This document shows, piece after piece, positions 1 through 64,000 of a stretch of 64,000 nt of DNA. Origin of the DNA: Amanita rubescens (Eukaryota; Basidiomycota; Agaricomycetes; Agaricales; Amanitaceae); NCBI GenBank assembly GCA_015039365.1, contig WION01000181.1:1-64000 (forward strand), written 5' to 3'. The position numbers and the translations under genes were made by a program. Below the pieces are notes generated by a model, which was not told where the DNA came from, searched no databases, and saw only the letters and a program-made list of their open reading frames with translations. Within the stretch, counting starts at the first letter, position 1, and every line of letters begins with the position of its first letter.

Positions 1-836
1 TCGCGAAGACGTGCACTGACGGGACGCACCCTGACCTACCCTGACGCACACGTATCCGGCATTCCAAAATGATGCCACGATGATTAGCGCACTGATGATC
101 GATCATGCGATGCCACAGCAGTCTGTCAGAGTCTGCCACGGTCTAGTTGTTTCGCCACCTCGTCCATACCAATTGGACATGTCTTTTGATCACGTCGTCC
201 CGTATGATCCGTAGTATGATCACATTTTTCCTGATTTCTATGCGTAAAAGAGAACACCATTACAAATACTATTATTACTTTCTGTGCAAGATTCGGAGCT
301 TCAGCCAAAATGAATTGTTCATGCCCCGCAAGGAGGCTGAAACACGATGGCAAGTTGATTTACTACTAATGGGGACCGCGCCGCGAGGGTGGCCGCATCG
401 TTGTGGTCAGGCATAGCCTGGAATATTTACCGCATGGAGCTGCCCTGAGGCGCAAGGTTGGCAGTACATATCCCTATTGTGTGCGCAGCTATTCCGTCAA
501 CATAAGCTTTCATTCTGCTGAATGGAGACATGCCATTGGTATTGATAGGTCCTAACATCAGAGCAGGATGGTGATTGTGCAACTATTGACCTAGTATGGG
601 CGACACCCACGCCGCCCATTGCACGCTATACATCCATGGACAGGTACTTACCTTCTCCCATGCAAATATCATTCTCGCAAATAATATGTCCATCGTTACC
701 GGGCGCACATCGGGAAAAACTCAATCTGGGAATTAAGCACAATAAAACAAAATAGCTATAAACATTCGTAACACGTTGTTAGCAAACACGTAAAATGGTT
801 AACGGCCTGTGATCTATTGCTAAACTAAGACATCAA
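1..836. other. intergenic, no gene recognised
   Basis: No conserved coding segment or RNA gene is recognisable. Short open frames on both strands lack familiar motifs. The stretch lies downstream of the Plavaka transposase gene. I could not find a matching terminal inverted repeat that would mark that element's end here. Confidence 0.5.
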
Positions 837-3800
837 CTATTTAGGACCATAAAATAAAGTGTAAGTACGAGCGTCAGTGAATGGATTAACCAAAAAATTG
901 TGACATTGCTCTAAAACTGTATTACTACTCCATTCTTGGGGTATTTGACTTCCAGGAAGGGGAGTGAGATGGATACTTTGTGAAATGTGAGTCACCGGAA
1001 TAATACTTGCAACGCGAGCATTCTGTTGTAATGAGCGCGATACTCTGTAGAGTCCACTTTTGGGCTCGGGTTTGTCTCGAAATGATGTGAACCATTCCAC
1101 ATAAGCCAGATGTTGCGGTGGACGGTTGCGCTCGCCAAACAAATGTTGGATTGCGATGGGGCTGAGACTGAAGATGACACGGATTTGAGCGACACAGTAC
1201 ACTAAGTATATGTAAGTGCTGACACCAATATTGCATTAATAGAGATGGATAGACATACCGTGGATTCCTGCTTGAGTGCCATTGCTTAAACAAATAAGGG
1301 CGGTGTCGAACCGGCCTGGTATCATCTCCCCTCTCTTGTTGTTCCGATGTGGCTGTATATGGATTGAGTCTGCAGTGGATTCATCCGAATGATCGTCTTT
1401 GAACCGAATGCGGTGATAAACCGAAACACTAGTAAATGGTATGTGGACATCTAATATATCTTGCTCAAGGCGGGCACGGGTCGTCTGGGGGTCTCGCCAA
1501 AGTACAATGAACCTGGAAAAAGCAGCACGAAAAAAACTGGCACCGTATTGGCCTATTAAATCTGCGATGGAAACAGCCCGTACGCTGGGATAGCGCGTCA
1601 TCTTGATATGGCGCCGGGGTTGTAGAAGAGGGCTTCGTGATGGAGGGGGTTGATAGCTATTGCCTTGTTCTTGCCATCTAATGTATTCGTCGTATTCATG
1701 TACCTTCTCCCGGCGTTCGAGCCAAGTCGTCATTTGTGGAAATTCGTCGCGCATATTGCTAGCACGGAATGCCTCCTTAGTGAAGTCAATATGTAGTCGT
1801 TCAGTGCTCTGAGTATTATAGTTATCCGTTGTCCCAAAGAGTCTAATAGAGGCCGCGTAGTGCAAGCAGGCATGTAACTTTGGAATGTTGAAATTGTCAC
1901 GGATCCCTAGGTCAACAAATATGCTTTTGTTGGCATGGAATGTGTCAAGGGCCGTTCGCATCAGGATGAGGTTCTGTGTTGAAATGACTGGTAACTGGGC
2001 AATATACATGAAATCAAGCAACGCGCGGACCATCCGCAAAAGACGGGTGGGATCAAGCCCACTCAGGGGACGCATATCAGCAATGACACCGAGTATGATG
2101 CGACTGATCAGAGCATGCTCCTTCCCCGTGACGCGGGTTAACCCTGTAATGCCTCCGGAGAAGATCCGAATGTGATGGTTAGGTATCAGCCGCTGGCAGC
2201 GCGCATCGATCTCAGGCCGACCATAAGCTTGGCCTAACCACGAAACAACATGCTTGAAGAGACCTTGATGGAGTTGGTGAAGGATATCTGGCGTGATTGC
2301 CTGAAATATATCGATAAAGGGTAGCTGAGCCCAAAATGGCTCAGCGACGGGCTTGATACATATCTTCTTACATGCTTCCTTGTAGTCTTGATAGTTGGTG
2401 CCAACCATAGATAGCACCGTGTGGATGGCTTGTATGTCTCGGGGTTTTGACTGTATTTGTGCGTTGCCGATATTATTGCGCGAGATGTCACACTTAGGGC
2501 ATTCGCCGGACTTGATGCACGTCACTAGTACCTGCTCGGGGTAGTCCCCAGCAAAAACGGCAAGGAGAGGATGAACGCGGCGAATGGTTCCCTGACCATC
2601 GGTCATAGCCACTCCATGTAATCCGGGATCGACGAGAGGTGCCAAAATGCGGCGCAAGCAGGAATGAAATAAGTTCATAATCATCCGCCGTCGAGAAGTC
2701 TGGCCAGTGACAAGCTTCAGTTTTGTTGTGGGCAAATAAGCAAGCAATATCTGGCCAGCGCATGAAGGCTTCTTTCTGATATGTTTTGGCAAGTTTCCGA
2801 TGGTCAAGTAGACCGGGTAGGCAGTCCGACTCCCAAATACCGTAACTTGGGTGCGGTCAGAAGAAATAATAATGGGCACGATAGATGCGCCAGGTTTATG
2901 AGCTTCAAGTACCATCTGGAGTTACGTCAGTTAGAAAGAAAGTGATTGGCTGCATCGTGAAAAAAAATACCTGAACATTCCACCACCAAGACCCTGTGTG
3001 CATCTCATGGAAAACCCGAATGCGCTTGTTACCAACTCGCTGGTAGTGGCGCTCTGGTTTGTGAAGAAGTGATGTAGCAAACTGTGGGGACCCATATATG
3101 GCCCGTATACACTGTAGTACGTCGCGGGAATACAAGAATACCGTCTCGTTACCAATTGAGATGTTTTGGCGGGAAAAAAGGGGGCGTGCAGGAAGTTTTT
3201 GGTCAATGATCATGTTTATTTCTCGGGCATTACTGTAGGAAAGACCCAATCTTGCAACAACCTTCAGAGTCATTAGGCATTAGACATCACTATCGTATGT
3301 AAAACGTGACTCACCCCTTCAATTTGAAAGAAGTCTGTGACAGCCGATGATGAGGGCCCTTGCAGTTTCACCCATCGGGCAACTTCCCAATCCAGTTTGG
3401 ATGCAAATGGAGCGTGTGGACCCTCAGAGCTAAGTTGCTGCCGATACGACTTGAAACCCGACTGGTCTACCGTGGGTGAATTCATTGGCAAACCCGCCCC
3501 AGCTCCGGGGAAGTACTCGCGTTCATATGCTGCTGGATTTGGAGGTGGGTCAGCAGGCGCTGCAGAGGACGCATGATGATGATTATCTGTAGGCAATGGC
3601 ACAGATACTTTTACAGATACTGTCCAGTGTATCTGTATCTGTCCCTTCAAGGGTAAGTATCTGTGCAGTCACAGATAATCCATGGATAATCCACAGATAC
3701 ATCCACAGATTACCCAAGGGTCTATAGCCTGGCTATTCAACAAACTTCAAAGTTTGTACCTAGACTAGTAGTAAGCTATGTCACAGTAGTTTAAGTATTC

Positions 3801-5175
3801 AGACAGTCTTTAGTTAACTCTATCTCAACCTACACACCATCTAAATGTGTTAGCACTGCTTCTACATCTTCATCTCTTACAATGGCCATAAGCTCAAACA
3901 TACTGGAAGTGCATGTGTTGACTTAACTGAAAGCCAATTATGGGTATGGGAAAGCACAAGATGCCCACAGCTGAAAAGCCTGCTGCTTCATACCCTTCAG
4001 GCAGAATAATAAAGTACTAGTTATTTCAAATACCTATGACAACCCTTATGTCAATGGGTCTCCAGAACTGCTGCACATGGCAATCATCCTGTTAACATCC
4101 TGGAGGAAGACAGAGCATCATTCAGAAATTGTATCAGTACCTACATGAATGTCATCCATCCATGATAGCTCAAGGATGAGAAGATGGTTAGCACTATCAA
4201 TGGTTTTAACCTTGAGACTGAGCCAGATGACAAAGTTGAGGTTCATCCTCAGCAGTTATTGAAGGACAAGAATTCTGAATGGGGTACTATGGCATGATCA
4301 CCACCACTTCTCTTGGAATGCACTGTATCATTCATACATAGCTTAAGACACTTTTGCAAAATTCTGGTGGTGGAACCATGGAATCTGAGTCTGGTTCAAG
4401 ATTTGGAAAACTGATAATGCTGGAAGAGGTGCAGCTGGCAGATCTTTGAGAAGCTATCCTCAGCTTAACAGCTTCAACAAGAAAACAATGCTTCTGTCAT
4501 GCATGCACTTGTGCAGCTACAGCCAGGCTTAGGTCACCCAAGCCATATGTAGACACCCTACTAACAAAGCTAGGAAATATGAAGAGAGTTAGCAGTTAGG
4601 GTGATCTCTATGCTTTTAGCATGAGATTTGAGGTTAACAGATAGTCACAGATTACAGATACCCCTGACCAGTATCTGTATCTGTCCTGTCAAGGGTACTT
4701 ATCTGCAATCTGTACAGATTACCTGTATCTGTGCCATTGCCTAATTATCTGAAGCTGGTAGCACAGGTTCCAACTCTACACCCAGTGGGTCATCTAGTTC
4801 ATCATCCTGATCTATTTGACCTTGATTAATAAATATTCAGCAGCTTTACACGTCACCAGACATACCATCATCCAACGGTTCATCCATGTCATCTGGCCAA
4901 TCCAGATCCTCGTCCAGGTATTCTCCAAAGAAGTCATGCCGGAATGTACGTGGACCAAAGCTAGTTATTTCGTCATCCTCTGGCTCCAAAAAGTCGTCCT
5001 GGAAGGTAGGCGGGTTGGCGCTATCTAACTCCATGTCACTGGTATCATCACCATCTTGCATGGCCCCAACATAATCACGATATGCAGTGCGGCACACTGT
5101 ACTTGTTGTGCGCGTTACATGGGATGTGTAACCCGATGAGCTGAAATCTCGGTCACATCCTGCACAATGTACCAT
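837..5175 (-). pseudogene. Plavaka-type DNA transposon transposase, split by a nested element
   Basis: Transposase-like protein of the basidiomycete Plavaka group (usually placed near CACTA/EnSpm or KDZ elements), which would act in DNA cut-and-paste transposition. Exons by splicing on the minus strand are 5175-4866, 4820-4744 continuing at 3581-3315 (interrupted), 3261-2971, 2915-1259 and 1201-837. Introns are 45-57 bp with GT...AG ends. Exon 1 begins MVHCAGCDRDF with a C-x2-C...H...C zinc-finger-like start. The core carries the family blocks PVYLTIGNL, DYPEQVLVTCIKSGECPKC and HLAYVEWF, and the end carries FLVNPF. Frame continues exactly across the excised 1154-bp insertion (…PASDN/HHHASS…), so the break is only the hAT-like insertion within exon 2. 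No other stop was noticed. Terminal inverted repeats of the Plavaka element itself were not found. Confidence 0.85.
3590..4743. mobile_element. hAT-like non-autonomous transposon nested in the Plavaka gene
   Basis: The ends are perfect 19-bp inverted repeats: TAGGCAATGGCACAGATAC at the left and its reverse complement at the right. They are flanked by the 8-bp direct repeat ATTATCTG (3582-3589 and 4744-4751), the target-duplication size of hAT elements. Both subterminal 120-bp zones are packed with ACAGAT/ATCTGT hexamers, as expected for transposase-binding subterminal repeats. The interior has no recognisable transposase, so the element probably moves with enzyme supplied in trans. It lies in exon 2 of the Plavaka transposase and disables that frame. 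KDZ-type elements also make 8-bp duplications, so the superfamily is an inference. Confidence 0.85.
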
Positions 5176-5277
5176 AGTGAGTTACAGACCTTTGGGCTCC
5201 TGTTCAGCGCTTTTTAAGCCCATTGCTGAAACAGGGATCCTAGGGAATAGCCCGGATAAGCTGACCCGTACCCATCC

Positions 5278-5637
5278 TCACCCATAACCCGTACGGGCGG
5301 ATGGGCGGAAAGGAGCACCGTAATAACGACGCAGGCCTAGGCAGTGTCCCGGGGTCGTGTCATACCGCTTCAGCCTACCCTGCCACCGCCGGAAGATGAC
5401 TCTGTCGAAGTCGGGGAGTAAGTCAAGGGAGGCATACTTGTTTGAGAGCTGGCTATCATCCTTGATCTCAGCTAGGGTAAGCATCTGGAACAAAGATATC
5501 AAGAATGGCGGAGGGACAGAGCAGAGGGAACCCACCTGAATTGGAATCGTCGCGGCCACATCAGGGGTAGCATAACTGTGTGACAAAGAGGCCATGTTGT
5601 TATCAGAGGAAAATGCATCCACAGGGAGCGTGTTCAA
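5278..5637 (-). CDS. unrecognised gene fragment bordering the minisatellite
   Basis: A 119-codon open frame ending GYG-stop. A clean intron appears to lie inside it (5535 to 5485, GTGGGT...TTCCAG). Removing it joins ATIPIQ to MLTLAEIKDD and leaves an acidic, then basic segment (FRRWQGRLKRY). The upstream half, including DAFSSDNNMASL, is the same sequence that is repeated in the neighbouring 93-bp minisatellite. The fragment therefore looks like the end of a gene whose 5' exon has been amplified. I do not recognise the family. It could equally be a decayed piece of a mobile element. Confidence 0.35.
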   Translation of the reverse strand: MNTLPVDAFSSDNNMASLSHSYATPDVAATIPIQVGSLCSVPPPFLISLFQMLTLAEIKDDSQLSNKYASLDLLPDFDRVIFRRWQGRLKRYDTTPGHCLGLRRYYGAPFRPSARTGYG

Positions 5638-5639
5638 TA

Positions 5640-6655
5640 CGTCGCTAGCTCCAAGGCATCAGCAAGGCATAAACAAGGATAAGGGTAAACGTACTTGAAT
5701 AAGGCAACAAATTCACCCAAATTGGAATTGTCATGGCCACATCAGGGGTAGCATAACTGCGTGACGAAGAGGCCATACGGTTGTGGTCAGAGGAAAATGC
5801 ATCCGCAGGGAGCATGTTCGATACGTTGCTAGCTCAAGGCGTCAGCAATAACTGCGTGACGAAGAGGCCATGTTGTGGTCAGAGGAAAATGCATCCGCAG
5901 GGAGCGCGTTCGATACGTCGCTAGCTCCAAGGTGTCAGCAATAACTGCGTGACGAAGAGGTCATGTTGTGGTCAGAGGAAAATGCATCCGCAGGAAGTGC
6001 GTTCGATACGTCGCTAGCTCCAAGGTGTCAGCAATAACTGCGTGACGAAGAGGCCATGTTGTGGTCAGAGGAAAATGCATCCGCAGGAAGTGCGTTCGAT
6101 ACGTCACTAGCTCCAAGGTGTCAGCAATAACTGCGTGACGAAGAGGCCATGTTGTGGTCAGAGGAAAATGCATCCGCAGGAAGTGCGTTCGATACGTCGC
6201 TAGCTCCAAGGCATCAGCAATAACTGCATGACGAAGAGGCCATGTTGTGGTCAGAGGAGAATGCATCCGGAGGAAGTGCGTTCGATATGTCGCTAGCTCC
6301 AAGGCGTCAGCAATAACTGCATGACGAAGAGGCCATGTTGTGGTCAGAGGAAAATACATCCGCAGGAAGCGCGTTCGATACATCGCTAGCTCCAAGGTGT
6401 CAGCAAGGCATAAACACGGATAAGGGTAAACGTACTTGAATAAGGCAACAAACTCACCCAAATTGGAATCGTCGCGGCCACATCAGGGGTAGCATAACTG
6501 TGTGACAAAGAGGCCATGTTGTGGTCAGAGGAAAATGCATCCGTAGGGAGTGCATTCAATACGTTGCTAGCTCCGAGGCGTCAGCAATAACTGCATGACG
6601 AAGAGGCCATGTTGTGGTCAGAGGAAAATGCATCCGCAGGGAGTGCGTCCATGCG
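5640..6655. repeat. 93-bp minisatellite with larger duplicated blocks
   Basis: A tandem repeat with a strict 93-bp period. The anchor TGACGAAGAGGCCATG recurs at about 5857, 5950, 6043, 6136, 6229 and 6322, and again at 6503 and 6596. The first step (5762 to 5857) is 95 bp. The unit runs from ATAACTGCGTGACGAAGAGG through GAAAATGCATCC to TAGCTCCAAGGTGTCAGCA. Because 93 is divisible by three, one minus-strand frame stays open over several copies (5961-6461) as a 31-residue repeat. A longer block holding GGATAAGGGTAAACG and CATCAGGGGTAGCATAACT occurs near 5560, 5680-5760 and 6420-6500, giving a higher-order structure. Whether the repeat is translated cannot be told. Confidence 0.85.
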
Positions 6656-6659
6656 CCAT

Positions 6660-7135
6660 AGCTGCGTGTAGGCCACTGATTGGTGGACTCCATTCCTTTC
6701 CTTTACCTCATAAACTCTGGAATTTCAAGAGACCGATGAGAGACCAAGAACATGAAATGAATTGGAAGACGCACCCCATAAGCACTAGTTAAGACTGCTC
6801 CATTCCAGGTACTGTTGGATATTCATATGGAGTAAAAAACCGTAAAAAACCTTAAAAAAGTTAATCAAAGTCCGAAAATGCTGTCTAAGTTGTTTACCGT
6901 ACCAAGTCCCTTCCGTGATCCTAACCAAACCAAGAATCGTGCGGCAGAGTAGAGACTATGTGCTCCGTTTCAGGCACTGCGGGATTGTCAAACAGGGCAA
7001 CCGACTCTGAAACCCAGTTAGATTCGTCCAAAGTCAGAAAACGCCGTTATACCGTGCAAAATATTGTAGCCAATCTGTGTATATATGTAATGACCGCCCT
7101 GTTTTCGTTGACCAGTCGGTTAAAGGTCTGAACGG
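6660..7135. other. intergenic sequence left of the LTR element
   Basis: No coding segment is recognised. There are short A-runs (TAAAAAACCGTAAAAAACC near 6834). The last 59 bp (from about 7077) are the first half of a roughly 112-bp duplicated unit whose other half lies beyond the retrotransposon at 15627. This is the left flank of the insertion. Confidence 0.6.
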
Positions 7136-7622
7136 TGAAACAATAAAGAGAAGGCCGACGTGGAACAGTGTTCGGCCAAAGGGGCTACGGAGGTCTGACC
7201 GATGTGCTTAAGTGCGATAGAGTGCCGAGAGCGGAGGAGAAGGAACGGAACGGTGACCGAGTCACCGAGCGAGAAGGAGAACGGAAATCGGACGCAAGGG
7301 AACCAGAAAGAGAGCGGAAGTGAGACCGGCTGTATATTCGATGTCCAACTACTACAGACAATGCCGTATATATACTACGAGGACATGAGGCTTACCTGCG
7401 ACGAGCCTTCCTCCGAGTCCGTTGGTCCGTGCGCGTCTAGGTGCCCCGTTGCGTTCGAATATCGCTCAAGTTGCGGGAATGGCCCTGTCGGAATGTGGCC
7501 GAAGGTCGTTGGCGCGAAGGTTTGACTTCGGAAGCTTCCGTGATGCGTGATGTGATGCCGAGAATCGGAATGCGGTGCGCTTCGGTGTTCGGTTCCAACG
7601 TAGCCGGAACCGGCTCGTTACA
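7136..7622 (-). repeat. 3' LTR of the gypsy element
   Basis: 487 bp, beginning TGAAACAATAAAG and ending CTCGTTACA on the plus strand (TG...CA ends). It reads identical to the copy at 15136-15622. Just inside it, in element orientation, a partly purine-rich stretch (AAAAGACCCCGGGAGG, reverse complement of about 7623-7638) could be the polypurine tract. Confidence 0.93.
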
Positions 7623-7732
7623 CCTCCCGGGGTCTTTTAATACTGACCTCCTGGTCAGGTCCGAGGAGATAAGAGGGCGATAAGAGATAGAGGGGAGTGG
7701 AGGGTGGGTTCTTCTCTTCCTCTTCTACAATC

Positions 7733-8923
7733 ATGTCGGCCGTATCCGCAGGCGGTGGGAGCAGTGTCACGAAGCTGATAGCGCGCAAGCTGGACAAGCA
7801 CGTCGAGGCGTTTGGCGAGCGGTTGCTGGATGTGCCAGAGGGGGAAGTAAACTTGAGCAATGAGGGGGATGTCCGGAAATGGCTAGAGCTGGCGAAGAAC
7901 GACGTGGTGAGTAAGGGGTACGTTGTCGTTGGCGGAAACTAATCGTGTCCAGGAGAAGATCCGGACGTATAGCCGGGAGCTTGCAGATGCGGGGTCAACG
8001 ACAAAGCTTGTTTCAGTCATCACGGATGGCCTCGTCCAGTACGATAAGCTCGGCGTCGGTCTACGAGAACTTAGTACAACGGTGAACCTGGCAAGGTCCT
8101 CCTCCGGGGCGAGTTTGCGTCCAGAGGACTCTGCGAGCCATATCAGTTCCGGTTCGGTTGCGCGAAGTAGCGTCCTAGAAAGGTCGTCGCATGCGGGTGC
8201 GCCTGCTGGCCGTCAAACTGTCCCAGAAGTGCCAGTCGTCGATTTCAAAAGACCTGCGCCGAGGCCTCGTACTACACGCAGTAAGGTCGCTCCGGCTGTC
8301 GGTTCAGAGTTGATTTCCCTTCAACAGGTACGTTGGTGATGGACTATGTCGCGGTCCCTCAGCTGATGCCCGAATCGCAGCGCTGCGAAACTTGCGTAAG
8401 GCTGAATAAGGCCTGTGTCTTCTCCGGTGACCATACGGCATGCGATCTCTGTCGAGCGAAGAAGGTAAGGTGCGCCATGCCTGGTGCGGATGCTCCTGTC
8501 GTGCGATCCTCAAGCGTCGCGTCGTCGGCTGCTAAGAGCATTCCGTCGTCTTTGGCGCGAGGTGTAGGCGCACTTGGGGTATCGGGCTCGTCGGTGAAGA
8601 CGCCGTCTCGGTCGGATAAACGGAAGATCGAGGTTGGGAGTAGTCCGGAGGAGCAACCTCCGCGTAGGCGTAGCAAGACGGATCTGAAGGAGGCCGGTGA
8701 AGTGGAGACGGGTTCTGAAGGCGGTTCGGGAGCGGGTAAGACGAAGGCGGGCTATGAGGATCGTATCGGCAGGCTGGAGAGGAAGCTGACGAGATTCCAG
8801 GACCTTTACAAGCGGTCGGTGGAGGACCTGCAGGCAGACATGAAGGAGCTAAGGGAGGAGATGGCCGAGGAGGTTCCCCAGGCGAAGAGCAAGGGCAAGG
8901 GCAAGGGCAAGGGCAAGGCGTAG
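7733..8923 (+). CDS. antisense accessory gene in the retrotransposon: Zn2Cys6-like, coiled-coil protein
   Basis: A spliced plus-strand gene inside the minus-strand gypsy element, between pol and the 3' LTR. Exons are 7733-7906, 7953-8327 and 8381-8923. Introns of 46 and 53 nt have GTGAGT...CAG and GTACGT...CAG ends and CTAAT/CTGAT branch-like boxes. The frame closes exactly to 363 residues. Near residue 184 it has C-x2-C-x6-C-x8-C-x2-C-x6-C, the spacing of fungal Zn(II)2Cys6 DNA-binding clusters, with CDLCRAKKVRC in the second half. A basic segment (DKRKIE, PPRRRSK) follows, then a heptad-rich coiled coil near residues 305-345 and a KGKGKGKG tail. Start is the first ATG, 110 bp from the LTR. 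It ends tail to tail with pol, 110 bp apart. Function is unknown; DNA binding or regulation is inferred only from the motif. Confidence 0.8.
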
Positions 8924-9033
8924 GATTCGGAGGACTCGGGTTCGGTGCTCGTCGCGGGCTCCTGTAATAAGAAGTGATTAAACGAATGTACCTGTACTTT
9001 GTAGCGAAAACTATATGCATATCCTCGGAGCAT

Positions 9034-12000
9034 TCAGAGTTCAGACTCGGGTAGGTCATCGACCTCCGTTAGTGCCTCATCAATGAAACCATCACCATCG
9101 CCGTCAGCGAGGGAGGCTTCGTCGGGCGAGTCGTGTGTCATCGTATAAAGCTCCTCATCGGATCTATTAAGTAATTGTGAAAGCCGCTCACCCGGTGCAA
9201 TACTGCGTGATCGGTAAGGAATTAAACGTTTGGCTGCGTACCGTAACTTAGAAAGGGTTCCATCGGTCTCGGCGAGAATATACGATCCTCCTTGGGTTTT
9301 CCGGATAACGACCATCGGTCCGAGGTACCGGGGTTTTGTTTTACGATCGAGTTCCATATCGATCTTGTTATTACGGACGAGGACTAAATCTCCCTTCTTG
9401 AAGCGGAAGTTCTTGATCGTATGCTGGAAGCGCTGCTCAAGCTTGCGAACGGCGTTAAGCCGGGACTTGTAGACTTTGTCGCGGATGATTTTGAGATCGG
9501 CCGGACGTTTCTGTAGCTGTCGGGCACGGTGGGCGAGCAAGTCCTGTCTCGAGAGCTCGGATGTAATCGGCGGGCAAAGGTAAGTGGCTTCCGAGATGTC
9601 GAGGGGCAGCGTCGGCTCGGTTCCGTGGGCGATGAAGTATGGGCTGTAGCCGGTAGATGGGTGTATCGTAATGCGCTCGGCCCAGAATACGGATGGCGCG
9701 ACTTGACTCCACTTCTCGGGTTTACCGTCGGCTGCTTTGATGAGAGATTCTCGGACGTCAAAATGTCGGCGTTCGACGATGCCATTGGCCTGTGAGTTGT
9801 ACGGGGATATTCGGATGTGGTTGATACCGTATCGGTGGCGGAGGACTTCTAGAGCAGCTACATAGGGCGTTCCGTTGTCGGTGACAATGACTTCTATGGC
9901 TCCGTGGCGGCAGAGAATATCTTCGAATATGAACTTGGCGATAGCTGTTGCGTTTTCGGAGCGGAGCATTTTGTACTCGGGCCATGCGGAGAGAGAGCAT
10001 CTTGCTTGCGTGATGTAGGTAAATCCGCCGGATGCTGGCATCTTCATGGTGTCCATGTGTACGATTCGGAAGAGACCTCCGGGCTCTGGAACAGTCGGCG
10101 GAATGTGTAGGCGTTGGGCGTTTCGGATCTGGCAGTTATGACACGTCCGGACGTACCATTTAACGTCGTAGTCAAGGGAGGACCACCAGAAACGGTCTCG
10201 GATACGAGCGCGAGTCGCGAAGATGCCTTTGTGTCCGGTGTCATCGTGTGCTTCCTGTATGATCTGTAGTCGCTTGGAGTCGTTGAGGATGACGAGCTTG
10301 TGTCGGCGGTGATCGTCTCGGTACCAGAGCCGGTCGCCTTGAATAAAGAATCGCTTGGCCTTGTTGAGCCATTGTCGGAATCGATCGGCTGACATGTCGG
10401 GCGGCCGTTGCGGGTTTTTGAGGTAGGCTTCAATCCTGAGTATGTCGGCGTCTCGGGCTAGCTGTTTTTCGGATCGGGAGAATATGTCGGGGCCGTCAGT
10501 TCCGGTGGCATAGCATGCGGCGGTGAGGTGCGGCTTGAAAGTCCAGTTGGCGGCCTCGATACAGAATGCGTTAGCTTCGTCAATCCAGTCGTCCGGGTCG
10601 GAGTCGTCTGGAGGCTCGTCCTCTTCGGATGCTCGGCGCCTAGATAATCCGTCGGCGGGAGTGTGCTTCTTTGCGGAGACGTGGCGAAGTTTGAAGTCGA
10701 AGAGGAGGATTCCTGCTATCCATCTGTTAATCGTGTTATTCGGCTGGATATCCGGGTTATTGATCATTCCTTTAATATACTTAGCGTCCACCTCGACTAC
10801 AAGATTTTTGACGCCGATGATGAATATCCGGGTAGCTTTGAGCGCGCGGAAGAGTCCGTAAAGCTCGAGTTTGGCCTGGGAGTATCGTTGTTCTCGCTCG
10901 TTGAAGGTAATAGATCCATAGCGGTTCGGATAGCGCTTCTTGTCGGGACCGATCTGTGATAGCCAGTATCCGACAGCGTACCAGGATGAGTCGACGGCTA
11001 GGATAACCTCGAGAAGTGATTCGTAGTCGATGCCTCGGATGGCGTTGCAATTGATAGCGATGAGCTTGAGGTTCTCGAAGGCGGCGATATGGTGACCAAT
11101 AAATTCGAACTCGACGCCCTTCCGTAGGAGTTCCGAGAGTGAGCGAGCGTGTTCGGCATAGTCTTTGACGTAGATGCGGATGGTGCCCATAGTTCCTAGA
11201 AAACCTCTAACTTCGGTGATAGATTCGGGGATAGGCCAGTTCCTGATCTTTTCGATTCGTGAGTCGTCCGGAAGGCGTCCTTCGTAAGTGCATTTGTGTC
11301 CGACGACGATAGCTTCTGGAATACAGAAAAATGACTTCTTTCCGGAAAAGGTACCGCCGGCGTGTTTGACGCGTTGGATAACTCGGTTAATGTTCTGGAT
11401 GTGTTCCCATACGAAGCGTCGGATGCCAGAATTTTCGGGGATGGTCTCGAAGGTTCCGTCGGGGAGCTCGTAGCGGGTTTTCGGTCCTTTACAGGGGCAG
11501 TCGTCGACGAAGGGTTTGGTGACATGCGGAATTTCATCTTGAAGGATATAGGTGAGGTCGCCGTGCTGGATCTGCATCGAGTTGGTGTATCCCATCGGAA
11601 TAGACGTGAGGCGGAAGGTACCGAGAGGCGTTTGGAAGGTCGTAAGGTCTCGGGATTCGGTGGCAAGGCGGCGCTGGTCAAAACCGACGAATAGATCAAA
11701 GGTAGCGTAACATGAGTACCCACCAAATGACTCGGCGAGTAGTTCTACGTTCGGCGGCTGTCCAGAGTCTTTGATAGTGACGGCGTTAAGCGGCTGTAGG
11801 TCGTGGACGATGCGCAATGATTTCCCGTCTTTCTTGTAAACGCAGAACCAGCGGGACCGATAGGATGAGCTGGACGGCTCGTAGACTCCGGAAGCGATTT
11901 TGTCTTTGATGATGCGTACGATCTCGTTGTATTTGCCAGGCGGAATCGGCATGTTCTTTAGCGTCCAGGGCACGTGTTCAATGGTCGGAATCACCACGGG

Positions 12001-12714
12001 GTCGAAGTAGTCGTCGGAGAACTTCCCTTTTTCTGCTTCGGTCCATGCGAAGCCTTCTTCGTGTATGCGGATCAGATGGTGGATGAGCTTTTCTTCTTCG
12101 GCGGTTAAGAATCCAGTGGGGTTGATATTTTGTGCCTGCATTCGTTCTTCGGTGTATCGGGTTCCTGGGGTAAAGTCCGGTGGCTGTGTCGGAAGGGTAG
12201 GGAGATCGGCGAGGGGATCGGATGGTATGCGGCGGATAATTCGGAATTTCTCGGGTAGCGTGGTAGCGACTGGCTTAATTCGGTTGGCGACTTTCTTATA
12301 TGCTAGTGTTTCGGCGGCGGGGACAAAATTAAATTCGAGCTCTGTAGTACTGATATGTCCGTTGTAAGGTAAGAGTATATTACCGATCATTCTGGGCGCG
12401 GTCAACATGTCCAAGAAATGCTCCTCCGACAAGTGGTATGGGTTGTCTCCCTTTCCAACTGTGTAAACGGTCGGCGCGTCGGTAGTTTCGGGCGTTGGCG
12501 TAGTGGCATCGGGGTCAGCGGGATTAGCGATCGTCGGTTGATTAAAGATGGTTGTGGGTGTGATATCGTGTATGTGCGGCGTAGATGTATGTACGTTTGG
12601 CAGTTCTTCATTATTGACATGTTTGGTGGGCGACTGCGGATTCCGAGCGTCTCGTCTCCGTGTGGGCGATTCATCGACAATTAAAAACCCGTTTTGACGG
12701 TATGTGCTCCGCAT
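9034..12714 (-). CDS. gypsy pol: reverse transcriptase, RNase H, integrase
   Basis: A single open frame of 1226 codons that copies element RNA into DNA and integrates it. Visible parts: reverse transcriptase around residues 270-450 with the catalytic FVDDC near residue 400 and the basidiomycete-typical FQTPLGTFRLTSIPMGYTN; RNase H with AVDSSWYAVGYW near 575 and VEVDAKYIKGM further on; integrase with the HHCC zinc motif (HDDTGHKG…CHNC, about 823-860) and DDE triad (HMDTMK, VTDNGTPY, VERRHF, about 885-980); and a C-terminal GPMVV module. No chromodomain is seen. The frame is -1 relative to gag and overlaps it by 34 bp. Expression by ribosomal frameshifting is more likely than use of the ATG at 12714. 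Confidence 0.95.
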   Translation of the reverse strand: MRSTYRQNGFLIVDESPTRRRDARNPQSPTKHVNNEELPNVHTSTPHIHDITPTTIFNQPTIANPADPDATTPTPETTDAPTVYTVGKGDNPYHLSEEHFLDMLTAPRMIGNILLPYNGHISTTELEFNFVPAAETLAYKKVANRIKPVATTLPEKFRIIRRIPSDPLADLPTLPTQPPDFTPGTRYTEERMQAQNINPTGFLTAEEEKLIHHLIRIHEEGFAWTEAEKGKFSDDYFDPVVIPTIEHVPWTLKNMPIPPGKYNEIVRIIKDKIASGVYEPSSSSYRSRWFCVYKKDGKSLRIVHDLQPLNAVTIKDSGQPPNVELLAESFGGYSCYATFDLFVGFDQRRLATESRDLTTFQTPLGTFRLTSIPMGYTNSMQIQHGDLTYILQDEIPHVTKPFVDDCPCKGPKTRYELPDGTFETIPENSGIRRFVWEHIQNINRVIQRVKHAGGTFSGKKSFFCIPEAIVVGHKCTYEGRLPDDSRIEKIRNWPIPESITEVRGFLGTMGTIRIYVKDYAEHARSLSELLRKGVEFEFIGHHIAAFENLKLIAINCNAIRGIDYESLLEVILAVDSSWYAVGYWLSQIGPDKKRYPNRYGSITFNEREQRYSQAKLELYGLFRALKATRIFIIGVKNLVVEVDAKYIKGMINNPDIQPNNTINRWIAGILLFDFKLRHVSAKKHTPADGLSRRRASEEDEPPDDSDPDDWIDEANAFCIEAANWTFKPHLTAACYATGTDGPDIFSRSEKQLARDADILRIEAYLKNPQRPPDMSADRFRQWLNKAKRFFIQGDRLWYRDDHRRHKLVILNDSKRLQIIQEAHDDTGHKGIFATRARIRDRFWWSSLDYDVKWYVRTCHNCQIRNAQRLHIPPTVPEPGGLFRIVHMDTMKMPASGGFTYITQARCSLSAWPEYKMLRSENATAIAKFIFEDILCRHGAIEVIVTDNGTPYVAALEVLRHRYGINHIRISPYNSQANGIVERRHFDVRESLIKAADGKPEKWSQVAPSVFWAERITIHPSTGYSPYFIAHGTEPTLPLDISEATYLCPPITSELSRQDLLAHRARQLQKRPADLKIIRDKVYKSRLNAVRKLEQRFQHTIKNFRFKKGDLVLVRNNKIDMELDRKTKPRYLGPMVVIRKTQGGSYILAETDGTLSKLRYAAKRLIPYRSRSIAPGERLSQLLNRSDEELYTMTHDSPDEASLADGDGDGFIDEALTEVDDLPESEL

Positions 12715-14474
12715 GTGCTGCGGGACGATCTCGGGCGTGTGACAAGGACGGCGGAGGTTTTAGATTCGGGGCAGGTGATCGTGATGTCCTGGTTGCCATT
12801 GGGGTAGTCGCGGGTGACGGCGGAGAGCAGGGTGAAGAATGGGCGGCCGAGTAAAACTTCGTAAGGTGCGTCTTCCACGATGTATGCTTGGACTTGGACC
12901 GGTAATCCGCCGATAGTCAGGGTGAGGTTTTCGGTGATGCCAAGGGTCCAGTTCGATGTGCCGTTAGCGGTTTCCATCATGATGCGTCTAGAAGCGGAGT
13001 AGCCGGAGCCTGTGCGTTCCCATTTGTCCTTTCTGATGACGATAATCTGAGAGCCGTTGTCGACGACGCATTCGCATTTGACGGATCCGCTGAAAGTACC
13101 GTCTACGACTCGGAGGGTCTCGATAGGCTTAGTGGTGGCCATGAGAACATCGATCGGATCGTCTTCCGGGGGCTCGGTTTCAGTGGCGGAGACCTCATTG
13201 CTAGATGCGGATTCAACGCGTTTGGCGGTAACCAATTGACGTAAGTCTTTTTGGACGGCCGGGGATATTGCAATGAGGTCCTTAGCGGCTAGGGTCACGG
13301 GTAGGCTGAGAAGATGGTCTATGATTCGCTGGGCGGCGGTTGTGTCATCGATCGGCGAGCGGAACTTGAAAGCGGGCGTATCTTTTTCTTTTCCTTTGGA
13401 CGTGGAAGCGACGGGCGGTGTCGTGGGCTGTGGCGGAGCGGGGGTCTGCTTGGATCGGGGCATAGCGGTAGAGTTTTTCTTTTGTTCGGCTGCAAATGTT
13501 TCGGCGTGGTCGGAGATCTCCAGTAGGTTAGCGGAGGCTACGCGTGGCTGCGGCGTGTTCGGCTGTGGATTGTCCTGAAGCCATTTATCAACACGTTCTT
13601 TGAACCATCGTCCGTGCATTCGGTATTTATCCATATTCGGTTCCTCGCCATTCAGGAGCTGTATGCGGCCATCAACTAGCCTGATCTTGCCTTGTCTGAC
13701 GTATTCGTCCCTGACTCGGCACCAAGGAGTTCGGTGCTCTGAATCTCCACAGAAAACGCATCCGTTGAAGAGTCGTTGGGCGAAAGTTTCTGCTGCCTGT
13801 GCGGTCGGAGGGGCAGTTGGATAGGAAGGGGCGACTGGCGCAGGCGCGGGTGCAGGCGTGGGAGGCGTGGTAGCTGCAAGGAGTGCTATCGCAGGTCTGG
13901 AGCTGATAACGAATTGTGCGGCGCTGTTCATTTCCTTTAGATCGTAGCCGTCGTCGGGTCTGACGTCCGGGCATTTGATCGTGAGCCGAGTAGTAATATC
14001 GGGCCTGATGTCAGAAGCGAAGGCTGACATGTACATGATGCTTGCCTCGCGGCCGGTCATGCGGTGTTTAGTTATGAGGTACTGAGCAGTGCCGGAGAAC
14101 TCCCTGTGGTATTCGGCTAGAGTAGTCTCGGAGGTAATGGTCTGGGATGAGTAGCGATCGGTGATGGCACGCAATGCTGCAATGGTGTGGCGTCGATCGG
14201 GCTGTGCCTCGGGGTAGATCTCGCGGATCGCTTTCTTAAAGTCGTCCCAAGCTTTTGGTTCCGCTAGCGCGTCCCTGGTGGCTGTCCAAGTTTCGGAGGA
14301 TTTCTCGTCTGTGTAATAGATCGCCCATTTAACAAGCTCGGCGTCTCCGGAGCGTTCTCGGTCTTCGCAAGTCATCTCGATGTCCTCGAGGTAGCGTTCA
14401 AGACCGCTTGCGGCACCCTGAAAACGGGGCGCCTCTTTGCTAGTCCGGATAGGCATACGGGTCGGGGTAGCCAT
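12681..14474 (-). CDS. gypsy Gag with fused aspartic protease
   Basis: Structural protein plus protease of the retroelement. The capsid region runs from APRFQGAASGLERYLED through FRQ-like helices. A CCHC zinc knuckle CVFCGDSEHRTPWC (C-x2-C-x4-H-x4-C) lies near residue 240, and a retropepsin-like protease with VVDNGSQI (D-N-G in place of the usual D-S/T-G) near residue 470 and LLGRPFF follows. The first in-frame ATG is at 14474 (MATPTRMPIR), giving 597 residues. The frame is open upstream to 15107 (stop 15110-15108) as a proline-rich segment with RPASP repeats but no ATG, so that part is either untranslated or started at a non-AUG codon. It ends in the slippery site leading into pol. Confidence 0.9.
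   Translation of the reverse strand: MATPTRMPIRTSKEAPRFQGAASGLERYLEDIEMTCEDRERSGDAELVKWAIYYTDEKSSETWTATRDALAEPKAWDDFKKAIREIYPEAQPDRRHTIAALRAITDRYSSQTITSETTLAEYHREFSGTAQYLITKHRMTGREASIMYMSAFASDIRPDITTRLTIKCPDVRPDDGYDLKEMNSAAQFVISSRPAIALLAATTPPTPAPAPAPVAPSYPTAPPTAQAAETFAQRLFNGCVFCGDSEHRTPWCRVRDEYVRQGKIRLVDGRIQLLNGEEPNMDKYRMHGRWFKERVDKWLQDNPQPNTPQPRVASANLLEISDHAETFAAEQKKNSTAMPRSKQTPAPPQPTTPPVASTSKGKEKDTPAFKFRSPIDDTTAAQRIIDHLLSLPVTLAAKDLIAISPAVQKDLRQLVTAKRVESASSNEVSATETEPPEDDPIDVLMATTKPIETLRVVDGTFSGSVKCECVVDNGSQIIVIRKDKWERTGSGYSASRRIMMETANGTSNWTLGITENLTLTIGGLPVQVQAYIVEDAPYEVLLGRPFFTLLSAVTRDYPNGNQDITITCPESKTSAVLVTRPRSSRSTCGAHTVKTGF
12684..12690 (-). other. -1 ribosomal frameshift slippery site GGGTTTT
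   Basis: Read on the minus strand, the gag frame ends ACG GGT TTT TAA. The heptamer G GGT TTT fits the X XXY YYZ rule exactly and lies directly before the gag stop (12683-12681). A one-base backward slip gives GGG TTT TTA ATT, which is the pol frame. A slip-stimulating structure downstream was not evaluated. Confidence 0.75.
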
Positions 14475-15115
14475 GTTGCTTTTGGTAGGAGGAGGTGAGG
14501 GAGAACGAGATGGTGTAGGCGGAGGCGGTGTAGGGGTAGGCGAGGTAGGACGGGATGCAGGACGAGGTGAGGCAGGACGAGGTGAGGCAGGACGCGGTGA
14601 GGCAGGACGGGTTGGCTCAGGGGTAAGCGGATCAGGTATCGGTGTCAAGGGCGAGAGCGGTGGCAAGTTCGGAAATAGACTAAAAGCAGTGGGCACGTGC
14701 TGTGAATGAGCCGGTTGAAGTGATTTCGGAGTCGAGGTGCCAAGAAGTGAAGGAGACTGCGGTGCAAGGAGTGCGGATAGGTCTAGAAACGAGGAAAGGT
14801 CGGCAGGTGTTGGATCTCTGATCGGTAGGGGAAATGTTCCCGGAAGGTGCAAGTCTTCGTCGGCTGAACTAGTAGAGAGATCGGATGACGGAGGATCTGT
14901 CGGTGGTTCGGGTTGAGGCTGTTTAGGAGCAGGGGGTGGAGGCTGAGGAGTAGTCGGCTTCCGAGAAGACCAAGGAACGTGTGGTCGGCTGGATGGTCCT
15001 GGCTGAGGTTCGGCGGGCCTAGCTCGGCGTGGACCTAACTGAGATGGAAACTTTTCCGATGCCTTCTGCGCTGCAGGACGGTGAGGACGAATGGCTGGGG
15101 CACAGACCTAAGAGC

Positions 15116-15133
15116 CCCTCGCGGTGGGCTCCA
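15116..15133 (-). other. candidate tRNA primer-binding site
   Basis: On the minus strand the sequence TGGAGCCCACCGCGAGG starts two bases inside the 5' LTR boundary. The initial TGG, complementary to the CCA of a tRNA 3' end, and the position are as expected for a primer-binding site. I cannot name the tRNA. Confidence 0.45.
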
Positions 15134-15135
15134 GT

Positions 15136-15622
15136 TGAAACAATAAAGAGAAGGCCGACGTGGAACAGTGTTCGGCCAAAGGGGCTACGGAGGTCTGACC
15201 GATGTGCTTAAGTGCGATAGAGTGCCGAGAGCGGAGGAGAAGGAACGGAACGGTGACCGAGTCACCGAGCGAGAAGGAGAACGGAAATCGGACGCAAGGG
15301 AACCAGAAAGAGAGCGGAAGTGAGACCGGCTGTATATTCGATGTCCAACTACTACAGACAATGCCGTATATATACTACGAGGACATGAGGCTTACCTGCG
15401 ACGAGCCTTCCTCCGAGTCCGTTGGTCCGTGCGCGTCTAGGTGCCCCGTTGCGTTCGAATATCGCTCAAGTTGCGGGAATGGCCCTGTCGGAATGTGGCC
15501 GAAGGTCGTTGGCGCGAAGGTTTGACTTCGGAAGCTTCCGTGATGCGTGATGTGATGCCGAGAATCGGAATGCGGTGCGCTTCGGTGTTCGGTTCCAACG
15601 TAGCCGGAACCGGCTCGTTACA
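15136..15622 (-). repeat. 5' LTR of the gypsy element
   Basis: 487 bp, sequence identical as far as read to 7136-7622. In element orientation it carries a TATATATAC box near its middle. Confidence 0.93.
15367..15375 (-). promoter_or_regulatory. TATA box in the 5' LTR
   Basis: GTATATATAC lies in the LTR on a strand compatible with minus-strand transcription of gag-pol, about 240 bp before the LTR end. It is the only strong TATA-like motif in the LTR. Confidence 0.5.
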
Positions 15623-15800
15623 ACGGCGATTGACAATATTTGCTAATTGTGACGAATCGCGATGGGAACCCACTGTATGCAACATACATGTAATGACCGC
15701 CCTGTTTTCGTTGACCAGTCGGCCAACGGTCTGAACGGCGATTGACGAGCATTTTTCTGATTGCGGTGAATTGCGATGGGAACGCGCGCTGCATGCAACG
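15623..15800. repeat. duplicated ~112-bp upstream unit interrupted by the LTR element
   Basis: The block TGTAATGACCGCCCTGTTTT…GTCTGAACGG occurs at about 7084-7135 and 15687-15739. The following CGATTGAC…GATGGGAAC…TGCAAC occurs at 15627-15685 and 15736-15798. Joining 7135 to 15627 recreates one complete unit next to a second. The tandem pair thus shows the empty site of the retrotransposon, and it lies upstream of the DUF6532 gene. Confidence 0.8.
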
Positions 15801-15814
15801 GTGAGGGGTTCAGC

Positions 15815-15820
15815 TATAAA
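15815..15820 (+). promoter_or_regulatory. TATA box of the DUF6532 gene
   Basis: CTATAAAGGC lies 77 bp before the ATG at 15897, after the duplicated unit. It is followed by a C/T-rich leader (CACCTCATTCTCTAATCC) typical of fungal 5' ends. Confidence 0.55.
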
Positions 15821-15896
15821 GGCTACTCCAGTCAGCTGCATCCATTCATCATATCCTGCACCAATTCTCACCTCATTCTCTAATCCTCCTTCATCT

Positions 15897-18800
15897 ATGG
15901 CAAAACGTAAAGCTACAGCAGCTGCAGCCGTCGATATCCAAGGCGATGTGACAACGCCTGTTGCTCATAAAAATGGGCATAAGGTGCCCGCTGTCCAGCC
16001 GCCGATTGACCAATCGATAGGCCAAGGCCGTCCGAGTCGCCGTGCCAAGGAAGACGCCTTGAACAATCCAGGTTAGTATATTTGTACAGTCATTTGTGGA
16101 AGTAGGTCACTTACCATAGTATAGTCTGGAAAGATCTAGCCCCGGGCAGTCGTTCACTCAAGAGAACCGCATCATCAGCCGAAGTAGCGAGCAAGACGAA
16201 GAAGACCAAGTTAGTGGGGTGCCGCAATCCCTGCAAACAGTCCATTGTTTGTCCTTGTTGTTGTCACACTGCAATCCGAGCTGAATACTGTCCGACCAAG
16301 TTCAGGAAGCACTTTCACGGTTTGCCTCGCTCAAGCCCTGCTTGTAGCAGCATATGTACCTCATAAGAGCAACTTCTTCAAACGCATTTCAGGAATTTTT
16401 CCGTTTTCATCGATATCCGCATATCAGACAACTATTGGCTAAAAACTAACGAAATCCGAAAAGAACACAGTGATCAAAACAGGAAATGGAGCCTACTTTA
16501 GTATGCGTGTCACGGCCGTTACATTAGTAAAGTGTTTCAGGAACTGCCGAAACGCTGAGGACGCGGCATACCTAATTTACGCGAGATGTCACATGTGTGA
16601 CAGACGCGTCCTAGGCGTTGTAGACTGTGAAATACGTATGCTATGTGTTCATTCTCAGCATGCGGGAGGGCTGAGGCAAATAAATCATAGGAAACCCTCA
16701 CCAGCACGTAAGCAGTCGCTTCAAAATGCTTGGGCGGCCGAATGGTTCATGTCCAAAACCAATGATGGCACCAATATCAGTCATCCTACAGAAGTGGAAC
16801 GAGCTATGGCTTTCATAGTACCATTAACTGTTGAAATATAACGAGGGGAGCGGGATGTTCGAATAGGAATCACGTCATATTCGTCCGTAGACTAGCTACT
16901 TATATAGACTATACTAGTACAGGAACGAAATCTTCCCGGCGCACAGCGCTGTTTCCCCAAACACTCCCTCGCCGAGTCCTCGCCCGCTTCCTACACTTCC
17001 TCGTCGTCTACCCCTAGTCCTTCATCTCCATCCGCTTCTCCGTCTCCTCCGTCTCCTCCTCTTGTGCACAGCGTGTGTCCAGCCGTACCAGCGGGCGGCG
17101 GCTGTCGTCTTCTTCAGCCTCGGCCGTACTTCCCCAAATGGAGCGTCAGCACGAGAGGAAGCTGATAAGCAGGCAATTGCCTGAGGCTGCAATGAGAACT
17201 TCCGGTAAAGAGAACAGGAGAAAGCAGAACAAAATTCAATTGCAGCTGGCACTCAGCTTATTCTTTGACCTAACCTTGCAAAGATGACCCGGAATGCACA
17301 TATTGACAAATTCGGACTGCATTGAAGTGTCGGAAGTGCACGATGATTGTTGATGGGACAACCTGGACAAGGATATAGTACCAATGAAGGGTTGCCTCAA
17401 AGCCTCAAAAGGCTGACAAGTTGGAAGTCTAGCAGCTGTATCCAGGATCCCGATACAACACTGGCATCCAGAAGTACCAGTAAAGGCTGGGCAAATAGGT
17501 TACTCTTAGTGAACACGAGAATATTTGTCACATTACGGGATGAATCTGTCTTATTCTCATGTAATACATTGTTGGGTCTTAATCCTGCCGTTTTGTAACG
17601 TAGATGACAGAAGGACGAGAACAATTAACGAAGAACATTGCAGCAAGAGGCGATCGGACACATTTGAGGTGGCTATGCTATTACTAAGCGCGTCATTTGA
17701 GACCCGAGCATTGCGGCACCCCAAAGTTAGGTACGCATGCTGTGTTCACGTGTGCTTGTTGATGCTCACCAGTTTCTCACGCTGTCGCTCTCTTTGCCAT
17801 TCTCTTTGTCGTTCTCTCTTCTGCTCTCTTTGTCACTCTTTGGCCCATGTTGAAGTTGACCCAGGTACGTTTCCCACAAATCTCTGTCTTCTCTCGCAGT
17901 CTCGTCTCCTCCTCACGCTCACTCGCTGCTTTTCCCAATGCAGGCCAGGATGATCTCGCATCCGATTCCGATGGATTTGTATCCATTCCAGTCCCTGCAG
18001 CGCCCAAAAAGCCAAAGATCAAGAAAACATGTCAAAAAAACTTCAAAGGTGAATTTCGCTCTTGTTCACTGTTGTTATAGGATCCATATCACCATTACAG
18101 TAGTAGTTGTCGAAGACGACTTCAGCGATGAGGATGAGTCGTCATTAACAGAACCTGACGAGTCCTCTGTCACAGAACCGGATTCGCCATGGGAAGATGC
18201 TGGAGTTGATACCGAGGCTGAAGAGGTACTCCCGGCAGACTCCAACAAGGCCGGTGATGTATTTGGCCATCAATCAGCTGCTGAAAGGCGTTTCGCCAAT
18301 GAGGTATGTAACACTTTTGACCCTCGAATCGTTTTTACTGATTCCGGGCTGAATCAAGCAACCCGTTTGGTCCGATGACGATAAGAAACAAGGAGGCAAG
18401 CCTGGCGTGGCAAAAAACTTTGTCCTCCATGGGAAAGTTGTTGAAATATCGGACGGTGAGACTAACAGCAATGAGTCGCCCACATTGCAGCTTGTCCCGT
18501 CTAAACCTCGGGTAAATAAAAAAGGTATGCATCAGTTTGCAAGTTTGACAACTGCTAATGCATGATAAGAATCCATTTCTATCACAATGGGTGACGGGGT
18601 CGCCGTTAAAAAGGGTAAGTGTCGTTTAGTCGGTTAGACAAGTTAAACACTACTAATACATTGTAAGAACCCCTCCAATCATCCAATCTTTTGAATGTCA
18701 TAAGCCAAACTGATTGTGTTGGCGGCAGCACTTCAGCGCCCCTCTCACGATGGCCATCTTACACCGATTTGGTCAAAAGTGCCAAGTCTAAGGAGTTATC

Positions 18801-19823
18801 GCTAAGCGCTCAGTCTTATGAGCTTCGCCTTGTCATTCGCAAGGCCATGCATATTATTGAGGGTCGTGTTCGTTTCCATAACTCATTCCCAGACATTGGT
18901 GAACGTAGCAAATGGAACCGTTCTTGCCTCCAAAAGGCAGCACAGAACGTCCGGCAATGGTCCCAGGGTGATGTCAAGATACGGTATTCAAAGTTTTATG
19001 AACGCTTTGCCTCGGATGATGAGTACGTCAATGAGATGTCAACGCTCGTATGTTATGCTTTGAAGTCTACTTATATTTGATCAAGTCTGACTTTCATGTG
19101 CCTAGCTGGATCCACGCATCAGCATCCTGCGAGGCAATGTCAAAACTGCTGCAGTCTTGAATGCCCGTACCTCGTATGACCTCCATGCTGGCAGCGCAGA
19201 AAAGGTTAAAGACCTCTTGTATCGAAAACAATATATTTATCCCTTGGGGCCAAATGTAAGCACAATCCTGTCACTCACTATATGTCACTCACCAACGAAT
19301 TGAAGGGTCAAGGCTACTTAAGTGATAAACCATTCGAGAATAAGGCCATCATCGGAACCCTTCGCGACGACCTCTTTGAAGGAAGTAACAATGTCATCAA
19401 GCAGTTTCCGGGCCGCTTCAGACGAAACCCAGATAATAGCTATACCCTGACACCTTCCATGATTGCTCTCGCAGCTACGGCGGTGAGCGCAGTTACCCTC
19501 AGCCGATTACGGCTCATATCCTTTAAACAGGTCTTTGCAGTATTGAAAGAATGGGAAACCGGACCCCGCATCCCTGCCCATTTTACATCCAACGTCTTTA
19601 CTGATATATACCGTGGACATATGAACGACCTCGAGAATATCCAGAACACGAGTGAATACAAGTACCGGTCACTCTTACGACGTCTTTTCCGTTTGGCATC
19701 CTCGTATGTATGATGTTGTTTCTCTCACATGTTGACTAACGGGATTAAAGGAGCTATGTCATCAACAACACTACTATTGATAATGAAGCCTTGATCGACA
19801 TCGAGAACATGGCTGATGACTAA
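15897..19823 (+). pseudogene. DUF6532-type gene interrupted by a transposon
   Basis: Exons after removing the insertion: 15897-16071, 16125-16214, 17944-18048, 18101-18303, 18359-18524, 18570-18614, 18668-19047, 19106-19255, 19306-19482, 19531-19703 and 19751-19823. They total exactly 579 codons including the stop. The N-terminus is basic and Lys/Ala-rich (MAKRKATAAAAV), the middle acidic and Ser-rich (EDDFSDEDESS). The C-terminal half matches the basidiomycete DUF6532 pattern (YELRLVIRKAMHIIEG, FINS-like loop, TPSMIALAATAVFAVLKEW, FTSNVFTDIYRGHMNDLE). A 1.5-kb element sits in exon 2 just before its donor site. The insertion may kill the gene unless it is spliced out. A 9-nt exon (TTGACCCAG) before 17872 would also keep frame. 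The molecular role of the family is unknown. Confidence 0.7.
16215..17723. mobile_element. 1.5-kb element with terminal inverted repeats in exon 2 of the DUF6532 gene
   Basis: The ends are the 14-bp inverted repeat TGGGGTGCCGCAAT and its complement ATTGCGGCACCCCA. The direct repeat AAGTTAG (16208-16214 and 17724-17730) flanks them as a 7-bp target duplication. Deleting the element and one repeat copy restores the coding frame (…ACC AAG TTA G) directly followed by a GTACGC donor. The interior, including open frames at 16470-16841 and a CGC-rich region near 17020-17130, contains no transposase I recognise, so it is probably non-autonomous. The superfamily is not assignable from a 7-bp duplication alone. 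Confidence 0.75.
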
Positions 19824-21220
19824 TGTTCTGGCCCGCGCCGTGAAGTTGTTTGTGCCAATATGACTCTGATTCAGCCCCATCTCCCCCAATAACGTGTTGC
19901 CGAAAAAAGATGATATGACTCTGATGTAGTGCCCCATCTCACCCGATAATCCCCCCAAAAATTTTTACACTGCTATATACTGAGCTTAATAAATGTTTAT
20001 TTGTCGTAACACTGTGATGAGTGATAAGAGAAAATTGTAGTTTAATGCATGTGAATTGAGTCTAGCAGTTAATGCACCGCGTTCATGTTAACGAAATTCG
20101 CCGTAATATTTATTATACATAATTTGAGTTATGAACCCTAAATTCACGCTTTGGGTTTTTCCCGATGCAATCATGACGTCTGCAATCTGAACCAGCTGCG
20201 CCCATAGGGCGCCGTGTACATCCACGTTCTGCGTGTTGAATAGTACATCCCCCAGAGGCGTTAATGGCCTTTCAAGGACATTTCCAGGTGGGTTTTACGA
20301 CCCTGTTTCGCAGCACTTGTTTATTCTTCCTCAAGGTTAAAGGCTGGATGAATAATGAACTGGTGGCCCAACGCAATGCCCGCTTATGCCATGCTCAACG
20401 ATCTGCGCTGTCATTGATTCACTGTCATGGCTGAAATGACTGCCTAGTGCCGGACCTGCTTCACCGAGAAATGCCGATACCTGTAAAACTAGGGAGCGGC
20501 CGGCAACGGGCCGTTAGCTTCAGCTGTATTTTTATACGTAGGTCAAATACATTTCTGGTGTGGAGTCGTCAGGTAAAGAAGGAATTATTAATCTCTCGCT
20601 GGAGCATCTCAACTATTCTTGTTAGTGTCGCCACCTTCCCGGGTTTGTCCTTGACCACATGGCGAAGGCGATCTCTCAATGATCCAGCTACTTGGATCCC
20701 GGCGGAAGAATGAATAATGATATGCGCGTCGGCAGGACAAGTTGTCCATCCGAGAACATGATGCTCCACAAGCTAGGGTCGTCTGGTGTCGTCTGCCCCT
20801 ATCTGCCCCGTATCTCGGAAAAACGGAAGCAAAATGTAAAAAATAACTGCGGACTGTCGACGTCGACAGTGACAGCACTGCCACTAGACCACAATTGGCA
20901 AAGCTCATTATATGCCGCCGGATGCTAACGGCTCATGGCTAGATGACATCACAAATTATCCGTCTTCCCGCTCTTAAAATACAAGAATGAACTTCCCGGA
21001 TCGAGCAGGCATCCGGCATGTGAATTGTAAATCCGAGTCCTAAGAAAAAACGCTGCTATTGTCAACCTACAGAAAAAGATATGTACTTCGAAACTATAGA
21101 TACAACAAATGATATGTAAATTCTATTTTAAATTTTAGATGGAGGCATTGATTCCAACCCGTATTATCCTGTAGACAGACAGTCAGGCACTTTTGTATAT
21201 GGAATTAGGCGCAAGGTCGC
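19824..21220. other. intergenic between convergent genes
   Basis: 3' flanks of the DUF6532 gene and of the K+ transporter gene. Short open frames show no recognisable motif. A near-duplicated phrase (GACTCTGAT…GCCCCATCTC) occurs at about 19861 and 19917. Confidence 0.5.
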
Positions 21221-24200
21221 TTACTCGTCGGCGGATGTCAACCAGTTGGCGGTCTGCGGGAACATGGTAGCGAGTCGACGATACACGTCTTCCAAAAGCC
21301 ATCTTCGCACAAAGTTCACGACGGGTGACATGAACCTAACTTCTACCTTCTTGCTGACGATATGGTAATGAGGAACACTTTTTCTGCGTCAGTCTGGGTA
21401 AACAAGTTCAACGGTCAACTTACATATGCGTCGCGGCGCCGACGAGTGTCTTAATCTCATCTAGCCATGCTTTGTCGGTATTGGGATTCGCTATGATTTC
21501 AGAAGCGCATATCCGATCTGCTAAACGATCCGCCTGCGTACAAGCATGAGCATTTTGAACGCGCAAGACAACTGCAGTGAACGCACATCGACATGAAACT
21601 CTTCCCTGAAACCGAGATAATATGTGACGCCGTAAATGCCTGTCAATGACTTAAAAACTTGCGAATGACCCAGTGGAGGGTAACAATTACCGTCAAGCGA
21701 TCTCACTTTTCTAACCACATATCGATCTTCATCGGAAATATGGGCGAGAGGCACTACAACAACGGACAAGAAGATCTAACACGATCATCAACAAATCGTT
21801 ATAGATCACAAGGATAGTACTCACCACAACCCGAGGAAGGGCAGGCCATTGACGAATGAACCCAACAAATGTATGCGGTACGCCAGGCCCGTGCGTAAAT
21901 TTGTGGAATACGGCGCACGTTGTTATCCGTTGTAGGTCCCGCTTTTCCTCTGCGACCATATTCACATTGCCCTGATCCCCCAGCCTGTACGACACGTGGG
22001 AGACATATTGTAGTCCACGAACGCGGTTAACAGTGTCCGCGTCTGGGTCCAAGACTACACTGTTATTGGCTTCTCCCTCTGTAGTTCCGGCGTCACCAAT
22101 GTCAACGCCATTGCCAACGTCGCCGGCCTCAATTTCTTTGTTAATGGTAGACAGACTGTCTGAGGTATGGTTGTTTTCCTGAATGAAATGCCTCAGGTTT
22201 TTGCGGTTGGCCCGATCAAATCTGTCTTCCAAAGCCTGACATGCATTGTAGTTGACGTTTATTATTAGAGACAATTGAGCCTACCTTTCCCCACGTCCAA
22301 AGAAGCATCGAAAGAACTCTGCGAAAGAGTGAGATAAGGATCTGGAAACGAGTCATTGACTTACAATATTATACCTATCATTAGTGGCACCCATGCACCA
22401 TGTGGTACTTTTTTAAGGGCCGCAACCCAGAACAAGCCTGGGCGAGATTTATTAAATTGTTTAGTGGAAAGAGTTTCGCGCTTACCATCAAAGAAACCGA
22501 AAATACACACAAAACCCACTGCAAAAATCCAGTGTAAATGCTTCACATAATACATGGATATCCCAAGTAATATTGACGTCGAGAACATGACAGAGGAAAC
22601 CGAAAACCCGTATGCGTTTGTAAGGTTTTGCAGATTAGAGAAGACCGCGACGACAATGATCGTTAAGATCATTAAGACCCAGTTCACGGCGGGTATATAG
22701 ACCTGACCCTGCATTTGGTCGGATGTACAAATCATTCGAAGGGGAGGGAACGATTTCATGTTGATGACTTGCTGGAACAAGCTGAAAGTAGCCGATATCA
22801 TAGCTTGCGATGCAACGAGCTGACGAAGATTTTTAGCAATGGTTACTGACTAGGTGATTGAACTTACTGTAGCCAAGATGGCAACCACAAAGACAATCCT
22901 GTATTTTAAACCAATTAAGCATATTGCTTGTGTTCGTCGCAATAACGTACCAGAAGAGTGGACCATTGGTTTTCCCAGGAATCGAATTATAGAAAACATT
23001 GGCTATGACTGTATCACCGTCTGTTATTAACCGTGCGCCTTGCCCAAGATACGCGAGTATGATTGATGGATAGACGACGCAACAAAACGAGAGCTAAGTT
23101 GAGAGGTAAGATAGAGCATATGGCGGACATTTAAATGCAAACCCGGATAGAAGCCGCGTTGAATTGTCCAAGGCTATTCTGATGTCAATCAGACGAAGGG
23201 GACCCTAACAACTGAAGACTGACTTGGCAAAAACCGCCTCGCATCCGGTGAGTGCAAGGAGCACGCCAGCAAGGATATCATAGTTCCTGGTGCGCACGAA
23301 CACTGCAATTGTTAGATGATTTCCCCACGCGCGTCAGTCGGGATAACTTACGTAGGATGGCCCGCGAAGGGTCAAAAGCGCGGAAAATGCCAGGATAGCT
23401 TGTGATATTATAGATTCCGGTACCTGCCAGCAGAAGAAACCATACGAATGAAACTATCAAGAAAGAGTTAGAATATGTTACTGTGACGAAGAATAGTGTT
23501 ACGTACTTGGAGCAAACATAAAGCCTATCCGATGCGTTCCAAATTGTTGAAGCAAAAAGAGAACGACAAGGAAGGCCTGGAAACAAGGAATAAGGGGACC
23601 GTCTATCAGCTAGAACTAAACATACAATAGAGACTGGAATAACGTCTTTATTAATAGACGCTTTGGCTACCGCCATACCGCCGACGGCGCTTGTGACCGA
23701 CACAGCTGGTGTGAATATACCGTCCGCCATGGTTAAGCTGTATTCGCTGTGAATAGCCAGAACTAGTTTTCCGCGGAGGTACTCACGCTGTACCGAACAA
23801 ACACTGGTGTGACATTGTCATCAGTAGCTAGCCGAGGGGAAAATTGATATACACACCCAAATTAACAGTGTCCAACGGTGGGACTTGGAAATCCGTCTTT
23901 TGCCTATTGAGAAAATGGTCGCAGTGTCAAAGTGGCCTTTGCGTTCTTGGCTACTATCGACGGTGAGTGTACGATCGGCTTCGTGATCTTCAACTGCAGG
24001 TGGAAACAAGCCCTGATATAAAGCGAATGTTCCTCCCTCTCCTACGCACTACAATGAGCGCGTTGCGCCCAAATCAGAGTTAACCCTGACCTTCATCAGT
24101 CCCGAATTTGAGAGAGATGATGACCTTTGAAAAAAAAATCAGATACACGATGGGACAAACAGAACTCTTCACTCACATATTTCAACAATGGGAGTAGACT

Positions 24201-24467
24201 AATGGCCCAGATGATGGCACTGATGGCTCCAATAACATCTTCCTTGGAAGGCGCTGGACCACTTGAAGGCCAGATTCCGTTGAGAACGTAAAGAGGCGAT
24301 GTCCCAATATCGGAGTATATGATGCCTATGAATCATTAGCCAGTCGTAAAAGTCGCACATATGTAAGGGTTACCCAGTGCTTGATACGCTAGGAAAATTA
24401 AAGCGGAACCACGCAATTTAACTTGTGTTCGCCTTAGACCCTCGTCAAAGGTGGGTAGGTCGGACAT
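21221..24467 (-). CDS. HAK/KUP-type high-affinity potassium transporter
   Basis: Plasma-membrane K+ uptake protein of the KUP/HAK/KT family (K+:H+ symport in fungal members). Starts MSDLPTFDEGLRRTQ at 24467 and ends WLTSADE-stop at 21221. It has about fourteen short introns. Family blocks in order: IIYSDIGTSPLYVLNGIWP near the N-terminus, EGGTFALYQGLFPP, MADGIFTPAVSVTSAVGG (about 23730-23680), IGFMFAP…FVWFLLLAGTGIYNI, YLGQGARLI, NVFYNSIPG, ATVVASQAMISATFS, and VNWVLMILTIIVV with NAYGF. A long hydrophilic cytosolic tail near 21900-22200 (acidic, Asn/Thr-rich) precedes the conserved end VEVRFMSPVVNFVRRW. Splicing restores frame in all segments checked. It is convergent with the DUF6532 gene. 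Confidence 0.9.
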
Positions 24468-25107
24468 GATGGGCGGATGGAAAATGCAAGCGAGACGCAG
24501 AAATGGAATTTAAAGGTGACATCAAGAGGCTGTGTGTCTCGGAGCGAACATTCGTAACATGAGAGCTAAAATTGCGCATTAGCGGAAATAAGGCGATAGG
24601 GGGCTTCTATTAATAGATGGACAAGGGCTGGTTGCTTGGCTGGATGCGCCAGACCATACCCTGATCAAGGGCAAAATCATGTGGTTTTATGAGGTACATA
24701 AATTAGTTCTGAGAGACTTGGCATCAACAAGTTGTTGGCCGATTTTCGCATTAGAACAAACGTGACGGTATGCCAAGCTGTACAGTTCTGAATCGGACCG
24801 CATCCGAGACAAACGCAGTGAATGATCATGACGTCGAGTCAGGTCCCTGTCAGGTGCACCTAGTTCTGGCGGTCATTTTTCTTATCATTACACACGTTTG
24901 TGAGACTCGCGTATCATTTAATCCATTCCAATTGGAGTTTAGTACTGGAACGCATATCATAAATGAGCTCGTGTTTCTCGTTGGCAGTTTCAATGCAGAT
25001 ACGATGAGCAAGGAATACCAAACGTCCTGAACGCCATTCAGACGCGTCTCACGCCACATCACGCCTTCACCTCTGCTTAACGGACTGATTTGTTTCAGTA
25101 CCGCTCA
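24468..25107. other. intergenic, divergent promoter region
   Basis: Upstream region shared by the minus-strand K+ transporter and the plus-strand MOB1 gene. Pyrimidine-rich runs and no recognisable coding segment. Confidence 0.5.
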
Positions 25108-26063
25108 ATGTCCTTCTTCAACTCGATTGGGTGATTACTTTTACCTCGCGAACTACCTTCTATGTTCATCTCTCTCAATCTGCAGTCGCTCTATGACTCG
25201 GGGCCAGCGTGCCCCAAAGCGCACTACGACCCCAACCTCTTCCGCAACTTTGTCACCAGACCTTCAGTCAAATGCCGTTCATCCCTCGCCTTCACTATCC
25301 AAGCCGCTCTACCTTTGTAGTCCCTTCGTCGAAGCTGCCCTCGTCAAAGGCAACTTCAAAACTATTGTCATGCTCCCGAAGTATGTAGACATCATGGAGT
25401 GGGTCGCAGTGAACAGTGTGTTTTTCATCTCACATAGCGGTGATAGAGCTCCATTGACGTTGACAAGTCTTTGACTTCTATACCAATCTTAACGAATTCT
25501 ATGGTGTCATCACAGAATGCTGCACGCAACACAGCTGTCGAACTATGTCTGCTGGTCCGGCGTATGTCCAATCACTATATCTGTTTCTCCTTCATCTCTA
25601 CATCTCTACATTAGATTGCACTACACGTGGATTAATCAGGATCGCAAGAGTATCAACCTCACAGCGCCAACATATATTGATTATGTGATGACTTGGGTTC
25701 AGAACCTACTCGACGATGGAAAAACGTTCCCAACCAAGTCAGGTACGCTCTTCGTTACGCAAACATCGGAAAGTGGAGCCCTAACTCCTTGCAGGGCGCG
25801 AGTTCCCAGCGAATTTCCCCACCATGGTCAAACACGTGTATCGTCAGCTCCTTCGAGTGTTTGCACACATATACCACGCACACTATCCTCAAATTTTGCA
25901 TCTTCGTTCAGAACCGCATTTTAATTCGCTTTTTGCACATTTCTTGTCGTTTGGGAAAGAGTACGAGTTGTTGGATGTAAAGGACATCAAGGGCGCACCA
26001 AATGCACCAGTAGGTGTGGGAGCACTATGGGAGAAATGGAAAGAGATGGGTATTCTGGATTGA
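25108..26063 (+). CDS. MOB1-type kinase activator, first tandem copy
   Basis: Mob1/phocein-family adaptor that binds and activates NDR/LATS (Dbf2/Sid2-like) kinases in mitotic exit and septation. A short first exon encodes MSFFNSIG (25108-25130) and is spliced over a 55-bp intron to RSMTRGQRAPKRTT, the classic Mob1 start. Then follow KPLYLCSPF, KTIVMLPKYVDIMEWVAVN, FYTNLNEFYGVITECC and HYTWI, with HIYHAHYPQILHL later. The zinc-site residues are present (C-x4-C in CTQHSC, H-x4-H in HIYHAH). The end extends beyond the usual Mob1 with VGALWEKWKEMGILD. Introns are 50-60 bp. It lies 143 bp upstream of a close paralogue. Confidence 0.9.
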
Positions 26064-26206
26064 TATATTGATAGAGTTGGTCGCTAGAGATTGTACATGT
26101 ACTGGTTACATGTTACATATATAGATTAGTTTATTTTGTGCATTCTTGCTCATGTGCCCTCCATCAAGAACCAACATGTCGCTTATCCAGCCATCTTCAA
26201 CTCCAA

Positions 26207-27185
26207 ATGTCATCACTCTTCAAGTAAGCTTTTATCGATATTCTAGTTTCCGCTTCCTGACATGGCTTTGGCGCTAAAGCCGTAGTACGAGCCGTGGACC
26301 GCGATCTGGGCGATCACCAGTACCAACTGGCAACGGTCTTAATACCATATCCCGAGAGAGATCAACGGGACCTACGTCGCGACCGTCCTCGCCAGGTGCA
26401 AACGGTAAACCACTCTTTCTCTGCAGCCCCTTTGCAGATGCAGCCCTCGTCAAGGGCAATTTCAAAACCATCGTCATGCTCCCCAAGTATGTCGATGTCA
26501 TGGAATGGGTAGCCGTAAACAGTGCGTGCCATTCGCTCTCCTCATTCCGCTAAGCAGACTTACCCGACCATAGTTTACGACTTTTACACGAACCTTAACG
26601 AGTTTTACGGCGTTATTACGGAATGTTGCACGCAACACTTATGTCCGACAATGTCCTGCGGCCCAACGTGAGCCCGCTAAGCGATGTGCCCTATCTCCAG
26701 GTCTAACTCGACGCCCTTGCAGGTTGAACTACCCATGGATCAACCATACCGGCAAAGTTATTCCTCTCTCCGCACCGTCCTACATCGACACCGTCTTGTC
26801 CACCCTCCAAAGACTGGTTGAAGACGAGAACGTGTTCCCAGCCAAATCCAGTACGCGTCCACCCTTCTCCGCGGCCTATAAGCCTTTTCTGACCATCTGA
26901 CATCGCTTTGCAGATCAAACGTTCCACACATCTTTTCCAACCACCATCAAAAACATCTATCGCCAACTCCTCCGCGTCTTTGCACACATTTATCATGCTC
27001 ATTTCGCTCAGATCTTGCATCTTCGCGCGGAGCCGCACTTTAACTCGCTCTTTGCGCACTTTCTCGCGTTCGGAAGGGAATATGACCTGTTGGACGTAAA
27101 GGACATCAAAGGCGAGCCGAACGCCCCCGTGGCTGTCGGCGCACTTTGGGAAAGATGGAAACAGGCGGGGATCTTGGAGGCCTGA
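26207..27185 (+). CDS. MOB1-type kinase activator, second tandem copy
   Basis: A paralogue of the preceding gene with the same intron positions in the core. Start MSSLF at 26207, a 62-bp intron (26224-26285), then a Ser/Pro/Gly-rich linker (SRGPRSGRSPVPTGNG, RPSSPGANG) quite unlike copy one. The fold follows: KPLFLCSPFADAALVKG, MLPKYVDVMEWVAVN, FYTNLNEFYGVITECC, NYPWINHTGK, HIYHAHFAQILHL. Zinc ligands are conserved. The tail VGALWERWKQAGILEA matches that of copy one, so the extension predates the duplication. All spliced junctions keep frame. N-terminal divergence suggests different kinase partners or regulation, which is inference. Confidence 0.85.
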
Positions 27186-27635
27186 TAAGTGATAAGTATG
27201 CACTAATCTTGGGATGGAATGATAAATCATCGATAACGAGTTTTATATAGCAAGGTTGCTTACCCCGCACAGTTTGCGTGCGTGTGTTAGCGGCAAAGGT
27301 TAGCAAACGACCAACGTTTGATGGAAAATGGACGGGGGTTGTGAGTAAATCATGCTGGGGAGGTCGCAAACAACGTAATGCACGAGTTTATTGGACAATA
27401 TACCGTCATTTCTTAATAACGCCGTGTTCCTGTTTGAGCCCAACGAGTATAGGTTGACAACGCCGCTTGTCGTCTGCTATTCATAGCAACTTTTTTGTTG
27501 TTGGTAAGAATCTCTCGTCATCCTTTGTTCGAACACGAAAATGATCACGAAAGAGTGTCAACGAATATGCGTCTAGGAATAAAATTAATCAAATGTGCCT
27601 ATGTGCTTTATAGTCCGTTGGTGCAATCAAGCCTC
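27186..27635. other. intergenic between convergent genes
   Basis: 3' flanks of the second MOB gene and of the mitochondrial-type gene. No recognisable feature. Confidence 0.5.
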
Positions 27636-28524
27636 TTAAGCCTGCTGTTTTGGTGTCTTTCCCTCCTGTGGTAAAAATAAACACCTGATGATAACGAGAT
27701 AAGCAATTGAATCGTCATACCTTTGCTGCCTCGCGTGCTTCTCCCATGTTGGTGGTGCCAGCCTTCACCGATTCTTTGGCCCCCTCTTCACCACCAGAAG
27801 AGACTTCCGGCTCACTCTCGACTTCCTCATCCCCACTCTGAGCTTGGACGTTCTCTACATCCGGGGTTGTGGATGCTGCAGGCTCGTTTTCCTGCAGGAT
27901 AGAATTTTATGGTGTTAGTGGTCGCTAGGTTATCTAGGAGAGGAATGACGAACCGGTACAGCTTCTCCCACTTTGGGAACATCTTCGTGCTGCAGTCATG
28001 TCAACATCACCAAGTATAAAGTCAAAATAGATAGATACCTCAGCAGCTGCGAGAGAGTCCGCAACGTTCTCTTCCTTACCCTCGTCGTCCGTCATCTTCA
28101 CTTCAGTCGGGAGAGTGGACGGCGCGGCTTCTATAGTTGATTCATGATTGGGCGCATGTGCCGACCCATGCTCCTCGTCATGATGACCGGCGTGCTCCGC
28201 AGACTTTTTGCTCGCAGATGGAGAAAGAAGGTAAAGAAGCTACGTATATCATACTTAGTTAGCAACAAGCTTCATAAATTAGCCTGAGACTCACGAGGGG
28301 GCCAAAAACGAGAGCAGAACCAATCTAACAATAGTGTTTCAGACTGTGTTCGTAGAGCAGGACGCCAGGCGACCTACTATCCAAGGCTTGTCACTGGAAG
28401 TTGCCGAGGAGCCGTGTGATGACGCGCTATTATGCCTTTTGCCAATGTGCTGCGCCACCCGGGCAGGACGCGCAGAGGCACGAGCTGCAGCTGTGAAAAC
28501 GGTGCGGGCTGCACGAGATGCCAT
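27636..28524 (-). CDS. putative mitochondrial small membrane protein
   Basis: I do not recognise the family. Start MASRAARTVFTAAARASARP is Arg/Ala-rich without acidic residues, a typical mitochondrial presequence. After a 53-bp intron (28377-28325) a single hydrophobic helix (IIGSALVFGPLLLYLL) follows, then a His/Glu-rich acidic region (HHDEEHGSAHAP, EENVADSLAAAE). The end is EGKTPKQQA-stop at 27636. At least four introns fit. Composition suggests an inner-membrane or intermembrane-space protein with a soluble acidic tail, an inference from sequence only. Confidence 0.6.
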
Positions 28525-28707
28525 GGCTTTTCAGGTTTTTTGAGTGAAAAGGTTGGACGTCGTGGGAGAGTGTAGCCTGCGGGTCTTCCCGGCGCCTCAA
28601 TGACGTATCAGATAGCCGTTCTTTGTAAAAAAAAAAAACCTAGTACACTTTATACACAGAAGAAGTACATCTCAACCTAATTTGTAGTAATGTAATGAAT
28701 GTATCTC

Positions 28708-29160
28708 TCAACACGCAAGTTTGCCGCATTTCGCACAAGAGGTCCTGTAACCATAAACGCATGTGCTTCCAGTCGTGCTGCACTGGTAAACATCGTCGTT
28801 GAGGCAGTTGGGATTGATGCTCTCGTTACCACAAAATAATCCTTCGACTTTGTTGCACAAACATTTGGATGGTGTGCAAGACTATTCGCATATTAATTAG
28901 TTTTTTTGTTTCTCGGTCAAGAAATTAAAGCCGAAGCCAGCACTTACACGTTTGGCTTTTTCGAGGAGCGCTGGCACCTCACGGGGTGAAACAGGCGCAG
29001 GGTTGGCATCGCGCGGAGCAACTGGCCCGGCGACGTCTGCAGCAATGGCGACGCCAAGGAGAGAAAACGCAATGAGGCTGAAGACAGCAGTGAACTAGAA
29101 GGTGGGTGTCAGCCACAGGTGTTTGAGCAGGCAGCCGTCTGAAAGACGCTGTACCTTCAT
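28708..29160 (-). CDS. small secreted 10-cysteine protein A
   Basis: Exons 29160-29155 (encoding only MK), 29094-28948 and 28881-28708. The N-terminus MKFTAVFSLIAFSLLGVAIA is a signal peptide. A proline-rich spacer with Lys-Arg (EKAKR) precedes the cysteine domain, a possible processing site. The domain has ten cysteines with spacing C-x4-C-x1-C-x7-C-x8-C-x7-C-x6-C-x7-C-x2-C-x4-C, including GLFCGNES and SCAKCGKLAC. Mature domain about 60 residues. A TATA box lies at 29241-29250. It is a paralogue of the gene at 30912-31395 with identical cysteine spacing and the same intron layout. Function unknown; effector-like or cell-surface roles are only guesses. Confidence 0.8.
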
Positions 29161-29240
29161 TTTTCCGTAGTCAAGAAGAGAAGTCGAGCAGTGGTCGTAG
29201 AAGCTACCTTGACTGGGGAGCTAGGTGGATACATGGCGGA

Positions 29241-29250
29241 ATTTATACCT
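29241..29250 (-). promoter_or_regulatory. TATA box of secreted protein A
   Basis: AGGTATAAAT on the minus strand, about 80 bp before the ATG at 29160. Confidence 0.55.
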
Positions 29251-30911
29251 TTCAGCTCTTACCCCGGCGTTTGAGGAAATGTCATGAGGTCGACACGAGA
29301 ACCAAGCGTTTCCAATTTCACGTAAAAGCTCCAACAGAAAGCTGTGGTTCCGTCGCTGCATGAGCATGATAAGAATCTCGTAGAACACCAGATGTGATTC
29401 TTGAGCCCTTAACTAGATATAATGCTTCGGGCCGCCAGACCGGCAAGATACCTATCACCTCGTTTCTGGTTAAATGAAAGGGTCACGCCAACATAATGAC
29501 TATACCGACGCGAGCTATGCTGGTGTATGTATGGCAGTCATCGATGAATATCACGGTAGGATAACACGAAACGCACATCGGCACGCCACAATCCAAAATT
29601 AATGATGAAACAGCTCGCCTTGAGAACTGGATGTGATGAGCATGTGGGCAGAAGCAATGCTATTCATTCTACTTGCCCGCTTTGAGGGGCATATAACCTT
29701 TGTTAGCCAGTGCACCCCTAGTACATAACCTCATCTGGGTTAATAGAACCTAAAAGTCGATCGTCGCATCGTCGATATAGCATACAAGTCTTCCAATTTT
29801 AGCTCGGGATTTCCCTCGAAACCATACCTCTGATCACAGCAATCAATATACTTTAGGCAGTGATTGGCACGGGTGACTCCGAGTGGATCCATCCTTACCT
29901 TTACCTGCTATCACCGCTCCCATTATCAAAAAAAGAGAAAAGAAGGAAGGAAAGAGAGAGCTGAGCCATGTAGGCAGCGTTCCGGCTGGAGAACGTGGTA
30001 AAAACTGAGACAGGAGTGAGGAGACCATTGAAGCTCGTAGCAAATGGTTGCACCCTTTGCATGGGTATATAGTGGCCACCTGGAAAATGTTTCAGCGTTT
30101 CAACACGGCAGCTCCACTGATATCTCCATGGCGTCAACGTTTATCTTTACTTGAGCACTGGTACGTTCTAGGCTAGTTGAATTGGTAAATGAATAGGTCT
30201 ATGCCAGCCACGCCCAAAGATTGCAATTCAGCTATGCGATTTCGGCTTTAGCGACGCACCCGATTTCACCGATACCACCGCAGTACTACAATCGCCATGA
30301 CTCATTCCAACATTGACAGCAGATGTAATACGTACGTACAACGTTACATAATGGATTGAGAGTAGGCTGATAGCAACTTACCAAGGATTGAAAATTAAGA
30401 CGGAGTTACTGGTCAAGTGCCATTCGGGATCGCATTAGATATCATGCATTCACGAGGTTTGCCGAACTGAGTCCATTCAACGAAGCTCAAGGACTGTGCC
30501 AACTGCTACGTTGGCAGTGATTGTGGGAATAGTCTCCGTTGCTGACCTAATACACAGATGACAATCGATCTGTTAGGACTGTGGGAATTGACAATGACAT
30601 CAGTAAACACATTTACTCGTTAAGTCTTGGAGAAATGTTGATGTGTTATCAGTCAATTGACCTGTCACACCATAAAAGCCAGTGGAATGATATTGATAGA
30701 ATGTGGTAGCAGAGGGTATCAGTGGTATGTCTGCAGATGAATTCTATTGTACGTAAGTAATTACACAAATATTTCGCGAACCGCTCAGGTCGAAGTAACC
30801 AGTACTTTGTCAGTGTTAAAAAGGAATACCCAACGAATTTTCCCAGCAACTACGTATACAACAAAACGCGATTGCCCATGATAAGAATCAATGTCCAAAA
30901 AACCCGATCAT
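29251..30911. other. intergenic between the two secreted-protein genes
   Basis: About 1.66 kb with no recognised gene. There are scattered short open frames without motifs. No inverted-repeat ends were noticed. Confidence 0.45.
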
Positions 30912-31395
30912 TTAGCAGTCAAGACCATGGCACCGAGCACATGAGTAATCGAAGCCAGCATTGCAGGAGGAGCCGCCCTCGTAACATTCGTAGACATTGG
31001 TGTTCCAGCATTCTACATTGACAGACTCGTCGCCGCAGAAAAGACCAGGTACGCCGTTGCATCGACAAGTAGTGGTGAGGCAACTTTGCTATAGGAATGT
31101 ATCGATATCGGATGATTTAGATTACATAGAAAATACTCACTCGTTTAGTAAAATCGGTGTCAAGTCTACGGGGCGCACGCTTTGCAACTTGATCGGTATC
31201 ACGAGCAGCAACGGGCATTGGAACAGCCCTTGCAACTTGATTGACAGCACGAGCAGCGACGGGCGCAGGCCCATTTGAGAGTTCAATTGCATAGGCAGCA
31301 CCAGTAAGAGCAAGAATGACGAGACCTGCGATCTAAACAGTGCATTCGACGTTTTGTTTCAGAACTGGCGGCAGGAAAGTAGGTGATACCTTCAT
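30912..31395 (-). CDS. small secreted 10-cysteine protein B
   Basis: Exons 31395-31390 (MK only), 31332-31141 and 31088-30912. Signal peptide MKIAGLVILALTGAAYA, then an Ala/Val/Pro spacer with two imperfect repeats (VAARAVNQVARAVPMP, VAARDTDQVAKRA) and a terminal TKR before the cysteine domain. The ten cysteines have exactly the spacing of protein A, with shared phrases GLFCG-ES, VY-C and SCA-C. Shared one-codon-pair first exon and intron phases mark a duplication. A TATA-like ATCATAAATA lies at 31501-31510. Function unknown. Confidence 0.8.
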
Positions 31396-31500
31396 CGTAA
31401 TGATTGTGATTGTAAAGAGTGTGGGAGTTGGTTTGAGATGACTGTAGGAAAACTGCTGCTCGAGCGGATAGAAGAGATGGGTGACTTTGGAGGGAAGAGC

Positions 31501-31510
31501 TATTTATGAT
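31501..31510 (-). promoter_or_regulatory. TATA-like box of secreted protein B
   Basis: ATCATAAATA on the minus strand, about 105 bp before the ATG at 31395. Confidence 0.45.
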
Positions 31511-33668
31511 TTTTTCGACATGGTCCATGCGTGTCCACTGTTAATAAGGAATGGGAACGGGGGACTGATTGCACAACGTTAGGCCTCAGGGTCTGACATC
31601 TGGAAAATGGTCGTACGAAAGATTAGATCGGGTATCATATAACAGCCGCTAAAAGTGCTTCCTGTTGCTTTTGCCTCGCGGACATCGCAGCTCTAGATAC
31701 CCACCTTTTGTGAATACCTATAAGAAGCTTCAACGAAGGTGTCTTGATATACAAATTGAACAATACCGGTGACCTTATTGTAAGCATGAGTTACAATTAC
31801 ATACTTCTCGGAGAAAACAAAGAAGTTCCCACCCTAATCCGCAAACGGCTATCAGCGACAACCGTCCTCGAGTCTCTCGGTATCCCCTTAAAGTGCCACG
31901 CAATCTCGAAGGGCAAGCACCTTCATGGCACCGCAAAATGACTATAATTCGCTGGCAGACAGAACATTGAAGTTCGCGCATAGGCTGAAGTCGTCCACAT
32001 GATCCGGTGAGTCATTCACGACATTTGCAGTATCACGTAACGCCGTAACGGGACAGGTCTTTGACGTTCAATTGTGAAGCTGACAGCTGGCAAAACTCAA
32101 TTTTTGCCGGTGCCAAAAGCGCTCAGTCGCGCTATCAACATCTTGACGTTTCGATTCTCGCAGGCCTTCAAACTCACCTTGGGAAACTGTGAATCGGCTT
32201 TAGAGCGTCTTTCAACTTCAGATAGACTCAATAGAACAGCCGGTATTGATTTCGCAGGTATGGATACCCGTGGCATATCCATGGATACAGTGCGCCCGTA
32301 ACAAAAGAGGGTGTCAAAATGGAGGAGCGCATTTGATTCACACAACAGCGACGTTATTGTCGATGGTGAATTCGATATTCAATCCTGCATTTGATTTGCC
32401 CTCGTTTATCGTTCACTCGATCCCGAAATGTTAATGTCTTTAGTACTACCAGCCCAGCGCAGTCATGGCATTAACGTGCTTGTGGATGGTCAAGCTAAGG
32501 TCAAGCAATAACTTAATCACAGCGTGGCTGAATTGAGGAGGGTGTTACCAGGTGTTTGCCCTGCGAAATACCCTGAACCCGGAATGCTTTGATGCTTTTA
32601 AAGTGAATGGTACCCAAAATGGACCAGCATACGGTCGTAAGTGGCGTGCGCTGTATCCCAGGCAAGCATTTGATCAGCTTCTCCCGAGCTTCCTGATCAC
32701 TTCCGTAAACGTTTCCGGAGCTTCCGGAGCTGACGCCGTTTTTAGGCTGCGACTTATATTCCAGGCTGCCCAGCACGGTGAATCATAACAATCGAAAGCA
32801 GCGGTTTCCGAGTATGTACTATCTATATTACTACAACAAAGGGAAACACAGTTATTCACGAGGCAGCTTGACAGGTGAGGTAAGAAGGATTGGCAACTGT
32901 GACAGACGTTGGCGTTGTAGCAGCTGAGATTAATGGCTACGCTGCCGCAGGAGACCAACTACGAATTGCACCGGCAGTCAGTATGTCGTCAGACCTTCAG
33001 GCAAACGTAACTTCTTCGGCTCCAGGCCCATGGTCGGAGGTCAATTTCTGGCCAGCTAAGCTCATGCTCAGTCCACCCCATACACAAGTAACACATTTTC
33101 TGACCCCAACGATTGTCGTAAAACACAAGCCGACAATTAGACAAGTTATTCAGCACTGGAGTTTACCGCACTTGACGCAAGACTTCCTTACACTATAGTC
33201 GCAGGTTGTTCGATCATAACCATCACGTTCGTAGGTGTGGCCATAGACAGTCCAGATTATCATTGACAGGAGTCGTCGAGGAATGCACCTTGAAATTTTG
33301 AGATGAACTTGTCATTGACGGCGAAGTCGAAATCATGGTCTGTAAAGAGAAACCCAAGAGACATCATGAGACCAGAGTAGCTCGACCTTTGACGTCGTTC
33401 ATAAGAAGATTCACCCGATCATCAACATCGTAGGATTCGCTATCGGAAAAGCGGCTGGATTGGGCACTAAATTCGTATCTGGAAGATGTGGCCGATGTAT
33501 CGAATGGGCTGTTAATGGGACTGATGTAGTTGAAAGGAGAGGCACAGGTGTTGGAGCCACGTTTGTTTGGTAGTAAACCGTGGGAGTATAGACAAAGATA
33601 GTAACTTGCGATCAAAGGCAAGATTATCTTGCACTTCGCCGCTCGAGTCATACTCCAGACGAAACATC
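31511..33668. other. 2.1-kb region without a recognised gene
   Basis: Several open frames of 60-100 codons lie on both strands (for example 32074-32301, 32552-32788, 32890-33198), but none carries a motif I know and I cannot splice them into a convincing gene. The last 100 bp are the promoter of the RanGAP gene. Confidence 0.4.
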
Positions 33669-34899
33669 ATGACAGTCACTGCTAAAGTGTTCTCGCTGCA
33701 TGGAGAAGGGTTAAAGCTTGACACAAGGGCGGATATCGAGCCGCATCTGCGTGGAGTAGATCCTACCAAAATCGAAGAAATACATTTTGGTGGCAACACA
33801 CTTGGAGTCGAAGCCGCCGAGGCACTTGCCGAGTTTCTGAAAAAGACGGAGGTGTTGAAGGTGTGTAACTCAACAAGTCTCTATTACTGCATGCTTACTC
33901 ATCTAGTTCCGTTGATAGATCGCAGATTTCGCCGATATCTTCACGGGTCGCCTAATAAGCGAAATCCCGCTCGCGTTGACCGCAATATGCGATGCGCTAA
34001 AAGACAAGCAATCACTTGTTGAGCTCAACTTGAGTGATAACGCATTTGGCGGACGATCGGTCGAACCTATTGTACCGTTCCTGACGAACAATCGCAGCTT
34101 CCAGGTATTAAAGCTCAACAATAATGGACTTGGACCCGCAGGCGGAGATGTCATTGCAAATGCTCTTCTAGAGTCTGCGAGGTTGAGCAAAGCAGCGGGA
34201 CAGAAGTCAAACCTGAAGACTGTTATCTGCGGTCGGAATCGGCTGGAGGATGGATCAGCGCCAGCATGGGCAGAGGCATTCGCTGCTCATGGGACTCTGG
34301 AAGAGGTTCGCATGCCACAGAATGGCATTAGGATGGACGGTATCATATCCCTTGCTCGTGGACTGGCGCAATGCCGCAATTTGCGATATTTGGACCTACA
34401 GGATAACACATTCACTTCAGACGGTGTCCTATCTGGGATCAATGCATGGGCAGAAGCTCTTCCATTGTGGTCAGAGCTCTCCACGTTAAACCTGTCGGAC
34501 TGTGTTCTATCAACGGATGGGGAGATTCCGGAACTCGTGACAGTTATCGCGAAGGGCTCGAATCCCAAAATCCACACGTTACAGCTACAGAACAACAATC
34601 TCGACACGGAAACCTTCAAGCTACTAGTGACCTCTATCTCTACATCGTTGTCGAGTCTTATGAGGTTAGAGTTGCAATGGAACGAGATTGAGGACGATGA
34701 TGAAGATCTGGAAAACATCGCTTTGTCATTGAAACAACGTGGCGGAAAGCTCTACGCAACAGATGAAGAGGAGGAGGAGGAGGAGGAGGAGGAAGAACAA
34801 CAAGAACAAGAACCGGAGGAAGTAAAGGAAGAGAAAGTAGTTCATGATGAGACTGGAGACGATCTCGCAAATCTCATGAATAATGTCAGCATTGGTTAG
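33669..34899 (+). CDS. Ran GTPase-activating protein (RanGAP/Rna1)
   Basis: Cytosolic activator of Ran GTP hydrolysis, needed for nuclear transport. Exons 33669-33860 and 33919-34899, one 58-bp intron. Begins MTVTAKVFSLHGEGLKLDT, then leucine-rich repeats throughout (LVELNLSDNAFGGR, VLKLNNNGLGPAG, LRYLDLQDNTF, LQLQNNNLD). NNNGLGPAG and the CGRNRLEDGSAP segment are characteristic of the family. It ends in an acidic tail with a run of ten Glu (near 34770-34798) and a short C-terminus, as in yeast Rna1. About 390 residues, normal length. No SUMO-binding C-terminal domain, as expected in fungi. Confidence 0.93.
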
Positions 34900-34988
34900 A
34901 ACCATTGACAGTTCACTGGATTTCCCGCATGTAAATATTGTACGGTATACCCAGGTAGAGACTCATGTTGTACAACTTGTATGGTAAC

Positions 34989-35612
34989 CTAGGAACGGAT
35001 CTTACATACGATCCAACGCCCTTCTACGCCTTCCTTGGCTCTTACGGTCCCGAGGGAGCTCTGTTGATCCAGAAATTGCTCCAGAGGAATAGTGAATGAT
35101 TCGGAGATTGTGGACTTCAAGCAAAGTGAACGTTCAAGCCAGTTGCGAGTATCCATAGAACCGACATGACAAGCCAGTTCACGGTAAGCGGATCGCATGA
35201 CGGTCCAGGCGGTTTCTCTGGCTTTAGCCCGTAAATTATCCACAGCCACCAAGACGGCCAGGGATCCTAGATGTTTTGATAGCCCTGGCTCCTCTTCTTG
35301 GAGGCACAAAGCACGTAGGATCGTCGACCGCCGAGTTTCTCTTTCAAACACGGCATACTGCCGCTTTCGAAGACAAGAGGCTAAAGAGGTTAGCCACTTT
35401 CTTGCTTTCGAATCTTTTGGAAATAGCTGATGAGGAATGGAGTCCAGGTGCTGGTGGAAGAGCCCCTGAGACGGATATTGGGCAAGTAAATGGTGCAGCG
35501 ACGAAGCGAGTATTGCGGATATCACGTATTGGCTATGTTCAGAGCATGAAAGATATAGATTTGGAACGAGGTGCGGTATTATGACAGACGCATGGCGCGG
35601 TGATTCGAACAT
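34989..35612 (-). CDS. SAC3/GANP-like protein
   Basis: An intact frame convergent with RanGAP (90 bp apart). The first ATG is at 35612 (MFESPRHASV). The frame is open a few codons further upstream, so an additional 5' exon is possible. The helical part ARKWLTSLASCLRKRQYAVFE and LRAKARETAWTVMRSAYREL, followed by LERSLCLKSTISESFTIPLEQF, resembles the end of SAC3/GANP/THP3 domains, which act in mRNA export or proteasome-linked complexes. It is short for a SAC3 protein (about 207 residues). Other PCI-like helical proteins remain possible. Confidence 0.5.
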   Translation of the reverse strand: MFESPRHASVIIPHLVPNLYLSCSEHSQYVISAILASSLHHLLAQYPSQGLFHQHLDSIPHQLFPKDSKARKWLTSLASCLRKRQYAVFERETRRSTILRALCLQEEEPGLSKHLGSLAVLVAVDNLRAKARETAWTVMRSAYRELACHVGSMDTRNWLERSLCLKSTISESFTIPLEQFLDQQSSLGTVRAKEGVEGRWIVCKIRS

Positions 35613-36432
35613 AATGGCCAAGAAGAGTGAAGTTTCGTAGACTTGGAAATGAAATTATTTAGAACAACGGGTCAGTACAAGTGGAGATTACGCACCATCT
35701 AATGCGAACTGGTCTTGACGCCTTGCTGAAGATATGCCTTCCCTCAGTTTGCCTGAACAGAGTCAATACCCGCAAGCCACAGCTGATGACGATTTCTAGA
35801 TGAAACTAACGGAATAAAATCAAAACATTCTCTTGTGCTTCAACGCGATGCACTCGTTCCGCGTCTGATTCTATTATGCGACGATGGTACTTTTGTAGAA
35901 CATCGTCCATCTAGCGATTCCTCGTTATCAGCACTCATGTTTGCGGAGTATATTCTCAGTCTGACCTTTCCATTGATGAATTCCCTGTACTCTTCTTGTA
36001 CTTTATTATCTTTCAATCTGAACTTCTATGCTCTATCATAACACAGTAAGTAGTGGAACAAAGGTATAACTCACGTATCTCCATCTTTCTCCAATCCACT
36101 ACTTCGGCTCACCGACGCTACGAGATCCATCCGCCTTCCCCGTGATCGACCTAATTCGTTCGTCACCGAGCTCCCCAGTCCCCCCGCCCCGTGGGGTGGA
36201 CCTACAGCTTTGTGCTGTGCTGCTCTCCTAGAACCTCTTGAGGTCATATATGGACGGATTCTTGAATCGGCGTATCGCGAGTGCCGACGTGATGCCGACG
36301 TTTATCTGAATCTCCGACGATGTGCCGAGCGGTGCTTCTATCGGCGCACGTTCATGCTGTTCAGAGAACAGGCGATGAGGTGACCCCTTGGTTAACGTTT
36401 CATCATCAGGCTTGGGGTACTACGTGTCCATC
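35613..36432. other. intergenic with one exon-like stretch
   Basis: Mostly non-coding. A 150-bp open stretch at about 36235-36381 (plus) reads VIYGRILESAYREC, then FYRRTFMLFREQAMR, and ends at a stop. It looks coding but could not be joined to the DUF3605 gene because the only fitting intron would be 30 nt. It may be a separate small gene or a relic. Confidence 0.35.
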
Positions 36433-37491
36433 ATGACTGTCGTGAAGAACTCACTCAACCCAGACGATGTAGTACCTCTTCGAGAAGGACCCCCAACTAA
36501 GGAAGAGCTGCTCGCCCACTATTCCGCCAAATTCACCTGGACGCAGCTCAAAACTTTCATTAATTCTGGGTATTGATGTACCCTTCTGCGGCTCTTATCG
36601 CGTGCTAATTGTACAGTGATTTGGGTTTATTGAAGCGGGATAAGAAACTTCAGGCGAGGTATATCAAGTTCAACGACGAGGTTATCAAGCCGAAATTTGG
36701 GAGCATATGTGCGTATTCATGAAATGATGTATCACGTCGGTCTAATTATCCTCTCCTCTAAATTTTAGCTAATTATCTGCTAAATCATCGCCTGCAATGG
36801 GGAAAACCAGATACACTCTCCTTGCTGTCGCCTGATTATGCTCCTAACATAGATTTCCATTACGGAAACAACCATGATAACGTCCTGTCGACGAAGGGAA
36901 CCCCGCCTCTCCCTCCTAATGCGCCAAGATTCTTCACTGCCGACATATCTCCAGAGTACTTAAGCGTCATTCGCAATGATTGGCCATACTCAGGTGCGAA
37001 AACACTGACGGATTTCAGCGATCCCGCTGTCTAATAAAAAATCATTTGTAGTTCCTTCTGAAGTTGAGCATAGCCTGATCTGGTCTCGCGTCCCATTTTT
37101 CTGCCTAGACATCATTCCAGACAGTGTTAGAGAGCGTATAGGGTACTACGGCCTGTGGGGTTTCACTGGAAGCGTTGAACCTCCTCCATCTCCCTCCTCT
37201 CTGCCCGATTGTATAGGTGCTCTTTCCGAATGGGGCGTGACCCTTGACAAGTTGAAAATACCTCCGACATGTAATAGCGAAGAGGAAGCTCTGCTTGAAC
37301 AGATAGGCAGTGAAGTTGAGATTTTTGTTATTAGCAAGTGGTCCGATGACGAATGGGAAACGACATGGTTTATCAATCCACCTGTAAGAACATATTAATC
37401 ATCTGATGCTTTTTCTGACAAGTTACAGAGATTGCAAAGTGTACCCGAATTATCACATATTCACGTCTTCGCTCGGAGAAGGAGTCATTAG
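36433..37491 (+). CDS. DUF3605 family protein
   Basis: Function unknown; the family is common in fungi. Exons 36433-36569, 36617-36708, 36769-36993, 37052-37383 and 37429-37491. Introns of 45-60 bp all restore frame. Starts MTVVKNSLNPDD. Family landmarks: ANYLLNHRLQWG-like segment, IRNDWPYSVPSEVEHSLIWSR, IGYYGLWGFTG, LSEWGVTLDKL, WETTWFINPPRLQSVPEL and SHIHVFARRR at the end. Start chosen at the first ATG after the last in-frame stop. The frame is open a little further upstream (GLGYYVSI), so a 5' exon cannot be excluded. Confidence 0.8.
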
Positions 37492-38306
37492 AGTCTTAGA
37501 TGCGGCGAACTCGAACTTAGAATTTAGACTGTGGCCTCCGTTTTCAACGTACTTGTAGGTAGAAGTTTGTGCCGAGTTACCCTCGAGCCCAGTGGTTTCC
37601 CTAGCTATTTTGTAGCGTTGATAAGATCCAAGAACACTAATTCTGTTATGATTTAGACGTGGAAAGGGGGGCGTGAGCTATGGTGGGCCAACTACTCTCA
37701 TGCCTATCCACACTCAATTGTATCTTCCTTGGGGACATTTCTCTCAAACAGCCTACCTGTACTTATTGACGCGTCAGCAACATTTAACGACCTCAGGAGT
37801 CTAATTTTCCCATCTGATATGATGAAACGGTCCCACTGCAGACAAAGCTTTTCGAGCTCCATATATATATTTATTACGGACGATAAACTTGTGGAAAGTT
37901 TTTCACAAGCGATCAAATCCGCAAGGTCTCCGTCCCCGATTCTGACTATACGTTCATGGCGATATTCGAAAGCCGAATATTCTTGTTTCGAATTTGAACA
38001 ACACCGATTTCAGACTGTTTAGGGCGGCACGGAACTGCGCGTTATCCTTCTATGATGAATTCGGAGATTCCGTGGCCAGAGGGTGTGGACCTGCATGCGC
38101 TCATTGAATTTGATCTCGGATTCGTGATGACACGTTCCTTGTGAATGGATTTGATTATGTTAAAAACCGCTGTTCGATACATAGTAAGGAATAACACGAC
38201 CGCTTGTTATTGCGTGATGCCGTTTAGACTGCGACAATCCCTATATTATACATCCACTACCAAGATATACATAGTCCTACAACACATACAGTACAACCCA
38301 GGTGAA
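37492..38306. other. intergenic between convergent genes
   Basis: 3' flanks of DUF3605 and AMP deaminase. No recognisable gene. An AT repeat (ATATATATATTTATTA) is near 37861. Confidence 0.5.
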
Positions 38307-41149
38307 TTAATGTCCAGTCGTCCCTTTAGCCGCCGTCCCATCCAAAACAATAACTCCATCCTCTATATACGAATCCATGTTCTCAAATATCTCTTTTCGC
38401 TTTCCACGGATCAACTCCAGCTCCGCTAGCAATGTCTGGTATCTGTACTCTAACCGTATATTTGGCACGTTCGTCTGTCGTCAATAATACATGGTTCGTC
38501 AGAAGCGGATAATGCTGGCCAAGATAAGATGTACCTTGTTAATGTCATTCCCAGCCGCACCGGGGAGATACCACTCTTGACCTAACCAATGGCGCTTGAT
38601 TTCCATTTCAAAACCACTCTGAATAACCGAATTTCGTGCCAATTCGGCCAACGAGCTTTGCGGCATTTTATAAATCTGGAATTGAAACCGTCGGTTGTGG
38701 TTCTTGTGCGTAGGGAATGTACGTACGTGCGCAGCCACACTGTACTCTTCGAGTAGCGGTTCCTACGAAACAGTCAGGTTTGTTTCACATGTGCCGTCAA
38801 ACGGCCCACCTTTGTAAAATGGAACTGCAGAGGATCATCAGTACTCAAGCTCACATTTAACCCAGTTTTGAAAAAGTCCGGTAGTGGGTTTCGTTCATAG
38901 GTCAAAAATAGCGCATTGTTACTCAATGGGCTCATAGCAACTCCAATCTGTTTGAGATAAAAGAGATATTGCAGTGCCGGAACCTTTCGTAGGAGGATTC
39001 CGTGCGAAATAGAATGTGACGTTAAAAAAGCAGAAGTCAGATGGTCAGTATCGCCGGCTTCTCCGCAATGAGGTCGGAGAACAAAAGTATCTGTCAAGCT
39101 AATTAGCGACAATCATGAAGGGGACCTAGAAACGTACTAAATCCTCGTAGTCGTCTCCAGTTGTTCAGGCTTGCCATGTTTGCAAACATGTAATAAATCC
39201 TTTGATCTATCAATATGGCATATCGCCTCATAAGCTTTTTGCCTCACCAATACGCGTACGGAGGAGATTGTTTCGTATCCCATAGGCGCGGATGAGGATA
39301 CTTTTTATAAATGCGCCTCTCTGGCTTGGATTCATCGTCAACGCTGTCGAACCCCACGACCCTCTGCAAAAAGATGTGTAATTCAGGATGGCTCGTCGGA
39401 TCCTGAGTGACTTCAAATAGTGGGCGAAACAAGTCTGAAAAGTGCTTAGCTGACGTTTGACGAGAAATGTTCTTTACGTACTGACGAGAATGTCTTCAAA
39501 ATTCCGTATAGAATTGTTGGCCTTGTACACCTCGTACAGGCGCGGAACCTGGATCAACCAGCGAACATTGTGCGAGTAGATCTTGTTGTTGACAATCCAT
39601 TTTGCGAGCTTGTCCCATTCACTTGCAGATCGTCCGTAGATACTTATACGCCATTCGCAGTTCTAAAACGTAAATGATTACGCGTGAGAAACGTAAACGG
39701 GCAAACTCACTTGATATTTACTCTGTTCTAAATCTGTCATGACCTCTAACATGTTATAGAGTTATAAATAGTTAGGCTTCACAATTGTTCGGATCTCACC
39801 TCGAGTAAGCTCTGCTAGGTAACTGCCCTCAATGTAGTTGTCGGTCTTGAGAAATATCTCGCGGAGTCTAGACTCGCCAATAGGATTGTACTTGAGATTG
39901 AACTTGTCAAAACGGTGGAATGAATCTTGGTGAGCATGCATGTCTAGGGTATCTATTGAAAGGTCGTATGCCGTAAGTTTGAGAGATTCAAAGACTTGTC
40001 GAAGCGTAAGTTCTTGGCCATCTCTAAAGATTACAACGTCCTATTGGGCTAGATCATGGATTGAGAAAAGGGTGTGTATTTTAAGCTCACGTCGGGACTT
40101 TTCTTCATTTTGGACTTGATGAAACGTAAAAGATGCTTCTGATTCATGCTGCTGGAGTGGTGTACATGGGTATCGACCTTTCGGACGTTGTAAAAGTCTC
40201 TATTAGATAATCAGCCGACTATATGCATCGGCGGTGCGCAGCAAACCTGTGTGGGACGCTCTAAGAGTAGCGTTGGAGCATTATATTTAAGCAACGATAG
40301 CCTCAGCTCACCTTCATTGCAGCCATTTCCTTGTATTCATTGAGCAGCGTGTACATTGTAAATTTGCTGTCAAGATACTTGAGCCGCCTATATGCGAAGC
40401 TTTTGGCCGGACCAACTGTAACGGCACCTAAGACATAGTCGAGGTCGACGAAAAACTCTCGAATGTCAGGGATATCGAATGCCGGGTGGGGATCTCCTTC
40501 AAGTTGAGATTCGTCGTACACTTGATATACGCCCTTTTCGTCAAGCTTGAAAGTCCATGTATGCGGGCCTGGAATTTCGCATTCTTCATATTGGAACCCC
40601 TCATCTCCCTTGACGTGAGAACGTTCTGAGCTAACAACTTCTGTTTCTGTCAAGTGCCAGTGAGGGGGAGGCGGTTTTGGGTATATTTTCCAAGGCTTGA
40701 AGGAGTGAGCTGGCGGAGTATTTTTTGAAAAGTCGACGTCCGGGCGGACACCTGAGACATCAGCAAGGTCCTCCGATATGCCCTGAAAGTGATCTCCGTA
40801 ATCCTTTGGATTGTCTCCAATGCGCTGTATTGACTTGCGCATATACTTATCGCGCAGATCGAGACATCGCCTAAATGATTCAAAAATCTGAGAATGGTCT
40901 GAGTCTGTAATGGATATGTGCGATTGCTGTGTCGCATGATCTTCCTCCTCCTCTGACGAGGAAAGAACACCTTGGCTGCTCACTGCCAGTGGGGCTGCGT
41001 CCTTGGACGCATCTGAAGCCCTACGTTGAGCAAGGAGTTTCTCGCCGATCTGACAGGAAGTTTGCATATCGAGAACTAAGGAAGGGGTGAGAACGTACGT
41101 GTTGTAATTCTCGTTCTTGCGTATAGCCGAAGAAAGCGTCCCTGGACAT
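38307..41149 (-). CDS. AMD1: AMP deaminase
   Basis: Cytosolic purine-salvage enzyme converting AMP to IMP and ammonia. First exon [17 protein letters not shown] (from 41149), last residues [12 protein letters not shown]. About ten introns. Visible parts: a regulatory N-terminal region with [13 protein letters not shown]; the metal-binding [18 protein letters not shown] (H-x-H); [43 protein letters not shown]; and the signature [17 protein letters not shown]. End [21 protein letters not shown] is also typical. The sequence is complete and splices in frame in the segments checked. Head to head with the AMPK beta gene. Confidence 0.92.
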
Positions 41150-41200
41150 GGCGGGGTTGTGGCAAACAGAGAGCAACAGAGCGCTGAGGCAGAGACCGCC
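41150..41200. promoter_or_regulatory. 51-bp divergent interval between AMP deaminase and AMPK beta starts
   Basis: Only 51 bp separate the two ATGs (41149 minus, 41201 plus). Transcription start sites must therefore overlap or lie inside the opposite gene, implying a shared bidirectional promoter. No TATA box is visible. Confidence 0.6.
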
Positions 41201-43071
41201 ATGGGCAACTCCGCGTCGACGCCTGGCGCAACGCCGACTAAAGAGAGCAATAACGAAAGCACAGGACAACCTCACAAATCTCTACGAGTAAAGAAGAGGT
41301 CACTAGAATTACCAGATCTCGCGTCGCTCGCATTAACACCCGCCTCACCTTATGCACGCGCTCGTCATTCGACACCCCCCAAGTCAGCTTGCATTCCAAT
41401 CCCTCATGCCGTAAACAGCGGAGAGCCGCGCACAAGACCCCAAAATAACCTCTCTACAACTGAAATGCTCGTGTCCGAGCCCTCCACCCATATACCCTTC
41501 CCTCCTCCCTCAAGGGGTACAACCAACCCTCCTCTTCCAAATGGTTCCCACAACCACTATTTCAGAGGCGCTCAATCCCTCCGTGGTTATCGCACCCCTA
41601 GTAGAATGGCCCACCAGAGACTTCAGGAACTCTACAACCAATCCAATGATCTTCCTGTTCCTCCTCCTTCCTCTCTCAACTCCGATCCCCTGGATCCCTC
41701 TGCATCGCGATATCATACCTTCATCCCGGAGGTCGTTCACTCTTCTATCCCAATCGGCCTTCTTAAAGGTCCTACCACCGACGATCCCGCCTCCCCAAAG
41801 GCCTCTCTAGATGATAACGAACTTCAGCCCATCAAAATCACATGGCGCGGCGGTGGCAAGTCCGTCGTCCTCGCCCGTGCCGGCGATAATGGTTGGAAGG
41901 GTCGACAACTCATGGAACGAGAGTATGCCCTCCCCACTTATCCCTCTTACTGCCCACGATAAATCCCTGTTATAGATCTTCGACAGTCTATTCCAGCATC
42001 GTATGGCTTCCTCGAGGAACTCACCACTTCCGTTTCCTCGTCGACGACCAATGGCGCGTCGCAGACGATCTGCCAACCGCTGTCGATGATCAAGGCACAC
42101 TTGCCAATTACGTTGCCGTCCGCCTTTCCTATTCACCTCCCAAGCCATCAAACGCCATAGCTTCCTCGCTCACCCAGCGCCACATTCCCGGTCAGTCATT
42201 CTGGTCCGCGGCCTCTTCGGCAGATGGCGACGTCCCTGAGCCCCCGCGTCAACTCCATCATCATTCTTCTTCTCTCGGCCATCATGCCGTCTGGACTAGC
42301 GAAATCCCTCAAGAACTAATTGAGGCCGCCCGGGAAGAGGAGGCCTATCTTCAAGCATCTGCCGGTCAGTATGAAGCGAACAACTCCAAAGGAGGTGGAA
42401 CGACCTACGTAAGCGGGTTCGTACCGGCTCCCAACATCCCGCCCGCACCTGGTCTCCCACGTCATCTTGATAAGCTTATACTTAATACGAAAATGAGCAC
42501 TTCCTCGGCTGCCGCTACTCCCGGTAAGGGAAGCACATCCGGCAAGACAAAGGGAAAAGATAGAGAAAAGGGCGATAGGGAAGGTAGACGCCACAAGGAC
42601 GGCAAAGAGAGGGACAAGCGGATACCTCCGCCTGCTCCCCCTCCCAGTGAAGATGGAACCGGAAACGGATTTTTGGATCCTACTTTGCCCGAGCCTTCGC
42701 CTTCTTACACGCCCAACGCGAGCAATGGTGTGCTGACAACTGATGTCACTCTGACACCTGCAACTCCCGATCCTTCCATTGGGATCATTCTTCCGAGCTT
42801 GGCGTCAACACATTTGGACGCCCCAGCCCGGTCAAGGCCTATAGGCATTGACCCCTCAAATACACCTCCTCTGACGGACGATGCAAGCGTGCTCCCTGTG
42901 CCAAGCCATGTGGTGCTACACCACCTGTGCACGAGCGCCATTCGAAATGGAGTGCTTGCAGTGGCCAACACGATAAGATACAGAGGAAAGGCATGTCGCG
43001 TTCAATTTTGGTTTTATAGTTTACTAATAACGATACAGTATCTTACAACGGCTTATTATAAGCCAACGTAA
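41201..43071 (+). CDS. AMPK/SNF1 complex beta subunit (Gal83/Sip2-like)
   Basis: Scaffold subunit of the SNF1/AMPK energy-sensing kinase. Exons 41201-41922, 41976-42990 and 43039-43071. Starts MGNSAST, a good N-myristoylation signal. A Ser/Pro-rich region follows, then the glycogen-binding (CBM48/AMPK1) module: PIKITWRGGGKSVVLARAGDN GW, WLPRGTHHFRFLVDDQW, DLPTAVDDQGTLANYVAV. The ASC domain region has GLPRHLDKLILN and, at the end, PSHVVLHHLCTSAIRNGVLAV and RYRGK-YLTTAYYKPT. The last intron (42991-43038, 48 nt) uses a GC donor (AAAG/GCATGT…ACAG), has a CTAATAAC branch-like box, and contains no in-frame stop. Retention would insert 16 residues into the ASC domain. A long Lys/Gly/Ser-rich linker (about 42480-42650) lies before the ASC end. 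Confidence 0.9.
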
Positions 43072-45610
43072 CGTCAAAGGTGTTGTCATAGAGTTGATGC
43101 TATAGCATCATGCACGCGGAACACCATTTTCGCGATTTCATGGAAATCATCATCGGCATAATGTCTACATCTACGAGCCATGCGGGTACATCTTGTATTC
43201 TAATGCATCGATCCGCTTCTTTCCAGATCTGGAGCGCTTTATTTTGTCATAGTCAACGTCCAGGCAGGATCTATGGAAGTTTGACCTTTTTACTATGAAA
43301 ACTGCATTTTTCATTTCACCCGTATATTCTTTTTTCCCTCATCCGCACGCCATAAACACGATGAACTTTTTCCTATAGAATGTTGCTATCCATCTCCCAC
43401 CTTTTTGTCTCTTTCCTTGACGCCAATCATTCATCTCACTATACACTCCATGCCAACTTCAAGAAACAAATTTGTGCAATAGTTTAGAGAAAAAACTTAA
43501 AACTTGTCAATATGTTCAGGCTATCTTTCACATGTCAACGCGCGCGAACTCTATAGTATCAAACTTGCCAGAGGGGGATACGTCGTTCGCTACGAGGGGA
43601 CACGTCATTGTCGCGGAGATACCCGCATTGATCAACATCAATGACTGTGACAGCGGCGATTGCCATCTCGCGAGTCGCTAACCACAACTCGACTAGTGCT
43701 CTTGTAGGTCTCCTCGCGCCACCCACTTTGTGCCTATCACGAGCTCGAGCATCCTGATATGGTACCTCAAAGAAGTACCTGGACTCCAAATGAAATGACG
43801 CATGTATATATGTACGAACACAACGTCTTGGATGCGAAAACGTCGAACGACTAATAACGTCATAGGTACAGGATGATGACTCGGATAAATGCCATTCCCT
43901 GAGAAACCCTATCTTAGGGGGAACCGTAATTTCAATTTCCGTACCTTGCGTTTTGCTCACGGAAATTAAGCACAAGGGACGGATTAGGTAGGTGTGTGAT
44001 CTACATTTACCCACCAATAGATATGTGTTTGATATTGACCTTGGAGCCTTGGGTCTGCTAAGATTGTTACTAGAAAGATAAGCAGGCGTGTACACACGTG
44101 CGCACATAGCAAGAGTCCCAGAATGTGCCAAACGCGGGAATGCCGGTATCTTTATACATCCGGGTATGTAGCATTTTTGAACTTGACGGATGCAATTTAA
44201 AGATAACTATACTGACACTTGAATGAGAAGCCAGCTTTACCTTCGCTTCAGAATAGTAAGCTTTCTTGATAAGGTTCGTAAGATTTTGGGCGACCTCAGC
44301 GTTGTTCGCTGTCCCGTGATCATAACCGCCGCTGAGGACTGATGTCATATCTATGAACAGGGTAAGCTGGTAGTGGGAGTAAACTCTATCTGGAACGATC
44401 TGTCGATGACTGATGACTTAACAATCCAGAGTCGTGCGAATGTAGACATGTCGAGGGAACAACTACCACCTCTGTGCCTGCAGATTCCCCGTTTGTACAG
44501 CGCCGACGGGCTGAAGACGCCGGCGAACTGTAAATAAATCTTGGGTGATGTCCTGGCAAAGATCCTTTGGGTTTTCGGGGAGGCCTAGAGGCTCTCGTAG
44601 TTGCCCAAGATACCGCCAACCTTTGAAGACCAGCGAGCATATAACGATATTCTGGCGTCTTTGTTCTTCTAAAGGTTTCAAGCAAGTTTATTAAAAGCGG
44701 ATACTAAAAGGCGACTTCCCAAATCGGAGAGCAACTATGCGTTCAGCTGGCAAGCCCTCATGCTCTTCGCATTTGAATCGAGGTACAATGCGAGAGTAAT
44801 ATGCGCTGCGCCACTAATCCCAGAAACCCTGGATACGAGCATTCACGACGTCAGTGGGAAGTTATCGACGAATCGTATGTTTTCGTTTTCCGTTATCCGT
44901 ATACCATCCAGTGGTGTCTTTGCATCGGAATGTCGTTCAAGCCGATTAGTACTTGAATGACTGGACGAAACTCCAAAAGGTAGGCGGGAGCCCGAATTGC
45001 AAGAACATCAGAGGCAGGAGTCGGCCCGGTTACAGTATCAGAAGCAAGTTTCTGCTATCCCAAAACGGTGTTAAAATCTGATGCGACGTCCATTGGGTAC
45101 GTTCTGAATCGAAGGTAATTAATAGTTCTTTTTTTTTTCCAGGATGCATGTTATGCCGAGGGAGGAAAGCCTTGGTAATGTGCTGCTAAGAGCACAGTCC
45201 TACGATGCTTGGCTTTTGAATGTGATTACGATGGGTCACAAAAATAATGTGATCTGCACTGGCCTGTAGCACAGTCGCCACACCTGCCAGAAGTTTCCAC
45301 CCAGGCCCCATTAGCCGGTAGTAAGTTTGTATGGAGTCTAAGCGAAGTGCTGCAAACCCTCGGAACAAGATCGATTTGCAACTTGATGCAGTCAGCTGAG
45401 GTGGGTCAATTAAATAATTCATACCCAGACTGATCGCAGTCACAATAGTGTCAAGTGATCTCCGTTCGACTTTCCGCACAGCACCAGGACCGAGCATATT
45501 CAATTGCGAAGAATGAGTGCTTTAGCTGATCCATTTAGGGATGTAATTAGTTGGGAGGAGCTATATGTGCGCTGGTTCAGCATTTACCCACGTCTTTGAC
45601 CCATACCCCA
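43072..45610. other. 2.5-kb region, no gene assigned
   Basis: Possible minus-strand exons are seen (45186-45503 with ILFRGFAALRLDSIQTYYRL; 44200-44348 with GGYDHGTANNAEVAQNLTNL; 44386-44690), but I could not connect them into one frame or name a family. A 190-codon frame at 43559-44131 (minus) has no familiar motif and looks spurious. Confidence 0.4.
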
Positions 45611-47490
45611 ATGACAGGCATTGAAGAACGGAACGAGGCCATAAAACCGCGAACGCTCGTTCTTTGCTTCGACGGAACGGCCAGCCAGTACGATTCGGAG
45701 GTAAGAATAGACTTCTCACCTTTAAAAGTTAATTTGACCAGATCACTTCCACGCATTAAATAGAACACAAACGTAGTCAGATTCTACAATCTGTTGAGGA
45801 GGGACGATCTTGGCTCTCAACTGTGCTATTACCAAGTGAGCATGACGTTCTAGACGTTGAATTCGAATGATCGCCGAGACGTTCTTGGATTAGCCGGGAA
45901 TTGGGACGTATTTTCATCCTGGTGTTGTCTCCCCTCTGCTTGAATGGGGGGCGAAAATATTGGATGAGGCATTCGCGTGGTATGAACAATGAATCCTGTA
46001 TTTCACAATGCTTTAAATGCGCATCTAGGTACCTAGATGCCCATGTCATGGATGGCTACAAGTTTCTGATGCAGTATTATCGCGCCGGGGACAAAATCTG
46101 TCTCTTTGGTATGCTCGTGCTTGACTGGTTAAGTTGTTCGTTCTGAACGTACTACAGGTTTTTCGAGGGGTGCCTACACTGCGAGGTGCGTTGCAACGAG
46201 GTCCACGAGCTATGCGAGCTCATTTTTGCTAAAGAGCCCTTGCTGGATTCCTCCACAAGGTTACTATCGAATGCATACTTGTTCGAGACCGTATCTCAAG
46301 TACCACTTACAGATCGGTCTGCTCTCGCGGGGTAATGAGCAACAGATTTCATTTGCCTACAAACTGTATACACGAACGGATGCCGTGGGTCTGGCGTTAT
46401 GTGCAGGATTCAAGAAAACCTTTTGTCAGAACCTCGAGATTGAGTTTATGGGAGCCTGGTAGGCTAATCCAGCCAACGTTACGTGCATATACATTGATTG
46501 GTTCCTGGACAGGGATACGGTTGCAAGTGTTGGCGTCGTTACAACCCGGTCACTACCTTTTGTTAATTCGAACAAGGCCATCCGAACATTCAGACATGCG
46601 CTCTCATTGGACGAGGTGAGCCTTTTTACGAAATGATTTTTTTTTGCGATCTGTGACCGGACGTTCAAGAGGCGCTGTAGATACGGAGCTAACACTTATC
46701 ACCGGCCAGCACCTGACGCAGCGGGTGCCAAGCGCGATCCAGAACACGCCTCCGATCCCGTCCCGTCGCAATCAAGTAGTGAACAGCAACCTTTTTTGTC
46801 AAAGACAAGGGCAAAGGTGAAATTCTTTAGTAAATCTCGCGCTCGACAAGTTCCATTGGAAGTAGAAGAAGAGGAAGGACCTGAAACTGACGTTCTGGAA
46901 ATCTGGTTTGCGGGATGCCACAGCGGTAAGGCACTTATTCATTGTTACATCGTCCTAACGTGTGCCGCGCAGACGTCGGAGGGGGCTCGGTGCCAAATGG
47001 TACGGAACATGACCTCGGAAACATTACTCTCCGTTGGATGGTTCGGGAAACCATAGCATCGCAGTGTGGGATCTTGTTTGATGAAGAAGCTCTCGGTCGT
47101 ATCGGTTTACCTAGAGCTGCGCCGCCACCCACTTCCGAGGACGACACAACTGTGAACAAATTAGACGCGATAGATGCCGTGCAACCGTTATATGATCAAC
47201 TTGTTCTGGATAAATTATGGTGGATTGTGGAAGTACTGCCACTTGTGTACTATTGGCAGGACGTGGATGGTCGTTGGCATAGGCAAATCAGGTTCGTCAT
47301 GACCCCATGACTTTGTTAACCATTTGAACTGACGAGAAAGATCAGGATGAATCTGGGAAGAGGCCGGATGATTACTAATGAACGTCATCCCAAGTTCCAT
47401 TTGACCGTCAAAGAACGTATAGCAGACAAATCCCTCAATTATCAACCCAAAGCTTCATGGAAGAAAGGCACGGAGATATATGTGGGGTGA
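45611..47490 (+). CDS. DUF2235 alpha/beta-hydrolase-like protein
   Basis: Begins MTGIEERNEAIKPRTLVLCFDGT at 45611. Family motifs: CFDGTASQYDSE/NTNVVRFYNLL, GIGTYFHPG, GFSRGAYTARALAGFLHKIGLLSRGNEQ (GxSxG nucleophile elbow), FKKTFCQNLEIEF, DTVASVGVV and FAGCHSDVGGG. The GAYTAR/ALAG join needs a 25-nt microexon (46235-46259) between introns of 49 and 53 nt. This family has phospholipase-type effectors in bacteria and uncharacterised cytosolic proteins in fungi. A Lys/Arg-rich insertion (AKVKFFSKSRARQV) lies before the GCHSDVGGG motif. Stop at 47488-47490 after IYVG. Confidence 0.85.
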
Positions 47491-48002
47491 CCCGTAGACT
47501 ATGTGACCTTCCATAGCTCGATTGCTTGATTCCTCGTATATGTATGCTTTTACCGCCTGCTACTAAAATATTGAAATATTTTAATTTTGAGATGTGATAC
47601 ATGTGATGGGGCCCGCCGCCGCGACTGTACCATTATGATTTTTAGTGAACGTACATGTCCGAAGACAATAACTAACAGTTATTGGTCCCAATTTACCATG
47701 AATTGGCTAACTAACAATTACTAACGAGTCTCACCCGCGTCTCCTGCCAATCGCTGGCTGCTCAGATGGATACCTCCCCGATACCTCGAATGGGAATCGG
47801 CCCATTCAGTCATACTTGCCATCCTTGCATCTCATATGCCACCAGGAGGAGCAGGGGAGGTGGTACTAGCAGGGGTAAAGTAGGAGTGCGAGCAAGCGGT
47901 GGTGGGCGATGACGATGAACAGGACGACAGATGTACCCAGATCCATACAAAAATGCTCAGATATGTTCAGATATTTTTAATTTTAATGACAATGAACGTA
48001 TC
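47491..48002. other. intergenic
   Basis: No gene recognised. AT-rich segments and a repeated TAACTAAC-A-TTA phrase lie near 47669 and 47708. 3' flank of two convergent genes. Confidence 0.45.
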
Positions 48003-48030
48003 ATTCAATATTCAATATTGAATATTGAAT
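48003..48030. repeat. 28-bp perfect palindrome
   Basis: The sequence reads ATTCAATATTCAAT followed by its exact reverse complement with no loop. It covers the stop codon of the min-strand coiled-coil gene, encoding its last residues (SIFNIEY). Confidence 0.85.
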
Positions 48031-48624
48031 CCTGGAACAAGTCGATCTGGTATATAAATTGGTAAAGTTCCATTAAAAGACCTTTATCGCCATGGTCGGA
48101 ATCGCACATCTTGATTGCGCCCTTTATCTCTTCGCGTGTGGCCTTGTGGGCACGGTTGTTGCCTTCCTTGCGAATCTCATTGTTAAAACAAAGAAGACGA
48201 ATACTTTCTCCTGTGATGTGGTACCGTAACTTTTTGGTGCGTTCATCTGCTTCCACCTTTTGCATGATGGCATCTACCAGGCGTTTGGTACGGTCCCCAT
48301 CTTGACCTCCGAGTTGCTTGACTGGATCCTCCCATGTTGATGCCTCTGTTTCGCACACACCTGTCTCAACTGTTTTTTCACCGTTTCAATATCCTGTTTC
48401 AGCTTTTGTTCCGACTCTTTTCGTTTCTGCTCCGACTCTTCTTGCTTCCCCTCTAACTCTTTTCGGGCTTGTTTTTCGGCTTCCAGCAACTCTCTAATCT
48501 CCGTTATCTCTTGCCATGGGCCATCTGGGTCGGTTGCTGTTTTGGAAACTTTCGCAAGCGCTCCTGCCCTGCGCTGTTGGGTTGGACAATAGAATTTTTC
48601 AACCGTAAGTAGGTTGGCTCCCAT
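48005..48624 (-). pseudogene. coiled-coil protein gene with apparent dinucleotide frameshift
   Basis: Upstream frame (48624 to about 48350): MGANLLTVEKFYCPTQQRRA, then a strong charged coiled coil (LLEAEKQARKELEGKQEESE…). The continuation WEDPVKQLGG…IRKEGNNRAHKATREEIKGAI is in the -1 frame. The switch falls in a (GT)4 run near 48355-48362; one GT fewer would make a single continuous frame. The C-terminal IRKEGNNRAH pattern resembles a recurrent fungal coiled-coil family without known function. A real microintron is too short to be plausible, so it is a frameshift or a sequencing error. Additional 5' exons may lie in 48650-48860. Confidence 0.55.
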
Positions 48625-49038
48625 ATCTACGTCTTTTACAGCTGTCGCAGATATACGTGATAAGGAAGACGGGACTCACCTGGATATGAGGTTGAAAACA
48701 CGTCGTCCTTTGTGAGACCGTAGCCGCAGCTGTTGTTTACTTTGGTCACTGGTGATGACTAATGATTCTAGAATAGTTTGTGTGAATAGGGGATTCAATT
48801 GTCACGAGTGGATCAGCCCATACGCCCAAGCAGGTCGCTCTAGTTCTCTCTGTGTCCGTCATAATGGTGTTTGGGGTGAATAGAGAGGTAATCCTTCAGC
48901 GACGCGAGCTCAAGGAGTAGCACGTGAAAAAAACTTGGGCCCGGGCATCACGGCTACCCCAGCACGATCGCGTTATGGGGGGCATAAAACGGATGGTTCT
49001 CTGCCATCCACATAGCATCTCTTGCCTACGAATCTGCC
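48625..49038. other. intergenic with possible 5' exon of the coiled-coil gene
   Basis: On the minus strand around 48690-48740 a phrase NNSCGYGLTKDDVF could be a 5' exon of the neighbouring gene. The rest is promoter of the S28 peptidase gene, with no motif recognised. Confidence 0.4.
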
Positions 49039-51232
49039 ATGCCAGTGGTAAAGTGCCTGGCTGTACTAGCTTCTCTTGCAGTGTTACCGACTTTATACGC
49101 CCTCGGTCCACTTAATGGTCCCCAAGCTGCGAACTTTTGGAGGCTGGGTCAACTGCAAAACGCAAGGTCTTCACCTCCAAACCAATTGTTGGCTCGAAAT
49201 ACATCGGAGTTCCAGCCTCAGTGGTTTCGCCAACCGTTGGATCATTTTTATAATGAGACGACTGATAAATGGTTGCAGCGCTTTTGGGTCAGCACTAGGC
49301 ATTACAAGCACGGATCTGGAGGGCCAGTTGTGGTACTGGATGGTGGCGAAATTGACGCATCGGTATATCCTCTCCAAGTGGCCAACTCGATCAAACCTTT
49401 GACTGGAGACCATTGCAGACGCGGTTGCCTTACCTAGATACGGGCATTGTTGATATTTTGACAAACCATCTTGGTGGCATTGGAGTCGTTTTGGAGCATC
49501 GGTACTATGGTGAGCATGATCTCTAGCATGTTAAACAAAGTTGTTGACTCGACTTAGGTGAATCAATTGCAACTCAGAACCTTACAACCGATTCTCTTCG
49601 GTTCGTATAACGACTGGATAAGGAATGTGCGCACTAAAATGGCGTGAGAATAGGTTCCTCAACAATGAACAAGCTTTAGCCGATAGCGCCAATTTCATGG
49701 CCAATGTCAAGTTCGAGGGAATAGACGAAGATCTCACAGCTCCGAAAACACCGTGGATATACTATGGAGTAAGTGTAACTGGAATTGCGCTGTCATCCCT
49801 CATTGAACCAAGTTTTGTAGGGCTCGTATGCGGGTGCTCGCTCCGCAATTATGAAGGTAGTCTATCCTCACTTAGTCTATGGTGCCATAGCTTCTAGCGG
49901 TATGCAGATATCTGTCTGTCTGTTAATCTACTCATTGACATCCTGATAGGTGTGGCAGAAGCGCTTATCAACGATTGGGAATATTTCGAAGTCATCAGAA
50001 GAGCTGCCAACTCCGAGTGCATCTCCCGTTTGGAAACGGCTGTTCTACAAATCGATTCAATCATCGCTGAGGGTAAGCATACTCAGGCGCTCAAAACGCT
50101 GTTTGGATTGCAGAACATTACACATGATGTGGACTTTATATCGACAATATCCGTCAGTATCTTCGATTTCAAGTGATGTTTGAATGTTAACCAAAGTTTC
50201 TAGATGGTACTGGGCGATTGGCAGAACAAGAATTGGAACCCTGCTGTTAACAGCGATGATTTTGACATTTTTTGCTCTTATATGAATGCGATGGAGAACG
50301 CGAACACCAAGACTGTCCTTGTAGATGGCTACCCGGTTGATATAGGCCTTTTCAACTATGGGAAATATACCAAAGAGGCAAGTTTACGTTCACTGTTGCA
50401 TACTTGGTCGTATTCATTGACGGAGCTATTTATAGAATGTAGCTACCACATGTACCCAGCCACAAACCCAGGACGAGGTAGGCAATGAGAGGCACACTGC
50501 GGCAAAATTAACCAATCTAGATAGTGCTTCGGAACCTTCAACGATACCGCCTATCAGATCACGACTCTCGATCAAACTTGGCGTTTATGGCAGTTTCAAG
50601 TCTGCACGCAGTGGGGTTTCTACCAAGTAACGTCGCATTTATTAGCTTGTATTCATCGCTGACCTTTTCGCAGGCTGCGCCACCTGACCCCAATCATCCA
50701 CGGATTGTGTCCCGCTTTTTAACAATTGACTATGCAGCAAAGATTTGCAAACAAGTCCGTTCCGTTATCTCGTTACCCGTCGTAGTGCTGACGGATATAG
50801 GCATTCCTTCCCGGAAAATATTTCACAGTTCCTCCTCAACCGAATGTTACCGACGTTAACCGTCATGGAGGTTACGCCATCGCCGCGGACCGGTTGGCGA
50901 TTATAGACGGCCAAGGTGACAAGGCTTTTGAACTGCAACATCGTTTGTCTAATCGTACCTGAAGTGGATCCTTGGAGGCCTTGTACAGCACACGCTGATG
51001 TAGCACCCCCTCGACCGGACACAGTAATTTTCAAGTTGATCCCAAGTGTGTTGTACTCCTAATAAATGACAAAGAGCTGACCTTGTGATAAGATGCGGTA
51101 CATCATTATGACGAGAATGGGTTAGCTGATATTAATTTGGAACCGCCTGAAATACGCGCCATTCATTTGCAGGAGGTGGCGTTCGTGGGAGCGTGGCTTA
51201 AATCGTTTAATACGAGCTTGATGGAGTACTGA
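49039..51232 (+). CDS. secreted serine peptidase, family S28
   Basis: Prolyl-carboxypeptidase-like enzyme (PCP/DPP-II clan) cleaving after proline. Signal peptide MPVVKCLAVLASLAVLPTLYA. Typical start: WFRQPLDHF and QRFWVS, then GGPVVVLDGGEIDA, GGIGVVLEHRYYGES, the nucleophile motif GGSYAGARSA (about 49780-49850, split by an intron), VDPWRP (acid) and HHYDENGL (histidine), so the triad is complete. NDWQNKNWNP and N-x-T sites suggest glycosylation. About eleven introns. Stop after LMEY at 51230-51232. Confidence 0.88.
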
Positions 51233-51575
51233 CTGCGAGCTGCGGTGTTTGATGACATCACTGCAAACTGGTAATGGAAGTTGATGCATTTTCATTTTTG
51301 ATTCGAATCACTGCGGCACAGGCATGTCATATTGTAGCTGCGACAGCATTGCAATGAACAATATACCCCTTGGCTGTGGATTGTAACAGCACACGAATGA
51401 AGCGGTTGAGGCCACGTGGCCGGCATTGCCTAATAGGGGAATCAGATTAATATTGCTCTGAAAGGCTCATTCAACGCCTGGAGCAGCGGCCAACTCTGCC
51501 ACAAGCCGCCAGCTTCTCCAAATCCTTCTTTTACTCCTTCCAGCACCTAGATTCTAATCACGCTTTTTGACAATT
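51233..51575. other. intergenic
   Basis: Promoter region of the MAP kinase kinase gene. No further feature. Confidence 0.5.
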
Positions 51576-53129
51576 ATGGCGACGCCTATACGTAAGAAGC
51601 GCAACTTCAAAGCACTGCAGTTGTCTGTTTCTCAGCCAACGTCGCCCGTGTCGCCAGTGGAAAACGAGGAAGTAGATTTTGGGGCTTCCAGGAAGGCTCC
51701 TGTGATAATTCAGGCTCCCCAGAAGAAGAGACCACCTCCGATGACGCTCAAAGCACCCAAGATCTCCGCGAACGGAACAGCTGTTCACTCTTCGGTAGAC
51801 GGCGATAACAATCTTTTGACGGTTACGAATGGCTCTACATCTGCACCCAACACAGCATCGCCGTCGGCGCGTAAAAATTATCATGCCGCCCTCTCAAGTA
51901 CCATCGCAAATCTTGATCTGAACGCGGACATGAAGTTTGAGTTGCGGAATGAGGATTTGAAGGACTTGCAAGAGTTAGGACAGGGAAATGGCGGTAGCGT
52001 AAAAAAGACGGAACATATTCCGACGGGCACTATCATGGCAAAAAAGGTATGTCAGGTTCCTTCGACCCTCGTGAGGTGTTAAATCGTCAATCGTTAGATA
52101 GTACTCATTGATGCAAAACCCTCTGTGCGTAAGCAAATTCTACGAGAGCTGTTTATAATGCACGATTGCAAATCAAAATACATCATCTCCTTCTGGGGAG
52201 CTTTCCTCGCGGATCCGAATATCTGTATTTGCATGGAATATATGGACAAAGGCTCGCTCGATGGAATTTACAAGAAGATTGGTGCAATAGAAATCAACGT
52301 TGTAGCGCGAGTTGCGCTCGCCGTGCTCGAAGGCTTGACGTACCTTTACGACGTCCATCGAATCATTCACCGAGGTAATTATCGTCTGACGTTTCGTGAA
52401 ACTTGCTGAAGTCATGCACAGATATAAAACCGTCTAACATCCTGTGCAATTCACAGGGAGAAATCAAGATATGTGATTTCGGTGTTTCAGGCGAATTGAT
52501 CAACTCCATTGCTGATACGTTCGTCGGAACATCAACGTATATGAGCGTACGTCAAACCTGTGAAGCCCATTAATGTTGATGTAATGTTGTACACAGCCCG
52601 AGCGTATTCAAGGTGCTCAATATACAGTCAAGTCGGATGTCTGGTCCCTTGGCATCACGCTTATCGAGCTCGCTTTGGGCCGATTTCCTTTCTCCGAATC
52701 GTCAGACAACTCAGAATCCGAGTTTTCTGACTTGGATGGAACGTTGTCGCCATCACATCCGGGAGGTCTGAATCTCGAAGCCAAAACAAGAAAGAAGAAG
52801 AGCAAGAAAGACAAACGGAAGAGCAAAGGTGTTAGTCTACAGGGGGGCGGAATGATGATGAGCATTCTAGAACTGTTGCAACATATCGTCAACGAACCTG
52901 CGCCGAAATTGACACCTGAGGGCCGGTTCCCTCAAGAGGCCGAGAGTTTCGTTAATGATTGTTTGCTGAAAAATCCTGACGAGAGAAAGACACCAAATGA
53001 CCTGCAGGTATGTCACACTATGCATACTATAACAATCGCTCACTGCCCTGCTACCGTCAGAAACACATATGGATAGAGCAAGCGAGACAGTCTGACGTCG
53101 ATCTTAAGGCTTGGGCGAACTCGTTTTAA
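51576..53129 (+). CDS. MAP kinase kinase (MEK/Ste7-like)
   Basis: Dual-specificity kinase that activates a MAPK. Starts [18 protein letters not shown], a basic docking-type N-terminus with a Ser/Pro linker. Kinase domain: [18 protein letters not shown] (P-loop), MAKK (catalytic Lys), [14 protein letters not shown] (catalytic loop, split by intron), KICDFGVSG (DFG), and the MEK-type activation loop [20 protein letters not shown] with the S-x3-T/S phosphosites. A long acidic and Lys-rich insertion ([30 protein letters not shown]) sits before the last helices. Ends [13 protein letters not shown] at 53127-53129. About five introns, all in frame. Confidence 0.92.
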
Positions 53130-53505
53130 CAGTTTTTTGCATGCCTTACGATTTATATTTATCACATCATACCCCACACGCTGCTTCACTTCAACCTTCA
53201 ATCCGAATCTATGTCCTCACGTCGCGTCCATCATCTTCTATCGGTTGACCTTTTTGGCTACACTGGATTTTCATTTCCCCCAATTCTCATCATGGTCGCA
53301 TATATCCTAGTACAAGGCGGGAGGATGTCTAGATATATGCTCCTTTGTACAATACAAATTCCAGGGGACAGTTAGTGGACATGGTAGCTTTGCATGTAAT
53401 AAACGATCTGCATGTCAGGGCCTCTCACGAAAACCTAAAATCCGAAAGTCGTCGAGATAAACTAGTTATACATCGTGCGTTTAATATCGACAAGCATCAA
53501 TAACG
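53130..53505. other. intergenic
   Basis: 3' flanks of the kinase gene and the decayed oxidoreductase. No feature recognised. Confidence 0.5.
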
Positions 53506-54650
53506 TCAATTCAACGATTGGTCCCATTTCTCGGAGCCAACACCCTCAGCTACCAAGAACAAAGTCATTCGGATCGTACTTAGCCTTGATATTTTCAAGA
53601 GGGTTATAATGCGAGCCAAGGAATGACTTCTTGAAGTCTTTCTTATACAGTGTTGCCTGCAGACACAAATGTCAGATGAAGTCAGCCGTCGATTCATTCA
53701 GCACCGTACCTCGTTCAAGTAAGTGCCTGAATCGGGTGAGACTGGCTCGAGATATTCGTTTAGTTGGTAGAGGAAAACTTTCATGCTGTCGATTTCCGCC
53801 AAGCTGGAACGAGACTAGCATCCGAATTAACTCGTGCAACTGCGCCTGAAACAAAACTTGACAGAAAATCAGGACAAGTCCGGCGAAACTTGAATCAGAA
53901 CATACTTAAATGAAATGCCAACAACATTGAGTATCAAAGGCTAAAGCAGCAACTTTTCGGGCTGCTGTTTGGCCATCTCCCGGGATAGTAACCTGGAAAC
54001 ATTTTCCAATGGCCCACTCGCTCCGCATCGGATACTGATAGGTTTGGATGGGCATAATAGAAGAAAAAAGACGTGTTGGACCATCCAGAATAATCGCCCT
54101 AATCTGCATCTGACAGATTCGGGTGCAACAACGTTCTGTGCGATTTCTGGTGTTGAGAAATTGGCAGCGAAAGTTGCGGGTATCAATGGCAGTATCTCGT
54201 GTGTGCGATATGTGGCCGCCACAAGGACGCCAAAGGTTCCGCCATCCCCACCGCGAAGAGTACGGAAAAGAACCGAATTCGTGTATTCATTAGCGGTGAC
54301 ATACTGACCAGATGCCAGAACAGCTGTCATTTGGACGGCATTGTCGACGCCTACAGAGGATTAGGTTCGTAAGCAAGGAAACCGACAAAAGTACAAATCC
54401 AATCCAAAATGCGCTGTGACTGAGCCAACCACCGACAGCCCCGACTGAACCGCCCAGGGAGAGTTCCCCAACTATGAATCCCATTCACTGCCGCGTAGGC
54501 CTCGTGCCATTGTACACAAACACCGAAGGTTAAAGCTAGAGGGACGAGTATTAGCGCATGAATCACTCTTTCAACGGATTGGGTCACCTTGGTATGATTC
54601 GTTGGAGGCTTAGTGCGATGTGGGAAACGACAACTCATGATTGACAATCT
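53506..54650 (-). pseudogene. decayed BBE-type FAD-linked oxidoreductase
   Basis: Remnant of a berberine-bridge/6-hydroxynicotine-oxidase-type FAD enzyme. In order: GVCVQWHEAYAAVNG, then in another frame IVGELSLGGSVGAVGGWLS, then VDNAVQMTAVLASGQYV, LRGGDGGTFGVLVAATYRTH, a C-terminal LYKKDFKKSFLGSHYNPL, and ENIKAKYDPND. The frame shifts at least twice. One is near 54490 (AAVNG/IVGEL). One is at a TTT run (53561-53563) just before the end, where EGVGSEKWDQS continues in another frame. The GGGHS flavin motif is also lost. It lies back to back with the NTA1-like gene. Confidence 0.7.
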
Positions 54651-54726
54651 TTACCCTTAATATCCAATCATTGCCTACCTACCAGCCACGAGAATTCGGG
54701 TCAACACCTCACACGAATACCAAGAG

Positions 54727-55927
54727 ATGTTATCAGAACTACGGGTTGCTATTCTGCAGTTTTGTCCAAAGGTATGGAAGACGCATGTCACTGTCCGCTG
54801 CAGTCAAGGTAACTTACATTCCCACCTAGCTTGGCCAAGTGCAAGCAAACATAGCGAGAGCTCGTGAATTATGCTCCAAGTGCGTTAAACATCGTGATGG
54901 ACTGTGATAGCTGGCCCAAACGGAAGCTCAACTGACGACAAGGCTTCAACCTCGTTCTGTCGATCTCGTTTGTTTTCCTGAGATGGCCTTCACCGGTGAG
55001 ACTTTGCACGGTCACTGTCCTACCCTTGTGCAGACTGGTCCACGAAGGTTACGTTTTTGAAAGTAGTGCTGCCATTAGACCTCATCTGGAAAAGCCTCGT
55101 ACAGGACCAACATCGTTGTTCTGTTCAGAACTGGCCAAACGTGTACAATGCTACGTTGTAGCCGGATATCCTGAAGCTTTGTCTCAAAACGAATTGTGCA
55201 GCCGCACGAACGATGCGGGGGACGTTTGGCAGCTCGAGGGTGCCAACAGCGCTGTTGTTTACAGCCCAACTGGAGAATGGGTTGGTGGCTACAGGAAAAC
55301 GAATCTTTTCAAATCAGATTTACCATGGGCCAAAGCGGGTGGGTCCAATCTATACGACTTTCACACTAATCTGAACGCTTGCAGGTACTGGCTTCGTTAC
55401 CTTTCAGTTACCAGAACCTATCGGAAGGCTAACTTTGGGGATCTGCATGGACCTAAATCCACACACTGGCGACTGGACTCGGGTAGACGGCTTATATGAA
55501 CTAGCCGATTACTGCCTTTCCCAAAATACCGATACCTTACTCCTCTGTAATGCCTGGCTTGACTCTATGGTGAATGACGAAGACGATACCGATATGCAAA
55601 CAGTGAGGTACTGGGCTGGAAGGCTGAGACCCCTATGGGATCACGGCGATGACTACAATGTAAATAATGCAGACGCAAAACGCGATATAACAGTCATTAT
55701 ATGCAATAGAAACGGTACTGAAAAGGGTAAGTGAACTTGGAGCCCCGAAGGCTGATCATGGTTGCTAAGCCATCGCAGATACAACATTTGCCGGATCATC
55801 TACCCTATTCAGGCTAACGCCGGGACTGGGCCGTCCAGTCGCCTTGGATATGTTAATGAGGGAGGAGGAACTATTACAAGTCTGGAATATTGCACCAAAA
55901 AACACTTCAACTGCGATGTTGTCTTAG
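54727..55927 (+). CDS. NTA1: N-terminal Asn/Gln amidase, NTA1-like nitrilase-fold protein
   Basis: Carbon-nitrogen hydrolase that would deamidate N-terminal Asn/Gln in the N-degron pathway. Start MLSELRVAILQFCPKLGQVQANI at 54727. Nitrilase triad: Glu in PEMAFTG, Lys in GYRKTNLF, Cys in GICMDLNP. Other family phrases: PRTGPTSLFCSELA, ANSAVVYSPTGEWVGG, NAWLDS, FAGSSTLF. End IAPKNTSTAMLS-stop at 55925-55927. Introns around 54890-55030 need a donor at GTGCGT and GTGAGA; frame closes. One short intron is flanked by very weak branch motifs. NTA1 assignment rests on these motifs; other Nit-family members are possible. Confidence 0.8.
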
Positions 55928-56368
55928 TATATCCAATAACTCTTGAGCTATATCGTAGTCATTGTCATCAGTGTTCCACGTAGCACGTTCAGGAAATGCT
56001 TGTATTATCCCAATTCTCTGTTTGACGCGCGTTTCATATCCTGCTTTTGTAACAGAGAAAGAAAAGGTCATAAACTCTATTTCTTTCGTTACACAGGATA
56101 GAACGCTAAATAACCTGTTAACGTCGTTTGGCGCATCTATAGTTTGACCACACCTTTGATCAGACTTGAAAGATCTACAGTTCATTTTGGCACATACATC
56201 ATCTGATGCAAATACTTTGGACAGAGACCGTTTAATCTGGCGATACGCTTCAAATCGAAGGGGTGGCTTCTCAAAGTAAGTTCCCTGTCAGACCCGTATT
56301 ACAAACTATTTCACATACTGGTATTTTGGTTGAAAATGAAGCATCCAGTTCAACGTCGTCATCTGAGG
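55928..56368. other. intergenic between convergent genes
   Basis: 3' flanks of the NTA1-like and RecQ genes, without recognisable feature. Confidence 0.5.
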
Positions 56369-59320
<2,952 letters not shown>

Positions 59321-59580
59321 TTCCTTTTTAGTTAGCAATTCAATGCTCCAGAAGAATCCTTACCGAGCACAATCATTTTCCCTCCGTGTCATAGTGCTAA
59401 GTGGATGCTGGTTACGGAGGACTTCAGTTTCCGAGTCGCACGGTCGCGTCGCGTGACACTGACATTTGTGACCGATCGCGCTAGTTCCATCCCCATTAGA
59501 ACTTACGCGGCGTAAAAACAAGTATGGTTAGATCTTATTCGAATATGGAATGGCTTCACAACTATCAAATACATCATCTT

Positions 59581-60658
59581 TCATAGTACTGTCAGTAATC
59601 CGGCAAGTTTCATCTTGACACCAATTTCAAACAAGTAATCAAGACACTGGTCGGTTGCGTCAGAGATATTAACATCACAAAGAATAATCCAACCTCGGCT
59701 TGAGTTTTCGCTTTTTTCCAGTCCGCGCCTAGCGCAAAAACAGATCAGCATGTTTTCGAACCAGCTCAAGTGATGGGCACATACCCCATACATAAACGCC
59801 GTGGCGGCGTACAAGCACAGCTGCTGCATTAGGGTATTTTACCATAGCCTCTGCCATGCTATCCCTGAGATCTTCTTCATGCGGCGTATTTTCAATGATG
59901 GGCACTTCTAACGTATCCAGGTATGACATCGCAGCGCCCACACCGCCCAGTCGGACACCTTTGATCATCTGTATTTGTAAATCGATTAATCTCCATGATG
60001 ATTTAAGATTTTTGAACTGATCACCTCCTGTCCGATTTGTTAGGCTATCGTATGGTGCCAAAAAAATATCGCAGCACTTACCTGATGAGATATCGTAAAG
60101 GTTGGCCCGGTCCACAGCAAAGTTGCCATGACAGCATGCTGAGAATGAGTATGAATGCAGCTGCCTGCATCGCGAAGATCAAAGGAGCTCCAGAAAAGTG
60201 GGGTGCACGCCGACTCTTTTAGGTCAAGTGTGGGTCGCCGAAGAAACACGCGGTCGGCAGTTGGCGAAGGCTGCGGATATGGTAGTACAAATATGTGGCT
60301 TGGCTCAATACGCTCCTTCTGAACGCCTGATGGGGCAATGTAGACTTTGTCGCTGAGATGAGGAATATTCTGAGTAATGCGCCACGACTGACACATGATT
60401 TTGCTTACTTCAATCTAATACATATCCCCCCTCCTGTGCCCGTTACCCACCCAAGCTAAGAGGGTTTAGATTCCACTTGTGCTAACGATGCCACTTTGAT
60501 TGACATACACGATAAAAAGAACGGCATAGCTCGGGAATGAGGTTGGCAGGCTATGTATGCACATTGAGGTCTGCTGACAGGACGCTAGTAGAATTTCAAT
60601 TTCTCACATGATTCGGATCTGAAGAGACGACAAATGTTTCCGGGTCAACAAAGGACAT
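59581..60658 (-). CDS. MDE1: methylthioribulose-1-phosphate dehydratase
   Basis: Methionine-salvage enzyme of the class II aldolase/adducin fold (MtnB/Mde1). First exon [17 protein letters not shown] (from 60658), then [39 protein letters not shown] and [36 protein letters not shown] with the HTHSQHAV zinc ligands, [20 protein letters not shown] and RRHGVYVWG, with the end [12 protein letters not shown] at 59581. About seven short introns; junctions checked keep frame. Complete. Confidence 0.88.
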
Positions 60659-60732
60659 TTCAGCAGATAATGAGCGATAAGAGCGGCAGTGTTGATGATC
60701 TGGGTATGGGAGCGATCAGATGATGGCGCAAC

Positions 60733-61600
60733 TTAAGGACCACCACGCGCCCCGGGCCCTATACGTTCAAGGCCCAAGCCGGTCACTACGGAATTATGGG
60801 GGCGGAGAGCCGTCGTTACAAGTATGATTTCTGTTTTTGACTGTGAGGTTGTTCTGACGTTCTCACCGGCCAATTGAAAGATGCTCGCTATTGTAGGCCA
60901 TTGTGCCAGAAACGGTGTAATGAAAAATCGCTGTACCGTGGTGACGGCCACGAGCCCCCGCCTATCAGCGTATCCATGATTTTTTTTAGTTGGTCGGAGG
61001 CCGCCAACATTGTGTCATGTACGCATCAACTACACTGTCGTAAGTTTGGCCCTTAACTCGGTCCCTTTCAATGAGTTAATTGACCGCAGAGTCCATTGGT
61101 ACTTACCGGGCGCCGATGTAGGTAAATCATATCATTGATGGTCTGGAGTCTCCGCAAACTTTACGAAATCCACGCACAAATCCAATATTCTCCGCTCGGA
61201 CTTCCACTAGACAGGACGGCGCGTACCACTGGTATGACAGTGAAGGAGAGGTTGGCTAGCACTTTTGAACTTGAACCCAAGAAAAATCATCGATCGCCGG
61301 TTCGAGAACTACAATGAACGTTGGCATCATCAAAGGATCTTGCAATAGGTACTAAGTTTTACCGTCTGCTGCGCACCGAGGTCTGGTGCACAATTCTGTT
61401 GTACCTAGAGGCCTCGTTGGTACAGCAATATCTTACCAAATGCGTACAAAGGCGAAACCGTAAACGGACACAAAGCGAGTGCCAGCCAGGATGTTCATAG
61501 CCACATTGATTGTTGAAGGTACAAGTATTGCTACATCACGTTGACCCTGAATGCGCACTAAACCAGTTTGGAAAGCTGTAATCAATAAATAACATTCAAT
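60733..61600 (-). CDS. unassigned multi-exon gene
   Basis: I do not recognise this family. Coding-looking segments on the minus strand: AFQTGLVRIQGQRDVAILVP and VSVYGFAFVRIW (61580-61441), DPLMMPTFIVVLEPAIDDFS (about 61350-61270), WYAPSCLVEVRAEN (about 61230-61130) and VTTVQRFFITPFLAQWP (from 60951), ending GARGGP-stop at 60733. Some exon borders fit GT...AG splicing, others do not close. Could be an unfamiliar enzyme or a decaying gene. Confidence 0.4.
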
Positions 61601-61774
61601 TTCATAACCGGTACTTAGGGAGGGCGGCTAAGCTAGCCAATTACGATAGAGCATAAACGTAAGGAACGATAAGTGGAGAGACTGAGATGGAAAAGACAAA
61701 GATAGAACAGACAGATACGTAGAAGAGATATACCAATTTGGAACACTAGTATGGATTGTTAGATTCGCTTGCAG

Positions 61775-63287
61775 CTAGATGGCAGCGCGGCGCAAAATAA
61801 TCATGAGGCCATCAGAATGCGCTGAAAATATAGCATCAACGCTCATCTGGACGAGATTTCCCGGAGCGGTCACGCGCTGGCGTGCTAATTGCTGCCCTGT
61901 GCGAGACCGATGGTTCCGAGATCGAGAGGTCTTTTCCCCTCCATGCCTGTGTCTCGTGGACGATGGACCTGGTACTCGATCGCTACGTTGGAAATTAATC
62001 AAAATCATACAATGAGAATGAGAAGGGAAAATGGTACTGACACCGAGTCTCTCCCTTCCGGTATCAAGGTGAATTTGCCAAAGCCGAAGCCCCCGTCGCT
62101 CGGCTGGCCTCTCTCGTTGACGCCCCAGCCTTTGACGCAATCGATCCAAGCTCGGACCATATCTTCATCTTTCTTAGCGACGAAGTCAAAGAAAGGCCGT
62201 CCAATAGCGTCCATTGTGTTGAGGAAAAAATTATTAGTACAGTATTCAACCGTGCAGCTGAGCGAGAAGCGATCCAGGATGAACGCCGTCCTGTAAGATT
62301 GGAATGTCAAATCGTCAAAGTTTGGCTCCTCTCGCGTAAATTCGGGGCTGAGGCTGCGACTTCCAGAAGATTCTCCAGAGCCACTGACACTGGGACTAGT
62401 GGGCGTCCACGTGGGTGAAGAGGGCGTAGGGGAGGCTGGAGAACTCAAGCCGCTGGGTAATGGATCTGGCGCCATGGGTGAAGGATCGTTCCATCGCTAC
62501 CCAAGTTTGAGTAAACTAGCTACGAAGTACAGGAAATCTTACCCTCAGCTCAAAACCGACCGCATTAGGAGCGACAATGGTAATCTCCGAGGCCGTGGAG
62601 GCATTGTGGAATGCTTTAGCACCTGGTTGGGCGAATGAGACACTGCCGACCAGCACGTTATGTACAACGGTTCTGCAGAGAGCAGTTCAGTGCTCAGCCC
62701 GCGACGACGCTGAACGTATACTTACCGGGACTAGGCAAAGTAACTTAGTCTTAAAGTTGATCGTGATGGGGTGACGGGATGTACTTACAACGCCACATAA
62801 AATATAACCCTTGTAGGGATCTTTATGTCTCATACGCAGATAGACTAAGCATGCTGCCTTATCCTGTTGGATGGTATCACTTTCGCAGTTTTCAGATCAG
62901 CGCCTGAGAGAACTGAGAACGAATATATCGGGCTCACAAATGTAATTGCTTGGTTCGAATGTATTCGTCCGGGTGAACGAGTTCAAGCGATGATTTGCCA
63001 ATAAGTTCGCGAGGCTCATAACCTGTACAGAGGGATGTGGAATCAATATACAAACCGGCGGTGTTGGTCTTGCTCACCGAGAAGGTCAGAAACTGATTCC
63101 GTCATAAATAGCCATTTAGCCTACGCATAAACGGAGTGAGATCAAGTGAAGTTCCGCGAGTACGGACGGCACCTCATGAGAAAAATCGACGATGCCGACT
63201 AGAAAGAGATAAAATGAGAGAACGATGGATGGAATATCGAAAAAAAAACACACTGAAAGAGACACAAGGATGGTCAGAGAGATCCAT
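61775..63287 (-). CDS. tandem PAS-domain protein
   Basis: Signalling-type protein with two PAS modules. Exons from 63287: MDLSDHPCVSF, then IGIVDFSHE, AKWLFMTESVSDLLG/YEPRELIGKSSLELVHPDE (PAS 1 core), QDKAACLVYLRMRHKDPYKG, then GV / SR / TVVHNVLVGSVSFAQPGAKA, NASTASEITIVAPNAVGF, a Pro/Ser-rich linker, a second PAS (YCTNNFFLNTMDAIGRPFFDF), and the end VDAIFSAHSDGLMIILRRA. The GV-SR-TVV join requires a 5-nt exon (62730-62726). Introns 45-58 bp. First intron phases and start are consistent over the whole model. Ligand and partners unknown. Divergent from TRM61, 183 bp between starts. Confidence 0.8.
62726..62730 (-). other. 5-nt microexon of the PAS gene
   Basis: TCCCG between a 58-nt intron (62788-62731, GTAAGT…CTAG with GACTAAG) and a 53-nt intron (62725-62673, GTAAGT…CAG). 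It joins GTT | TCC CG | A ACC GTT, giving VSRTVVHNVLVG in frame. Confidence 0.7.
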
Positions 63288-63470
63288 TAGAAAGAGGAGT
63301 GGAGAGAAGGAAGTATGGACGGGAGAAGATGAGGACTGAATCGGGGCATGGTTTGTATATACGTGGTGGCCCGTGTGGCTGAGCAGTGCTTACCAGAGAT
63401 CGCCCAAAGTCCGCGCGTCCGGAACGCTCAATTTGTGTTCCTGTAGTAACATAAACGAGATCTTGCCATC
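63288..63470. promoter_or_regulatory. divergent promoter of the PAS gene and TRM61
   Basis: 183 bp between the two start codons (63287 minus, 63471 plus). No TATA box. Confidence 0.5.
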
Positions 63471-64000
63471 ATGTGGTCCACCGCTCGCGAGATCTCGGCG
63501 GGAGATACCGTCATCATCTGGATGGTATATCGTTTTCTCTCTCCCGTTGTTGACCGGAGCTAAAAAAAATAAAAAAACAGACACGCGACATCATTCAGCC
63601 CATTGTCGTCACCCCTGGACAGGATATCAACAATAGGTTTGGTTACTATAGACATTCCGACCTGGTTGGCGTCCCATATGGGTCAAAAGTCGCTTCTCGC
63701 AACGGGAAAGGCTTCATTCATCTTCTAAGGCCGACACCAGAACTATGGACCATGGCACTCCCACACAGGACCCAGATCTTGTACCTCGCTGACATCGCTT
63801 TTATCACTTCCTACCTTGATCTAAAACGTGGTAGTAAGGTTATTGAAGCAGGTTAGTCCACTCTTCTGCCCTGCACGTTCTTGCGTTAGTTCGAGCGCTC
63901 TTGATCGTCCCACCTATGTCCGCATGATTTACTCCCCATACCCTGTGTTATATTGCAGGTGAGGGTGCAAAGATCTGACGCTATGGGGATATCTCAGCCT
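63471..64000 (+). CDS. TRM61: TRM61, catalytic subunit of tRNA (adenine-58-N1) methyltransferase (5' part)
   Basis: Class I SAM-dependent methyltransferase acting with TRM6 on A58 of tRNAs. Start MWSTAREISAGDTVIIWM (63471-63524), 56-bp intron, exon 63581-63851 with RFGYYRHSDLVGVPYGSK, GFIHLLRPTPELWTMALPHR and TQILYLADIAFITSYLDLKR, ending SKVIEAG, the start of the SAM-binding loop. An intron from 63852 either ends near 63958 or continues past the window; the following bases do not give the expected GTGSG, so it probably continues. Confidence 0.85.

Follow-up and report, generated by a model that had tools for sequence, protein, structure and literature searches.

A young Ty3/gypsy retrotransposon of Amanita rubescens carries, on the strand opposite to its gag and pol frames, a protein gene with two conserved introns and a predicted zinc-cluster fold, which lies between the pol stop and the 3' LTR and keeps this position in three element families. 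The element was found in a stretch of 64,000 nucleotides, here called the window (contig WION01000181.1, positions 1 to 64,000, forward strand). Comparison of its copies confirmed that 7733-8923 is a real opposite-strand protein gene, spliced by prediction, because the splice positions are kept in 25 of 25 gene sequences, exons 2 and 3 are under purifying selection and the arrangement is kept in related families, which is more than chance would give. The gene starts with the ATG at 7733, its TAG stop ends at 8923 and the spliced product has 363 aa, as had been proposed in the initial annotation together with the two introns. The features are as follows.

7136-15622, minus strand: Ty3/gypsy element with two LTRs, a target site duplication (TSD), and gag-protease and pol frames
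7136..7622, minus strand: 3' LTR, 487 bp, 100% identical to 15136-15622
7643..7658, no strand assigned: palindrome CTGACC-N4-GGTCAG (CTGACC-TCCT-GGTCAG), 20 bp inside the 3' LTR
7709..7732, plus strand: CT-rich leader just 5' of the ATG, by inspection the probable start region of the antisense transcript
7733..8923, plus strand: antisense accessory gene, three exons, between the pol stop and the 3' LTR
7733..7906, plus strand: exon 1
7907..7952, plus strand: intron 1, 46 nt, GTGAGT..CCAG
7953..8327, plus strand: exon 2
8328..8380, plus strand: intron 2, 53 nt, GTACGT..GCAG
8381..8923, plus strand: exon 3
8384..8473, plus strand: six-cysteine cluster CX2CX6CX8CX2CX6C
8618..8674, plus strand: conserved basic motif KRKxEVGSSPE(D/E)QPPRRRS
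8744..8869, plus strand: 42-residue helix with heptad pattern (coiled coil)
9034..12759, minus strand: pol frame, 1241 aa, with RT, RNase H and integrase
12681..15107, minus strand: gag and protease frame, stop-to-stop, 808 aa
15116..15133, minus strand: probable primer binding site, beginning TGGAGCCC, directly inside the 5' LTR, by inspection
15136..15622, minus strand: 5' LTR, identical over 487 bp to the 3' LTR

The two LTRs, the TSD (4 bp, ACGG at both ends), the gag-protease frame and the RT-RNaseH-IN order place the carrier among the Ty3/gypsy elements. Pfam lists gag-asp_proteas and DUF4100 for the gag frame, and RT_RNaseH and Integrase_H2C2 above cutoff for pol, in which RVT_1 scored below cutoff (20.7 vs 29.6) and the stop codon occupies 9034-9036. 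The primer binding site letters GTGGGCTCCAG are common to the window element and family 2 described below. A literature search for DUF4100 together with a retrotransposon returned no paper, and no relative of pol was confirmed in the viral contigs searched.

The host genome (75.7 Mb, 786 contigs) was searched for further copies. A DNA search found the gene at 27 places with 93-100% identity (family 1), and a protein search found nine more places with 44-47% identity in exon 3 (family 2); between the two families pol is about 75% identical and exon 3 about 45%. When the last 300 residues of pol were used as query, at least 36 places were found at 74% identity or more, a lower bound because 131 of 437 candidates were scored, and these were the same 27 and 9 places that hold the gene. 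The gene thus lies between pol and the LTR in reverse orientation at 36 of the 36 places found, as the initial annotation had claimed for the window and had suggested checking in fungal genomes. This linkage ruled out a host gene that merely stands beside the element. The family-1 loci keep the order pol, antisense gene, LTR, with the exceptions of C19, where no LTR match was found in the locus, and C629p, where an insertion displaces the gene start; at C30 and C201 both pol and the gene are cut short, and at C780 an 85-base remnant of the gene adjoins an N-terminal piece of pol. Some places share flanks and represent allelic or duplicated contigs (C337/C475/C478/C479, C30/C201 and C102/C229).

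Family-1 gene sequences were extracted from 25 of the 27 places, C588 and the interrupted C126 being left out, and both GT..AG introns stand at identical positions in all 25. No internal stop was found in 18 of them. Three of these deviate in other ways: C19 has no stop codon where one is expected, an insertion breaks C629p inside its first 91 bases, and C124 has lost 39 bases in frame. Fifteen genes are thus complete and of full length, or 16 counting C124. With fixed splice positions, seven of the nine family-2 copies are open; the exceptions are C104, one base shorter inside intron 1, and C590, which is broken. Intron 1 measures 47 nt in most family-2 copies, and a length of 45 nt was inferred from the read-through translations of three database relatives (P0001-P0003). 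Both introns occupy corresponding places in families 1 and 2, which fits the proposal of the initial annotation that introns can persist here because the element RNA is copied from the other strand: the spliced strand would not be the replicated one. The gene may therefore be regarded as a clean case of spliceosomal introns retained in a retroelement.

Intron 2 (8328-8380) was also unusually conserved, being identical between subfamilies A and B of family 1. Read in the frame of exon 3 it gives a MDYVxVPRL-like stretch in all six of the database proteins that extend over it; the ATG is missing from family 2, and in family 3 a stop codon falls at the acceptor.

The ratio dN/dS between the window copy and subfamily B was 0.37 (C782) and 0.33 (C462), and 0.38-0.49 in the other pairs within family 1. 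Two family-2 copies gave 0.65, on 12 differences, and between families 1 and 2 dN was 0.65-0.69 with dS saturated. Exon by exon, the annotated frame had the lowest ratio in exons 2 and 3 (0.31 and 0.35) and no internal stop, and on this codon comparison these two exons show purifying selection. Exon 1 (58 codons, 19 differences) is uninformative, since the opposite-strand frame is lower there (0.47 vs 0.59 for the annotated frame). In-frame length differences were seen in C782 and C462 (3 bases) and in C124 (39 bases). An ORF on the sense strand of this stretch was considered and rejected; the opposite-strand frame that shares the third codon position reached 0.32 and 0.38 in exons 2 and 3 but contains internal stops.

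A third, more distant family was found at C157 and C160, whose pol is 49% identical over the last 300 residues and 41-54% identical by piece, respectively, and in which a diverged antisense gene adjoins the 3' LTR. C223 holds a third copy of this gene, with no related pol beside it among the scored matches. The model of the family-3 gene has 461 aa and three introns, 63, 50 and 52 nt long. Its middle intron ends directly before the first cysteine of CX2CX8CX10CX2CX7C, and the NCBI protein F5887DRAFT_1075114 (Amanita rubescens) is identical to this splice model. Position, intron place and cysteine order suggest, with weak support from the sequence itself, that the family-3 gene is homologous to that of family 1. 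In protein databases, with 8000 candidates scored in each search, the family-1 and family-2 queries had at least 3 and at least 12 matches, respectively, all of them unnamed or "hypothetical" ENA/JGI proteins, which lie on contigs of 1.0-7.5 kb and probably come from metagenomes. In the pol family of C769 (34% identity), no cluster gene was seen by eye among frames of at least 70 aa in the 3 kb after pol. Two further places, L058 (C50:72201-74900) and C777:25580, hold genes that match the family-3 antisense gene at 40-43% identity and have an intron ahead of the cysteine cluster, and no related pol was present on C50 or near C777:25580 among the scored matches.

The cysteines of the encoded cluster are residues 185, 188, 195, 204, 207 and 214, and all six are kept in the sequences that cover this region (7 of 12 aligned). 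Zn2Cys6 domains follow the consensus CX2CX6CX5-12CX2CX6-8C, with which families 1 and 2 (CX2CX6CX8CX2CX6C) agree; the first loop of family 3 falls outside it. The initial annotation had called this an exact Zn(II)2Cys6 domain. The spacing bears this out, and the predicted fold may do so, since the AlphaFold2 model of the cluster resembles Zn2Cys6 domains in 13 of 13 PDB matches among those listed, but the Pfam profile does so only in part: the window protein matched Zn_clus (PF00172) over profile positions 1-15 of 39, a stretch that falls in the latter half of the cluster, with 18.4 bits against a cutoff of 21, and no match over the whole profile passed the curated cutoff. P0004 reached 21.8 bits over the identical partial stretch, and six of the 12 members matched at E up to 1. 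No fungal transcription-factor domain is listed by Pfam for the protein. The basic motif at 8618-8674, in which most of the columns invariant in alignments A2 and A3 fall, is a possible nuclear signal, and the linker is rich in basic residues with low model confidence. The coiled coil, also part of the earlier description, corresponds to a helix of the AlphaFold2 model (131-172, pLDDT about 88-93) whose heptad score was reached by 1 of 300 shuffles. The protein is similar to Gal4, Ppr1 and Pho7 in the spacing of the six cysteines, in the succession of cluster, linker and coiled coil and perhaps in the predicted fold; it differs from them in that the half resembling the Pfam start (CxxCRxxKxxC) comes second and not first, and in being encoded by a retroelement.

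Antisense genes have been described in other retroelements. Zhao et al. reportedly published in 2011 an antisense gene, brtn, in the Boty elements of Botrytis and Sclerotinia. The initial annotation knew of no clear fungal counterpart with introns; a lack of any fungal counterpart is not supported, as brtn belongs to fungal gypsy elements and is antisense to gag-pol like the gene described here, and PMC7264820 lists it with the antisense ORFs of the pol-3' LTR interval. It is compared here through the descriptions in papers citing it (PMC7264820, PMC8365987, PMC4227169). These descriptions mention no Zn2Cys6 cluster, and Boty, unlike the present element, is of ascomycetes and is described with a chromodomain (PMC4227169). 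The aORFs of plant Tat/Retand elements (TRP28; Grande gene 23, RIRE2) likewise lie antisense in the pol-3' LTR interval and are conserved by lineage, TRP28 being a predicted DNA-binding protein and the Grande antisense gene having its own promoter, as stated in parts of PMC11963269 and PMC7264820; the word "intron" is absent from the main texts of these two papers. The protein domain of the plant aORFs is a different one. HBZ of HTLV-1 is made antisense from the 3' LTR side, is spliced and is a bZIP protein. In anatomy it resembles the present gene, being antisense, at the 3' end of the element, spliced, and encoding a DNA-binding and dimerising protein (as predicted here); it differs as a bZIP protein of a vertebrate retrovirus, and homology is not claimed. 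The HTLV antisense promoter is placed in the 3' LTR by a passage of PMC7264820. Antisense genes in plant (aORFs) and fungal (brtn) gypsy elements are therefore already known; the palindrome and the CG-centred 4-bp target site are new here, and so, probably, are the introns and the predicted Zn2Cys6-like fold. Among the matches listed for spliced antisense genes, Zn2Cys6 retrotransposons and Amanita elements, whose records were available in part, none reported this gene.

Beside the 3' LTR, the palindrome of the window is matched by CTGACT-CCG-AGTCAG in family 2 and CTGACT-GTCCCC-AGTCAG in family 3, 19-22 bp inside the LTR across families. It is the only CTGACN(1-14)GTCAG in each scanned locus (the 64-kb window, L044, L055 and L056); such a motif appeared in 0.2% of 2000 mononucleotide shuffles of the 110-bp stretch, and some 6-bp inverted repeat in 11%. 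In the genomic RNA the palindrome can form a hairpin, and an A-rich stretch and then a purine-rich tract separate this hairpin from the LTR. The 25-mer holding the palindrome occurs at 98 genome places (96 exact; reversed control 0), 28 of which were assigned to family-1 places; the other 70 are taken to be mostly gene-less derivatives, one of which was observed. The CT-rich leader at 7709-7732 is partly common to the gene-less derivative. Since gene-less derivatives hold it, the palindrome probably has a cis-acting role in the element that goes further than being the promoter of the antisense gene. At L042 (C126), a copy of the antisense gene contains a nested LTR element of 2.6 kb, which has a gag frame and the TSD GCGC and has kept the palindrome; pol and the antisense gene were looked for in this nested element and not found.

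By analogy with HBZ, we are somewhat more inclined than not to regard the gene product as a spliced antisense DNA-binding accessory protein that regulates its own element. This Ty3/gypsy lineage would have its own antisense transcription unit in the pol-3' LTR interval, with a promoter somewhere in the stretch of about 110 bp from the 3' LTR to the ATG, perhaps together with the LTR. The mRNA would be complementary to the genomic RNA and would be spliced, with two introns here and three in family 3. The Zn2Cys6-type cluster, basic linker and coiled coil make it most likely that the protein would dimerise, enter the nucleus and bind DNA, where it would probably act in trans on the sequences of the element and control how strongly or when the sense strand is transcribed. 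Passages of PMC7264820 and PMC11963269 describe the antisense accessory genes of LTR retrotransposons as having no known function. Here the predicted DNA-binding-type fold, the conserved introns, the measurable selection and the neighbouring palindrome make the role directly testable.

The insertion sites bear on another reading, which we hold unlikely, that the protein is a targeting factor marking or tethering the pre-integration complex to CG or CGG sites. The TSD has 4 bp in the four elements observed on both sides (window, C782, C512 and the nested element), and its centre is CG at 19 of 20 family-1 and 8 of 8 family-2 junctions (counts without C19, C629p, C588 and C54), the exception being the C337 group with CCAT. 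Family 3 has nine exact LTR starts, three of them internal, and the six outer ones all follow CGN, where C199 and C238 may be one insertion. CG makes up 5.8% of the dinucleotides in the window; CGG or CCG was present in 21 of the 25 tabulated TSDs (background 0.41, P = 1.3e-5), Zn2Cys6 proteins contact CGG triplets, and the antisense cluster gene accompanies all three families; the lineage is linked to a strict CG-centred target site. However, the CG falls within the cut itself and a tether bound there would be an obstacle, and the integrase alone could hold the preference; some Drosophila errantiviruses have strict TSDs. The gene-less nested element also sits at GCGC, although it may be served in trans. 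It seems quite unlikely that all these traits belong to a self-encoded antisense CGG-reading Zn2Cys6 factor, which would pick CG-centred, mostly CGG sites and/or act on the palindrome beside the polypurine tract, serve gene-less derivatives in trans and stay intron-bearing by its antisense position.

A counter-defence or chromatin factor, acting on host silencing and not on the DNA of the element, would agree with the greater divergence of exon 3 than of pol between families 1 and 2 and with the basic, poorly modelled linker; this is decidedly unlikely, as the most constrained parts are the DNA-binding-type cluster and the basic motif, and Pfam lists no similarity to a known silencing factor. 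That the antisense transcript matters and not the protein, through antisense RNA control or as a source of small RNA, is very improbable, even if control of retrotransposons by antisense transcription is discussed in part of PMC7264820. Selection on the protein disfavours it, with dN/dS of 0.33-0.37 between subfamilies, length differences in frame, constant splice positions and protein motifs conserved in database relatives. Fungi ordinarily have Zn2Cys6-type proteins and short introns, and a relative of the family-3 antisense gene is present at both C50 and C777, as a recently captured host gene carried passively, or one beside the element, might lead us to expect; but this reading is hardly credible, being already contradicted by the linkage at 36 of 36 places, the three families, the selection and the matching TSDs around whole elements.

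The surroundings of the window element showed two minor features. A 93-bp direct repeat array lies nearby at 5742-6759, with eight overlapping matches to one reference and one interruption. The host sequence at 7081-7135, which adjoins the 3' LTR, recurs with 93% identity at 15684-15738, about 60 bp past the other end of the element, and this second copy suggests how the site looks without the insertion.
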